The position numbers and the translations under genes were made by a program. Shown here in pieces: positions 1 through 49,971 of a stretch of DNA of 49,971 bases. The DNA is taken from positions 1 to 49,971 of the forward strand of contig JAHHIL010000045.1 in NCBI GenBank assembly GCA_019358975.1, read 5' to 3'. The notes under the pieces are model-generated. The model saw only the letters and a program-made list of their open reading frames with translations, ran no database searches and had not been told where the DNA came from. This stretch comes from Trichocoleus desertorum ATA4-8-CV12 (GTDB lineage: Bacteria; Cyanobacteriota; Cyanobacteriia; FACHB-46). The stretch's first letter is position 1, and each line of letters begins with the position of its first letter.

Positions 1-256
1 TACGATCCAGCGGTACATTGAAGATCCTCATCATCACTAGCCAGTAGGCGGCTAAAGCCGCTTGAGTCGCTTTTCCACCTCGCTCTAAAGAGACGAGGCT
101 ACCAAGCCTCCCATGCTAATCATGTGTGATTTTTCATTTCGGGCCGAGCTGCGGTTGTCAGACAATCTAAACGAAGAGATCTAGAGCGATATCTGACAAC
201 TCAGCTAATCTTTACTAGCCTAGTAGGTGCATTGCTGTCGATAGCTGTGGTTTTAG
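1..256. other. Non-coding left edge with stacked inverted repeats
   Basis: No convincing gene is seen. Three hairpins lie close together: GCGGC/GCCGC at 48-61, CCTCG/CGAGG at 78-98 and GAGGCT/AGCCTC at 95-110. The last two share bases and are mutually exclusive. They may mark the 3' end of a gene lying to the left; a short open frame (2-40, ending in TAG) could be its last codons, but this cannot be shown. A perfect 9-bp inverted repeat, GTTGTCAGA at 154-162 and TCTGACAAC at 192-200, lies just upstream of the histidine kinase gene and could be an operator. Confidence 0.4.
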
Positions 257-2947
257 ATGACTTTCCCTAGCCGATTGGCTCAACTGAATCCCTCTCGTAG
301 CCTCCAAGCGCGATTAGGATTGGCAACGGGTGGCATTGTGCTGCTGCTATCAATCTTGCTGAGTTGGCTGGTGGGGTATACCACGAGCGTTCAGTTGCAG
401 AATACTCAGGGGCAATCTCTGGCTGAGTTGGCTTATCAAATGGCCGACAAACTCGATCGCGGCATGTTTGAGCGCTACCGCGAGATGCAAATTCTGGCGG
501 CTCTACCGCCCATTCGCAACCTAACTTACTCATCTGCGGCTCAGCGATCGCTGTTAGAAAAGTTGCAAGACACTTTCCCTGACTACGCCTGGATAGCGCT
601 AATCGATCCTCAGGGCACCGTACTTACAGGCACTGGCGGAATTCTCGAAGGGGTCAGTGTTGCTTCGAGGGATGTGTTTCAGCAAGGACGGAATAAACCT
701 TTTGTCGGCGATGTTCACGATGCCGTCATGCTGGCTAAGCTGCTGCCACAGACCAAGGGTGAACCTTTACGATTTCTGGATCTATCCGCTCCGGTGCTCA
801 GTGAGCAGGGGCAGTTGCAAGGTGTGATTGCTGCGCATCTCAGTTGGGATTGGGCAGAGGAGGTCAAGAAGTCGTTGCTGGAACCGATGGCCCAGCACAG
901 CCAGGTTGAAATTTTTGTGTTGGATACGGCAGGTCAAGTCTTGCTCGGCCCTGATGCTTTGGTCGGAAAAACTTTGGCTCTACCTAGCGTCCAAGCAGTT
1001 CAGGCTAACCAAAATCACTATGTATTGGAATCTTGGCCGAGTGAGGAAAAATTTTTAACTGGATTTGCCCGCACCCAAGGATATCGTGATTATCCTGGCT
1101 TAGACTGGCTGGTGCTAGTGCGGCAAGATGCAGATGTGGCCTTAGCTCCGGCGCGGCGGCTGCAAAATCAGATCTTAGGGCTAGGGCTAATTTGTGGCAT
1201 TGGGTTTGCTATCCTCAGTTGGCTCAGTGCTAGCCTGATTGTCAATCCGATGCTAGAAATTGCGGCGATCGCCAATCGGATGCGGCAAGGCGATCAGAAA
1301 GTTGTGATTCCGCTTATGCAGGGGCGAGACGAACTGTCCAAGCTCTCCCAATCCTTACGTTATTTGGTCTCTGCGCTGAGTGAGCAGCAAGAAGCGTCAT
1401 ACCAAAGTGAAGAACGCTACCGATTACTAGCAGAAGCGCTACCGCAATTTGTTTGGCTGCTGGACACCGCCGGACAAGCCGAATACTGCAATCACTACTG
1501 GTATGACTACACAGGCTTGAGCGAGGCCCAAACCCTAGGCTATGTCTGGGATGCAGCGTTACACCCAGATGACCAAGCTCGCCTGAAACGAAAGTGGCGA
1601 CAAGCTGCTAAGACAGACAACCAATTCGAGATTGAGTACCGGATTCGCTCTGCTACTGGGGAATACCGCTGGTACTTAGGCTCCCTTGGGCCTGCACGTA
1701 ATCAAGAAGGGCAGATTATTAAATGGGTAGGAACGGCAGTTGATATCGAATCTCGTAAGCGGGCCGAAACCGAACGGATAGAACTCCTTCATCGAGAACA
1801 AACGGCTCGCCAACAAGCAGAAACAGCTAACCAGCTCAAAGACGAATTTCTCGCGGTGTTGTCCCACGAATTGCGATCGCCCTTGAACCCGATTTTGGGC
1901 TGGGCTAAGCTGTTGCGAACTCGCCAGTTTGACGCCGAAACCACCGATCAAGCTTTGGAAACCATTGAACGCAATGCGAAGCTTCAAGCTCAACTGGTAG
2001 AAGATCTGCTAGATGTTTCTCGGATTTTGCAGGGCAAGTTGGGCCTGAATATTGCCCCAGTGAATCTAGTGACGACGATCGAATCAGCGATCGAAACGGT
2101 GCGTTTAGCGGCAACAGCCACATCAATTGAGATCCACACCAAGCTAGATCAACGCGTAGGTTTGGTGGCAGGAGATGCGAACCGTCTCCAACAGGTGATG
2201 TGGAATTTGGTGTCTAATGCAGTCAAATTTACGCCTGCTGGAGGCCGTGTAGAAGTGCAGTTAAAGGCAATGTCCCCTTATGCTCACATTCAAGTGGTTG
2301 ATACAGGGAAAGGCATTCGTCCAGAATTCTTACCTCACGTGTTCGATCATTTTCGTCAGGCAGACAGTAGCATCACCCGACAATTTGGAGGCTTGGGGCT
2401 GGGGCTGTCAATTGTGCATCAAGTGGTGGAGTTGCATGGCGGTACAGTGCGAGTAGACAGTCCTGGGGAAGGTTTGGGCTCAACTTTTACCGTGCAGTTG
2501 CCAATGATCCAAGGGGCTCCAGTCGTAGAGTCTGTTGAATCTCCAACCGAGCCAGAAATGAGTCTGGTTGGCATTAGAGTTTTAGTTGTAGATGACGAAG
2601 CGGATATGCGGACGTTAGCCAGTACGGTTTTGGCCCAAGTAGGCGCGAAGGTCGAGGTGGCAGCTTCTGCGGCAGAGGCATTGGCGGTGTTGCGGCGCTC
2701 AGATGTAGATGTGTTAGTGAGTGACATTGGCATGTCCGAGATGGATGGCTATCGGCTGATTCATCAAGTGAGAATGATTGCACCATCCCTAGAAGCTCCC
2801 CTGCCTGCGATCGCGCTGACGGCTTACGCGGCTGAGTCTGACCAAAAGCAAGTCCTCTCCGCAGGTTTCCAAAAACATCTGGCTAAACCCGTAGAACCGG
2901 ACGAGTTAATTCAGGCGATCGCCACCCTCGTAAAACGACCCCTCTAG
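257..2947 (+). CDS. Membrane hybrid histidine kinase (sensor-HAMP-PAS-HisKA-HATPase-REC)
   Basis: 896-aa inner-membrane sensor kinase. A first membrane helix (about 20-42) and a second (about 305-329) bracket a roughly 260-residue periplasmic sensor that resembles a double-Cache domain. A HAMP linker (about 330-375), a PAS fold (about 385-500), a HisKA domain with phospho-acceptor His537 in SHELR, and a HATPase with N654, DTGKG near 682 and a GLGLG lid near 713 follow. The C-terminal receiver (about 774-893) has the DD pair, phospho-acceptor Asp823 and Lys877. All catalytic residues are present, so phosphorelay from His537 to Asp823 is expected. The stimulus is unknown. A single-domain response regulator lies 190 bp downstream on the same strand and is a plausible partner. 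No strong ribosome-binding site precedes the ATG. Confidence 0.93.
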   Translation: MTFPSRLAQLNPSRSLQARLGLATGGIVLLLSILLSWLVGYTTSVQLQNTQGQSLAELAYQMADKLDRGMFERYREMQILAALPPIRNLTYSSAAQRSLLEKLQDTFPDYAWIALIDPQGTVLTGTGGILEGVSVASRDVFQQGRNKPFVGDVHDAVMLAKLLPQTKGEPLRFLDLSAPVLSEQGQLQGVIAAHLSWDWAEEVKKSLLEPMAQHSQVEIFVLDTAGQVLLGPDALVGKTLALPSVQAVQANQNHYVLESWPSEEKFLTGFARTQGYRDYPGLDWLVLVRQDADVALAPARRLQNQILGLGLICGIGFAILSWLSASLIVNPMLEIAAIANRMRQGDQKVVIPLMQGRDELSKLSQSLRYLVSALSEQQEASYQSEERYRLLAEALPQFVWLLDTAGQAEYCNHYWYDYTGLSEAQTLGYVWDAALHPDDQARLKRKWRQAAKTDNQFEIEYRIRSATGEYRWYLGSLGPARNQEGQIIKWVGTAVDIESRKRAETERIELLHREQTARQQAETANQLKDEFLAVLSHELRSPLNPILGWAKLLRTRQFDAETTDQALETIERNAKLQAQLVEDLLDVSRILQGKLGLNIAPVNLVTTIESAIETVRLAATATSIEIHTKLDQRVGLVAGDANRLQQVMWNLVSNAVKFTPAGGRVEVQLKAMSPYAHIQVVDTGKGIRPEFLPHVFDHFRQADSSITRQFGGLGLGLSIVHQVVELHGGTVRVDSPGEGLGSTFTVQLPMIQGAPVVESVESPTEPEMSLVGIRVLVVDDEADMRTLASTVLAQVGAKVEVAASAAEALAVLRRSDVDVLVSDIGMSEMDGYRLIHQVRMIAPSLEAPLPAIALTAYAAESDQKQVLSAGFQKHLAKPVEPDELIQAIATLVKRPL

Positions 2948-3136
2948 AGCGATCCGCTGTCTTTGCGTAGTGCAGCCAGATTTGCGTACCTCGAAAGTGA
3001 TAAAAAATACTTTTCGGCTTCATGAAAATTCCACTCCTTGGAAGCTTTATTGCTGCTCCCAGAATGGGTAACTTAGCAAAAGTTCCCTTCATCGCCCTTG
3101 TGGACTGACTACTACAAGCGGCTTTTCATTTCTGCT

Positions 3137-3574
3137 ATGACAATCTTGCAAGACCAAAACTTAATTGCGCAGCCTTTACCTTTAGCAGATCTATGGTTGC
3201 TACTGGTAGAAGATGAGCCAGATATTGCTGAGCTGCTAACTTTTTTATTAGAGCAGTCTGGAGCCCGCGTGATCACTGCTGGTTCAGGTCACGAAGCCCT
3301 CAAAACAGTGGAATGTTTTGTTCCCGATGTATTCATTAGTGATATTCGGTTGCCTGATACGGATGGTTGGTCCCTTCTCGCTGAGGTGAGAGCGTTAGAA
3401 AACCAAAAAGGGTTGCAGGTCGTTCCGGCGATCGCGATTACCAACTACAGCACGAAATTGCTAGACCAACAGGTGAACGCGAAGGCGTTAGCCGCTGGGT
3501 TTCAGAAGTACTTCTCTAAGCCTTTAGAGTTTGACGAGTTTGTGATGGCGGTGGCTGAGTTAGCTCATCGTTAG
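3137..3574 (+). CDS. Single-domain response regulator (REC only)
   Basis: 145-aa cytoplasmic receiver protein with no output domain. The acidic pair E25-D26, phospho-acceptor Asp69 in the ISDIRLPDTDG segment and Lys128 in SKP are all present, so it should accept phosphate. I start it at the ATG at 3137; an upstream in-frame ATG at 3098 adds 13 residues unlike the family. The preceding hybrid kinase on the same strand is the obvious candidate donor, with this protein acting as a diffusible phospho-acceptor or shuttle. The pairing is inferred from position only. Confidence 0.88.
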   Translation: MTILQDQNLIAQPLPLADLWLLLVEDEPDIAELLTFLLEQSGARVITAGSGHEALKTVECFVPDVFISDIRLPDTDGWSLLAEVRALENQKGLQVVPAIAITNYSTKLLDQQVNAKALAAGFQKYFSKPLEFDEFVMAVAELAHR

Positions 3575-3604
3575 CCCCGTTAGCGCGATCGCCCTCCCAA
3601 ATCC

Positions 3605-5377
3605 TCAATTAAGGTCTGGAGCGTCATCATCTTTAGGCTGCTCCGAGTCTGGCGGCGAAATATTGCTGAAGGGCGAAGAACTAGAAGCCTCGGATTGAAT
3701 GGGTTCAAACACAGGACAATACCCTTCTGGGGCTACTTTGAAACCAAACAGAGGCGATATTTGATTCCAGCAGCGTTGTCCTCGGTAATGCTGACAGTTG
3801 CCGCAACAGTCTAGAGCCAACGGCGGGCGATCGCTGGTTGGAGTCAGTAGCTCCCATTGCGGCAAGCCTCGCAGCACCAACTCTTCCCCTTGCCAACGTG
3901 CTTCGATTAAGCCTGTATCTGCGAAATTGTGCCAACGGGTATCGACGGTAATCGCATCGGGCAGCGTAATCGTGACTACAGTGCCAAGTTCTGTCAGTTC
4001 TCCTTCATAGCTGGTTTCAGGGGCTGCGGGTTGCAAAAAGGTTTCACCCACAGGCAGCTCAACCACCGTCCCTGCGGCAGGGGAATGTAAGTGATAGCGG
4101 TTGTGCAACTCATCCAGACTGGTCAAATCAGACAAATAGGTGGGAGAACTGTGCACAAACACCACATGCTGAGGCCGCAAATTGTGGATCAATTGCGTGG
4201 TTCCAGGGCCATCGCAGTGATCGGCCAGCAAGTAGGTTTCTACTGCCAAGCGGCCTGCGCGAATTTCAGCTTGCAATCTCCGTTCTACTGCCTTTGATGG
4301 GGATATAACCAGTTGACGACGGGGCGATCGCTCAGATTCCGTTGCGTTAACGGTGGTTAATTTTTGAGGAAGCAATAGGAGCCAAGGCCCATTGTCTGGA
4401 CGGCAATACTCACTTAAATCTGCCGTAGCATCCGTGAGAATAATACAGGGAGGCTGCAAATGAGCCGCACTCAACAGTTCACTAGGGTTGAGAGCAACCG
4501 CATCTTGTAACCGTCGCACCCGTGGGCGGACTCGCTCATCCCAAAACAGAGGCTGATGCTGAGCAAAATTCTGCACGGTTGTGGGTAAATGAGGCAGCAA
4601 CTGGATATAGGCATCACAAGCGGCTGCCACCATGCCACTCACCCAGATGTTGATGTCGCGTCCGGTAAAGTGGTGATGACTCCGCAACAACATTAATAGC
4701 TCTTGTCCTAAACCCAAAGTAGGTGTGGGGAGCAAGACTGAATAACCTTCGGCGATCGCTTGGCTAACTCGCTCGGCTACTTGGTTTTCTTGTTGTCGCC
4801 GCCGAGGGTGCCGTGAGGTGCCATAACTTCCCTCCAAGATCAGGACATCGGGGCGTAATCCGCGCAGTTCTTCTAGCGGAAACCCTTCTACCAACCGAGA
4901 GTTGGAAAGAAAGCAGTCTCCTGTATAAAAAACGGTGTAGCTGCGCTGCGGCGTGGTGTAAGTGAGTAAGAAGGCCGCAGCTCCTGGTAAATGACCCGCA
5001 GGCCACAACTCAGCCGTCAAACCTTCTTGAAACTCAATCGGCGATCGCCAAGGCAAAGCTTGGCAAAACGGAGGAATCTTGGCTGGCTCTAGCCCTGGCC
5101 AGTTAAACGGTAATAACTCGGTGGTAACTTCGCTAGCATAGATGGGCAGTTGAGGAAATGCCTCGTGTAGGGCTAGCAGCCCTTGAGCATGGTCTGGATG
5201 GGCATGAGTACACAAGACCAAATCGGCAGGTAGAGCGCGATCGCCATCTACAACTAGAGGTGAAATATCTTGCAGACCGCAATCTAACAAAATCCGATGA
5301 GGTCCCATCCGCACCAGCAAGCAAACTCCTTCGTCTGCGTGACCAGCACCGTAGGGCAAACATTCCAGCTCAACCAC
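3605..5377 (-). CDS. Beta-CASP metallo-beta-lactamase fold protein with C-terminal Cys cluster
   Basis: 590 aa. The N-terminal metallo-beta-lactamase domain has the zinc ligands H58-x-H60-x-D62-H63 in THAHPDH, a GHLPGAAAF segment and the YTGD aspartate motif. The middle region (about 195-330) fits a beta-CASP cap, the arrangement of RNA-processing nucleases of the CPSF/RNase J superfamily. A second conserved region with VVFVHSSP follows. The last 80 residues hold five cysteines in the pattern CC-x2-C-x7-C-x17-C, which looks like a metal site, and then an acidic Ser/Pro-rich tail. Cyanobacterial proteins of this type are usually annotated only as MBL-fold hydrolases. An RNase activity is inferred from the fold and the substrate is unknown. 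Confidence 0.85.
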   Translation of the reverse strand: MVELECLPYGAGHADEGVCLLVRMGPHRILLDCGLQDISPLVVDGDRALPADLVLCTHAHPDHAQGLLALHEAFPQLPIYASEVTTELLPFNWPGLEPAKIPPFCQALPWRSPIEFQEGLTAELWPAGHLPGAAAFLLTYTTPQRSYTVFYTGDCFLSNSRLVEGFPLEELRGLRPDVLILEGSYGTSRHPRRRQQENQVAERVSQAIAEGYSVLLPTPTLGLGQELLMLLRSHHHFTGRDINIWVSGMVAAACDAYIQLLPHLPTTVQNFAQHQPLFWDERVRPRVRRLQDAVALNPSELLSAAHLQPPCIILTDATADLSEYCRPDNGPWLLLLPQKLTTVNATESERSPRRQLVISPSKAVERRLQAEIRAGRLAVETYLLADHCDGPGTTQLIHNLRPQHVVFVHSSPTYLSDLTSLDELHNRYHLHSPAAGTVVELPVGETFLQPAAPETSYEGELTELGTVVTITLPDAITVDTRWHNFADTGLIEARWQGEELVLRGLPQWELLTPTSDRPPLALDCCGNCQHYRGQRCWNQISPLFGFKVAPEGYCPVFEPIQSEASSSSPFSNISPPDSEQPKDDDAPDLN

Positions 5378-5388
5378 GTCCGTAGTTA

Positions 5389-5511
5389 TTAGTGTGCAGA
5401 GCCATTGCCGTGATAGTTGTCAGAATCGTAGAAACCGTTTCGAGTGCCAAAAAACAAGCACGAAATTGTAAATACAACGGTTAGAACAGCCAAAATTAAC
5501 TTAACGTCCAT
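5389..5511 (-). CDS. 40-aa single-helix thylakoid-type membrane protein (NdhP-like candidate)
   Basis: A 40-residue protein (ATG at 5511, TAA at 5389-5391). It begins MDVKLILAVL, runs as one hydrophobic helix to about residue 21 (ending SCLFFGT), and has a polar C-terminal tail, NGFYDSDNYHGNGSAH. The tail looks like the conserved end of a small cyanobacterial membrane protein, and the size and one-helix layout fit small thylakoid subunits. I think it may be NdhP, the roughly 5-kDa one-helix subunit of NDH-1, but I cannot confirm this from memory and give no symbol. It ends 11 bp upstream of the MBL-protein start on the same strand, so the two are probably co-transcribed. No clear Shine-Dalgarno is visible. 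Confidence 0.72.
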   Translation of the reverse strand: MDVKLILAVLTVVFTISCLFFGTRNGFYDSDNYHGNGSAH

Positions 5512-5663
5512 ATTTATAAACCGGGTAAACAGCAGTAGCAGTAAAGGGGATTAACTATGGGATGTGCGAAGACCTTTGCAGGCCAAAGCAGAGCAAACTT
5601 GACGGCATTGTAGAACAAACTGATTAAAATCTTAGCGATCGCAACATTTTTGACACAATTACC

Positions 5664-6281
5664 GTGAGTTTGATTTCCACCGCTCAGTTTATTCAGCCCT
5701 CTTGGTTAGCTCGTCCTTCTACAGAGGTAGCCCCAGACTTGTTGGGCTGCACTTTAGTCAGGCAAACCCTAGATGGCACAATTCTACGCGGTTTAATTGT
5801 AGAAACTGAGGCTTATGCACCCGGTGATCCTGCTTGCCATGCCTATCGCCGCCGCACGACTCGTAATTCGGTCATGTTTGGCCCCGCCGGACTCAGCTAT
5901 GTTTATCTGATCTACGGCATGTACCACTGCCTAAATGTAGTCACTGATGCCGATCAGGTGCCCAGTGCTGTCCTAATTCGAGCCTTGCAATTGAATACAA
6001 TCCCTGCTTGGATCGACCCCCTTAAAGAACGCAAACTCGACCGCGTGGCAGCGGGACCCGGAAAACTTTGTCGCGCCCTGCAAATTGATCTGAGCTTGAC
6101 AGCTCTGCCCTTCGCGCCAGGACAGCCCTTATGGTTGGAGCATCGTCATCCCAACTGGCAAGAAGATTTCGATCAAGGGGCGATCGCCTTTGTCCAAACC
6201 ACTCGTATCGGTTTAACCCAAGGTGCCGATCTACCTTGGCGCTGGTACATCAAACAATGTCCTGCGGTGTCCAAGCTCTAG
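5664..6281 (+). CDS. 3-methyladenine DNA glycosylase (AAG/MPG family)
   Basis: 205-aa base-excision repair enzyme that flips out and removes 3-methyladenine and related alkylated or deaminated purines, leaving an abasic site. The family signatures are clear: LLGCTLVR near the N-terminus, the catalytic glutamate in VETEAY, the DPACHAYRRRTTRNSVMFGPAG segment around residues 54-76, then YVYLIYGMYHCLNVV with the tyrosines that line the base pocket, and GPGKLCRAL later. Length is normal for the bacterial form. The start codon is GTG at 5664, which places the first conserved block at the usual distance. It converges on the lipoprotein gene downstream with a 12-bp gap; a short inverted repeat (6279-6284 with 6291-6296) contains both stop codons. 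Confidence 0.94.
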   Translation: MSLISTAQFIQPSWLARPSTEVAPDLLGCTLVRQTLDGTILRGLIVETEAYAPGDPACHAYRRRTTRNSVMFGPAGLSYVYLIYGMYHCLNVVTDADQVPSAVLIRALQLNTIPAWIDPLKERKLDRVAAGPGKLCRALQIDLSLTALPFAPGQPLWLEHRHPNWQEDFDQGAIAFVQTTRIGLTQGADLPWRWYIKQCPAVSKL

Positions 6282-6293
6282 AATCCAGAAATT

Positions 6294-6977
6294 CTAAAGC
6301 ACGACTTCCTCGCCTTTTTCTGTAAAGCGAACCGACTCAATTTTCCATTGGGGATTGGCGGTTAAAGTTTTGTTTACAGCTCCCAGCAGCGCTAGTTGCT
6401 CACAACTAGAAAGAGATTCCAGTTGCCGCTTGGAATTTGGGTTGACACGGAGATCTACGGTGGCAACTCGGCTATCTGGATTGATGCTGACGCGATAGCC
6501 TGTCAAGCTAAAATCGGCGGTATCCCATTGCGCCAAAGTTTGACCGATGGCTGCTTCTATGGGCTGTTGCGCCGATACGGTTGCTGGCTGCGGCACCAAA
6601 GTTTCGCAATTGCTGTCCACCTTGTAAATTTTGACAGCCACTGTATTTTGAGCATCAGTATTTTGAGCATTAGTATTTTGAGTATTAGCTGTCGTCGTTG
6701 CAGCTACATTTCTACTGGGTGTCTTGAGTGGCTGGCTGCGGGTAGCGGCAGTGGGAGCAGGGCTCGCTTTTGCCTGAGGAGTAGGCGTGATACTAGGCAC
6801 CGCAGCGGGTGCTTGAATAGCGGATCTGGTAGTCTGCGAATTTGATGTAGAGGAGTCAGCGCGATCGCTCGCTTGATCCGCAGAAGGGCTGCAACTGCTC
6901 AATCCTAGTAGCACGCTACCAGTCGCTAAAACCGCTAAAGATATTTTATAAAAGTTGATCATTTTTCTGAGTGTCAT
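6294..6977 (-). CDS. GerMN-domain lipoprotein
   Basis: 227-aa predicted lipoprotein. A hydrophobic signal segment (about 10-28) ends in the lipobox LSSC with Cys29, so it should be anchored on the periplasmic face of a membrane. Residues about 30-115 are a Ser/Thr/Pro/Ala/Asn/Gln-rich linker that includes near-perfect repeats of NAQNT type, encoded by three tandem 15-bp DNA units (6643-6687). The C-terminal about 110 residues (SNCETLVP onward, with a VDLRVNPNS stretch) match the GerMN (sporulation/spore-germination) fold found in non-sporulating cyanobacteria too. Function there is unknown; an envelope role is inferred. Convergent with the DNA glycosylase gene. Confidence 0.78.
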   Translation of the reverse strand: MTLRKMINFYKISLAVLATGSVLLGLSSCSPSADQASDRADSSTSNSQTTRSAIQAPAAVPSITPTPQAKASPAPTAATRSQPLKTPSRNVAATTTANTQNTNAQNTDAQNTVAVKIYKVDSNCETLVPQPATVSAQQPIEAAIGQTLAQWDTADFSLTGYRVSINPDSRVATVDLRVNPNSKRQLESLSSCEQLALLGAVNKTLTANPQWKIESVRFTEKGEEVVL

Positions 6978-7165
6978 TAAACAAACTTCGAGCGGACTCT
7001 ACCACCGAAAGCAGGAGAGGGTTAGCATAGAACGTAGCGATGCCTCTAATCGGTATCGATGTTGAGTTTTGTTGGTTTCATGGACTCTAGTCCAGTCCCT
7101 GGTAGTAGATATCTCCTCTAGCCTGGCGGCCAGTCTTCCAGCGCGGGGGAGACGTAGGAGGTTTT
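6978..7165 (+). promoter_or_regulatory. Structured leader upstream of mgtE
   Basis: The 188 bp before mgtE can form several hairpins on the plus strand: TGGACT/AGTCCA at 7081-7094, CTGG/CCAG at 7123-7133, and an outer TCTCC (7112-7116) with GGAGA (7148-7152). The Shine-Dalgarno AGGAGG (7156-7161) lies directly after, 4 nt from the ATG. Bacterial mgtE genes are often preceded by Mg or other ion-sensing leaders. I do not recognise an M-box here, so this is only a structural observation. Confidence 0.4.
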
Positions 7166-8524
7166 ATGCTTACTCAGGAAGGCCGTGCCCTGCTGTCCGA
7201 TATTGCTGACTTAAACCAGCTCAAGTCTGAGCTGAATCAATTGCCTGCTGTAGATGTGGGGGACTACATTGTGGAACTCCCTCCAGAGCGGCGGGCGATC
7301 GCCTTTCGCTTACTCAACAAAGGCCAAGCTACCGATGTGTTTGAATATCTCCCCTCCGAAGTGCAGGAGGAATTGATTAATTCAATGCATGGTACCCAGG
7401 TTTGCCAAATTGTCGAATCGATGCGACCGGATGATCGGGCGGAGTTGTTTGATGAGTTGCCCGCTGGGGTGGTAAAGCGACTGTTGCAACAGCTCAGTCC
7501 TGTCGAACGACAAGCCACAGCGACTATTCTAGGCTACCCCGAAGGCACCGCCGGACGGGTGATGACCACTGAGTATGTACGCCTACGCCAAGGCTTAACG
7601 GTCGAGGAAGCGATTCGCAAGATCCGCCTAACTGACCAAGACAAGGAAACCATTTATTACGCCTATGTCACAGACAACAACCGTAAACTAGTACAGGTCG
7701 TATCTCTGCGCCAACTTCTCTTTTCAATCCCTAGTGCCCTGATTCAGGATATTGCTAGCGATCGCGTCCTCAAAGCTCGCACCGAAATGCCCCAAGAAGA
7801 AGTGGCGCAACTGATGAAGCGCTACGATCTCTTGGCTTTACCCGTGGTGGATCGAGAAGAGCGTCTAGTAGGCATCATTACAATCGACGACGTGGTGGAT
7901 ATTTTAGAAGAAGAAGCCACTGAGGACATTCAGCGGATTGCTGGAGGGAGTGGTGGCGAGGAGTCATCTCTGTCAGCTCCCCTCGATAAGTTGCGGAACC
8001 GTCTGCCCTGGCTCATAGGTATCATGGCGCTCTATATTGGAGCTTCTAGTGCGATCGCCCCTTTCCAGGAAACCATTGCCCTCGTCCCCGTACTGGCGGT
8101 AATTATGCCGCTGTTCTCCAACACAGGTGGCACCGTTGGCATTCAAGCCCTGACAGTGACCATCCGATCGCTGGGTGTAGGGGAAGTGACACCCGCAGAT
8201 ACCTGGCAGATTCTCCGCAAAGAGCTTTTGGCGGGGTTGGGAACCGCTTTGGCACTGGGCACGACAATGGTGATTCTGTCCCTAATTTGGACTCCCCCTC
8301 AGGAGCGCTGGGTGTCACTGGTTGCGGGCTTAGTTATGGCAACCAATACCATCGTGGCTGTTACCTTAGGAGCCTTACTACCGATGGGACTAAAGCGCCT
8401 GAAGCTAGACCCTGCCTTGGTTAGTGGGCCTCTAGTCACCACCATGCTCGACACGATCGGCTTTATTCTCTTTTTATCCCTGATTACATTCAGCCTGAAG
8501 GTTCTTCATCTATCAGGAAGCTGA
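7166..8524 (+). CDS. mgtE: Magnesium transporter MgtE
   Basis: 452-aa Mg2+ channel of the MgtE family, close to the usual 450 aa. Order of parts: the superhelical N domain (about 15-125, with FEYLPSEVQEELI), a CBS pair (about 130-255, including YYAYVTD and LVGIITIDDVVDIL) that senses cytoplasmic Mg2+, a connecting helix, then the membrane domain from about 285 with five hydrophobic helices. The pore signature NTGGTVGIQAL is present near residue 318, along with the ATNTIVAV segment. A strong AGGAGG ribosome-binding site supports the ATG at 7166. It converges on the LOV-kinase gene with only 20 bp between them. Confidence 0.96.
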   Translation: MLTQEGRALLSDIADLNQLKSELNQLPAVDVGDYIVELPPERRAIAFRLLNKGQATDVFEYLPSEVQEELINSMHGTQVCQIVESMRPDDRAELFDELPAGVVKRLLQQLSPVERQATATILGYPEGTAGRVMTTEYVRLRQGLTVEEAIRKIRLTDQDKETIYYAYVTDNNRKLVQVVSLRQLLFSIPSALIQDIASDRVLKARTEMPQEEVAQLMKRYDLLALPVVDREERLVGIITIDDVVDILEEEATEDIQRIAGGSGGEESSLSAPLDKLRNRLPWLIGIMALYIGASSAIAPFQETIALVPVLAVIMPLFSNTGGTVGIQALTVTIRSLGVGEVTPADTWQILRKELLAGLGTALALGTTMVILSLIWTPPQERWVSLVAGLVMATNTIVAVTLGALLPMGLKRLKLDPALVSGPLVTTMLDTIGFILFLSLITFSLKVLHLSGS

Positions 8525-8544
8525 AAAGTAGCGAGTGGCCTGGT

Positions 8545-11500
8545 TTAGCTACGTAGCAGTTGCTGTAAGGTTTGCAACAGTTCCTTGGCGGTAAACGGCT
8601 TGGTGAGAAAAGTTTTGACCCCCGCATTGGCAGCGGCAGTTAACTTATCGCTGGTGACTAAACCGCTCATGGCAACAGTTTTGAGCTGGGGGTTAATCTT
8701 TTGCAGCGTTCGAATCGTGGTAGAGCCATCCATTGCGGGCATCATCATGTCCACTAAGACAGCGCTAATTTCTTGCTTGTGTTGAGCATAGAGGGCGATC
8801 GCGTCAATGCCGTCGTGGGCCGTGATCACCCGATAGCCAAAGGCTTCCAGCGAGGTCTTAGTAATGTCTCGAATTGCGGCTTCATCATCGACCACTAAAA
8901 TCTGCTCATTGTGGCCCCAAGGTAGTTCAGTGTTTTCGACGGTAGTTTGGGGTAACGTTGCTTCTGTGGCTGGCAAGAACACCTGAAAGCGAGTGCCTTG
9001 CTTGAGCTTGCTCGTGACATGCATAAACCCACCGTGGCTCTTGACAATTCCCATCACCGTCGAAAGCCCTAGGCCAGTGCCTTTACCTAGTTCTTTGGTG
9101 GTGAAAAAAGGTTCAAAGATGCGATCGAGAATTTCGGGCGGAATGCCCTTGCCTGTATCGGATACGGTTATAGCAATGTGGGGGCCAACTTGGGCATCCA
9201 GGTGCATCCGGGCATAGTTGTCATCAATCACCAAATTCTCGGCGGTGATGCTAAGCGTCCCGCCGTCAATCATGGCATCTCTCGCATTCACGCAGAGATT
9301 CATCAGTACTTGATGTAACTGGGTCGCATCTCCAGAAACTGTCCACAACTCTTGAGGAATATCTGTGTAAATCTCAATTGATTTTGGAAATGTTTCTTTG
9401 GCAATTTTGGCGATTTCTAGAATTAGGTGCCTGGTTTGGAGTAAAGTCCGCTCTCCTTCTAAACCCCTGGCAAAGGATAGAACTTGCCTGACCAAATCTG
9501 CCCCTCGTTTAGCGTTCAGCTCAACCGTATTGAGAAGGCGCTGACTCTGCTCATCTTGAATTTTGCGTTCTAACAGTTGAGTGGACATGAGAATGGGAGC
9601 CAAGACATTGTTTAAGTCGTGAGCGATGCCGCCCGCTAAAGTACCAATACTCTCCATCCGTTGCGCTCGCAGGAACTGAGCCTCAATCTGTTTTTTCTCA
9701 GTGATGTCTGTATTGACGACTAAGACTGATTTTGGCTGATTTTGCTCATCTCGTAGCAAGGTCCAGCGACTGGCAACTATCACTTCTTCGTCGTTGCGCT
9801 TGACTTGGCGCAACTCGCCATACCACTCACCCTGGGCAATCGTCTGTTGCCATGCGACTTTTAGCTGCGAAGTTGACTCTTTGGTCAAGAGTTGATTTGC
9901 GGTTTGACCGATCGCTTCTGCAACGGTCCAGCCATATAAAGTTTCTGCGCCACGATTCCAAACCAGAATTTGGCTGTTTAGGTCTTGTACCCAAATGGCA
10001 TCTGTTGCGACTTCTAGCAGTGCCGCCTGTTCTCGAAATTTCTGTTCAGCTTGTTGGCGCTGAGTGATATCAGTTTGCACGCCTACAAAGTAAAGTAGCT
10101 CGCCTGCTTCCGAAAAAATGGGCGAAATTCGGAGTTCGTTCCAGAAGGGTTGCCCGTCTTTGCGGTAGTTAAGTAGTGTTGTTTGTACTTCGCGTTGTTC
10201 AGCGATCGCCCGACGCATTTCTGCAACTGCTTTGGGGTCTGTATCTGGCCCTTGTAAGAACCGACAGTTGCGCCCCATCACTTCCTCTGGTTCGTACCCA
10301 GTCATCCGACAGAAGGCCGAATTGACATACGTGATCGGATTGTCGAGTTGGTGCGGGTCGGTGATCAGAACACCATCCGACACAGCCGCGATCGCCCGTG
10401 CCAGCCGTAGGTTCTCTATTGCCGCCTGTTTTAAGGCTCGTTCTTGCTGTTTTTGAGCGGCGATCGCTGCTTGCTGTTCCACCCAGTTTTGCTGTTCATT
10501 CTGCACCCGCTCTCGGTAGTGCTCAAAGAAATCTGCTAAGTTAGGCGCTTCTTCTAAGAGTGCCTGAAAATGCCCTAAAACTCGCTCGTCTGTGGTGTAA
10601 GTTACCTCTGGATGGGCTTCCATCCAAAAATGGCAAGTTTTGACATAGGCAATAAAAGTAATTAAGTGCTGATATGTTTCTGGCCCTAACAATCGTCGCA
10701 GCTCTTGCCGACAAAACTCTGCTGCCTCGGAATTCAGAAAAATAAAGATGGAGCAGTACAGGAGAGCAGTTTCTACATCGGCATCCCTTCTAGAGAGAGC
10801 TGAAAGCAGATCTGGTTGAGCAGACAACAGGCTGATGTGCTTGTCTACTTCTAGCTCTGTCGGGGGTGGCGCTTCCAACAATGCCAAGATCTCCTGCGCC
10901 TGCACCCCTAAAGGACGCAAAGAGCAACTGTGGCAGATCATGCAGTAAGGAATGGCGCAATAGCGAGAAAGATAAGCAGATAGTTTTTCTTTAAATATTG
11001 CTGATAAAGGATTACTTAAATAAGCCAACTGAGTCTGATGCCACAAGTTTTCGATGACTTGAGGGTGGGTCTCGGCTGGACTGAAGAAAGGCGGCACAAA
11101 CCCCAGTTGCGAGTGAATATGAGCTTGGATTTCCTCACTCGTCCGCAGTGCCTTTTGGCTAGATGGGTTTGGCACTGTAAGAGTGCTTGTAGAAATGAGG
11201 CTGAGGCGCTGACGCCGTAGTTCCAACTGAGCCACAACCTGGTGGGCGAGAACGCGCAATGCTTCAACTTGCTCTGCACTGATCTCTCTTGGAACATGAT
11301 CAATCACGCAAAGCGTGCCTAAGTTAAAGCCTTCTGGCGTGGTGAGGGGCACTCCTGCATAAAAGCGGATGTAAGGCTCAGTAATGACAAGAGGATTGCG
11401 CGCAAATCGCTCATCTGCCAAAGCATTGGGCACTACTAAAATGTCATTTTGTAAAATTGCATAGGCACAGAAGGCCAGATCACGGGGGGTTTGATCAACC

Positions 11501-11694
11501 GTTAGCCCTACCTTGGACTTGAACCACTGGCGATCACGATCAATCAAACTGACGAGGGCGATCGGGGTATTACAAACGTGAGCTGCTAAACGAGTTAGCT
11601 CATCGAAAGCAGGTTCAGATTCTGTATCTAGAATCTGGTATTGCTGTAGAGACTGAAGTCTCGCTGTCTCATGCTCAGGACAGGCAGCTTTCAT
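8545..11694 (-). CDS. LOV-containing hybrid histidine kinase with GAF and Cys-rich helical domain
   Basis: 1049-aa soluble sensor kinase. Order: GAF (about 20-160), a helical Cys-rich domain (about 190-395), a short coiled linker, a LOV-type PAS (about 430-545), a second PAS (about 555-665), HisKA with His692 in GGIAHDLNN, HATPase (about 785-910, GTGLGLS lid) and a receiver (about 930-1045, Asp982, Lys1032). The LOV domain keeps the flavin-adduct cysteine C477 in GRNCRFLQG plus N509, N519 and Q540, so it should be a working blue-light FMN photoreceptor. The helical domain has C246, C251, C254, H255 and C257 and resembles AhpD/carboxymuconolactone-decarboxylase-like folds, which often carry a redox CxxC. 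Light and redox inputs into one phosphorelay are inferred. No TM segment is seen. Confidence 0.92.
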   Translation of the reverse strand: MKAACPEHETARLQSLQQYQILDTESEPAFDELTRLAAHVCNTPIALVSLIDRDRQWFKSKVGLTVDQTPRDLAFCAYAILQNDILVVPNALADERFARNPLVITEPYIRFYAGVPLTTPEGFNLGTLCVIDHVPREISAEQVEALRVLAHQVVAQLELRRQRLSLISTSTLTVPNPSSQKALRTSEEIQAHIHSQLGFVPPFFSPAETHPQVIENLWHQTQLAYLSNPLSAIFKEKLSAYLSRYCAIPYCMICHSCSLRPLGVQAQEILALLEAPPPTELEVDKHISLLSAQPDLLSALSRRDADVETALLYCSIFIFLNSEAAEFCRQELRRLLGPETYQHLITFIAYVKTCHFWMEAHPEVTYTTDERVLGHFQALLEEAPNLADFFEHYRERVQNEQQNWVEQQAAIAAQKQQERALKQAAIENLRLARAIAAVSDGVLITDPHQLDNPITYVNSAFCRMTGYEPEEVMGRNCRFLQGPDTDPKAVAEMRRAIAEQREVQTTLLNYRKDGQPFWNELRISPIFSEAGELLYFVGVQTDITQRQQAEQKFREQAALLEVATDAIWVQDLNSQILVWNRGAETLYGWTVAEAIGQTANQLLTKESTSQLKVAWQQTIAQGEWYGELRQVKRNDEEVIVASRWTLLRDEQNQPKSVLVVNTDITEKKQIEAQFLRAQRMESIGTLAGGIAHDLNNVLAPILMSTQLLERKIQDEQSQRLLNTVELNAKRGADLVRQVLSFARGLEGERTLLQTRHLILEIAKIAKETFPKSIEIYTDIPQELWTVSGDATQLHQVLMNLCVNARDAMIDGGTLSITAENLVIDDNYARMHLDAQVGPHIAITVSDTGKGIPPEILDRIFEPFFTTKELGKGTGLGLSTVMGIVKSHGGFMHVTSKLKQGTRFQVFLPATEATLPQTTVENTELPWGHNEQILVVDDEAAIRDITKTSLEAFGYRVITAHDGIDAIALYAQHKQEISAVLVDMMMPAMDGSTTIRTLQKINPQLKTVAMSGLVTSDKLTAAANAGVKTFLTKPFTAKELLQTLQQLLRS

Positions 11695-12058
11695 TGATTT
11701 TCGTTGTTCCTGAATAAGTAGTGCTTGGCTAAAGCGGCGAAAGGGCCAATCAGGGCTGAATTGATTGCATGCCTCTAACTAGTAGGCTTGGCTTCTGTCA
11801 ACTATGCTTATAATGCCCACTTGGTGGCAGAGTTACCTTAGCTAGATGGCGGAACCTAATGTGTTAAAGCTTGGCTGAGGACGTTAGGAACTTCAATATC
11901 TACGGCTTACATATCTACAGCTCACAATCAATAGACACTGATTTGGGATACTGATTTGAGATCAGGGTCTGATCGAACTAGATTTGCTGGCCTATTTGTC
12001 CATTGGTTCCACAAAAGTTTTAAAGTTGGAACCTGAGACTATCGGGCTAACTACCAGC
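11695..12058 (+). promoter_or_regulatory. Divergent intergenic region and pyrB leader with tandem duplications
   Basis: No gene is seen in this 364-bp gap between the divergent LOV kinase and pyrB. A plus-strand -10 box TATAAT lies at 11809-11814 with a weak TTGGCT-like -35 about 15 bp upstream, giving a leader of roughly 240 nt for pyrB. The leader holds two adjacent tandem duplications: a 15-bp unit at 11896-11910 and 11911-11925 (13 of 15 identical) and a 13-bp unit at 11937-11949 and 11950-11962 (12 of 13 identical). A small hairpin CTGAT/ATCAG falls in the last unit. No PyrR-type attenuator was recognised. Confidence 0.5.
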
Positions 12059-13048
12059 ATGGCTACTACAGCTTGGACTCGCCGTCACGTCATTTCTTTA
12101 ATTGATTTTGTTCCCGCAGAGTACGACACAGTCTTACAAACTGCTGCCAGTTTTCGAGAGGTTTTATCTCGGCGAACTAAGAAAGTCCCCACGCTTCAGG
12201 GACAGGTGGTTGCCAACTTATTTTTTGAGCCATCTACTCGCACTCGTAGCAGTTTTGAGCTGGCTGCCAAACGTTTATCCGCTGATACTCTTAATTTTAC
12301 TCCGGGAAATTCTTCTTTAACAAAAGGAGAGACGATTCTCGATACGGCCAAAACCTACTTGGCAATGGGTACAGATTTGATGGTGATTCGCCATCAGCAG
12401 GCAGGAGTGCCCCAAGCGATCGCGGATGAGATGGATCGTTTAGCTTCTCTAGTCGGGGTGCTGAATGCGGGAGATGGACAACACGAACATCCCTCCCAAG
12501 CCTTGCTCGATCTGTTTACAATTTGTACTCTGCTTGATCCAGAACGACCCCGCTTAGATTTACTCGTTGGCAAGAAAATCGCGATCGTCGGAGATATTTT
12601 GCATTCACGGGTGGCGCGATCGAACATTTGGAGCTTAACGGCCAGTGGTGCGGAAGTGCATTTGGCTGGGCCTCCTACTCTTTTGCCCCAACTGTTTACC
12701 GACTGTGGTAAAGACCGAGCGGGCAAACTGTTTTTGCACTGGAATCTGGAGCCAGCCCTACAAGATGCAGATTTTGTGATGACATTGCGGCTACAAAAAG
12801 AACGCATGACCCAGCATTTGTTGCCCAGCTTGCGCGAGTACCATCAACAATTTGGTATCACCCGCGATCGCCTCAAACTCTGCAAGCCAAATGTCAAGGT
12901 GCTCCATCCTGGCCCTGTGAATCGGGGGGTAGAAATTAGTTCTGACCTCATGGACGACCCAGAGTTCAGCTTGATCTCGCAGCAAGTCACCAGTGGTGTG
13001 GCTGTCCGCATGGCTTTGCTGTACTTGATGGGCAGTGGCAAAGCTTAA
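12059..13048 (+). CDS. pyrB: Aspartate carbamoyltransferase catalytic subunit
   Basis: 329 aa. Condenses carbamoyl phosphate with aspartate to N-carbamoyl-aspartate, the committed step of pyrimidine synthesis. Key motifs are intact: the carbamoyl-phosphate loop STRTRSSFE near residue 55, the mobile-loop [10 protein letters not shown] segment, HPSQALLDL near 145, the [13 protein letters not shown] block and [11 protein letters not shown] near the end. I start at the ATG at 12059; the frame extends upstream to 11984 but those residues are unlike the family and precede the conserved WTRRHVISL start. No pyrI partner is present, as usual in cyanobacteria. moaE follows on the same strand after 125 bp. 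Confidence 0.95.
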
Positions 13049-13173
13049 AGAGTTTCAATTTGAGAGCTTGAGGAGAGATTCTGCCATTTCAATCCAAGAT
13101 TGTCTCTGTTTAACGCAAAGATCCGCACAATAGAGGCAGGACGTTCTATAAAGCTCACCCCTAAGATCACCGC

Positions 13174-13671
13174 ATGGATGCCGCTGCCACCCTAGCTATC
13201 TCTACCCCAACTTCCGTGGACGCACGGGATAGTTTCGCCATGACATTTGCACCATTATCGCTGGATGAGGTGTATCGGTTAGCGGACGATGCCGCCAATG
13301 GAGCGATCGTGGTAATGAGCGGCACGGTGCGGAACCAAACCGATGGCAGGCCTGTAGTGGCTCTAGAATACCAGGCCTATGAACCAATGGCGCTGCGGGT
13401 TTTTCAACAAATTGCGGCAGAGATTCGCCAACAATGGCCTGAAGTACAACGAGTCGTGATCCATCACCGCACCGGACGCTTAACGATCGGGGAGATTAGC
13501 GTGTTAGTGGCTGTCGGCTGCCCTCACCGCTCAGAAGCTTTTACTGCTTGTCAGTACGCGATCGACACTCTCAAACACAACGCCCCCATCTGGAAAAAAG
13601 AACATTGGGCGGATGGTTCTACTAGTTGGGTCAGCATTGGTGCTTGTGAACAGTCTTCAGAGAGTTGCTGA
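13174..13671 (+). CDS. moaE: Molybdopterin synthase catalytic subunit MoaE
   Basis: 165-aa cytoplasmic enzyme of molybdenum-cofactor synthesis. With thiocarboxylated MoaD it inserts the dithiolene sulfurs into precursor Z to make molybdopterin. Visible family blocks are GAIVVMSGTVRNQTDGRPV, the LEYQAYEPMA segment, VVIHHRTGRLTIGEISVLV and the C-terminal PIWKKEHW, which holds the catalytic lysine pair. An internal ATG at 13240 would give a 143-aa protein nearer the conserved start, so the first 22 residues are uncertain. No moaD is seen next to it. A molybdenum cofactor is needed for nitrate reductase in this kind of organism. Confidence 0.93.
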   Translation: MDAAATLAISTPTSVDARDSFAMTFAPLSLDEVYRLADDAANGAIVVMSGTVRNQTDGRPVVALEYQAYEPMALRVFQQIAAEIRQQWPEVQRVVIHHRTGRLTIGEISVLVAVGCPHRSEAFTACQYAIDTLKHNAPIWKKEHWADGSTSWVSIGACEQSSESC

Positions 13672-13704
13672 TCGGGCTGGTTTAATCTTGAACAGGACAA
13701 GATC

Positions 13705-14268
13705 ATGGTTGTTGCAGATCTTCGCTTACTCAGCGTTCAGGACTATCACCGCATGGTAGAAGCGGGAGTTTTGGCACCTGATGAACGAGTCGAGTTAATT
13801 TCAGGACAGCTTTACACAATGGCAGCGAAGGGAACGGCACACAGCGCCGCAGTCACTCGAATTGAGCGGGTACTTAAGGCTCGTTTGGGAAATCGCGTTC
13901 TCCTCCGTTTCCAAGATCCAATTCAACTCAATGACTACTCAGAGCCAGAACCCGATGTCGCTGTGGTCAAAGTTGACCCTCAGGATTATGAAGACCACCA
14001 TCCCACTCCCAATGAAGTTTATCTCCTGATTGAAGTGGCAGATAGTACGCTGAGGCGCGATCGCGAGTTAAAAGCCCCAGCCTATGCTCAATCTGGCATC
14101 CAAGACTACTGGATTTTGGATGTCAACCAGCGTCAGCTTCATGTGTTTCGTTCGCCAACTGCAACAGGTTATGCCAGCGAGATTGTCTTGTCTGAAGCTG
14201 ATGTGATCTCACCGCTGTCATTTTCCGATTGTCAAATCGCAATTAGAGAGATGTTGCGATCGCCATAA
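13705..14268 (+). CDS. Uma2 (DUF820) family protein, copy 1
   Basis: 187 aa. A member of the Uma2/DUF820 family, which expands to many copies in cyanobacteria and has a restriction-endonuclease-like (PD-(D/E)xK) fold. Visible blocks are the N-terminal VQDYHRMVEAGVLAPDERVELI segment, EPEPDVAVVK near 90, LIEVADSTLRRDRELKAPAYA (about 115-135, holding the E-V and K of the nuclease core) and IQDYWILDV. The catalytic residues look complete. The biological role is unknown; a nuclease label in databases is based on fold. The other Uma2 gene lies on the opposite strand about 290 bp away, with a stub of a third between them. Confidence 0.85.
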   Translation: MVVADLRLLSVQDYHRMVEAGVLAPDERVELISGQLYTMAAKGTAHSAAVTRIERVLKARLGNRVLLRFQDPIQLNDYSEPEPDVAVVKVDPQDYEDHHPTPNEVYLLIEVADSTLRRDRELKAPAYAQSGIQDYWILDVNQRQLHVFRSPTATGYASEIVLSEADVISPLSFSDCQIAIREMLRSP

Positions 14269-14366
14269 AACATACAAGTAAGAGCACCTGAACCGCGCCA
14301 GTCCAAGCACTGGGGAGCTAGCGCGATCACTGAAACCAAGTTCGTAATGACTGAACCGCTGCAATT

Positions 14367-14447
14367 TCATCCACGAATTACGACTCGCTGTTCTCCAACC
14401 AGGGGTTGCTGAAGTTCAGTATTAGGTTCTGGTGTGGCAGTGACCAC
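14367..14447 (-). pseudogene. Truncated 5' stub of a third Uma2-family gene
   Basis: On the minus strand a strong ribosome-binding site AGGAGG (14454-14459) sits 6 nt before a GTG at 14447, followed by 26 codons reading MVTATPEPNTELQQPLVGEQ then RVVIRG and a TGA at 14367-14369. This Pro/Thr-rich lead followed by GEQRVV(I/L)RG resembles the start of many cyanobacterial Uma2 proteins, which then continue with a SWETYE-like block. Nothing Uma2-like continues after the stop in any frame I read. The neighbouring genes on both sides are Uma2 genes, which supports a deleted relic. The identification is by eye. Confidence 0.45.
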
Positions 14448-14555
14448 AAGTAGCCTCCTGAATCTAGACCACTAGTTTGAGAAAGACTTAAATCTCTTTG
14501 CCATCAATTGTAGCGATCGCCCTTGCCTCGCCCTTACATTGCCCTTACGGTGTCT

Positions 14556-15140
14556 TTATTCGGTCGGTTTACTTGCTGCAAAGAGTTGAGCAACCGTTAG
14601 ATTCAGCTCACCAAACTGGGATGATTGGATTTTGTCGTCACCCTTAAAAGTTGCAACCTCTGTATAGGCATCATCGCTAAGTTCCAATACCAGCAACGTT
14701 TCCAACTGAGGGTCTACAATCCAGTATCCGGGAATGCCACGATCTTGGTATTGCATCCGTTTGGCAATATAGTCGCGATCGCGTTGTAATTCCCCAGGAC
14801 TGACGATTTCAACCACCAACAAGGGAGGAGCCATCTCAAACCGCAGAGTATTGCGCCGCCTCAACTGCTCAACATGCTCTGCTCGAATCACCGTCAAATC
14901 GGGATAGCGGTTTCGCGGCTCGCCTCTGACTTCAAGTTCTAGTCCATGCCCTCTGAGGCGGCGATGTCCAACTATGGGCAATAGGATGGCAAATAGAAAG
15001 TTGGCAATTTCGACATTAAACCCTGACTCTGGTGGCACCTCAATTAACTCTCCATTAAACAGCTCATACAGCTTCTCTGTGCCATCGTCATAGGCTAGGT
15101 ACTCTTCAAAGCTCTCAAATCTGGGTTTGGTTGAGATCAT
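14556..15140 (-). CDS. Uma2 (DUF820) family protein, copy 2
   Basis: 194 aa. Same family as the gene at 13705-14268 but clearly divergent, so not a recent duplicate. It starts with a SFEEYLAYDDGTEKLYELFNGELIEV segment, then NRYPDLTVIRAEH (about 95), LLVVEIVSPGELQRDRDYIAKRMQY (about 107-131) with the E and K of the PD-(D/E)xK core, and GIPGYWIVDPQ. Function is unknown beyond the nuclease-like fold. It is read away from the arsR-pst cluster, with the 250 bp between them serving as a divergent promoter region. Confidence 0.85.
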   Translation of the reverse strand: MISTKPRFESFEEYLAYDDGTEKLYELFNGELIEVPPESGFNVEIANFLFAILLPIVGHRRLRGHGLELEVRGEPRNRYPDLTVIRAEHVEQLRRRNTLRFEMAPPLLVVEIVSPGELQRDRDYIAKRMQYQDRGIPGYWIVDPQLETLLVLELSDDAYTEVATFKGDDKIQSSQFGELNLTVAQLFAASKPTE

Positions 15141-15287
15141 GGGGTTGAGCGAGGGTGGGCGATCGCGGCTTGGTTGCTTTCATTCTATGCTTCTCTCTAG
15201 TTTGATATCTGGGGCAGCTAGACGAGCAGCAAGTGAGGGCGATCGCTTGAACCGCTTCAGGTACTTTTCAGAATTTTGCTAAGAAAT

Positions 15288-15309
15288 GATTAATGATAGA
15301 TTAATGAAT
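15288..15309 (-). promoter_or_regulatory. Candidate Pho box (tandem 8-mers, 11-bp period)
   Basis: Two 11-bp direct repeats (GATTAATGATA at 15288 and GATTAATGAAT at 15299) lie about 80 bp before the arsR start. On the minus strand they read ATTAATCT and ATTAATCA separated by three bases. This spacing and the TTAAYY core match the cyanobacterial SphR/PhoB-type Pho box (tandem CTTAACCT-like 8-mers, 3 bp apart) except at the first base of each unit. A phosphate-starvation activator site is expected upstream of pst genes, so this is a reasonable candidate. Confidence 0.4.
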
Positions 15310-15315
15310 GCAGAT

Positions 15316-15339
15316 TGATATGAATATACGTTTGTATCA
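15316..15339. promoter_or_regulatory. Candidate ArsR operator (24-bp imperfect palindrome)
   Basis: An imperfect palindrome with outer arms TGATA and TATCA and symmetric AA/TA/TT positions inside lies about 50 bp before the ArsR-type gene. AT-rich imperfect dyads containing an ATGAATAT-like arm are typical of ArsR/SmtB operators. Autorepression of the arsR-pst unit from this site is inferred. Confidence 0.45.
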
Positions 15340-15390
15340 ACTTCTATTCATGTCATTTTCCATTTATTCGTAATTCAAGGCAGGATAGCT

Positions 15391-15696
15391 ATGAGTTCTC
15401 CCCCGGTAGCTCCTCAAGCTGATTGCGCCCATAAGCTGAAGATTTTGGCCGACTCAACTCGCTTAGCGGTGTTGCAAATGCTGATGCAGCGATCGATGCA
15501 TGTGGGAGAGATGAATGCGGTATTGGGCCTAGAGCAGAGCTTACTGTCCCATCATTTGAAAGTTTTACGACAAGAAGGCTTGGTGACAGCTACCCGTGAT
15601 GGCAAAGCCGTGCTTTATCACCTGGCCAGCCCAGCCCAACCAGCAGACACCCGCAGAGCGATCGACTTGGGCTGCTGTTTGCTCTCGTTTGACTAA
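15391..15696 (+). CDS. ArsR-family transcriptional regulator next to pst genes
   Basis: 101-aa winged-helix repressor of the ArsR/SmtB family. The core is clear: KILADSTRLAVLQML (helix 1-2), then a recognition region EQSLLSHHLKVLRQEGLV and a beta-wing with TRDGKAVLYHL. It lacks the classic ELCVCDL metal box of helix 3. Cysteines are at position 12 and as a vicinal pair 95-96 near the C-terminus. Vicinal C-terminal cysteines form the As(III) site of some ArsR proteins, such as that of Acidithiobacillus ferrooxidans, so arsenite sensing is a plausible inference. pstS starts 47 bp downstream on the same strand. An AGGA ribosome-binding site precedes the ATG. Confidence 0.88.
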   Translation: MSSPPVAPQADCAHKLKILADSTRLAVLQMLMQRSMHVGEMNAVLGLEQSLLSHHLKVLRQEGLVTATRDGKAVLYHLASPAQPADTRRAIDLGCCLLSFD

Positions 15697-15743
15697 GCTG
15701 TAGTTCTTGATTTTTGGACTCACTCTTACGCTGGGAACAGTTG

Positions 15744-16598
15744 ATGAAAAAACTGCGAACTTTATTACCTTTGTCGATTGGCTTAGCCACTTGTTTCTGG
15801 TTGCAGTCTTGTAACTCGTCCCCAAAGGCTGCTAATCAAACTGCTACCTCTGCTCAAAGCAAATTGGTCTTGACTGGGTCAAGTACGGTGGCACCGCTGG
15901 CAACTGAGATGGCCAAGCGCTATGAATCGGAACATCCCGGTGTCAGGATTGATGTGCAATCGGGGGGGTCTTCGCGCGGCATAGCCGATGCTCGTCAAGG
16001 CGTGGCCGACATTGGCATGGTGTCTAGGGCACTCAAGGAGAACGAGAAAGACTTGCAGGCGTTTGCGATCGCCAAGGATGGAGTTTCGGTGATTCTCAAC
16101 CAAGCCAATCCGGTGCAGCAGTTGAGCGATCAGCAGATTGTCGAGATCTACACCAAGAAAATTACCAACTGGCAAGCGGTTGGTGGCAAAGATGCGCCGA
16201 TTACAGTCGTGAATAAGGCAGAAGGGCGATCGACCTTAGAACTCTTTGCTCACTACTTCAAGCTGGAAACCAAGGACATCAAATCTGATGTGGTGATTGG
16301 AGATAACGAGCAGGGCATTAAGACAGTGGCAGGAAATCCCCATGCGATCGGCTATGTCTCGATTGGCTCAGCGGAATATGGTGCTACCCATGGCACCCCA
16401 ATTAAGCTCTTGCCTGTTGAGGGCGTTGCCGCTTCGATCGCCAATGTAGCGAGTGAAAAGTTTCCCATCTCTCGCCCCCTGAATTTAGTGACTAAAACCG
16501 CACCCACGGGTCTGCAAAAAGATTTTATTGAATTCGCTCGCTCTCCGGGAGTCCAGAACATTGTTAAACAGCAATACTTCGTCCCAGCGACACAGTGA
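15744..16598 (+). CDS. pstS: Phosphate-binding lipoprotein PstS
   Basis: 284-aa periplasmic phosphate-binding component of the high-affinity Pst ABC importer. The signal peptide ends in the lipobox LQSC (Cys22), so it is probably lipid-anchored. The family hallmarks follow: LVLTGSSTVAPLATEMAKRY, the phosphate loop VQSGGSSRGIADARQG, DIGMVSRALK, and IYTKKITNW with the later VNKAEGRSTLELF segment. It is a short PstS of the SphX/PstS-like type rather than the larger 370-aa class. I start at the ATG at 15744 because the signal peptide fits from there; a TTG at 15714 in the same frame is less likely. The 3' end overlaps pstC by 38 bp. Confidence 0.93.
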   Translation: MKKLRTLLPLSIGLATCFWLQSCNSSPKAANQTATSAQSKLVLTGSSTVAPLATEMAKRYESEHPGVRIDVQSGGSSRGIADARQGVADIGMVSRALKENEKDLQAFAIAKDGVSVILNQANPVQQLSDQQIVEIYTKKITNWQAVGGKDAPITVVNKAEGRSTLELFAHYFKLETKDIKSDVVIGDNEQGIKTVAGNPHAIGYVSIGSAEYGATHGTPIKLLPVEGVAASIANVASEKFPISRPLNLVTKTAPTGLQKDFIEFARSPGVQNIVKQQYFVPATQ

Positions 16599-17430
16599 GA
16601 CGCTGCTCCTCTGGCTGTTGCGGGGACTGGCGTTAATTTCGGGGGCGATTCTGCTCCTGATTTTGTTCTTTTTAATTTGGGAAGCGATTCCCCTGCTGCA
16701 ACAGGTAGGTCTATCCCGGTTCTTCACCGATGCGTCCTGGCACCCAGCTAGTAATGAGTTCAACTTAGCGCCAATGTTGGCGGGCACACTCCTGCTGACA
16801 GTGGCATCCGTGCTGATCGCTACGCCATTGGGCATCCTTTCGGCGGTGTTTTGCCATTACTATGCACCTCCTGCGATCGCGCAACCCTACCGTCGCCTAA
16901 TTGAGCTGTTGGCAGGCATTCCCTCGGTGGTCTATGGGTTTTGGGGTTTGGTGGTGCTGGTGCCCTTGATTAACCGGATTCATCCGCCGGGGCCGAGCTT
17001 ACTCGCCGGAACGCTGATTTTGACCTTAATAATTTTGCCGACGATCGCCTTAGTTGCTGATGCTAGCCTTGCCAGTGTGCCGCCGGAGTATGTCAAAGGA
17101 GCCGCAGCGTTAGGCTTGGGACGGTGGGCGATGATTCGGGGTGTGGTGTTGCCCGCCGCTCGTTCCGGTTTGATTACAGGTGCGATTTTAGAAACAGGCC
17201 GCGCGATCGGGGAAACAATGGCGGTGTTGATGGTGTGCGGCAATGTGGTGCAGGTGCCTCACAGCTTGTTTGACCCAGTGCGAACCTTAACTGCCAATAT
17301 TGCCTTAGAAATGGCCTATGCCGTAGACAATCACCGCGCTGCTCTCTTCGTCAGTGGCTTGGTATTGATGGGGTTGATTGCCTTACTGGTGGCGATCGCG
17401 GAAGTGCTGAATCGAGGTCAATATGACTGA
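16561..17430 (+). CDS. pstC: Phosphate ABC transporter permease PstC
   Basis: 289-aa inner-membrane permease with six predicted helices. The binding-protein-dependent transport motif (EAA loop) reads VPPEYVKGAAALGLGRWAM around residue 177, followed by the LPAARSGLITGAILETGRAIGET stretch. There is no ATG at the expected position: the best start is the TTG at 16561, which has a GGGAG Shine-Dalgarno at 16547-16551 inside the pstS coding region; a TTG at 16528 is an alternative. The rare start and the 38-bp overlap with pstS suggest translational coupling. pstA overlaps its 3' end by 8 bp. Confidence 0.92.
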   Translation: MLNSNTSSQRHSETLLLWLLRGLALISGAILLLILFFLIWEAIPLLQQVGLSRFFTDASWHPASNEFNLAPMLAGTLLLTVASVLIATPLGILSAVFCHYYAPPAIAQPYRRLIELLAGIPSVVYGFWGLVVLVPLINRIHPPGPSLLAGTLILTLIILPTIALVADASLASVPPEYVKGAAALGLGRWAMIRGVVLPAARSGLITGAILETGRAIGETMAVLMVCGNVVQVPHSLFDPVRTLTANIALEMAYAVDNHRAALFVSGLVLMGLIALLVAIAEVLNRGQYD

Positions 17431-18313
17431 CTTCACTACGTCATCCGTAAGGCGATCAACGTCGAAAGCTGATTCTCCATCTTCTGAATGGTGGGCGATC
17501 GCTTTAGTGTGGTCGGTCGTGCTGCTAGTAACAGGAGCTTTGCTCTGGTTGTTGAGCGATATTTTCTGGCATGGAATCGGTCAGGTTTCTTGGGAGTTTC
17601 TCACGACTGAGCCGTTGAATGCGGGACGAGAAGGTGGCATTGCTCCAATTCTGGTTTCCACTGGATTGATTATTGGCGTTTGCATGGCAGTCTCTATTCC
17701 CCTAGGAGTGGGCACCGCTGTGCTGCTGGCAGAATTTACCTCAACCGAAAGCTGGCTAGGACGCTTGGTCCGCTTAAGCTTAGATGCCTTGGCAGGGGTG
17801 CCTTCGATTGTCTTTGGCTTGTTTGGCAACGCCTTCTTCTGCAAAACCTTGGGTTTAGGCTTCTCCATCTTGTCCGGCGGATTAACCCTAGCTTGTATGG
17901 TGCTGCCGATCTTAATTCGCTCCACTCAAGAAGGGTTCCGAGCTGTCCCTGATGACTACAGACGCTCCGCTGCTGCCTTAGGACTTTCCCGCACGGCCAC
18001 GCTCTGGCAACTACTGCTCCCGGCGGCAATGCCTGGGCTGGTCGTGGGATTACTGTTGGGCTTGGGACGAGCGATCGCGGAAACCGCCGCTTTGATCTTT
18101 ACCAGTGGCTACGTCGATCGGATGCCAGAGTCAGTATTGGATTCTGGCCGCGCCCTCTCCGTTCACATTTTTGACTTAGCCATGAATGTCTCTGGTGGTG
18201 AGTCTCACGCCTATGCTTCGGCTTTAGTGTTGGTCACGGTTTTAGTGCTGATTAATGGCACTGTTTCTTGGCTGGCAGAACGGTTTCGCAAGTCTCGCAT
18301 TTTAGTGGTTTAA
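17423..18313 (+). CDS. pstA: Phosphate ABC transporter permease PstA
   Basis: 296-aa inner-membrane permease, partner of PstC. After a polar N-terminus (about 25 residues) six hydrophobic helices follow. The EAA loop is VPDDYRRSAAALGLSRTATLWQLLLP (about 173-198), followed by GLVVGLLLGLGRAIAETAAL. The segment LAGVPSIVFGLFGNAFF is typical of PstA. The ATG overlaps the pstC stop by 8 bp and pstB begins 2 bp after its TAA, so the three genes form a tight operon. Confidence 0.94.
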   Translation: MTDFTTSSVRRSTSKADSPSSEWWAIALVWSVVLLVTGALLWLLSDIFWHGIGQVSWEFLTTEPLNAGREGGIAPILVSTGLIIGVCMAVSIPLGVGTAVLLAEFTSTESWLGRLVRLSLDALAGVPSIVFGLFGNAFFCKTLGLGFSILSGGLTLACMVLPILIRSTQEGFRAVPDDYRRSAAALGLSRTATLWQLLLPAAMPGLVVGLLLGLGRAIAETAALIFTSGYVDRMPESVLDSGRALSVHIFDLAMNVSGGESHAYASALVLVTVLVLINGTVSWLAERFRKSRILVV

Positions 18314-18315
18314 CC

Positions 18316-19125
18316 ATGATCGATTCCCTCACCCACAGTTGCCCAGCTTCCACCCCAGTACTGCATCCACCCTCTCTGCAAACCGAGCAGTTGAGCCTTT
18401 TCTATGGCAGCAAACCTGCATTTCAGAGTGTTTTGCTCACCATTCCACCGGGGAAAATTACGGCGCTAATTGGGCCTTCTGGTTGTGGCAAAACCAGCTT
18501 TCTGAGCTGCTTAAATCGTCTGGTAGAACTAACGCCTAAAGTGCGGCGATCGGGACGGGTGCTCCTGGCAGACCAAGACATTCAGGCGATCGAGGTCATC
18601 TCTTTGCGTCGTCGAGTTGGCATGTTGTTTCAAAAGCCCAATCCCTTTCCGCTCTCCATCCTGCGGAACATCGAGTTTCCGTTGCGAGAGCATGGCATCA
18701 AGCAACGTGATGAAATTGATCACATTGTTGAAACCAGCTTGCAAGGTGTGGGCCTGTGGGATGAGGTGAAAGATCGGCTGCAAACGCCTGCCCTGTCGCT
18801 CTCTGGTGGGCAACAACAGCGGCTCTGTCTCGCTAGAGCCTTAGCTCTCCAACCAGAAGTGCTGCTGATGGATGAACCCTGTAGCGCTCTCGATCCACTA
18901 TCCAGCGAAGTGGTGGAGCAGTTGATCGCTACGCTGCGGGGCAAATATACCTTAGTGGTTGTCACTCATAACTTGGCTCAAGCCAAACGCATCGCCGATC
19001 AAGTGGCTCTGTTTTGGGTGCAAGAAGGAGCAGGACGATTGATCGAAGTCGGTCCCACAACCCAAATCTTTGAGGCTCCCCAACAGGCGCTCACGTCGGC
19101 TTATGTCACTGGAGTTAGAGGCTGA
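18316..19125 (+). CDS. pstB: Phosphate ABC transporter ATPase PstB
   Basis: 269-aa ATPase that powers the PstSCA importer. Walker A is GPSGCGKTSF (near 55), the Q-loop is GMLFQKPNPFP, the ABC signature LSGGQQQRL, Walker B VLLMDEPCSAL and the switch histidine is in VVVTHNL. Start is the ATG at 18316; earlier in-frame codons lie inside pstA. No phoU follows: the next gene (trm1) is on the opposite strand 14 bp away, so the operon ends here. Confidence 0.95.
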   Translation: MIDSLTHSCPASTPVLHPPSLQTEQLSLFYGSKPAFQSVLLTIPPGKITALIGPSGCGKTSFLSCLNRLVELTPKVRRSGRVLLADQDIQAIEVISLRRRVGMLFQKPNPFPLSILRNIEFPLREHGIKQRDEIDHIVETSLQGVGLWDEVKDRLQTPALSLSGGQQQRLCLARALALQPEVLLMDEPCSALDPLSSEVVEQLIATLRGKYTLVVVTHNLAQAKRIADQVALFWVQEGAGRLIEVGPTTQIFEAPQQALTSAYVTGVRG

Positions 19126-19139
19126 TTTGTTGGACTAAG

Positions 19140-20285
19140 CTATCCCGCTGGCGGAATGGCAGGGTTTGGGTGACAGCGGCGAGCTAACTCTAGGCAAGTG
19201 GCGATCGCAGCATTGGTTTTAATCGCCTGAGCATTGATGTGAGTAGGGCTAGCTTGGTACCCCTCGGCTTGCAGGAGTTGGATCAGGCGATCGCGGGCAG
19301 GCGGGTCTATTTTGCCGCGTCGGCCAATTTCGCCTAAACCAAAAAAGTAGGGAGGTAAGTCTGCCTCAGCTTGCATGGTTTGTAGCAGTTGCACTCGTTC
19401 GGGCCAATGCCACTCTTGAGCTAACTTTTCCATTCGTTGCAACATCAAGCGATCGTGCAATGACCCCAACCACATTGGGCCGCTAAGGGTTAGAGGCTCT
19501 GGTGGAGAGTGGTGGTGGCAAACGGCACGGCTGAGTTGACGCCAAGATACCGTTTCATAGTGACCGCAGTGATGGCAGTACCCCAAAAATCCATAGTGTT
19601 TTAGCTCAGAACCCGGATTGGCTAAAACTCGTACCATCACCCGATACACCTGGCCATTAAATAGCGAAAAAACGGGTTGAATACTCAATCCTTTATTATT
19701 TGCTTGTTGCAAGGTGCTACCAATTAACATCCGCAATCCTTGTTCGTGCAACGCCGGATGCCAGCGGGCATACGCGCCATATACTTGCAAACTTTTTTCG
19801 GGTTCATGGCCTGAACTCGTGCGCCCATCTGTGCTCGTTAAATAGAGCAACCCACCAATTTTTGTTGCCCAAAGACTGGTGCTGAGATAAGGGGCAGGAC
19901 TGCCAAAACTATCTACATCAACTAAGTCGTAATAATCTTGCCGTTGATAGCAATCAAAAAAGACGCGATTGGCGTCTTGATAAGTGATTTTATAAGAATT
20001 TGGCTCTAAATAACTAGATAAATTTTGGCTTAAAGTAGGGCTCACATCCGGGTTAGCGTCATTTGCCCACACCCAGTCTGCTTGGCTTTCCAATACATAG
20101 CGGAGAGGTCGGACTCCACAGGCAGTCATGGCATCGAGAACTCGCAGTCTGCCCGTATCAGCTTTATAAATTGCTGCGGCCAATAGTCCTAGATCTCTGC
20201 CAATTTGGCTTTGAGGCCGATAAAAAGTATTGCCGATTTGAAAATGGACTTTACCCTCCTGTTGCCAATGGGAATCGCGATTCAT
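19140..20285 (-). CDS. tRNA (guanine-N2)-dimethyltransferase Trm1
   Basis: 381-aa S-adenosylmethionine-dependent enzyme that makes N2,N2-dimethylguanosine in tRNA (position 26 in eukaryotes and archaea). The N-terminal Rossmann domain shows FYRPQSQIGRDL, the SAM loop DAMTACGVRPLRYV, NDANPDVSP and the catalytic DVDSFGSPAPYL (a DPFGS-type motif). The C-terminal half has a Cys/His zinc site (CHHCGHY ... AVCHHH) and the YFFGLGEIGRRGKID segment typical of Trm1. This is an archaeal/eukaryal-type enzyme that is rare in bacteria but known from cyanobacteria and Aquifex. It faces away from the next gene across a 218-bp AT-rich gap. Confidence 0.9.
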   Translation of the reverse strand: MNRDSHWQQEGKVHFQIGNTFYRPQSQIGRDLGLLAAAIYKADTGRLRVLDAMTACGVRPLRYVLESQADWVWANDANPDVSPTLSQNLSSYLEPNSYKITYQDANRVFFDCYQRQDYYDLVDVDSFGSPAPYLSTSLWATKIGGLLYLTSTDGRTSSGHEPEKSLQVYGAYARWHPALHEQGLRMLIGSTLQQANNKGLSIQPVFSLFNGQVYRVMVRVLANPGSELKHYGFLGYCHHCGHYETVSWRQLSRAVCHHHSPPEPLTLSGPMWLGSLHDRLMLQRMEKLAQEWHWPERVQLLQTMQAEADLPPYFFGLGEIGRRGKIDPPARDRLIQLLQAEGYQASPTHINAQAIKTNAAIATCLELARRCHPNPAIPPAG

Positions 20286-20335
20286 TTTTCTTGATTAACT
20301 TTAATTAACTAAAAATTGATCCCAAATTAGAAAGT

Positions 20336-20358
20336 AGTGGTTAAACCTTTAATCCACT
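20336..20358 (+). other. AT-rich hairpin in the trm1 divergent promoter region
   Basis: AGTGG-TTAAA (20336-20345) pairs with TTTAA-CCACT (20348-20358, one bulged T), followed on the plus strand by TTTAGTTTTTG. It looks like a terminator but lies between two divergent genes, so it may instead be a regulatory element or the end of a small transcript. Confidence 0.35.
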
Positions 20359-20503
20359 TTAGTTTTTGCCATTTGGCGGGAATTCTAAAAATGCGAAGTA
20401 GGCTTTTTCTTTCATGAATTCATTGCAGTTTGTAATATTTTTGTGAGTTGAAAGCCCAAATCTTTTAGACTAATTTTCGATTCAATGCGTAATCAAGGAC
20501 ACA

Positions 20504-20827
20504 ATGATGCCAACGCTTCTCTGGCATGACTGGTTGATTTTGCTGTCATTTTTTGCTTGTCTGGCTGGTCTCGGCCTACTAGTTGGCATGCCTCAAGATC
20601 AAGACGAAGATTTTGAACAGGCTGAAAGCATGTTGATGCTGATGATCTTTACCTATTGGACTGTGCACTGCGTCGCTTTGGGCGTGCAGAAGTTTGCCTT
20701 GCCTGACTGGGACGTGTTGCTTCTAAGCCTGAAGTTCACAGCCATTCTTTCTTACCTACTCACTTTTGCTTGCACGATCAGTTTGCCGCTCAATCGTTTG
20801 GCGGTTGTGCTGCGTCAGGTTGAGTAG
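20504..20827 (+). CDS. Small membrane protein, three helices, unknown
   Basis: 107-aa protein with three predicted membrane helices (about 9-28, 40-60, 70-95). The loop between helices 1 and 2 is acidic (QDQDEDFEQAE). I do not recognise a family. Length, clean helix pattern and an ATG pair at 20504/20507 preceded by an AAGGA ribosome-binding site support it as a real gene. It is divergent from trm1 and convergent with the DUF2103 gene. A run of three 17-bp tandem repeats starts 30 bp after its stop. Confidence 0.65.
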   Translation: MMPTLLWHDWLILLSFFACLAGLGLLVGMPQDQDEDFEQAESMLMLMIFTYWTVHCVALGVQKFALPDWDVLLLSLKFTAILSYLLTFACTISLPLNRLAVVLRQVE

Positions 20828-20857
20828 TGCTAGCCCCGCAAAATAAGTCCTAATCAA

Positions 20858-20908
20858 TTACTTTGCTAAGACTACTACTTTGCTAGGGCTGCTACTTTGC
20901 TAAGACTG
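20858..20908. repeat. Three 17-bp tandem repeats crossing a stop codon
   Basis: Three copies of a CTACTTTGCTAAGACTG-like unit lie head to tail at 20858-20874, 20875-20891 and 20892-20908. Copies 1 and 3 differ at two bases. The third copy encodes the last residues and the TAG stop (20892-20894) of the DUF2103 protein on the minus strand; copies 1 and 2 are the non-coding continuation. Confidence 0.85.
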
Positions 20909-21185
20909 TAGCGATCGCGCTTTCCAAGACTTCTTGAGTCAAGCTCGTTAAAATAAACACTTCCTGTACTGTCTTGCCTTGTCGGGCAATTACCTTAAAA
21001 CCGCCGCGAATGGGGACAGAGATCTTGAGCTTAAGTTTTGGGGAGTGCGCTCGTACAGCTCCAATTACACCAGGGGTAATCGTTTGAATCCCCTCTTGCT
21101 GAAGCAGTCGTTCCAACAATCGAATTAAGCCCGGAATATGGGTGGAGTGGTTGAGAACAAGCCTGCCGCGAGAGGGGTTAGCCAT
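20892..21185 (-). CDS. DUF2103 family protein
   Basis: 97-aa conserved cyanobacterial protein. The sequence GRLVLNHSTHIPGLIRLLERL at the start and the later VPIRGGFKVIARQGKTVQEVF are what I recall of DUF2103, described as a predicted metal-binding family; the single His pair (NHSTH) would be the only candidate ligands here. Function is unknown. I choose the ATG at 21185 (MANPSRGRL); the frame extends upstream to 21227 without family-like sequence. Its 3' end lies within a 17-bp tandem repeat. clpS lies upstream on the same strand about 100 bp away. Confidence 0.75.
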   Translation of the reverse strand: MANPSRGRLVLNHSTHIPGLIRLLERLLQQEGIQTITPGVIGAVRAHSPKLKLKISVPIRGGFKVIARQGKTVQEVFILTSLTQEVLESAIATVLAK

Positions 21186-21282
21186 TGTTTTGCCAGTTTG
21201 AAGTGGGCTGCGATCGCTGAGAAGCATCCCTCAGCATAGAGGAAATCGCAGCATCCCAAAAGTTCTGCTCAAGCCGTTTAGG

Positions 21283-21609
21283 TTAACCTGCTTCTAGAGG
21301 AGCCATCGTTAAACCAGCGCGGCTTAGTTGTGTATGGTAAAGTTCCGCCTGCTCTTGTGGCCCTACCCAAACGATTGCTTGACCTTCAAAGTGAATTTGA
21401 TTGGTCAATTCCCAAGCGCGATCGCTAGTCATAAACGGAATGTACTTTAGCAAACACTCGGTCACGTGCTGAAACGTGTTGAAGTCGTCGTTTAGCACAA
21501 TGATCTTGTAATTTGGGTAAGTTTGACGGGTAACTTGACCAGCCTTTTCAGGCGCTACCGTAGGCGCGGCGGCTGCAAAATGGGAAGCTGCCGCAAGTAC
21601 CAGATTCAT
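21283..21609 (-). CDS. clpS: ATP-dependent Clp protease adaptor ClpS
   Basis: 108-aa adaptor that binds the N domain of the ClpC/ClpA unfoldase and delivers N-end-rule substrates. The ClpS core spans about residues 30-105: the NDDFNTFQHV motif (NDD...T) that forms the substrate pocket, then VTECLLKYIPFM and the HFEGQAIVWVGPQEQAELYH segment with the conserved H and E residues. A roughly 28-residue Ala-rich N-terminal extension precedes it. Cyanobacteria usually carry two ClpS paralogs; I cannot say which one this is. Confidence 0.92.
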   Translation of the reverse strand: MNLVLAAASHFAAAAPTVAPEKAGQVTRQTYPNYKIIVLNDDFNTFQHVTECLLKYIPFMTSDRAWELTNQIHFEGQAIVWVGPQEQAELYHTQLSRAGLTMAPLEAG

Positions 21610-21702
21610 AGGCCGTTACCGAAAACACTTTTAACAAAACTACGTATTTAATCCTAGTGCAATTCTAACGACTTGAAATCGCTTCGGCCTCTGAGCACCC
21701 TT

Positions 21703-23784
21703 CTATTTCCACTCCTCCCACTTTTCATTGAAGATCGAAGTATCGGGGAAGGCGATCGGGTTGTTGTTCTGGATTAGGCGTTGTTGCAGGCGTTCTAGCT
21801 GCGGCTCTGGGCTTGGTAGCTGATCAACCAACTGGTAAGGCGCAATGCCTTGCTCTAAAGCAAAAGCCGCCGTGGTGCCCGCAGCCGCTCCAGAAGACCA
21901 CTCAAACGAATGCACCCGATAAGCAGCAGCAGCAATGTGACTGGTAGCAATACTCTTACCCGCCACTAGCATGTTGTCAATTTTCTGGGGAATCATGGCT
22001 CGCAGGGGGACTTGGAAGGGATAGGCACTACCCGCCCCGCGTCGCTCTCCTTCTCGTTCGGTATTACCGGGGCGCTCAGGAGGATTCTGAGTCATACAGG
22101 GGTGAAAGTCGATCGCATAGTGCCCAATCCCAACCGCATCTGGATAAATAGTCGATCGCGTGCGGCGAGTAATTTTGTCCGCAGGCAATTTGCCCCCTAC
22201 AAATGACGTGGCCTCTAGGCCTGCTAAGGTTGCTTGCAAACCACGATACATCTGAGAGGGTAGCGTTTGGCGGTAGTACTCATCTTTGAAGTAATCCAGG
22301 CGAGAAATATCTACCTCCCAAACTGTAAAGCCTTGTGGCTGCCCCCAAGACGGACGACCAATGATGCGGCGACCTTCGCGGATGTAAGGATATTTAGACA
22401 AGCCATGAGCCGTCCCCATCGGGGAATCAAATCCTGCTAGGTAACGGTGATTGGGCTGTGGCTGTTTAACTCCTGCTCCGAGTTGGGAATCAGTTGTACC
22501 TGCGACTAGCCAGTGGAAGTAACCCTGGGACAGTTCCTCAGCCCTTTGGAGGCTTTGCGCCCGAAGACCCCCCATCCACTCTCCTGGCTGGAGTTGCCCA
22601 CTGCTAGCTAGTTGCTCGCGGGTGTAAATAAAGTTATCCGTGGCAGTGCCAGGGCGATAATCATTTCCCCAAGTCCAGTTCTGCATGGAAATATCGCCAG
22701 GGGTAATGACTCCGGTGTTTAATTGGGTCTTCGCTTCTTGGGAGGCTGGATTCTGATTCCAAATCCGCCGATAGGTAAAGACAAGCGGGAAACTGGCGAG
22801 CCGAGTCAATTCATAACTGTAGTACCCGGCGTAGTTGGGGTAGAACGGAGGCTGAGTATGCTGTTGGGGTTGCTCGGTTGCCTGCATGGCAAAAGTATAG
22901 GTAAAGCCTTGGGTGCAATAAGGGTCACCTGTGGCGCTAGAGGAAGACGGCTCTAGGTAAGAACGAGGATCGATGCCGAGGCGATAAGGCACATCAGCCA
23001 GCCCCACCAGTTCTCCGGTTTCAGTGGCATCAACTACATACCATTGAGGCGTGTTAGTTTGAGCCTGATTGGTTCGAGATTTAGATGGTTTCGGCTGAGC
23101 TGGCACAAACCGCACGATCGCTTTTTGAAATTGGGCTGAGTTTTCGTAGCGGTAGGCATCCTCAATTGTTTGGGAAAGTGGCAGCGAGTTGAGCGGGGTA
23201 GCTTTAGAGGTAGGACGGTGCTGGATCGCGATCGCCCCTTGAATCTGTTGTCCAGACCCCACACCAGACCCTACAGTACTTGTGTCTAACTCTTTAATGA
23301 CAGTGGCAGGGAACCACTTCAAAGTCCCTTTCCCGCGCTTCGCTGCCTGTTGCAGCATGTCAAATAAGATTCGGTGCCCATCCTGTGGCAAGAAGCAAGA
23401 CTCACTCACCCAGCAATCACCAGGGTTGAGATCTCCCTTGTAATGACGCTGAATTCGTTGTCGTAGTTCTAGGTAGCCACGGGAGTAAAACAGCAGCGAT
23501 CGCTGGGTCTGCCGCTCATCCAGTGCCGAGGTGCCTTGAGCCGAAATTTGTCCTCCGACCCAGTCGGTAATCTCAGTCATGCAGACAGTGCGCCCTGCCA
23601 ATAAGGCTTCGTAAGCCGTACCTACACCTGCTAAACCACCGCCTGCTACTAACACTTCACAGGAAACTGTCTGGTCTGGCGTTCGGGGTGGTGCCGCGAT
23701 CGCAGCAGGAGCCAAAAATTCTACGGCGAGGGTGGCACCCATCAAAACTTTGCCTATAGCAGAAAGGTGGCGACGTTGCATCAT
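21703..23784 (-). CDS. Exported FAD-dependent oxidoreductase
   Basis: 693-aa flavoprotein (FAD_oxidored/PF12831-like). It starts with MMQRRHL and a hydrophobic signal segment ending near AIAAPP (residue 30), so it is probably exported. The FAD Rossmann motif is VLVAGGGLAGVGTAYEAL with the VCMTEITDWVGGQISAQG segment after it. The VVDATETGELVGLADVPY block, the MIPQKIDNMLVAGKSIATSHIA stretch and the final SGAAAGTTAAFAL helix bind the cofactor in this family. The substrate is unknown; members appear next to carbohydrate and secondary-metabolism genes. The start could be either of the two adjacent ATGs at 23784 and 23781; the frame also extends to 23805. Confidence 0.85.
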   Translation of the reverse strand: MMQRRHLSAIGKVLMGATLAVEFLAPAAIAAPPRTPDQTVSCEVLVAGGGLAGVGTAYEALLAGRTVCMTEITDWVGGQISAQGTSALDERQTQRSLLFYSRGYLELRQRIQRHYKGDLNPGDCWVSESCFLPQDGHRILFDMLQQAAKRGKGTLKWFPATVIKELDTSTVGSGVGSGQQIQGAIAIQHRPTSKATPLNSLPLSQTIEDAYRYENSAQFQKAIVRFVPAQPKPSKSRTNQAQTNTPQWYVVDATETGELVGLADVPYRLGIDPRSYLEPSSSSATGDPYCTQGFTYTFAMQATEQPQQHTQPPFYPNYAGYYSYELTRLASFPLVFTYRRIWNQNPASQEAKTQLNTGVITPGDISMQNWTWGNDYRPGTATDNFIYTREQLASSGQLQPGEWMGGLRAQSLQRAEELSQGYFHWLVAGTTDSQLGAGVKQPQPNHRYLAGFDSPMGTAHGLSKYPYIREGRRIIGRPSWGQPQGFTVWEVDISRLDYFKDEYYRQTLPSQMYRGLQATLAGLEATSFVGGKLPADKITRRTRSTIYPDAVGIGHYAIDFHPCMTQNPPERPGNTEREGERRGAGSAYPFQVPLRAMIPQKIDNMLVAGKSIATSHIAAAAYRVHSFEWSSGAAAGTTAAFALEQGIAPYQLVDQLPSPEPQLERLQQRLIQNNNPIAFPDTSIFNEKWEEWK

Positions 23785-23966
23785 GAGAAAACTGTAAGGG
23801 GGCATGAGGGGGTTAATAATTCGAGCGAGTGATTTCAGTAGTGCCTAACAGGTATCAAGCCATCCTGAGCAGCTTGGCAAATAGCACTCAAATAAATGCT
23901 TTAACCAACTGCTTAACCTTGACTACAGGGTAATGCCTTAAGTTTCGGAGTCTGAGTAAAAGGCTT

Positions 23967-23971
23967 AGGAG
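23967..23971 (+). promoter_or_regulatory. Shine-Dalgarno for the interrupted Nudix gene
   Basis: AGGAG lies 8 nt before the ATG at 23980. It shows that the full-length reading frame, not the GTG at 24049 downstream of the in-frame stop, is the original start. Confidence 0.65.
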
Positions 23972-23979
23972 TTTTTGAA

Positions 23980-24540
23980 ATGATGCGATCGCCTCGTAAA
24001 TGGCAAACCTTGCGTTCTCGCATGGTTTTGGATCACCAATGATGCCGAGTGCGGCAAGACACGGTGCTGTTGCCTAGCCAGGAAGTGATTGATGACTATT
24101 TCGTCGTGGTTCGGCCTGATGTGGCGCTAGTCCTTGCCCTTACCGCTAACCAAGAAATTGTGTTTGTGCGGCAATATCGTCACGGTATAGGGGAAATCTT
24201 ACTAGAACTCTCAGCGGGTACTTTTGACCCCAATACTGAAAGCCCAGAGGTTGCTGCCCAGAGAGAACTACAAGAGGAAACAGGCTACAGTGCCCCTCAC
24301 TTGCTGAAACTGGCAACCCTATATGACAACCCTGTAAAAGATACGAATCGGATTCATTTATTTGTGGCTCAGAATGCTTTTATTTCTGGTGAGCAAAAAC
24401 TTGATGTGACTGAAGCCATTGAAGTTGTTTTAATTCCGATAGAAAAGGTATCAGAAAAAATCTTGAAAGGAGAAATTTGTGTGTCTGGAACGATCGCAGC
24501 TCTGTGTCTGGGGCTGCAATTTCTCAACTTCTCCCAATAA
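23980..24540 (+). pseudogene. Nudix hydrolase (ADP-ribose pyrophosphatase-like) with in-frame TGA
   Basis: Read from the ATG at 23980 the frame encodes 20 residues (MMRSPRKWQTLRSRMVLDHQ), then TGA at 24040-24042, then CRVRQDTVLLP and the rest of a Nudix protein to 24540. Relatives normally have tryptophan here (a W-x-V/R motif preceding the RVRRDTV strand), so TGG has become TGA. The Nudix box is AGTFDPN ... AAQRELQEETGY, intact apart from one extra residue in the loop, and the family hydrolyses ADP-ribose or similar nucleoside diphosphates. A restart at GTG 24049 would give 163 aa without the first strand. It may be a recent pseudogene, a readthrough gene, or a sequencing error. Confidence 0.75.
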
Positions 24541-24769
24541 AATTTTTTAGTTTTTATTTCTTTACATACTGGGTTGTTTTTCCTAGAAAGCAGTCTCAGC
24601 AATTGTGTCGAAGATGCTGCTACGCGCTCTCGAAAATTCTTCTTTTATAAAATAAGAAGATAAGTTGAAAAATCTTAGAACTCGCCTCTACCGCAGGGGC
24701 TATTTTGCCTCTGTCTTCAGGTATACTTGGCAAAATCACAATTCCTTAAGAATTGACTTAGTGCCAAAC

Positions 24770-25147
24770 ATGAGCGACTTAAAGTTAGAGCAAGAAATCG
24801 AAAGAATGGCTTTGGCTATGATGATCCGCAACACTCAAGTAGGCCGCGATCTCATAGCCAATTTAAAAAGCCAACTGACTCTTATCGAGGTAGCAGGAGT
24901 ATTGCTCGTTAGTTTTGAGCGTTTAATTGGTTTTGACACTGATGCCTTTTTTTGGGCTGTCGAACATTTAGTCCCCGCTGACGTGATGGCAGAAATTCGC
25001 AGAATTACCTCTCCTGCGATCTACCAACGGCTAATCGGCAAGGGGTTCTTGCCCGGTAGAGATATCAGTGTGACAGAGAACGGTCAATTACTCCTGAACG
25101 AGCGAGCCAAGACTGTATTAAGCCCTTGTTGTCTGGTATTGATCTAA
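24770..25147 (+). CDS. Hypothetical protein, mostly helical
   Basis: 125-aa protein starting at the ATG at 24770 (MSDLKLEQEIERM). The frame opens at a TTG at 24665, but that upstream part is Arg/Tyr-rich and AT-poor and looks non-coding. Predicted helices cover the first 90 residues (EQEIERMALAMMIRNTQV and LVSFERLIGFDTDAFFWAVEHL), ending in a short basic/beta tail. It has no signal peptide or membrane helix and I recognise no family. It converges on the antiporter gene, which ends 4 bp inside its 3' end. Confidence 0.5.
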   Translation: MSDLKLEQEIERMALAMMIRNTQVGRDLIANLKSQLTLIEVAGVLLVSFERLIGFDTDAFFWAVEHLVPADVMAEIRRITSPAIYQRLIGKGFLPGRDISVTENGQLLLNERAKTVLSPCCLVLI

Positions 25148-27246
25148 GCCTTGGTAACCAACTGGTTCTGAGTTTGATTCACTACTACACCAGGTTGCAA
25201 TCGCTGCGGTTCGCCCAACATCACGATTGAACAAGTGAGTTGTTGGACAATCTGGGTGGTGACATCACTAATAGCCAGTCCAGCTGTAGTTCGACGACGG
25301 AGCGATCGCAGCACTACCAAATCGCAGGTTCTAGAAGCTTGCACAATGGCCGCCACGACATTATCACTGGCTACTAGCTGGATTTCAGGTTTGAGCTGCG
25401 GTGCCCATTTAGCTACCGACATCGCTAATTGTGATTCAGTCCAAGCCCTTTTGCCAGCGGATGTGTAGCGATTGCTCACGTGGAGCAAAGTTACAGTGGC
25501 TTGATTGGCAGAAGCTAACATTTGAGCAAACTGTACCGTTCTGGCTGATGCGGCTCCCAGGTTATCGATAGGCACCAAAATGCGCTGCATGCTGGTGGGA
25601 GAGTTTAACAACCGGGTGATAGCTACGGGGCAGTGGGACGACCAAAGCACGCTGTCAAGCACATTCCCAAATAGACGGGCCCGGAATCCAGTCCGCCGAC
25701 CCCAACCCATGACAATTAAGCTGGCATCTTGCTCTCGGCTGGCCCGACTAATCCCTTGAGCAATGCCATCGTCAATTCGGAGCAATGGTTCTGCCTCTAC
25801 CCCCAGTTCTTGACTGATGCCTGTAGCATTAGCGAGCAAACTATCGCTACGCTCCATTGCCGAACCGAGAGTTGGGGCATCCATATGGGCATGAGCTGTA
25901 GCGATCGCTAAGGGCACAACCCGCCCCGACTCATGCCGAGCTAGCAATGCCGCCATCTCAATCAAATACTGCTCTGTTTTAGGGTTATAAACGGGTACTA
26001 CTACAGTAAAAGGATGATCTGTTGTGCCAGTCCCCCAATTGACGGGTGTGGCATCAGACTCCAAGGCAGGGTCTGATGTAATCAGCTTAGGAGCAACGCG
26101 ACTCGTAATTAATGGACCCAAGGTAGCGGTCACCAGCATCAACACAATGACACTGTTGAGCACGCCTTCAGTCAACATCCCAGCCCGATATCCTACCAGT
26201 GCAGCCGCCAATGTTGCTCCCACTTGAGGCATTGACATCGACCACATCGTTAGCAATTCGTCCTTGCTGTAGCGGTACATCAGTTTAGCCCCGTACGCTG
26301 CTAGGAACTTACTGATGATTAAGCCAGTGACGATCGCTAGAGTTAACCAAATCGAGGAGATACTTTTGATGAAAGCAGGAATATCAATGAGCAGACCCAA
26401 GTTAACAAAGAAAATTGGAATAAATAAGACACTACCGACAAATACTACTTTCTCTTTAACTGGGCCTTGACCGACGGCATCATTCACTGCCAAACCTGCC
26501 AAGAACGCACCCACAATCTTCTCAACCCCGATCAGTTGTGCCCCTAGAGAAGCCAGGAAAATGGCTAATAAGACGAATAAAAACTGATTGCCTTCGTCAT
26601 CTCCAGTACGCTTGAAGAATTGCCGACCTGCCCAATCAAACCCAAATAGCACTACAACTGAGTAAATTGCTAGGGAACCGAGCAAGATGGCTAGCTTGGT
26701 AGCATTAAAGTCACCCTGATTGATGCCAATACAAATTGCCAGAACTAATAGTGAGCCAACATCGGTAAAAATAGTTGCTCCAATTGTAACCGTGACCGCC
26801 TCATTGGACACCACACCTAAGCGGCTGACCATTGGGTAGGCTAGCAAAGTGTGGGAAGCAAACAGCGAACCGATTAAGACCGAAGCGTTCCAGTCAAAGC
26901 CAAATAGACGACCCACAGCGGTGCCAAAGATCAGGGGTATCGCAAAGGTCAGGCTACCGAAGCCAATGGAGCGGTATTTTTTGCGCCGGAACTCCTCAAT
27001 ATCGACTTCCAGACCTGACACAAACATCAGATACAACAGCCCAATTTCGGCTAGCAGGCTTATAGTTTCTGAGCCTTTTTGCAGCAAGTGCAAGCCATTT
27101 GGCCCTAAAATTACCCCTGCTGCCAGTAGCCCTACCAATCCTGGTATGCGGAACCGCTCTACGAGGATGGGTACAGTCAAAATTACTGTTAAGAGAACCG
27201 CAAACGAAACGATGGGTTCCTCAAAAAATTTCAAAATCGATTCCAT
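25144..27246 (-). CDS. CPA2 cation:proton antiporter with two C-terminal USP domains
   Basis: 700-aa inner-membrane antiporter. About 12 hydrophobic helices fill residues 10-390, with the CPA2 features RFRIPGLVGLLAAGVILGPNGL, the VGAFLAGLAVND motif and the SFASHTLLAYP-like core. Two universal-stress-protein domains follow (about 415-555 and 560-690); the first has the GWGRRTG nucleotide-like loop. Cyanobacterial antiporters with this layout exchange Na+ or K+ for protons and may use the USP domains as ATP or c-di-AMP sensors; the specific ion is not determined here. I start at the ATG at 27246 (MESILKFFEEP); an upstream ATG at 27279 adds 11 unlikely residues. Confidence 0.9.
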   Translation of the reverse strand: MESILKFFEEPIVSFAVLLTVILTVPILVERFRIPGLVGLLAAGVILGPNGLHLLQKGSETISLLAEIGLLYLMFVSGLEVDIEEFRRKKYRSIGFGSLTFAIPLIFGTAVGRLFGFDWNASVLIGSLFASHTLLAYPMVSRLGVVSNEAVTVTIGATIFTDVGSLLVLAICIGINQGDFNATKLAILLGSLAIYSVVVLFGFDWAGRQFFKRTGDDEGNQFLFVLLAIFLASLGAQLIGVEKIVGAFLAGLAVNDAVGQGPVKEKVVFVGSVLFIPIFFVNLGLLIDIPAFIKSISSIWLTLAIVTGLIISKFLAAYGAKLMYRYSKDELLTMWSMSMPQVGATLAAALVGYRAGMLTEGVLNSVIVLMLVTATLGPLITSRVAPKLITSDPALESDATPVNWGTGTTDHPFTVVVPVYNPKTEQYLIEMAALLARHESGRVVPLAIATAHAHMDAPTLGSAMERSDSLLANATGISQELGVEAEPLLRIDDGIAQGISRASREQDASLIVMGWGRRTGFRARLFGNVLDSVLWSSHCPVAITRLLNSPTSMQRILVPIDNLGAASARTVQFAQMLASANQATVTLLHVSNRYTSAGKRAWTESQLAMSVAKWAPQLKPEIQLVASDNVVAAIVQASRTCDLVVLRSLRRRTTAGLAISDVTTQIVQQLTCSIVMLGEPQRLQPGVVVNQTQNQLVTKA

Positions 27247-27372
27247 AGAGCGTCCATTAAAGTGAATGAGTGTCAGCAACTCTCAGGCAGGGTGGCAGAA
27301 AACTCTGCTCACATACTGACTTGTCCGCATCATTCAAAACCTTAAGGCTCTAAGGGAAGAAGAAGAAAATAC

Positions 27373-28041
27373 CTATAGATGGATCTGACTCAAAATTACT
27401 CGTAGGCGATCGTAATCATCTTTGAGTAACACGCTCAAAGTGCGTCCTGCATTCACTAGCCAGGTGCGATCGGCTTGACGCAGTTGATAAATCTCTCGAA
27501 TCGCCGCTGCGGTTAAAGCATCCACGGGAGCTCCATTCACTTGCAGCAAAACCCTTAAAAAATCTAGCTTTTCGCTAAAGTGCAGTACTTCTTGGGGTTC
27601 GCAGGTGTAAACTGCTTGGTGGATCTGTGGTGGGCGAGGGGGTAGGTGCTGATAAATAGTTTCACTCAGCTGTTGCGTGCCACTCACTCCAGGTTGACAA
27701 GGTCGAAACCCAACGATCGCGGCCCGAAATTCTGTCTTGAGCATGGCAAAAATCTGGGGTTGCTGTTCGCGCAAGTCTTGCAACGATAGCCCTAAAGCTC
27801 GCGCTCGATGCACTGAATCAATTGGGCTAGTCGTGGCGTGATACACCACTGCATAAACTTGATTTCCCGATTCCTCATCAACAGAGCGCACCCAACTGCC
27901 AAAAGCTGGCATAACCGGAAAACTTAAGTCTTCCGGTTCTAAGCACTGCGCCAAAAACTCAGTCGTTGCCGTTTCAATCACTTCCGCGATGTGATTAGGC
28001 GGACGATTTTGATGGGCGAATTGAGGGAGGGGCAACCGCAT
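27373..28041 (-). CDS. HAS-barrel domain protein, conserved in cyanobacteria
   Basis: 222-aa cytoplasmic protein. I recognise the N-terminal block (QFAHQNRPPNHIAEVIET then FLAQCLEPEDL) and VDEESGNQVYAVVYHATT as a cyanobacterial protein annotated with a HAS-barrel, the small beta-barrel named after HerA and ATP synthase. The C-terminal half (VLLQVNGAPVDALTAAAIREIY) is helical. There is no ATPase motif, so it may use the barrel for protein docking. It begins 5 bp after ndhS in the same direction, so the two are co-transcribed. Function is unknown. Confidence 0.72.
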   Translation of the reverse strand: MRLPLPQFAHQNRPPNHIAEVIETATTEFLAQCLEPEDLSFPVMPAFGSWVRSVDEESGNQVYAVVYHATTSPIDSVHRARALGLSLQDLREQQPQIFAMLKTEFRAAIVGFRPCQPGVSGTQQLSETIYQHLPPRPPQIHQAVYTCEPQEVLHFSEKLDFLRVLLQVNGAPVDALTAAAIREIYQLRQADRTWLVNAGRTLSVLLKDDYDRLRVILSQIHL

Positions 28042-28046
28042 GGATG

Positions 28047-28244
28047 CTACTTCGCTTTCTTACGACCTGCAGTGGCATCTACTAGCTCTAACTGCGATAA
28101 GCGGAACGTGACTAACTTGTCCCAGTTACCTCCTTCAAACAACACAGCTACCTTGCCATCGGTTACGCGCTGCACCAGACCTTGGAAGCCGTAATAGATA
28201 TCATTGGGGCTGATCACCCGAACTGCTGAACCAGGAAAAATCAT
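28047..28244 (-). CDS. ndhS: NAD(P)H dehydrogenase subunit NdhS
   Basis: 65-aa SH3-like subunit of the cyanobacterial NDH-1 complex, which sits by the ferredoxin-docking site and helps couple photosystem I electrons to plastoquinone reduction (cyclic flow). The entire small barrel is visible: [39 protein letters not shown] and a basic C-terminus GRKKAK. The length matches the family. The HAS-barrel gene follows with a 5-bp gap, and rodA lies upstream by 55 bp on the same strand, so it probably belongs to the mrp-rodA-ndhS-HAS operon. The pairing with rodA is unexpected functionally. Confidence 0.85.
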
Positions 28245-28299
28245 AGTATTCAGTAAGTAGGATGGAGTGAAGTTTGCTGCTTTTCTAACTAGCTTAGCC

Positions 28300-29568
28300 C
28301 TAAAATTTTAACCGTTGGCGGTAATTTGCCACCGATTGCACTAAGCCGATCGCAATGAAATTGGTTAGTAGTGCCGATCGCCCGTAACTCATCCAAGGCA
28401 GCGGAATTCCTGTTACAGGAGCCAAACCAATGGTCATCCCTACATTCACCACAACTTGAAATACCAGCATGGCAAAGACACCAGCGGCCAATAACGAGCC
28501 GAAGTTATCTTTAGCGTTCTGGGCGATAATTACCAGCCGAAGACAGATCAACCAAAAAGCCATCAAGACGAGAAAGCAACCAATAAAGCCTAGTTCTTCA
28601 CCAATGGCAGAAAAAATAAAGTCAGTATGTTGCTCTGGAATAAAGTTGAGTTGGGTTTGAGTGCCTTTCATGAATCCTCGACCCCACATCTCGCCCGCGC
28701 CGATCGCAATTCGAGATTGAATCAAGTGATAGCCACCTCCCAAGGGGTCTTTGTCTGGATCTAAGAACAAGATCAGTCGATCTTTTTGGTAATCCTTGAG
28801 CAATCCCCAGAGGACGTGCCCTAGGGCTCCGGAGATCAAGTTAACCGCTACTGCCCCTAGCGCTCCGAGCCTAGGCCAAGGCAAGGTCATCCAGGCGATC
28901 GCGCCCACCAGCAAGACCCAAATCACTTCCAGGCCAATCAACCAACTGGAGAAAAAGACATTAAACAGAATGGCTGAAACAATTGGGGAAATCAGCAGCA
29001 CGAGCCAACCGGGGTTCGCGTTACCCCAATAGAGCATACCAATCGTAATTGCCCCAAACACCAACGACGTTCCCAGGTCTGGCTGCAAAAACACCAAAGC
29101 CCAAGGCACTGCTGTCACGGCTAAAGTTTGAACCGCAGCGCTTAGGGTTGAGGCCGTGCGTCCTTGCAACATGGCTGCCAGAGTAATAATCATGCCGAGC
29201 TTGGCGAACTCAGAAGGCTGAATATTAAAGCCTCCAATCGTAATCCACCGTTGGGCTCCGAGCGCAGTGGTGCCGATAAACATAACCGCCAGCAAAGAGG
29301 CATTGGTGATGCCGTAGATCACCCAACGCCACTGCAATAGGTTTTCATAGCGGCACCTTGAGATTGCTAAGGCCAGCACTAGCCCAATGCTGCCAATTAG
29401 CCAGTGTTGCCACCAGTCTGTCCATCCTTGATTTAACTCGGTACTGTAAATCATCACCCCGCCCATGAAGGTCAGACCAATGGGGAGGAAAAATAACCAG
29501 CCATCGGTTTCTTGCCACGGTTGAATTAAAGATTTCCAGCGAATTCGGGCTAGCGATTTCTGCAACAT
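28300..29568 (-). CDS. rodA: Rod-shape determining glycosyltransferase RodA
   Basis: 422-aa SEDS-family membrane protein that polymerises peptidoglycan strands from lipid II with its partner PBP2 during lateral wall growth. About ten helices are visible, plus the SEDS motifs: the [11 protein letters not shown] segment, [13 protein letters not shown] (the DLG of the catalytic site), the [18 protein letters not shown] loop and the [21 protein letters not shown] and [13 protein letters not shown] stretches near the end. It is on the minus strand between the mrp gene (77 bp upstream) and ndhS. Confidence 0.94.
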
Positions 29569-29645
29569 GTTCTAGCAAAAGGTCAAGTTTAAGTCGAAGG
29601 CTGTTAGTGCGGCGTTGGGGCTTGCCCAGTCACCATAAACATCTA

Positions 29646-30713
29646 TTACGCCGATGTCAGCGCGGCGACAGAAACTTTTGCCGCAATTTGTTGCGCAATT
29701 GCCTTTAAAGCTTTGGCCGAGGCTGAATCTGGATCAGCAACCGTAATGGGTACACCGCGATCGCCACCTTGACGTAACGGAATCTCTAAAGGTACACAGC
29801 CTAGCAAAGGTACACCTAATTCTTGAGCCGCCTTTGCTCCTCCCTCTGAACCAAAAATATCGTATTGGCGATCGGGCATGTCAGGGGGAATAAAGTAGCT
29901 CATGTTCTCGACAATGCCCAACACAGGTACACCCATTTGCTGGAACATTTTCAATCCTCGGCGCGAGTCTAACAGGGCAACCGTTTGGGGGGTGGTGACA
30001 ATGACAGCTCCAGCCATTGGTACCGCTTGAGCCAAAGTCAACTGAGCATCTCCAGTCCCAGGGGGCATATCCACAATCAGGTAGTCTAGGTCGCCCCACT
30101 GGGTCTGATAGAGGAACTGCCGAATAATTCCATTCAGCATGGGGCCGCGCCAGATTACGGGTTGGTCAGGGTCAATCAGGAAGCCCATTGAAACTAGCTT
30201 GACCCCGTGGTTAAAGGCAGGCTCTAAAATGTCTCCTTGTGGACCTTTGGACACCATCACTTGGGCATCTGTCAGACCCAGCATCGTTGGAGCGTTGGGG
30301 CCATAAATATCTGCATCGATCAAGCCCACTTTGGCTCCCGCTTGGGCCAAGGCTACTGCCACGTTCACAGCGACTGTGCTTTTGCCAACGCCACCCTTTC
30401 CACTAGAGATGGCAACAATATTTTTCACACCCTCAATGCCAGTGCGATCGGGTAGCGACTTTTGGTGTGGGGTTTCGGCAGTGACCTCTACCTTGACTTC
30501 TTGGACTCCAGGCAGAGTTTTGACTGCTCTCTGACAATCTTCCACAATAAATTCGCGCAGTGGGCAGGCAGGAGTGGTTAGCACCAACGTAAAACTAACG
30601 GTTCCATCTGCGATCGCGACGTTACGGATCATATTCAATTCCACCAAACTCTTGCGAAGCTCAGGGTCTTGAACGGGGCGTAGAACTTCTAAAACTGAAT
30701 CAGCATTAAGCAT
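29646..30713 (-). CDS. mrp: Mrp/NBP35-family iron-sulfur cluster carrier ATPase
   Basis: 355-aa cytoplasmic P-loop protein (ApbC/Mrp type) that binds and passes Fe-S clusters. An N-terminal DUF59 (FeS-assembly P) domain occupies about 1-85 (VLRPVQDPELRKSLVELNM). The deviant Walker A is SSGKGGVGKST near residue 107, followed by LIDADIYGPN and DYLIVDMPPGTGD. The C-x-x-C metal motif of many Mrp proteins is not evident in the usual position; ENMSYFIPPDM occupies it, which is the common cyanobacterial form. It starts at the ATG at 30713. Confidence 0.92.
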   Translation of the reverse strand: MLNADSVLEVLRPVQDPELRKSLVELNMIRNVAIADGTVSFTLVLTTPACPLREFIVEDCQRAVKTLPGVQEVKVEVTAETPHQKSLPDRTGIEGVKNIVAISSGKGGVGKSTVAVNVAVALAQAGAKVGLIDADIYGPNAPTMLGLTDAQVMVSKGPQGDILEPAFNHGVKLVSMGFLIDPDQPVIWRGPMLNGIIRQFLYQTQWGDLDYLIVDMPPGTGDAQLTLAQAVPMAGAVIVTTPQTVALLDSRRGLKMFQQMGVPVLGIVENMSYFIPPDMPDRQYDIFGSEGGAKAAQELGVPLLGCVPLEIPLRQGGDRGVPITVADPDSASAKALKAIAQQIAAKVSVAALTSA

Positions 30714-30869
30714 ACGGGATGATCAATTCTCCACCCTAACTGCGACGGGAGGATACAAGCTCACTTAGCTTTTCCTCTAGTGCAATCTTACCGTTACCTC
30801 GGGTGGATGCGTGTGGGATGCGATCGCTCCAAGTCGTTAATACTGCATCAAAGCTGCATCAAATTAAGA

Positions 30870-31403
30870 TTAAAAATCAAAACAACTATTCCCTGGCGAT
30901 CGAGTTCTTGCATCCATTGGTACAGTTGTCATCGCCCCCTGCTCTGCCGCTTGTGCTAACTTGGTTGCCACTCTGGCAGCGTAGGGTTTAGTTAGGGACC
31001 AGACTAAAGGAGAGAGCCAGCCTCGCAAAGTGACTGAGTAAGAAACACGAGTGCCACAAACAGTGGATTCGACTTGGTACGTTACTCTTTCTTCTACCCC
31101 AGGAATGGCCAAAATTCGGACGCTGAGTAATTCGCCCGGATTGACGCGCTCCACAAAAATTCGAATTGGAATCGGACCCAAGCGTGTCATAGCCCGATAA
31201 ATTAATCCTGGTTTTACTACCAAGCCGTGAGGAACATCAGTGCTAGCCAGTAGAGGGTGCCAAGACACGTCGGTGAGGTCACCAATCTTGCACCATAAAT
31301 CTTCCACAGAGGCTGTACTGAGTGCTTGGTAAGTTCTCACCAGAGAATACTGAAACTTGATCCGATGACGCTGAAGCCGCCGTTTCGTCCAGAATTTTGC
31401 CAT
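30870..31403 (-). CDS. SRPBCC (START-like) family protein
   Basis: 177-aa protein with a helix-grip (Bet v1/START-like) fold by sequence pattern: a basic N-terminus, the TASVEDLWCKIGDLTDVSWHP first block, a VKPGLIYRAMTRLGPIPIRI strand region, VERVNPGELLSVRI and the amphipathic C-terminal helix SLTKPYAARVATKLAQAA. Members bind hydrophobic ligands or act in polyketide and lipid metabolism; the ligand is unknown here. It is on the minus strand upstream of mrp with 156 bp between. The last 20 residues are unrelated to the fold and basic. Confidence 0.75.
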   Translation of the reverse strand: MAKFWTKRRLQRHRIKFQYSLVRTYQALSTASVEDLWCKIGDLTDVSWHPLLASTDVPHGLVVKPGLIYRAMTRLGPIPIRIFVERVNPGELLSVRILAIPGVEERVTYQVESTVCGTRVSYSVTLRGWLSPLVWSLTKPYAARVATKLAQAAEQGAMTTVPMDARTRSPGNSCFDF

Positions 31404-31881
31404 TTTTATCCCCGCATCGAGTTACTTCAATAGGTTGGGATAGCGCCGATCACTGCTTCGCTCAATCCTAACAATCTCGATCGCTTACCTAGGATTAGAC
31501 ATCATAACTACTGGACTGGGGGAGTGCGATCAAGCTAAAGATAGATCAAGGATTTGCTGACTCCAACCTTCTCTAGGTTCCCAGCGGAAGGGGATCTTCA
31601 AGTTTCAGATGCTGTTTCTCAAGTGCTGCTTCTCAAGGAATGTTGTCAAAACGTATCAACTCTGCCAATTTTGTTCTGCTATCTGTTAAGCTTTTTGCGA
31701 TTCTCTCGATAAAACTCTATAGAAGTTTACGCACCGCAAGACCCTGAGATTTGGTCTTGAGTCATTTCACTCAGCCTGCCTGAACTATCCCTAGCTAAGC
31801 TTTGGGCTTGTAAAAACTGTTAACTTCTGTTGAGATTTCAGCACGCCAGCCAAACTTTTTAACGGTATTGCACTGAAGGCT
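31404..31881 (+). promoter_or_regulatory. 478-bp intergenic leader before hemF
   Basis: No gene is convincing in this gap. It contains a 14-bp tandem duplication at 31610-31623 and 31624-31637 (13 of 14 identical). Two hairpins lie 125-145 bp before hemF: CAAGACC (31737-31743) pairs with GGTCTTG (31753-31759), and TGAGT/ACTCA follows just after. They may structure the hemF leader RNA. A 26-codon Cys-rich open frame here has no ribosome-binding site and was not accepted. Confidence 0.5.
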
Positions 31882-32928
31882 ATGACTACTTCTTCCACTC
31901 CTGAGGCAACTGCATCTAAACCGACCCTTCCTACTGACTCACGCCAACGAGTCAGTCAGTTCTTGAAAGACCTGCAAGATCAAATTTGCCAGGGTTTGGA
32001 ACAGCTAGACGGGCAAGCAACATTTCAAGAAGACGCTTGGGATCGGCCTGAAGGGGGCGGCGGGCGATCGCGGGTAATGCGAGAAGGCAGAGTGTTTGAG
32101 CAGGGAGGGGTGAACTTCTCTGAAGTCTGGGGTTCTCATCTACCCCCCTCCGTTTTAGTTCAACGTCCAGAAGCCGCAGGTCATAAGTTTTATGCTACGG
32201 GCACTTCGATGGTGCTACATCCCCGGAACCCCTACATCCCGACGGTGCATCTCAACTACCGCTATTTTGAGGCTGGCCCCGTTTGGTGGTTTGGCGGTGG
32301 AATTGACCTCACCCCTTACTATCCTTTTGCGGAAGATGTGGTGCATTTTCACCAAACCCTGAAGCAAGCTTGCGATGCTCACCATCCTGAGTACTACCCC
32401 ACCTTTAAGCTGTGGTGCGACGAATACTTCTACTTGAAGCATCGTCAAGAAACGCGAGGGGTAGGCGGTATCTTCTTTGACTACCAAGATGGACTCATTA
32501 ATCACTTGTATCGCGGTCTGGAGGCAGAAGGCCCAGCTGCACTCCACAGCAATCAAGTAGGCCAGATCGGTAGCCGTAGCTGGGAAGAGATCTTTAGTTT
32601 CATTCAGTCCTGTGGTCAAGCCTTCTTACCTGCTTACGTACCCATTGCCGAACGCAGACAGAATACAGAGTATGGCGATCGCGAACGTAATTTCCAACTC
32701 TATCGTCGCGGTCGTTACGTCGAATTCAACCTGGTTTATGACCGAGGCACAATTTTCGGTCTGCAAACCAATGGTCGCACCGAATCGATTTTGATGTCTT
32801 TGCCGCCTCTGGTGCGTTGGGAGTACGGCTACGAGCCAGAGCCCAATACTCCTGAAGCTGAACTGTACCAAACCTTCCTCAAGCCGCAAGACTGGGTTAA
32901 CTGGTTTTCTTCCGCCCCTCAGAGCTAA
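31882..32928 (+). CDS. hemF: Oxygen-dependent coproporphyrinogen-III oxidase
   Basis: 348-aa enzyme that oxidatively decarboxylates coproporphyrinogen III to protoporphyrinogen IX, using O2, in the heme and chlorophyll pathway. Core blocks are intact: [43 protein letters not shown] (with the metal-type histidine region), [24 protein letters not shown] and [31 protein letters not shown]. The length is normal. The starting ATG at 31882 precedes a Ser/Thr-rich lead. The cpc operon and siroheme genes later in the window use the same tetrapyrrole pool. Confidence 0.96.
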
Positions 32929-33201
32929 GGTAAACTACGGGAGGTAGGTGCCGCGATCGCCAGAAACTTTTCTGTCCGATATGTTATAAACTTCTGCCAC
33001 CTGCCAACTATAGATAAGGCGCAACTCGTGTCTTATTCGGGGAGCCTACAGACTTAACGATGGCTGGTTGCCAATTAACTGACCCATCAGTAGCTCAAGC
33101 TTTTTGAGTTGCCGCTGCTACTGATTCTCTAACGGTTGGTTGTAGACATCAGCCCATTAACCCAACGACCCATTATTGCTAGGGGAGGATCGGCGATCCC
33201 A
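32929..33201 (+). promoter_or_regulatory. hemF-STAS intergenic region with stem-loops
   Basis: No gene is seen. A nested stem-loop CAGTAG-CTCAA (33088-33098) pairs with TTGAG (33104-33108) and CTACTG (33118-33123). A CAGAA/TTCTG hairpin lies near the hemF stop. A strong AGGGGAGG ribosome-binding site (33181-33188) precedes the STAS gene. Confidence 0.45.
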
Positions 33202-33561
33202 ATGGAGCAGAGAACTTATACAACCCAAGACGGTACAACCGTCATTGTCTTAACCCCTACCGGACGCTTAGACATTACAACCGCTTGGCAATTTCGTCTC
33301 AAGTTACAGGAATGTATTTCTAAGTTGAGCCGCCATGTGGTGGTGAACTTGGGCCAGGTCAACTTTATTGACAGTTCTGGTCTCACCTCTCTAGTGGCAG
33401 GGATGCGTGACGCCGAAAAGGTCAAAGGCAGCTTCCGCATTTGTAACGTGCATCCAGAAGCCAAGCTTGTCTTCGAAGTCACCATGATGGACTCAGTATT
33501 TGAAATCTTCGAAACTGAGGATGAGGCTTTAGAAGGTGTACCTAGAGGGATTGCTAGCTAA
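33202..33561 (+). CDS. STAS-domain anti-sigma-factor antagonist
   Basis: 119-aa protein of the SpoIIAA/RsbV type. The STAS fold is clear: VIVLTPTGRLDITTAWQFRLKL, VVVNLGQVNFIDSSGLTSLVAGMR, and FRICNVHPEAKLVFEVTMMDSVFEIF. The DSSGL segment contains the serine that RsbV-type proteins use as the phosphorylation switch. Its partner kinase and target are not in the window. I start at the ATG at 33202; the frame extends upstream to a TTG at 33136 without family-like sequence. The next gene (thf1) is 333 bp downstream on the same strand. Confidence 0.88.
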   Translation: MEQRTYTTQDGTTVIVLTPTGRLDITTAWQFRLKLQECISKLSRHVVVNLGQVNFIDSSGLTSLVAGMRDAEKVKGSFRICNVHPEAKLVFEVTMMDSVFEIFETEDEALEGVPRGIAS

Positions 33562-33591
33562 ATATCTTGTATTTGGTCGGCCCACATCGCT

Positions 33592-33640
33592 ATTTACTTA
33601 AAGCGCCAGTTCGCTGGCAAAGTTTTGGCGCTTAGTAAAT
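33592..33640 (+). other. Bulged stem-loop with alternate inner UUCG hairpin
   Basis: A long stem pairs ATTTACT (33592-33598) with AGTAAAT (33634-33640) and AAGCGCCA (33601-33608) with TGGCGCTT (33626-33633), interrupted by a 2-nt bulge. Inside it, GCCAG (33605-33609) and CTGGC (33614-33618) form a perfect hairpin around TTCG. The two pairings share bases and compete. There is no T-tract. This could be the 3' end of the STAS mRNA or a small structured RNA. Confidence 0.5.
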
Positions 33641-33894
33641 TCATAAGGTCCCCAAATGGCCCCCACAGTACTTGACCTGTGGTTGGGTCTATTCCTTTGT
33701 CATAACTTGTTTCTGATTGTCAAATTCACCACAAAGGCAGTGGGCTAGAGCAACTAATTCAGGCGAAAATTGCATGGTGGCTGAGACTCCGTAATCTAAA
33801 ATTGTAGAATACAGAGACAGTCATCCTTGATTGGCGCGCTGTTGCCTTGGCAAACTTCCCGTCAAGCGAGAGAATGAAGTTACTGATCCCCTCA
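33641..33894 (+). promoter_or_regulatory. thf1 upstream region
   Basis: The 254 bp hold a CCACAG/CTGTGG hairpin near 33664-33682 and a CCTTTGT/ACAAAGG inverted repeat with a long loop further on. A 30-codon hydrophobic open frame (33656-33748) has no ribosome-binding site and was not accepted as a gene. No promoter is recognised with confidence. Confidence 0.35.
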
Positions 33895-34629
33895 ATGCTT
33901 CCTGTGAATAACGTTCGCACTGTTTCAGATACTAAGCGCAGCTTCTATACGGTTCACACCCGTCCCATCAACTCCATTTACCGACGGGTCGTGGAAGAGC
34001 TGATGGTAGAAATGCACTTGCTTTCGGTCAATGTTGACTTTCATTACGACCCTATCTACGCGCTAGGAGTTGTGTCCTCTTTTGACCGTTTTATGCAAGG
34101 CTATCGCCCAGAGCAAGATAAAGCCTCAATTTTTAATGCCCTTTGTCAGGCTTTAGGAGCTGATCCTCAAAAGTATCGTCAAGATGCTGAGCAGTTACAA
34201 GCATTGGCGACTCAAGTGTCTCCGCAACAACTAATTTCGCCCACTGGAGAACTCTCTAGTCTACCGGGTGGCCAGATGCTTCAGGAAACCCTACAAGCGA
34301 TCGCAACCCAGCCTAACTTCAAATACAGCCGCTTATTTGCGATCGGTTTATTTACCTTCTTGGAAGCCGCTGATCCAGAACTGGTTAAAGATGAAAAACA
34401 GCGAACTGAGTTCTTAAAGCAAGCGGGCACCCAGTTACACCTGCCAGAAGATAAAGTCCAAAAAGATTTGGAACTCTATCGCAGCAATCTAGAAAAAATG
34501 GCTCAAGCTCAAGCCGCGATGGAAGACATCCTCAACGCTGATCGCAAGCAGCGGGAGCAACGGGCGCAGGCAAAGAGCGAAACGGCGATCCCTTCCGACG
34601 CTCCTAAAGACGAAGCCCCCTCCGCTTAG
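33895..34629 (+). CDS. thf1: Thylakoid formation protein Thf1 / Psb29
   Basis: 244-aa cyanobacterial/plant protein that supports photosystem II biogenesis and repair and interacts with FtsH proteases at the thylakoid. The conserved N-terminal stretch NNVRTVSDTKRSFYTVHTRPINSIYRR and VVEELMVEMHLLSVNVDFHYDPIYALGVVSSFDRFMQGYRP are classic Psb29. A helical C-terminal region ends in a coiled-coil with many Q/E/A and K residues (MAQAQAAMEDILNADRKQ). The start is uncertain: I chose the ATG at 33895, nearest to the family's usual MNNVRTV-like start; an ATG at 33874 has a better GAGAG ribosome-binding site but adds residues. Confidence 0.93.
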   Translation: MLPVNNVRTVSDTKRSFYTVHTRPINSIYRRVVEELMVEMHLLSVNVDFHYDPIYALGVVSSFDRFMQGYRPEQDKASIFNALCQALGADPQKYRQDAEQLQALATQVSPQQLISPTGELSSLPGGQMLQETLQAIATQPNFKYSRLFAIGLFTFLEAADPELVKDEKQRTEFLKQAGTQLHLPEDKVQKDLELYRSNLEKMAQAQAAMEDILNADRKQREQRAQAKSETAIPSDAPKDEAPSA

Positions 34630-34690
34630 ATAGAGGCAAGCTGAGAGAGAGATAGTACTAAAGCTGAGTTGGCCTGATTAACTACACAGG

Positions 34691-35695
34691 CTAACTAGCA
34701 ATTACTTCAGCCACGAGTTGCTGACAAAGCGATTTTAGCTCTCCCTCGTTGCTGTTAATGGTGTTTTGGGCGATTCGCTTGAGGAAAGTAATATTTTCTA
34801 AGCTGGCATCATCAATGTGGTTGCCGCGATCGAGCCTACCAAGAGCATGGAGCGAAGCTTGGAAACGGTAGTAGCGCTTTGAGTTAACTTCGGTATCCTC
34901 GGTAGATAGCAACTCTTGCAATTGATAGTCCACGGTGTCGCTGACACCATCGGACACAATATTGAAAATAGGGCGAGCCCACTCCAATAAGCCCCAATTC
35001 TTGATCTGAGCATAATTGAGGCTAGCGCTTAGTTCGCCTGTACCGAGAGAAACGACCAGAAAATCGTGAGTTTCGGGATGATTTCTTCTGGCTTCTACGT
35101 AAGCACACATGGCGGGATTGTTGGCAAACACGCCACCATCAATAAAGGTAGAGGGTACTAAACCTTGCTTCGATCTGGCTTGTAACGGCTCAAAGTAGGT
35201 TGGAGCAGCAGATGTGGCACGAGCGACAGTCGCCATTGGAAAGTCGCGATCGCGATCTGCCTTGGCTTTCCGGCTTTTGAAGAAGTAAGGACACCGTAAC
35301 TCGGTATCGTAGCTAGGAATTAAAACCGTTTTTATTGATTGGCTCAATAGGGTGTCGCCAAAGTATTGCCTGAGAACGGTTTCGATGCCGATCGCTGGAT
35401 ACTTTTGGTTAACTAAGCTGCGTAGTTTACTCAGCGAAGATTTAGGGAAAATTCGTTGTCCTTCGGCTTCGTATAAATGCACGAGATCAACTGCTGAATA
35501 GGCAGGTTTGCCGTTAGGGTTGGGCTTGGTTAAACCCAAGGCTAAAATTCCGCCTGTTGAGGTTCCGGCGATCACATCAAATAACTCGGCGATCGCTCGG
35601 CCTGTGCGTTTTTCAATTTCAGCCAATAGCATCGCTGGAATGACTCCTCGGATGCCACCACCGTCAATTGCTAAAACCTTAATCAGGCGAGACAT
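34691..35695 (-). CDS. Patatin-like phospholipase
   Basis: 334-aa lipid acyl hydrolase of the patatin family. The oxyanion segment DGGGIRGVIPAMLLAEIE is near the start, the nucleophile elbow is GTSTGG (Ser in GTSTG) and the dyad aspartate lies in FIDGGVFANNP. It is soluble with no signal peptide. The substrate (galactolipid or phospholipid) is not determined. I start at the ATG at 35695 (MSRLIKVLAIDGGG); the frame extends upstream to 35752. It lies between thf1 and the cpc operon and is transcribed on the same strand as cpc, after a terminator-like hairpin, so it is probably a separate unit. Confidence 0.9.
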   Translation of the reverse strand: MSRLIKVLAIDGGGIRGVIPAMLLAEIEKRTGRAIAELFDVIAGTSTGGILALGLTKPNPNGKPAYSAVDLVHLYEAEGQRIFPKSSLSKLRSLVNQKYPAIGIETVLRQYFGDTLLSQSIKTVLIPSYDTELRCPYFFKSRKAKADRDRDFPMATVARATSAAPTYFEPLQARSKQGLVPSTFIDGGVFANNPAMCAYVEARRNHPETHDFLVVSLGTGELSASLNYAQIKNWGLLEWARPIFNIVSDGVSDTVDYQLQELLSTEDTEVNSKRYYRFQASLHALGRLDRGNHIDDASLENITFLKRIAQNTINSNEGELKSLCQQLVAEVIAS

Positions 35696-35813
35696 AGGCT
35701 TCTCCCATATTGCTCCTTTAAAACTACTGGGTCTACCCACTGTTGTATCCAAGAACTCATGGAACCGCGATCGCGATTCGCCAAGTTTTTAGTCAACAGT
35801 AACTAGACCCAGT

Positions 35814-35849
35814 TAAAAATTACCCGTTAGCCAACCAATTAGGGTGGCT
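35814..35849 (-). terminator. Terminator-like hairpin after the last cpcG
   Basis: On the minus strand AGCCA-CC pairs with GG-TGGCT around a 6-nt loop (with one bulged base), 8 bp after the stop of the last cpcG. A T-rich tract (complement of AAAAA at 35815-35819) follows after about 9 nt. It fits a rho-independent terminator for the cpc operon, although the stem-to-T-tract gap is longer than usual. Confidence 0.5.
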
Positions 35850-35856
35850 GTAAAGT

Positions 35857-36615
35857 TTAGCGTCTGCCGCGCACAGGCACCTTGTTCAGGTAGTCGATGT
35901 CAAAAGCAGAGAGGCGCTGTGCATAGTTCACTTTGGGTGCGATCGAAGCCGCTACTTCCCGGAAGCGACGAGGATCGCCTTCAGGCAACTGCCGATCTTG
36001 GAACTTGCGACTGTAGAATTTCTCCAAGGTGATGCGCCAGTCAGTGGTAGCGGTACCAGCCACTTCCTGATAATCTTCGCCGTAGCGAGGCAGGAAGGTA
36101 AAGGGCCGATTCTGCATCCGCTTACGTTGGTAAGGGACAGTGTTATCCCCAAAGTTTTGGGTGTACTCTTCACTGTCCACCAGCGCATCCACAAAACCGT
36201 GGAAGCCTAGAGTGCCAATCTTAATCGACCAAGCGATTTTTTCATCTTGGTTGTAGGGTTCACGACCCAACAAACGCTTTAAGCAGACTTCTACCAAACG
36301 GTAGTTATCGTTCACGCCTACGACTAAGGTGTAAAAGCGCTCTGATTTTGCCAATTCGCGGATGAAGTCACGCACCGTAATGGAGCCGTTAGCCAAGCGA
36401 GTTTCTAGAGTCACTTGACGGTTAAACTTCAGAACCAACTGTTCGTTAAACACTTGGCGATAAGCCGCCCAAACCAGTTGACGCAATTCTTCAGGAGAGC
36501 TTACGTTCTCCGTCCGATAGATGTAAGGGGTGTCTTCGTTTTGGTCGGAAATGCCAAAGCTACGAACCCGGTGATTTGGAGCAGTCGGTTTGTATTCAAG
36601 TAACGGCAATGCCAT
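35857..36615 (-). CDS. cpcG: Phycobilisome rod-core linker CpcG, third copy
   Basis: 252-aa linker that attaches phycocyanin rods to the allophycocyanin core. It has the PBS-linker domain (about 10-185) with [18 protein letters not shown] at the start, [35 protein letters not shown] and [20 protein letters not shown]. The C-terminal 60 residues are a short, basic tail ending PVRGRR, with no hydrophobic helix, so it is not the membrane-anchored CpcL type. It is the last gene of the cpc operon; the other two cpcG copies lie upstream and share the N-terminal linker domain but have different C-terminal tails. Confidence 0.95.
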
Positions 36616-36724
36616 GCCAGAATCTCCCTTATAAAAATAGTTAAAAACTTACAATGCCTAGAGCGGGTAAACGATATCACCGAAGGAACTTCTCAATTCC
36701 ACGCCTCTCTTGGATTGTACGCTT

Positions 36725-37468
36725 TTAGCGGATCGGAAAACCAGCGGATGTATTGATCGAAGCCAGGGTGCCTGCGGGCTGCGCGTCGCGAGTGGTATCC
36801 GGAATCTGAATGTTATCGGTTTTGACCGTCACAAACTTGGCTTGAGGCAACTTGAGCGATCGCGCCATCGCCAAGAAGTTGTTGACATCGCCCCACTTGT
36901 AGCGATCGCCTTCTTCCTTATCGCGCCAATAGCTGCTGTAACGGGGTGTGACCAAATTGAACGGGCGGTCTTTATAGCGACGACGTTGATAGGGCACCGT
37001 GTTGTCGCCAAAATTTTGGCTGTACTCTTCGCTATCTAGCAAAGCATCGACAAAGCCGCTCAAACCTTGGGTCGCGATCTTAATCGACCAAGCGATTTCT
37101 TCGTCTTTGTTATAAGGAGCACGGCCCAATAAGCGCTTTAGGGTTAACTCCACCACGCGATAGTTGGAATTGGTTTCTACGACCAACCGCCAATAAACAT
37201 CAGACTTTGCCAAGCCCCGGATAAAATCCCGAACTGTAATGGCCCGATTTTTGAGTTGAGACTCTAAAGCCGTTTGGCGGTGGCTACGTAAGCTTTCGTG
37301 CTCGCTGAACACCTGTCGGTAAGCAGCCCAGATAATTTCTTGGATATCACCCGTAGAACTACCGCTTTCTAACTTGTAGATATCGGAATTATCTTCATTT
37401 GGCACTTCATAACCAGCCACTCGCTGATTTTGTGAAGAGGGTTTGTACTCTAGTAGAGGAATTGACAT
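36725..37468 (-). CDS. cpcG: Phycobilisome rod-core linker CpcG, second copy
   Basis: 247-aa rod-core linker. It shares the PBS-linker domain with its neighbours ([74 protein letters not shown]) and ends with a distinct tail ([15 protein letters not shown] ... SAGFPIR). It has no membrane helix. Paralogous CpcG proteins can define different rod types or positions on the core; that role is inferred here. Confidence 0.95.
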
Positions 37469-37495
37469 CGGTAAACTCCTAAATAGTCCTGCAAT

Positions 37496-37532
37496 CGAAT
37501 CGCCCCGATTCGTCAGCCTGAAAGTGGGCTGA
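37496..37532 (-). other. Two adjacent stem-loops between cpcG copies 1 and 2
   Basis: CGAATCG (37496-37502) pairs perfectly with CGATTCG (37506-37512) around CCC, and TCAGCC (37513-37518) pairs with GGCTGA (37527-37532). The second begins directly after the first cpcG stop codon. Neither is followed by a T-run, so they are more likely mRNA-stabilising or processing elements. Confidence 0.6.
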
Positions 37533-38378
37533 TTAGACCTTGGGTTGAGTCGGAATGTAACGATAGGGCAATGCTACGTTAGTCCGCTTCACGCTTGGGG
37601 GCGTTGGTGCGCCATGAGTCGAATCAGTCTGACCTGCTTTATAGCTGGCTGCGACAGCCCGTGCTTGGTCTGTGGTGCGTTGGTAGCTCACTTGAGGCAC
37701 CAACATGCCTTGAACCATATTCAGGAAGTTTGCTGGAATTCCTTTGCGAATCACTTGCAGATCGCGATCGCCCGCTTGGTACTGCCGACCCTGAGCAAAC
37801 GCACTGCCACTCCCTGCGGTAGCCAGCTGAACCCGCCAATAGTCGCTATAGCGAGGAGTCACTAAGTTGAAGGGTCTACCCTCCATCCGTCGCCGTTGGT
37901 AGGGCACGATGGAGTCACCAAAGTTTTGGCGGTACTCGTCGCTATCTACGACAGCATCAATGAAGCCGTGCAAGCCTCGTGTGGCAATGACAATTGACCA
38001 AGCGATTTGCTCATCTTTGCCGTAACTTGCCCGCCCTAGGAAGCGCTTGAAGGTGATATCAACCAGGCGATAGTTAGAGTTGGTATCTGCAACTTCGCGA
38101 CGATAGACATCAGATTTACCCAAAGCTCGCACAAACTCCCGCACAGAAAGCTGGCGGTTGCGGAGTTGCGACTCTAAGGGAAGTTGACGGTACTCTTCTA
38201 GAATTAGGTGCTCACTGAAGATTTGGCGATAAGCCGCCCAAATCAACCCCTGGACATCCGAGTCAGAAGCGGTTTCTGTAAAGCGATAGAGCTGAGGAGC
38301 ATCTTCATTGGGCACCTCGAAACCTGGAACCCGTTGATTCTGGGTTTTGGGTGTAATTTCAAGGAGTGGAATAGACAT
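37533..38378 (-). CDS. cpcG: Phycobilisome rod-core linker CpcG, first copy
   Basis: 281-aa rod-core linker, the longest of the three. The PBS-linker domain runs from [20 protein letters not shown] through [40 protein letters not shown] and [20 protein letters not shown]. The tail is longer (about 95 residues) with a Tyr/Gln-rich section and ends [14 protein letters not shown]. It has no membrane helix. A terminator-like hairpin lies between it and cpcF, so the cpcG genes may be transcribed partly by readthrough or from an internal promoter. Confidence 0.95.
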
Positions 38379-38407
38379 AGGTAACGTTTACCACTTTATC
38401 GAGTAAC

Positions 38408-38446
38408 AAAAATGACAGCCGATCGCTTTAATTGCCGATCGCTGTC
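38408..38446 (-). terminator. Terminator-like hairpin overlapping the 3' end of cpcF
   Basis: On the minus strand GACAGCGATCG pairs with CGATC-GGCTGTC (11 bp, one bulge) around a loop that contains the cpcF stop codon region, followed at once by ATTTTTG. HIP1-type CGATCG cores build the stem. It fits a rho-independent terminator or attenuator that would lower transcription of the downstream cpcG genes. Confidence 0.65.
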
Positions 38447-39099
38447 AACTGATTGCTCAATGCGTTTAGCTGCTGTTGAGCCATTTCAGCTCTGGCCCGC
38501 ACAGCTAAGTCAGCATCGGTTTGAGCAATGTGATTGAACTGGGCTAAGATTCGTGCAGCCACCTCTCCTTCAGTAGCCTCTCCGGAGGAAGCTAAAGCTT
38601 GGAGGCCCACTACCGCTGCATAACGAATATCCCAATCTGGATGCTGGACTAGCCCCAGCAATGTCTGTAGCGCCCGTTGCTGAGCTGCTTGGCGTTGCTC
38701 GGTTGGAAGTTGTGACCAATGCAACTGGCCAATTCCTTTAGTGGCAGCGCGCCGTACACTTGGAGCAAAATCGGTCTCTGCGGCATTGATCAGAACGTCT
38801 AAAGCTCGCGGATCAGCGATCGCAGCTAAGGCTCGAAATGAGCAAGCCCTAGCACCGTAGTTATAATCATCTAGCTGATCAATCAGAGGTTGAACCGCTG
38901 CCTCGCCTAACTCAACTAATCCCTGCACCGCGATCACTGCCGCTTCTGGGTTGTTGTAGCCTAAGGCTGAAATTAGTGTCGGAATACCTGCCGCTAATCG
39001 TGCTTCTGCTAAGGCTTGAACTGCAGCCACTAAACTAGCGGGAGCAGCCGCTTGTTCGACAGCACGAATCAGATCAGAAGCACAAGCAGAATGGGTCAT
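38428..39099 (-). CDS. cpcF: Phycocyanin alpha-84 bilin lyase subunit CpcF
   Basis: 223-aa HEAT-repeat protein. With CpcE it forms the E/F lyase that attaches phycocyanobilin to Cys84 of the phycocyanin alpha subunit. Repeats such as ALGYNNPEAAVIAVQGLVELG, DDYNYGARACSFRALAAIADPRAL and HPDWDIRYAAVVGLQALA are visible. The gene order and length match known cpcF genes. The 3' end overlaps a terminator-like hairpin. Confidence 0.93.
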   Translation of the reverse strand: MTHSACASDLIRAVEQAAAPASLVAAVQALAEARLAAGIPTLISALGYNNPEAAVIAVQGLVELGEAAVQPLIDQLDDYNYGARACSFRALAAIADPRALDVLINAAETDFAPSVRRAATKGIGQLHWSQLPTEQRQAAQQRALQTLLGLVQHPDWDIRYAAVVGLQALASSGEATEGEVAARILAQFNHIAQTDADLAVRARAEMAQQQLNALSNQLTAIGN

Positions 39100-39186
39100 G
39101 GCTGTATTAGGTTCAAGAACATGGGCAATGGATTTTGAGGGAGATCAATAAATTAAGTGTTTGATGACCCCGGAATCCGTGACCGT

Positions 39187-40041
39187 CTACAGCAATGAGT
39201 CCATCAGATTCATGACTCGCTCGGTAGACGGTGAAACCAAGACAGCCTGTGGTTGCTGCTTAAGGTGGTTTTCTAGCAAGCTTTTGAGGGCCATTACTTT
39301 AAAGCTATTTTCCACAGAGGCTTGGGCGATCGCCTCGGCTCCTGACAAATAACCGCTAGCACCGATGTCTAGCAAAATCATGCGCCGCATTTTTAGGTCG
39401 CTGTTGGCTAACTCTTGAACCAAACGTTCTCCATAAACTGGATCTTGCGTTAGCACATATAGCGCCCGTGCCGCCCCATGCCGTACCCGATCCAACGAAT
39501 GTGCTAGGAAAGGTTCGATCAGGGGAACCGCCTCTGTCACCTTTAAGGCTTCTAAGGTTTCCATTGCTGCCTCAGCAGGTTGCGTCAAGTGAGGTCGCCC
39601 TGGAAATAGCTGCACCGCTGCCACCCCGCCTTCGAGCCAAGACATGAGTACTGGAACGCAGGTGCGATCGCCCAACATGCCCAAGGACTGAGCGGCAGCT
39701 TCGCGCACATAGTAGTCAGAGCAATCCAGACAACGCAGCAACCCTGGCACAGCCCGACCATCTGCCAATTTTCCTAATGCTCGGACAGCATTTCGCCGCA
39801 GCGGATAGCCCCCTAGCTCAGTGCGATCGGCTTCATCATCTAGGGCTGCAATCAGGGCATTCACCACTTCAGGTTCACCCTTAGCAAACTTTCCTAGCCA
39901 CCAAGCCGCATAATAACGGAGGCTTAAGTCCTCATGAGTTAAGTTGGCGATCGCTTGCTCAACGGTTAAAGCCTCGCCACCAGACGGCTCAGTTGAAGGT
40001 GACTCAGATTCAGATGACTGCTGCAGACTGGTTTCCGACAT
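39187..40041 (-). CDS. cpcE: Phycocyanin alpha-84 bilin lyase subunit CpcE
   Basis: 284-aa HEAT-repeat partner of CpcF. The N-terminus is a Ser/Glu-rich lead (MSETSLQQSSESES) followed by the conserved LTVEQAIANLTHEDLSLRYYAAWWLGKF. Later segments (YPLRRNAVRALGKLADGRAVPGLL, DCSDYYVREAAAQSLGML, DRVRHGAARALYVLT) are typical of CpcE. I start at the ATG at 40041; an upstream in-frame ATG at 40080 precedes a short non-family stretch. It sits between the second cpcD-like gene and cpcF. Confidence 0.94.
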   Translation of the reverse strand: MSETSLQQSSESESPSTEPSGGEALTVEQAIANLTHEDLSLRYYAAWWLGKFAKGEPEVVNALIAALDDEADRTELGGYPLRRNAVRALGKLADGRAVPGLLRCLDCSDYYVREAAAQSLGMLGDRTCVPVLMSWLEGGVAAVQLFPGRPHLTQPAEAAMETLEALKVTEAVPLIEPFLAHSLDRVRHGAARALYVLTQDPVYGERLVQELANSDLKMRRMILLDIGASGYLSGAEAIAQASVENSFKVMALKSLLENHLKQQPQAVLVSPSTERVMNLMDSLL

Positions 40042-40091
40042 GAATCTAACAGGTCTAACACAGGAAGTTGGCAGAGACAATCACGCCAGAA

Positions 40092-40451
40092 TTAACTTTT
40101 CGGAGCTGGCCCAGCAGATGCCTTGTCAGCTTTTACATTGGCTTCCACATTGGCTTCTGCGGTCGTCTCAATGTTTTTGTGAGCTGCCGTCGCTTCTGAT
40201 TTTGCTTGGGGCTGATCAGAAGTCAAGGGCTGAATGCTAACGATTTTGCCGCCCAAACGATTAATTCGCTGCATTTCTTCGCTCATGCGGTTGTAGGGCA
40301 CAGTCACAAAAGTGCTACCGCTAAGGCGAATGGGATAACTCAGCTTGTTGGAGCGGTACGTCTGACGTAGACCTCTCACCTCAACGCGGAACATCCGACT
40401 CGCTGAGTCATCCAACGTTGTATTGCTTCCTAAGGACGCTTGACCAAACAT
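40092..40451 (-). CDS. CpcD-like rod-cap linker with extended tail
   Basis: 119-aa protein whose first 73 residues are a CpcD-type rod-cap linker (MFGQASLGSNTTLDDSASRMF, then VEVRGLRQTYRSNKLSYPIR, GSTFVTVPYNRMSEEMQRI and NRLGGKIVSI). It is close to the preceding cpcD but adds a roughly 45-residue Ala/Lys/Glu-rich, Gln-poor low-complexity tail of unknown role (ending ADKASAGPAPKS). Such a long tail is not part of standard CpcD. It could be a second cap on a different rod type or a linker with a spacer. Confidence 0.9.
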   Translation of the reverse strand: MFGQASLGSNTTLDDSASRMFRVEVRGLRQTYRSNKLSYPIRLSGSTFVTVPYNRMSEEMQRINRLGGKIVSIQPLTSDQPQAKSEATAAHKNIETTAEANVEANVKADKASAGPAPKS

Positions 40452-40498
40452 ATTGCAACAACCTCATCAAAATTTAGACATTTAACTCGGTGCTGGTT

Positions 40499-40512
40499 TC
40501 ATCTCAGGATGA
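40499..40512 (-). other. Small stem-loop between the two cpcD genes
   Basis: TCATC (40499-40503) pairs with GATGA (40508-40512) around TCAG, and outer GGTT/AACC can add pairs. It has no T-run. Confidence 0.4.
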
Positions 40513-40559
40513 ATAACCGGGAATATAAAGAGTTTTACTCCCTTGAGGCTAAAAGTTGG

Positions 40560-40793
40560 CTAAGCGGCGATAGAGGTAATGTTGACAATTTTGCCGCCCA
40601 AACGGCTAATCCGCTGCATTTCTTCGCTCATGCGGTTGTAGGGCACAGTCACAAAGGTGCTGCCGCTGCGACGAATGGAATAGTTTAGTTTGTCAGCTTC
40701 TTCGTTTTGGCGGAGACCTTGAACTTCGAAGCGGAACATCCGGCTAGCCGAATCGCTCAATGAAGATTTTCCTAGAGCAGTTTGACCAAACAT
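40560..40793 (-). CDS. cpcD: Phycobilisome rod-capping linker CpcD
   Basis: 77-aa small linker that ends phycocyanin rods. It matches the family: MFGQTALGKSSLSDSASRMF, VQGLRQNEEADKLNYSIRR and GSTFVTVPYNRMSEEMQRISRLGGKIVNI, with the expected length. The start ATG is at 40793; the frame runs 18 bp further upstream but the family starts MFGQ. It precedes the tail-extended CpcD paralog. Confidence 0.95.
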   Translation of the reverse strand: MFGQTALGKSSLSDSASRMFRFEVQGLRQNEEADKLNYSIRRSGSTFVTVPYNRMSEEMQRISRLGGKIVNITSIAA

Positions 40794-40837
40794 CGTTACA
40801 ATAGCTCCCATGAAGTTGAACTAGATGATTTCAGGCA

Positions 40838-40874
40838 GTAATGGCAAGCTCATTTGATTGATGCCTGCCATTAC
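40838..40874 (-). other. Stem-loop between cpcC and cpcD
   Basis: GTAATGGCA (40838-40846) pairs perfectly with TGCCATTAC (40866-40874), a 9-bp stem with a 19-nt loop. There is no T-tract, so it is more likely a processing or stabilising element than a terminator. Confidence 0.55.
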
Positions 40875-40924
40875 AGTCTTTTCTTGAAGACTCAATTCAG
40901 TAAGACGCTAGCAATCAGCCAGTC

Positions 40925-41797
40925 CTAAGCAGGGCTAACGCTAACGATAGTGCCGCCCATGCGATGAATCTGTTGCATCTTGGGTAGCATCTGCTCGTAG
41001 GGAATGAGATACGCAACATTGCTGCGACGGACTTTGGGATAGCCAGGATTGCGAATTCCTGTAACTTCTAGACGATAAATCCGTCCGCTTTCACCCCAAG
41101 AGCCACCCAAGGCCTTGTTAGGAGTGTCATCGCCAACGCTGCTATGGAAGCCACGGCTACCTTCACCCGTTGGTCTAACGATGGTAGAAGCGCGGTTCTG
41201 AGCCAATTCGCGGAATAGGTGAGGAGTTTTACCTGCAACTTGAGCGCGATCGCTGTTGGCATAACCACGATAGAGCTGGAACATGCGAGTAAAGCCTGTG
41301 GTTCTTACCCCTGGATCGACTGAGAAACCCCGGTAGTAAGGCACCACGTTGTTGCCAAAGTTATCTTCGTATTCAGCGCTGTCGATGTAAGAGTCGATTT
41401 CAGCGTCGTAACCTTTTTCGTTGTAAAGGTTGAGGTGGAAATTAATTTCGTCTTCTGAATAGGGAGCACGACCGAGCAAGTGCTTGTAATTCAGTTCAAT
41501 AAAGCGAGTATTGGAATTAGGAAAAAGAAATTTGTTTTTATAAAGATCGGACTTCGCGATCGCCCGGACAAACTCCCGCACCGTGATGTTGCCTTGGCGG
41601 AGTTGAGATTCGCTATTAGTGAGGCGCTCAGACTTCATCACGTAGTCATTGCCTAAAACTTGGCGATAAGCCACCCGAATTACGGCTCGAAGATCATCTT
41701 CTGACCAGTCCGGACGCAATTCTACTCTAGTTGCATCAAACGCAGAAACGCCGAGCTTCCCTGCTTTCGCCAAATTAGACGCTGCTAAACCGCTCAT
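40925..41797 (-). CDS. cpcC: Phycobilisome rod linker CpcC
   Basis: 290-aa linker that joins phycocyanin hexamers within the rods. The N-terminal PBS-linker domain (about 15-175) shows [72 protein letters not shown] and [19 protein letters not shown]. The C-terminal CpcD-like domain (about 235-290) ends [14 protein letters not shown] ... [11 protein letters not shown], which fits the hexamer cavity of the next disc. There is only one cpcC in this operon; many filamentous relatives have a second. Confidence 0.95.
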
Positions 41798-41858
41798 GCA
41801 TGCCCTCCCAACACAAAAGATTTTCGAAGATTTTTATATTCAAATTGAGAAAAACAAT

Positions 41859-41914
41859 GCCCGGGAAGATAAACAACTGCTAACACTCGCCAGCACTTGC
41901 ATATCTTTCCGGGC
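41859..41914 (-). terminator. Attenuator-type hairpin between cpcA and cpcC
   Basis: On the minus strand GCCCGGAAAGATA (complement of 41902-41914) pairs with TATCTTCCCGGGC (complement of 41859-41871), a 13-bp stem with one G-U pair and a 30-nt loop, followed by ATTGTTTTTCTC. This is a partial terminator or processing hairpin at the place where cpc operons usually uncouple the abundant cpcBA message from linker genes. Confidence 0.7.
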
Positions 41915-41925
41915 CATGCGTTCAA

Positions 41926-42414
41926 CTAGCTTAGAGCGTTGATTGCGTAGTCGATGTAAGCGTTAGCTTCTACAGCAGCTTGTCCGGTGATACCGTGGTT
42001 AGCTTTGATGTGCTTCAGAGCTTCAACGTACCAGCTGTTGGAGAGGTCGAAGGTCCGGTGCATTTCATCTAGACCAGCGAGGAGGTACTCATCCAAAGGA
42101 CCTGTGCCACCAGCAACCAAACTGTAGGTGATGATGCGCACGTAGTAGCCGATGTCACGAGCACACTTGGACTTACCACGAGCATCAGAGGCCATGTTGT
42201 TGCCTGCTTGCTGGGTGGTGTATGGGAACTTTTGGTAAACAGCGTTAGCTGCACCATCAACCAGTCTTTGAGCATTGCTGGTCAAAGTACGAGCAGCTTC
42301 CATAGCAGCAGCGGCACGCTCATAGCGACCATAAACTTGGTGCATTTCAGCGTTGCTGAGGAAACGGCCTTGAGTATCTGCTGCTGCGATCGCTTCGGTA
42401 ATGGGGGTCTTCAT
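41926..42414 (-). CDS. cpcA: C-phycocyanin alpha subunit
   Basis: 162-aa alpha subunit of phycocyanin, the blue antenna pigment of phycobilisome rods. The sequence is full length and canonical, from [20 protein letters not shown] to the final INALS. The phycocyanobilin-binding cysteine is at position 84 ([10 protein letters not shown]), the site handled by CpcE/F. The downstream hairpin separates cpcBA from cpcC. It follows cpcB by 83 bp, with a GGGAG ribosome-binding site. Confidence 0.98.
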
Positions 42415-42497
42415 AGTTGTGGTATCTCCCTAAATATCCTGTTCTGCAAAGTTTTTGTAGAAACGTGATCCGTTACTGAGTTAAAACGGGGGCTAAA

Positions 42498-43016
42498 TTA
42501 GCCAACTGCAGCAGCAGCACGGTCGAAGTAGCTAGCGAGTTCAGACATCAACGCATTGCAATCACCCTTGGTGATACCGTTGGGGTCGTTAGCAACTGCG
42601 ATCGCAGCATCCTTCATTTTTTGAACGCCAGCAGCAACAGAACCACCGGGTACACCTAGAGCTTGGTAGGTCTCGCGAAGGCCGTTCAAGCAGCGATCGT
42701 CGAGAACACTGGAATCACCAGCGATGGTTGCGTAGGTTACATAACGCAAGATGATTTCCATGTCGCGGAGGCAAGCAGCCATCCGACGGTTGGTGTATGC
42801 GTTACCGCCGGGTTGGATCAGTTGAGGCTGCTCTTCGAACAAAGCACGAGCTGCATTAGCAACGATGGTGGAAGCGTTGCCAGTGATGCGGTTAACAACA
42901 TCAAGGCGCTTGTTGCCTTCTTTAACCATGTTGCTTAGGGCATCGAGCTGAGAACCGCTCAGGAATTCGCCCTTAGCATCAGCCTGAGAAACAACCTTGG
43001 CGAATGCATCTAACAT
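42498..43016 (-). CDS. cpcB: C-phycocyanin beta subunit
   Basis: 172-aa beta subunit of phycocyanin and first gene of the cpc operon. The two bilin cysteines are at the canonical positions Cys82 ([10 protein letters not shown]) and Cys153 (TKGDCNAL), and Asn72 for the conserved methylation is present. AGGAG (minus strand; complement of 43026-43030) gives a strong ribosome-binding site 9 nt before the ATG at 43016. A lyase other than CpcE/F is needed for these cysteines and is not in this window. Confidence 0.98.
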
Positions 43017-43585
43017 GGACTTTTTCTCCTAATTTTGACTTGAGTTTGAATCTGATTTCAGAGCTGGGATGTTAGTTCAGCCATTTCAAGCTGCTTAGGC
43101 AACTTGGAAAGGTGCGACGGACATAAACCAAAACTTTTAAGGTCTCTCATCCCCCAACTGGCTTGCCGAGGGCAAACAGTAAAGGTAGTTTAAGAAATCT
43201 GAGAAAATTTCATATTTGTATGAGAGAACTCAAAACTCAAAAAATCGGCGCTTTGGTTAACTTTTGCCTGTCGTTTATACCCTTCAGGTTATTTTTATAC
43301 ACCGCGACAGAGGCTTTGTTTATTACAAGTTATTAAGACGAACAAACCTATGCGAACGATTAATTCAAAACCTTATCAATCAAAGGCTTCAGGTAACCCA
43401 AAATCGAAAGTATCATAATATTTTGTTACATTAACACTAAGTATTTATGCTTCTTTATCTATCAAGAATTGATTTTATAATTTTTTAATAAAAGCTCAAA
43501 ATAAGACCTAGTAAAGACTTCGGATTTTAAGTTTTTTCCCTGCGAATTTAGCGCTTGTGTAGATATGTGTAACTTAAAATTTCGA
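43017..43585 (-). promoter_or_regulatory. cpc operon promoter region and long 5' leader
   Basis: 569 bp without a gene, read toward cpcB on the minus strand. A good promoter candidate has -35 TTAGTG (complement of 43435-43440) and -10 TATGAT (complement of 43412-43417) with a 17-bp spacer, which gives a leader of about 390 nt, long but normal for cpc operons. A single GTTACATT half-site of the RpaB/HLR1 type (43425-43432, plus strand) lies within the spacer. A TTGCC/GGCAA hairpin (43163-43175) lies in the leader. Overall the region is AT-rich. Confidence 0.5.
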
Positions 43586-44551
43586 CTAAATGTTTAAGTT
43601 TGGTAAAGCAATCCGTCTCTTCAACACCTCTAAGAGGGTCTTAAAAACAGCCGGAGGTGTTGCTATGACTTCGATCTGCTCGTTTGAGATGGGATGCTGG
43701 AGTCGCAATTTCCAGGCATGTAACGCTTGACCCGGTAAGTTCACACCCAGGGAACGATGGGAACTATAAACCGGATCTCCCACAACCGGATGACCCATGT
43801 GGCTGCTGTGAACCCGAATCTGATGAGTCCGGCCAGTTTCTAGCTGAAAATGCATCAGCGTGTAGTTGCCCAATCGCTCCAGCACTCGCCAATGGGTTAC
43901 AGATCGACGGCCCCCCCTTTCTTCTAGGACGATCGCCATCTTTTTGCGATCGACAGGATGACGACCAATGGGTAGGTCAATGGTGCCGCTCTCCGCCTTG
44001 GGAGAACCGTACACCACAGCTAGGTATTCTCGACGGGCGGTTTTTGCCTTCAGTTGGGCTTGCAAGTGGTGGTGGGCCTGGTCAGTTTTGGCGATCGCGA
44101 TCGCCCCGCTGGTGTCTTTATCCAGACGATGGACAATTCCCGGTCGCTGCACCCCCCCAATGCCAGGGAGAGCATTTAGCCCCGATAAGGTTTGGCAGTG
44201 AGCTAACAGCGCGTGAACCAGGGTGCCTGATTCGTGCCCTGGGGCGGGATGCACAACCAACCCAGCAGGTTTATTCACAATCAGCAAATGCTCGTCTTCG
44301 TAGAGGATATCGAGGGGAATTTTCTCCGGTTGTAACTCTAGCGGCTGGGCATCAGGAATTTCGACCTGTATGCGATCGCCTGTTTGCACTGTGACTTTCT
44401 TGGAGGTGCAAACTTGACCATTCACCTGCACTTGGCCTTGCTCAATCAGTTTTTGCAACCGAGAGCGAGATAAGTCAGGTAATTGTTCTGATAGCCAGCG
44501 ATCGAGCCGTTCCCCAGCCTGTTCAACCTGTAAATTAACTTCTGAAGCCAA
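43586..44551 (-). CDS. RluD-family 23S rRNA pseudouridine synthase
   Basis: 321-aa enzyme that converts uridine to pseudouridine in large-subunit rRNA (RluD-type sites near 1911-1917 in E. coli). An S4 RNA-binding domain (about 10-75, RLDRWLSEQLPDLSRSRLQKLIEQG) precedes the catalytic domain with PGIVHRLDKDTSG (catalytic Asp in RLD), the REYLAVVYG strand and LETGRTHQIRVH. Length is typical. It lies upstream of the cpc region on the same strand but is separated by the 569-bp cpc promoter region. Confidence 0.9.
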   Translation of the reverse strand: MASEVNLQVEQAGERLDRWLSEQLPDLSRSRLQKLIEQGQVQVNGQVCTSKKVTVQTGDRIQVEIPDAQPLELQPEKIPLDILYEDEHLLIVNKPAGLVVHPAPGHESGTLVHALLAHCQTLSGLNALPGIGGVQRPGIVHRLDKDTSGAIAIAKTDQAHHHLQAQLKAKTARREYLAVVYGSPKAESGTIDLPIGRHPVDRKKMAIVLEERGGRRSVTHWRVLERLGNYTLMHFQLETGRTHQIRVHSSHMGHPVVGDPVYSSHRSLGVNLPGQALHAWKLRLQHPISNEQIEVIATPPAVFKTLLEVLKRRIALPNLNI

Positions 44552-44704
44552 AGTAACTAGCCCTCAAAACCGAACTATGGCATGCGCCTCTTCCATTGTC
44601 GGTCCTGAAGCTGCTCTAAGAGCGAATTGAAACTGCTACAGCAAGCAGTTCTAAGGGATATCTAAACTCCTCAGAACCACAAACAGCAGAACCAATGCCC
44701 CCTT

Positions 44705-44725
44705 CATCCCTCATCCCTCATCCCT
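44705..44725. repeat. Three tandem CATCCCT heptamers at the cobA stop
   Basis: Three perfect copies of CATCCCT lie at 44705-44711, 44712-44718 and 44719-44725. On the minus strand they read AGGGATG, encode the last residues of CobA (VRDEG) and supply its TGA stop (44711-44713). They resemble the short tandemly repeated heptamers (STRR) known in cyanobacterial genomes. Confidence 0.85.
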
Positions 44726-45526
44726 CACGCCCAATTCCGAAGGCCGAGAACTAGAAAGCAGGGCATGTAAATTAACCACTGAGCCAATCACCGCGATCGC
44801 TGGGGCGCTAAATTCAGCGGCTTCCATCTGGGCCACGATAGTGCTGAAGGTGCCAATGAGTTCTTCTTGGTCTGGACGAGTACCCCAACGAATTAAGGCA
44901 ATGGGGGTTTCTGCTCCCAGCCCAGCTGCCTGTAGCTCGCTTAAGATGTAGGGCAAGTTGTGAATCCCCATATAGACCACAATCGTCTCCGAGCCGTGAG
45001 CGATCGCTGACCAATTGACTTCTGGACGGTATTTGCCTGCGGTCTCGTGACCTGTGACAAAGGTGACAGAAGAACTATGCAAGCGATGGGTGAGGGGAAT
45101 TCCGGCATAGGCGGGAGCAGCAATTCCAGAAGTCACTCCCGGCACAACCTCCACAGACACCCCTGCTCGCATCAAATCTTCCATTTCTTCGCCGCCGCGA
45201 CCAAATACAAACGGGTCGCCGCCTTTGAGACGCACGATCACTGCTTGAGTTTGAGCTTTTTCGATCAGGAGTTGAGTAGTTTCTTCTTGCACCAAAGAGT
45301 GACGGCCCCGGCGCTTACCTGCATCGATTTTTTCAGCACGAGGATTAATCAAGGCCAAAATTTGGGGGCTGACCAGCGCATCGTAAATGACGATATCAGC
45401 GCACTCCAGTAGGGTTTTGCCTTTCACTGTCAGCAAACCTGGGTCTCCCGGTCCTGCGCCAACTAAATACACCTTACCGAGGTAAGTTGGAGCACCAATG
45501 GTTGTGAGGTTAGCGTCAGCAGTCAT
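44711..45526 (-). CDS. cobA: Uroporphyrinogen-III C-methyltransferase CobA
   Basis: 271-aa SAM-dependent enzyme that methylates uroporphyrinogen III at C2 and C7 to give precorrin-2, the entry to siroheme and cobalamin. The motifs [57 protein letters not shown] and GTRPDQEE are all present. It lacks CysG oxidase/ferrochelatase domains, as in cyanobacteria. The start is the ATG at 45526; an upstream ATG at 45580 adds a short non-family stretch. The 3' end is made of heptamer repeats. cbiX lies upstream on the same strand. Confidence 0.93.
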
Positions 45527-45690
45527 AGAAGTTTTTAGATGCAAGGAGAGGGAGCAGGAACCGAAAACCAGTACCAACAAAATTAGGCAATGCCTCAGCC
45601 TAAAAGAGTTGGCTTAACAAAACTGAAAGATCTGATACAAAAATTACCTAGCTGTCTCTTACTACTTACCCGTGAGCGGACAGGCGATCG

Positions 45691-46611
45691 CTACCTTGGG
45701 GTCGAGTAACTTGGAGCAGAATTGAGGGGGAGATCTAAAACCAGAGAAGCCAGGGCGGGGCTAGTTCCAAGGGGTTCGGCCAAGATAAGTTCTACGTCTG
45801 GAAATTGCCAAGACAGTCGCTGGACTAACTGGGCGATCGCATCTGTAATGCCCCCCGCGAACAAGAAATAAGGCAGGATACCCACTCGGTGATGACCCAC
45901 TTGCACCAAGTCAGCCACCGTTGACTCTAAGCTGGGGGGCACCGACCAGTAAGCAGGCACCGCATTAAGTTCAGCCGCGATCGCCTCAATGGGGGCATTC
46001 GCCTCAGGTCGTCGGCTGCCATGCGACAGCAGAACCCAGGCATCTACGGCAGTACTTGCCATTGGAGCTGCCAGAAGCTGATTTAAGTTGGGGTGAGTGC
46101 CTAAGTAGGGAGAGACTTGCAAGTTGAGATTTGTCCCTAAAGCAGTTTGGGCTAGCTCCACTTCAGCCGGAATGTCTTCCATCACATGCACCCCTGGTAA
46201 CAAAAAGAGGGGCACTAGCTGCATCACTGGCGATTCACCTGGCAGCATTGGCTGGGTTTTGAGATGGGTTTTTAGGGCTAAAAGGCGATCGCCAAATTGT
46301 TGAATTTGCTGGTGTAGGGGTTGCGGCCCTAGTTCTAGGCAAGCAGTTCCGACTAATGGCAAGTACGGGTGGCAAATCGTGGCTGGTGCGGGTGCGGCAG
46401 TGGGTTTCAGCAAAGGCCTTGGTGGCTGAGGACTATCCACATAACTTAAGTGAGGTGCCACATCTTGGCCTTTCTCCCCGCCTTTGTCTCCCAAGCGATA
46501 GCGCTGCTGGATTTCTTGGCTCACCAACTGGGCCAATTGTTCCACCGCGATCGCGGGTCGAGGATCACGGCTACCATGAAACACTAACAAGTAGGCAGAG
46601 GGTAAGTTCAA
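45691..46611 (-). CDS. CbiX/SirB-type sirohydrochlorin chelatase
   Basis: 306-aa class II chelatase for siroheme (iron) or cobalamin (cobalt) synthesis. The two CbiX-like halves are clear: YLLVFHGSRDPRP near the start with its metal-binding His, and VLLSHGSRRPEANAPIEAIAAEL in the second. The PYFLFAGGITDAIAQLV segment also fits. A low-complexity Pro-rich stretch (about 50-80) lies in the first half. Metal specificity cannot be told from sequence. It precedes cobA by 164 bp on the same strand, so the pair likely forms the siroheme branch. A perfect inverted repeat overlaps its promoter. Confidence 0.85.
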   Translation of the reverse strand: MNLPSAYLLVFHGSRDPRPAIAVEQLAQLVSQEIQQRYRLGDKGGEKGQDVAPHLSYVDSPQPPRPLLKPTAAPAPATICHPYLPLVGTACLELGPQPLHQQIQQFGDRLLALKTHLKTQPMLPGESPVMQLVPLFLLPGVHVMEDIPAEVELAQTALGTNLNLQVSPYLGTHPNLNQLLAAPMASTAVDAWVLLSHGSRRPEANAPIEAIAAELNAVPAYWSVPPSLESTVADLVQVGHHRVGILPYFLFAGGITDAIAQLVQRLSWQFPDVELILAEPLGTSPALASLVLDLPLNSAPSYSTPR

Positions 46612-46637
46612 GAGTGCGCCAAAAAATTCAGATCTTC

Positions 46638-46660
46638 ATTGTAAATTGTATTTTTACAAT
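46638..46660. promoter_or_regulatory. 8-bp inverted repeat at the cbiX promoter
   Basis: ATTGTAAA (46638-46645) and TTTACAAT (46653-46660) form a perfect dyad with 7-bp spacing, 27 bp before the cbiX start. On the minus strand a -10-like TATACT (complement of 46672-46677) lies 11 bp upstream of the dyad, so it would overlap the transcription start. NtcA sites are GTA-N8-TAC; here the spacing is 11, so NtcA is unlikely. The regulator is unknown. Confidence 0.5.
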
Positions 46661-46750
46661 CCCAGAGAATTAGTATAAATAGGCGCTATTTGACAGCAAA
46701 TTTTTACTTGTAACTCCCGATTAACTCATGGTCAATCTAGGTGTCGTGCC

Positions 46751-46777
46751 CAAAAAGAAAGGTGCCTAGTGGCACCT
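46751..46777 (-). terminator. Rho-independent terminator after dps
   Basis: AGGTGCC (46760-46766) pairs perfectly with GGCACCT (46771-46777) around a 4-nt loop; on the minus strand TTCTTTTTG follows. It lies about 86 nt after the dps stop and reads in the same direction. Confidence 0.8.
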
Positions 46778-46862
46778 CAGAAGAGTTTATGAAAAGTTCA
46801 CTTGGGTCTGCGTTCTTTCAGCACAACTCTTAAGTACGTAAACCTGGCTAATTGCTAGAAGG

Positions 46863-47423
46863 TTAATTGCTAGAATTGGCTGCTTGAACAAAAGCCAGCG
46901 TCAAACTGTCGTGAGTCAAGAAGTGAGCTAAGTGAAACGCTCGATCTTCCGTCTTCAGTAGAATTTGCTCATAAAGATAGCGAGTGGCGCGATCGCCCAG
47001 GCTTTCAGCTTGTCCTGCTTGGCGGCGTAGCAACTTAATCAGAGCTTGCTCAGCTTGGAGGTCGTTTTCTACCATTTGGCGGCAAGAGAAAACACCATCA
47101 GATTCTGGAGTAAAGCAGCAGAGTTCTGCGAGCTTCGTAAAGCTGGCTACTGGCACGCCACCTAAACCATCTAAGCGTTCGCCCACGTCGTGAGCATGGC
47201 CTTGCACAGCTGCGTAGCCTTCCGCGAAGAATTCGTGTAGAGAATAGAATTCTGCACCTTCAACCACAAAATGGTGCTTTTGATACTGCAAATAGAGCGC
47301 TTGGAAACTTGCGAGTGCAATGTTTAGCCCTTCACACACAGGAACGGTTACACTGCGTTCCAACAAAATTGGATTATCGTAAACTTGGTCAACAGAACGT
47401 AATAAGTTTTGAGTTTCAGACAT
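46863..47423 (-). CDS. Dps-family ferritin (DNA protection / iron storage)
   Basis: 186-aa member of the Dps/DpsA branch. It forms dodecameric shells that oxidise Fe(II) with H2O2 and store iron. The four-helix bundle pattern is visible with the ferroxidase region [43 protein letters not shown] (about residues 48-90; the His, Glu/Asp ligands and the GLGG turn). The N-terminus is short, so DNA binding by a Lys tail is not expected. Length is as in cyanobacterial DpsA. A 7-1-7 dyad precedes the gene and a terminator follows it. Its stop codon lies in a 15-bp tandem duplication. Confidence 0.88.
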
Positions 47424-47507
47424 CGTTTCCCCTCCCGTGTCACTGTCTTCAAGACTGTGAATAAACTCAATCTACCACGCTGATTTTTAGAGTCAACCAG
47501 GGGCTTA

Positions 47508-47522
47508 ATTCCTATTAGGAAT
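47508..47522. promoter_or_regulatory. 7-1-7 inverted repeat upstream of dps
   Basis: ATTCCTA-T-TAGGAAT is a perfect 7-1-7 dyad about 85 bp before the dps start. The 7-1-7 layout is that of PerR/Fur-type boxes, though the sequence differs from the consensus. A looser half-copy (ATTCCTAAAGG) lies near 47584. As a peroxide/iron gene, dps is a plausible target of this family. Confidence 0.5.
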
Positions 47523-47675
47523 GATTGTCAATATATTTGAGAATTTGGCTTGCAAAAATTTAGTTCGTACTGCGATCGCCCTGATTCCTAAAGGGTTTGA
47601 GCTAAGATCGAGTGAGATTAATTCACAGAAATAATTTTTTTGATTTCTCGATTTCTATCTCTTCAGGGGTAGAGA

Positions 47676-49214
47676 TTAGAATTGATTTATTCCACTTTTC
47701 TTAACAGAGTGGATGCTGCATTCAGCTAATTTGGTTGCGATCGCTTCGGCATGCCGCCACCAATAAGAGCCTCCTACCCAAACCCGCGATGGCAAATGGC
47801 CCACTGGCGCAGAACGATTGAATTTCAGGTTGCTATAGATAGGAGCAGAGTTGTGTAGAGGCCAACCGATGCGTTGGCAGAAGCTGCCGTAATCTGACTC
47901 AACGCTTTGATAAATTTGGGTTTGCACCGTCCAACCAAAGCGCTTTTGGCTGTGTTTTGTCCACAGGCCATCAATAATTTGTATATCTTCGCAGGGCAAT
48001 TTGCTAATGTCACCCGGTAGCAAATACCGCCCTAGCGGTTTACCCAGCGCTTGGCAGAGTACTGCCCAAGTTTCTTGATCGGCTGCCTGCCAGTGAGCCG
48101 CTGCTAGCAAATCTCGCAATTTGGTGTAGTCCACCCCAGTAGCAGACAAACCTTGACGGAGTACATGAACGGGAGCCACAGCGGGCGATCGCACCTGAGA
48201 GGAAATCAGTTGGGCCTGTTGGATGGGAGAACGAGCAGAAGTGGCAATGAGTTGATTGGTATTGATTGCTTGCAAGACTTCATCAGCCGACTGATACCTT
48301 TGGTTGATCGCTTCTTGGAGCAGTTTGTCGAGAATTTGCCCCAAGCGATCGCTGACTCTTCTCCCCTTGGGCAAAAAATCCCGCCAAGCCCAACTATTTT
48401 CTGCAATATCAAACATGTCTAAGGCAGGCACTTGGGTCAGCAGATGAATGCAGGTCACACCTAAGCTGTAGAGATCGCTGGCAGGCACAACCTTGCCTTT
48501 GGTCTGCTCTGGGGGCATGTACTCTGGACTGCCAATGATGGTGCCAGCACAGGTGAGGTTGTTCCCAGCTAAAGATTTCGCCACGCCGAAGTCAATCAAC
48601 ACTAACTTGCGATCGCTTAAGGACTCCACTAGCGATCGCGCTACTGGCTCTGTTTCCGCTTCTGGTGGCTGCAATCCCATTGTCAGCGGTAGGTTAGGGC
48701 GGTAGCGCATGATATTGGCGGGTTTAATGTCGCGATGAATGACCTGGTGCTGGTGAATGAACTTCAACACAGGCAGCAAATCTTGCAGTAACTCCCAAAT
48801 CTTGCTCTCGCTAAACCTACCCTGTTCTTGCAACTCTTGCGCTAGGGTTTGGCCCCTAATCCAAGCTTGAACTAAGTACAGCCGCTGCTCTTGCTCGAAG
48901 TGAGCTAGGAGTCTAGGAATTTGTGGATAGGTTCCCAACTCTTGCAGACGGACGGCTTCTTGGTGAAACAGCTCGACGGCTTTGGTGAGGCTACCCGTGT
49001 GTATGGGCACATGCAGTTGCTTAACCACACAGAAAGGTTGGAAAGGTAAATCTTCGTCTACTGCCAAGAAAGTTCTGCCGAAACCGCCGCGTCCGAGTGG
49101 TTGCAGGGGCCGATAGCGCTCTCTGAGTAACAGACGACTACCACAATGTTGGCAAAACTGAGCAACGGTGGGGTTGCTGGGGCGTTGGCAATCCGGATTC
49201 AGACAGTAGCTCAT
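47676..49214 (-). CDS. Zinc-ribbon Ser/Thr protein kinase with C-terminal GUN4 domain
   Basis: 512-aa eukaryotic-type kinase. A zinc ribbon (C4, C9, C21, C24) opens the protein. The kinase domain (about 33-310) has the Gly-rich loop GRGGFGRTF, VVKQ with catalytic Lys65, HRDIKPAN with Asp162 and the DFG motif at 208-210. A linker follows, then a GUN4 domain (about 365-500; DYTKLRDLLAAAHWQAADQET, RFGWTVQTQI, RVWVGGSYWW). GUN4 binds porphyrins and stimulates Mg-chelatase. A kinase directly joined to this domain suggests phosphorylation linked to tetrapyrrole state; this is inference, although the architecture occurs in cyanobacteria. Confidence 0.92.
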   Translation of the reverse strand: MSYCLNPDCQRPSNPTVAQFCQHCGSRLLLRERYRPLQPLGRGGFGRTFLAVDEDLPFQPFCVVKQLHVPIHTGSLTKAVELFHQEAVRLQELGTYPQIPRLLAHFEQEQRLYLVQAWIRGQTLAQELQEQGRFSESKIWELLQDLLPVLKFIHQHQVIHRDIKPANIMRYRPNLPLTMGLQPPEAETEPVARSLVESLSDRKLVLIDFGVAKSLAGNNLTCAGTIIGSPEYMPPEQTKGKVVPASDLYSLGVTCIHLLTQVPALDMFDIAENSWAWRDFLPKGRRVSDRLGQILDKLLQEAINQRYQSADEVLQAINTNQLIATSARSPIQQAQLISSQVRSPAVAPVHVLRQGLSATGVDYTKLRDLLAAAHWQAADQETWAVLCQALGKPLGRYLLPGDISKLPCEDIQIIDGLWTKHSQKRFGWTVQTQIYQSVESDYGSFCQRIGWPLHNSAPIYSNLKFNRSAPVGHLPSRVWVGGSYWWRHAEAIATKLAECSIHSVKKSGINQF

Positions 49215-49344
49215 GCGCGATCGCGGATTTAGGTGATGTTCTATACCTAAAGGATTTTTGAGCTACCCGAACGATTTCTTACAATTCTTGAATATTAGAG
49301 TTCTGACATGCAGTAAATTTCGCCTGTTGTTCAATGCGATCGCG

Positions 49345-49755
49345 CTATCGTCTTTGAGCCTTATAGATATAGAAAGTGTTGAAAGCTGCCACGGTTTCAA
49401 AGTGGTAAGCGGGCAACAAAGAGCCACCCAGAGAGAGATAGGGCGGCAAAAGCGCATTCACAGACAAGTCAGTTTGATAAGTACTGAAGAAGATGTAGTT
49501 TTGGCTTTGAGTGTTTTCGGCTACCAGTTGCTCCATCTCGCCGCGATTGTTTTCTGCGAGGGAGAGACAGCGTTTCTGCAAGCCAAAGGCGGTAGGGGCT
49601 TGGGAACAGATACTGTCTTTTAAGTATGTCCCTAGCTGCTCAGCCGCGTATTTGTTGTAGGCCGTTTCGTTGGGATTGGTGAGTGCCGAAGCAATTCCCA
49701 TGCCTAGCAGAGCCGTTAACCCTGTTAATAATGCGGCTGTCTTGACACCTTTCAT
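49345..49755 (-). CDS. DUF4359 family exported protein
   Basis: 136-aa conserved cyanobacterial protein. An N-terminal signal peptide or membrane anchor (about 5-25, AALLTGLTALLGMGIASAL) is followed by a soluble domain with two cysteines (SICS and KRCLS) and a C-terminal beta-rich segment (YHFETVAAFNTFYIYKAQRR). I recall it as DUF4359; function is unknown. It is upstream of the GUN4 kinase gene on the same strand with 130 bp between. Confidence 0.75.
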   Translation of the reverse strand: MKGVKTAALLTGLTALLGMGIASALTNPNETAYNKYAAEQLGTYLKDSICSQAPTAFGLQKRCLSLAENNRGEMEQLVAENTQSQNYIFFSTYQTDLSVNALLPPYLSLGGSLLPAYHFETVAAFNTFYIYKAQRR

Positions 49756-49830
49756 ATAAACCTGTTGCGAGTTGCTCTGCCGTGATCTGTGCTGAGTTAA
49801 TCGCTGAAGTGACTTCTCCCGACGCTGACT

Positions 49831-49971
49831 CTACGAGTACAGGGCGGGCTTCTCAGGATCGCTCTTGAGACTTTCGAGCTTCATAGCCAGTTGTCTAGAT
49901 ATTGTTTCCAATACCCCCGACACCTCGGCTCCACTCGCAATTTCAACACCCGATAGACCACGGGCTTCTAT
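49831..49971 (-). CDS. 3' end of an unidentified gene running off the window
   Basis: Only the last 46 residues are seen (IEARGLSGVEIASGAEVSG ... KPALYS), ending in TAG at 49831-49833. The frame stays open to the window edge. The sequence looks protein-like and helical, but I do not recognise a family from this fragment. Confidence 0.45.
   Translation of the reverse strand: MEARGLSGVEIASGAEVSGVLETISRQLAMKLESLKSDPEKPALYS

Follow-up and report, generated by a model that had tools for sequence, protein, structure and literature searches.

The window analysed here is the whole stretch of 49,971 nucleotides of Trichocoleus desertorum ATA4-8-CV12 (contig JAHHIL010000045.1). Its Nudix hydrolase gene at 23983..24540 carries an in-frame TGA in place of the codon for a conserved tryptophan. 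Probably (roughly 0.72) it represents a Nudix pyrophosphatase gene conserved in cyanobacteria that has recently become a pseudogene or, at the level of the strain, a loss-of-function allele. A single substitution would have converted the Trp20 codon into TGA, and ribosomes starting at 23983 would halt after 19 codons; a second invariant residue, Pro77, has changed as well. Presumably no useful protein is made and constraint on the gene is relaxed, and the rest of the frame would still be open because little time has passed. The disabling TGA, which is known from the consensus of one assembly of one isolate, is absent from the intact orthologs, all 83 of which have TGG. The features of the locus are the following, where G002 and G001 denote the two related genomes with a syntenic region, G002 being the nearest relative in the set.

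23967..23971, + strand: Shine-Dalgarno-like AGGAG, from direct reading, present also upstream of the G002 copy
23983..24540, + strand: Nudix hydrolase gene, 185 codons plus TAA, broken at codon 20; start placed by comparison with G002 and G001
24040..24042, + strand: in-frame TGA, codon 20; TGG (Trp) in 83/83 orthologs
24049..24051, + strand: GTG, the alternative start of the earlier note; an internal Val/Ile codon in the orthologs
24211..24213, + strand: codon 77, which encodes Ser in the window and Pro in 83/83 orthologs; second private change, at an invariant column
24217..24288, + strand: Nudix box, residues 79-102, GTFDPNTESPEVAAQRELQEETGY, intact by sequence reading and alignment

Translation of 23980-24540 on the forward strand gives MMRSPRKWQTLRSRMVLDHQ, the stop, and then CRVRQDTVLL..., with the TGA at 24040-24042 as the sole internal stop. 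The earlier note had described a Nudix gene with a good ribosome-binding site at 23967-23971, an in-frame TGA, and a frame that resumes unshifted; the AGGAG was confirmed by direct reading, and the interrupted Nudix frame was borne out as well. The note had counted 20 family-like codons ahead of the stop. Their family-like character was upheld, while the start had to be moved: G002 has ATT ATG where the window has ATG ATG, so that the second ATG, at 23983, is the conserved start, 19 codons precede the stop, and the TGA is therefore codon 20. All but one of the residues encoded by these 19 codons are the same as in the nearest relative, and in the frame translation the 165 codons that follow the TGA contain no further stop and no indel. 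These 165 codons score 49.1 bits against the Pfam NUDIX model (PF00293; cut-off 21.1); this score, together with the match to the nearest relative ahead of the TGA, shows that the Nudix frame is not a chance one.

For the ortholog comparison, 110 loci were collected, comprising 83 orthologs of at least 50% identity with a readable region, the locus L098, two entries representing the window, and 24 Nudix proteins with less than 50% identity, which were excluded from the Trp count; L098 was dropped, its frame being broken near the same region. Codon 20 is TGG in 83/83 orthologs, including the syntenic copies of G002 and G001, and a stop at this codon occurs in 0/83. The view that relatives usually have Trp at this place was thus an understatement, and a single TGG to TGA substitution without frame shift accounts for the stop, as had been proposed. 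The Nudix gene is intact in both G002 and G001, whose syntenic regions diverge from the window by 6.1% and 16.1% of aligned bases, respectively. Two other loci of the collection contain broken copies. In L098 (~2945-3432), from a Richelia MAG, a frame change splits the ortholog after ~22 residues, which could reflect a further decayed copy or a misassembly; L073 (~2930-3130), from a MAG of Trichodesmium erythraeum, has a partial and decayed Nudix duplicate directly upstream of the intact copy.

The catalytic REL..EE..G core is present in the interrupted gene as RELQEETGY (residues 94-102), and R94, E95, E98, and E99 are invariant in the ortholog alignment. Measured against the textbook Nudix box pattern, the box is one residue longer between the G and the first E, as it is in the orthologs seen. 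The NCBIfam models NudE, AdpP, and NudK all scored far below their cut-offs, the NudE equivalog (NF008736) reaching 70.9 bits with a cut-off of 169; no exact enzyme name is therefore justified and the substrate is left unsettled. Judged by sequence, the gene family is a conserved cyanobacterial Nudix pyrophosphatase with a predicted activity of the ADP-ribose/NDP-sugar type. The relatives have the N-terminal strand domain and the loop-L1 base-stacking aromatic of ADPRase/NDPSase-type enzymes, and the stop in the window falls on that residue. Other Nudix loci of the same genome found with this query have 31-33% identity only, and among the Nudix loci listed for the genome, for which 10 Nudix domains are listed, there is no second intact copy of the ortholog.

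The best solved relative, both by sequence (E 2.3e-21) and by fold (TM-score 0.83), is the nucleoside diphosphate sugar hydrolase Bd3179 of Bdellovibrio bacteriovorus (5C7Q and 5C7T, called NudF). The comparison was made with a predicted model in which the TGA was read as Trp (mean pLDDT 91.5). Bd3179 shares with the Trichocoleus protein the three-strand N-terminal domain, a base-stacking aromatic at the position of Trp20, and the Nudix box; it differs in its sequence (~29% identity), its intact gene, and a box spacing that is off by one residue. The alignment to 5C7Q is free of gaps over residues 8-40 and places Trp20 on Tyr19. According to the parts of the structural study cited here, Y19 of 5C7Q is located on loop L1 and stacks on the nucleobase, and an aromatic residue is conserved at this place in E. 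coli ADPRase and NDPSase (PMC4629899). By alignment, Trp20 would correspond to this loop-L1 aromatic, and its loss should matter because of that correspondence. The ADP-ribose pyrophosphatases Rv1700 (1MQW) and those of Thermus (1V8I) and Bacillus methanolicus (8ZR8) have the same fold and domain plan, both of which are also shared by E. coli NudE (1VHG), the enzyme whose NF008736 equivalog cut-off was missed.

Between the window protein and that of G002 there are 10 differences, two of which, the stop and P77S, fall on columns that are invariant in all other orthologs. Pro77 precedes the first G of the Nudix box by two residues and is Pro in the five solved chains displayed. With the stop left out, P77S is 1 of 9 differences on an invariant column, compared with 0/137 in ortholog pairs of at least 90% identity and 2/274 in pairs of at least 80%; taken alone it is marginal (p ~0.06 and 0.09, respectively). 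Random placement would put at least 2 of 4 changes on the 26 invariant columns with a probability of 0.095, for which reason this test by itself is weak and the close ortholog pairs are the better control. When each sequence was left out in turn, the invariant columns bore two private changes in the distant L009 as well and one in each of 11 sequences. The ratio of nonsynonymous to synonymous changes is not significantly raised on the window branch, with 4:5 in the Nudix gene and 153:532 in the remaining genes of the window (p = 0.12); the Nudix gene has 5:8 on the sister branch. Taken together, the sequence comparisons suggest, and do not prove, decay of the Nudix gene, which would be recent if real.

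Among the three readings left open by the earlier note, that of a fresh pseudogene is favored, programmed readthrough is disfavored, and a base-call error is the less likely alternative. An error of base calling or assembly, in which case the living strain would have TGG and a working gene, is the main rival and is considered rather unlikely. It would fit a draft genome of 90 contigs and a difference of one base in an otherwise intact frame. However, the consensus looks clean here, with no other mid-gene stop or frameshift in the window genes compared with G002, where a single G002 ORF extends four codons beyond the stop of its counterpart; moreover, P77S, an independent second change at an invariant residue, would likewise have to be put down to error or coincidence. 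The nonsense changes found elsewhere in the genome cannot all be errors either. In ten control stretches of ~20 kb, 9/116 genes were flagged in this genome and 5/116 in G002 in the reverse direction; most of the nine are weak cases, their stops lying within the first 40 codons or the ORFs being short and doubtful. One of the nine, an ABC exporter gene on contig C38 (L180, 5389-7179), contains nonsense codons at positions 19, 307, and 427 of 596 without any indel, is intact in G002, and is the only one with an internal stop among the 150 ABC-domain matches listed for three genomes. This transporter gene is clearly dead, so genuine decay of genes does take place in this genome. A restart of translation at GTG 24049, which would give a functional but shortened product of 163 residues that keeps the entire Nudix fold, is regarded as the most improbable outcome. 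Restarts near a stop occur in bacteria, the ORF is open for 163 codons from this GTG, and the Pfam NUDIX match, at residues 26-136 of the 165 encoded downstream of the TGA, lies within it. Yet no Shine-Dalgarno-like run is found upstream of the GTG, no homolog begins there, all 83 orthologs continuing upstream in frame through the Trp, and the product would lack strand 1 (residues 8-18 in the predicted model), loop L1, and the stacking aromatic. In 5C7Q, the three-strand N-terminal domain is swapped between subunits and recognizes the base, as stated in the cited parts of PMC4629899. The earlier note's candidate start finds no backing in the homologs.

It is likewise decidedly improbable that the TGA is decoded with low frequency by the ordinary tRNA-Trp, in which case the gene would be a knock-down allele supplying exactly the native protein in small amount. 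The tRNA-Trp gene (L130 1500-1573, - strand; also L182-L186) has the anticodon CCA, a five-pair anticodon stem, and A24 paired with U11, in the standard cloverleaf numbering. In favor of leaky reading, the residue inserted by this tRNA would be the native one, and A24 is the base of the Hirsh UGA suppressor of E. coli, which is a G24A change in tRNA-Trp (PMC11805395 and PMC13092985, in the parts cited). The tRNA has, however, the same sequence in G001, G002, and G020, with one T-loop base changed in G051, A24 being common to all four; since it is shared across relatives, A24 is a trait of the group that is not tied to the Nudix TGA and is no adaptation to it. Many bacterial tRNA-Trp genes with A9C and/or G24A are also described in the cited part of PMC13092985. 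The base following the stop is U, a context of low readthrough in E. coli and yeast, and for UGA in Cyanobacteria the cited part of the same source gives no clear context pattern (PMC5289835). Against leaky reading there are furthermore the intact RF2, whose gene prfB is complete (489 bits), the stop, which no ortholog has kept, and P77S, which would be unexpected in a gene kept working. Somewhat less probable still is the broader proposal that basal reading of UGA as Trp is appreciable throughout this cyanobacterial group, owing to the A24 of its normal tRNA-Trp, with enough full-length Nudix enzyme being made. Reassignment of UGA to Trp (code 4 type) is disfavored by the intact RF2 and by a tRNA-Trp with the anticodon CCA that is unchanged from relatives. 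Programmed readthrough or recoding is disfavored by the stop in 0/83 orthologs, the UGA-U context, and RF2, and selenocysteine by the fact that the relatives carry Trp there and neither Cys nor Sec. Known systems of UGA-to-Trp reading (Hirsh G24A; tRNA-Trp with a 4-bp anticodon stem) resemble the present case in the TGA at a Trp site and in A24. The case differs from them in the five-pair stem, the presence of RF2, and the lack of a UCA anticodon among the 41 tRNA genes confirmed by ARAGORN (42 places), a list that may be incomplete, since 150 of 312 candidates were scored and several tRNAs that should be present, tRNA-Ile among them, are missing from it; also, relatives with the same tRNA-Trp use TGG here.

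A raised C-to-T rate, from damage or a mutator, was considered after Gln- and Trp-codon nonsense changes had appeared in the control stretches. It was rejected because the C-to-T shares, pooled over both strands, are alike on this branch (319/849 changes) and on the sister branch (406/1045). Comparison of the window with its relatives also revealed differences in gene content. The segment 13705-19125 is absent from the syntenic region of G002, and its part at 15.2-19.1 kb from G001, too; it contains a gene for a Uma2 protein followed by genes for a PstS-like binding protein, two permeases, and an ABC ATPase, the latter four looking like a phosphate uptake operon. Around 33600-33780 only scraps are left of a 202-codon ORF of G002, which would fit an insertion or deletion distinguishing the two genomes.

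The favored nonsense allele of the Nudix gene is an ordinary event, and there is no sign of an unusual genetic code. As in ordinary bacterial pseudogenes with a single nonsense codon, one lineage-specific stop is found in a frame that is otherwise open; nothing unusual was found by comparison with these, apart from the position of the stop at a Trp codon. In the portion of the literature surveyed for premature-stop Nudix pseudogenes in cyanobacteria, the match concerned RSH proteins only. As a pseudogene, the locus would be of little importance, meaning that one Nudix pyrophosphatase retained by many cyanobacteria is dispensable for this strain. Since the residue lost is the base-stacking Trp and A24 is found in the group's tRNA-Trp, the site could nevertheless be used as a natural probe for basal readthrough of UGA in cyanobacteria. 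If such basal reading of UGA were true, TGG-to-TGA changes would be nearly silent in weakly needed genes.
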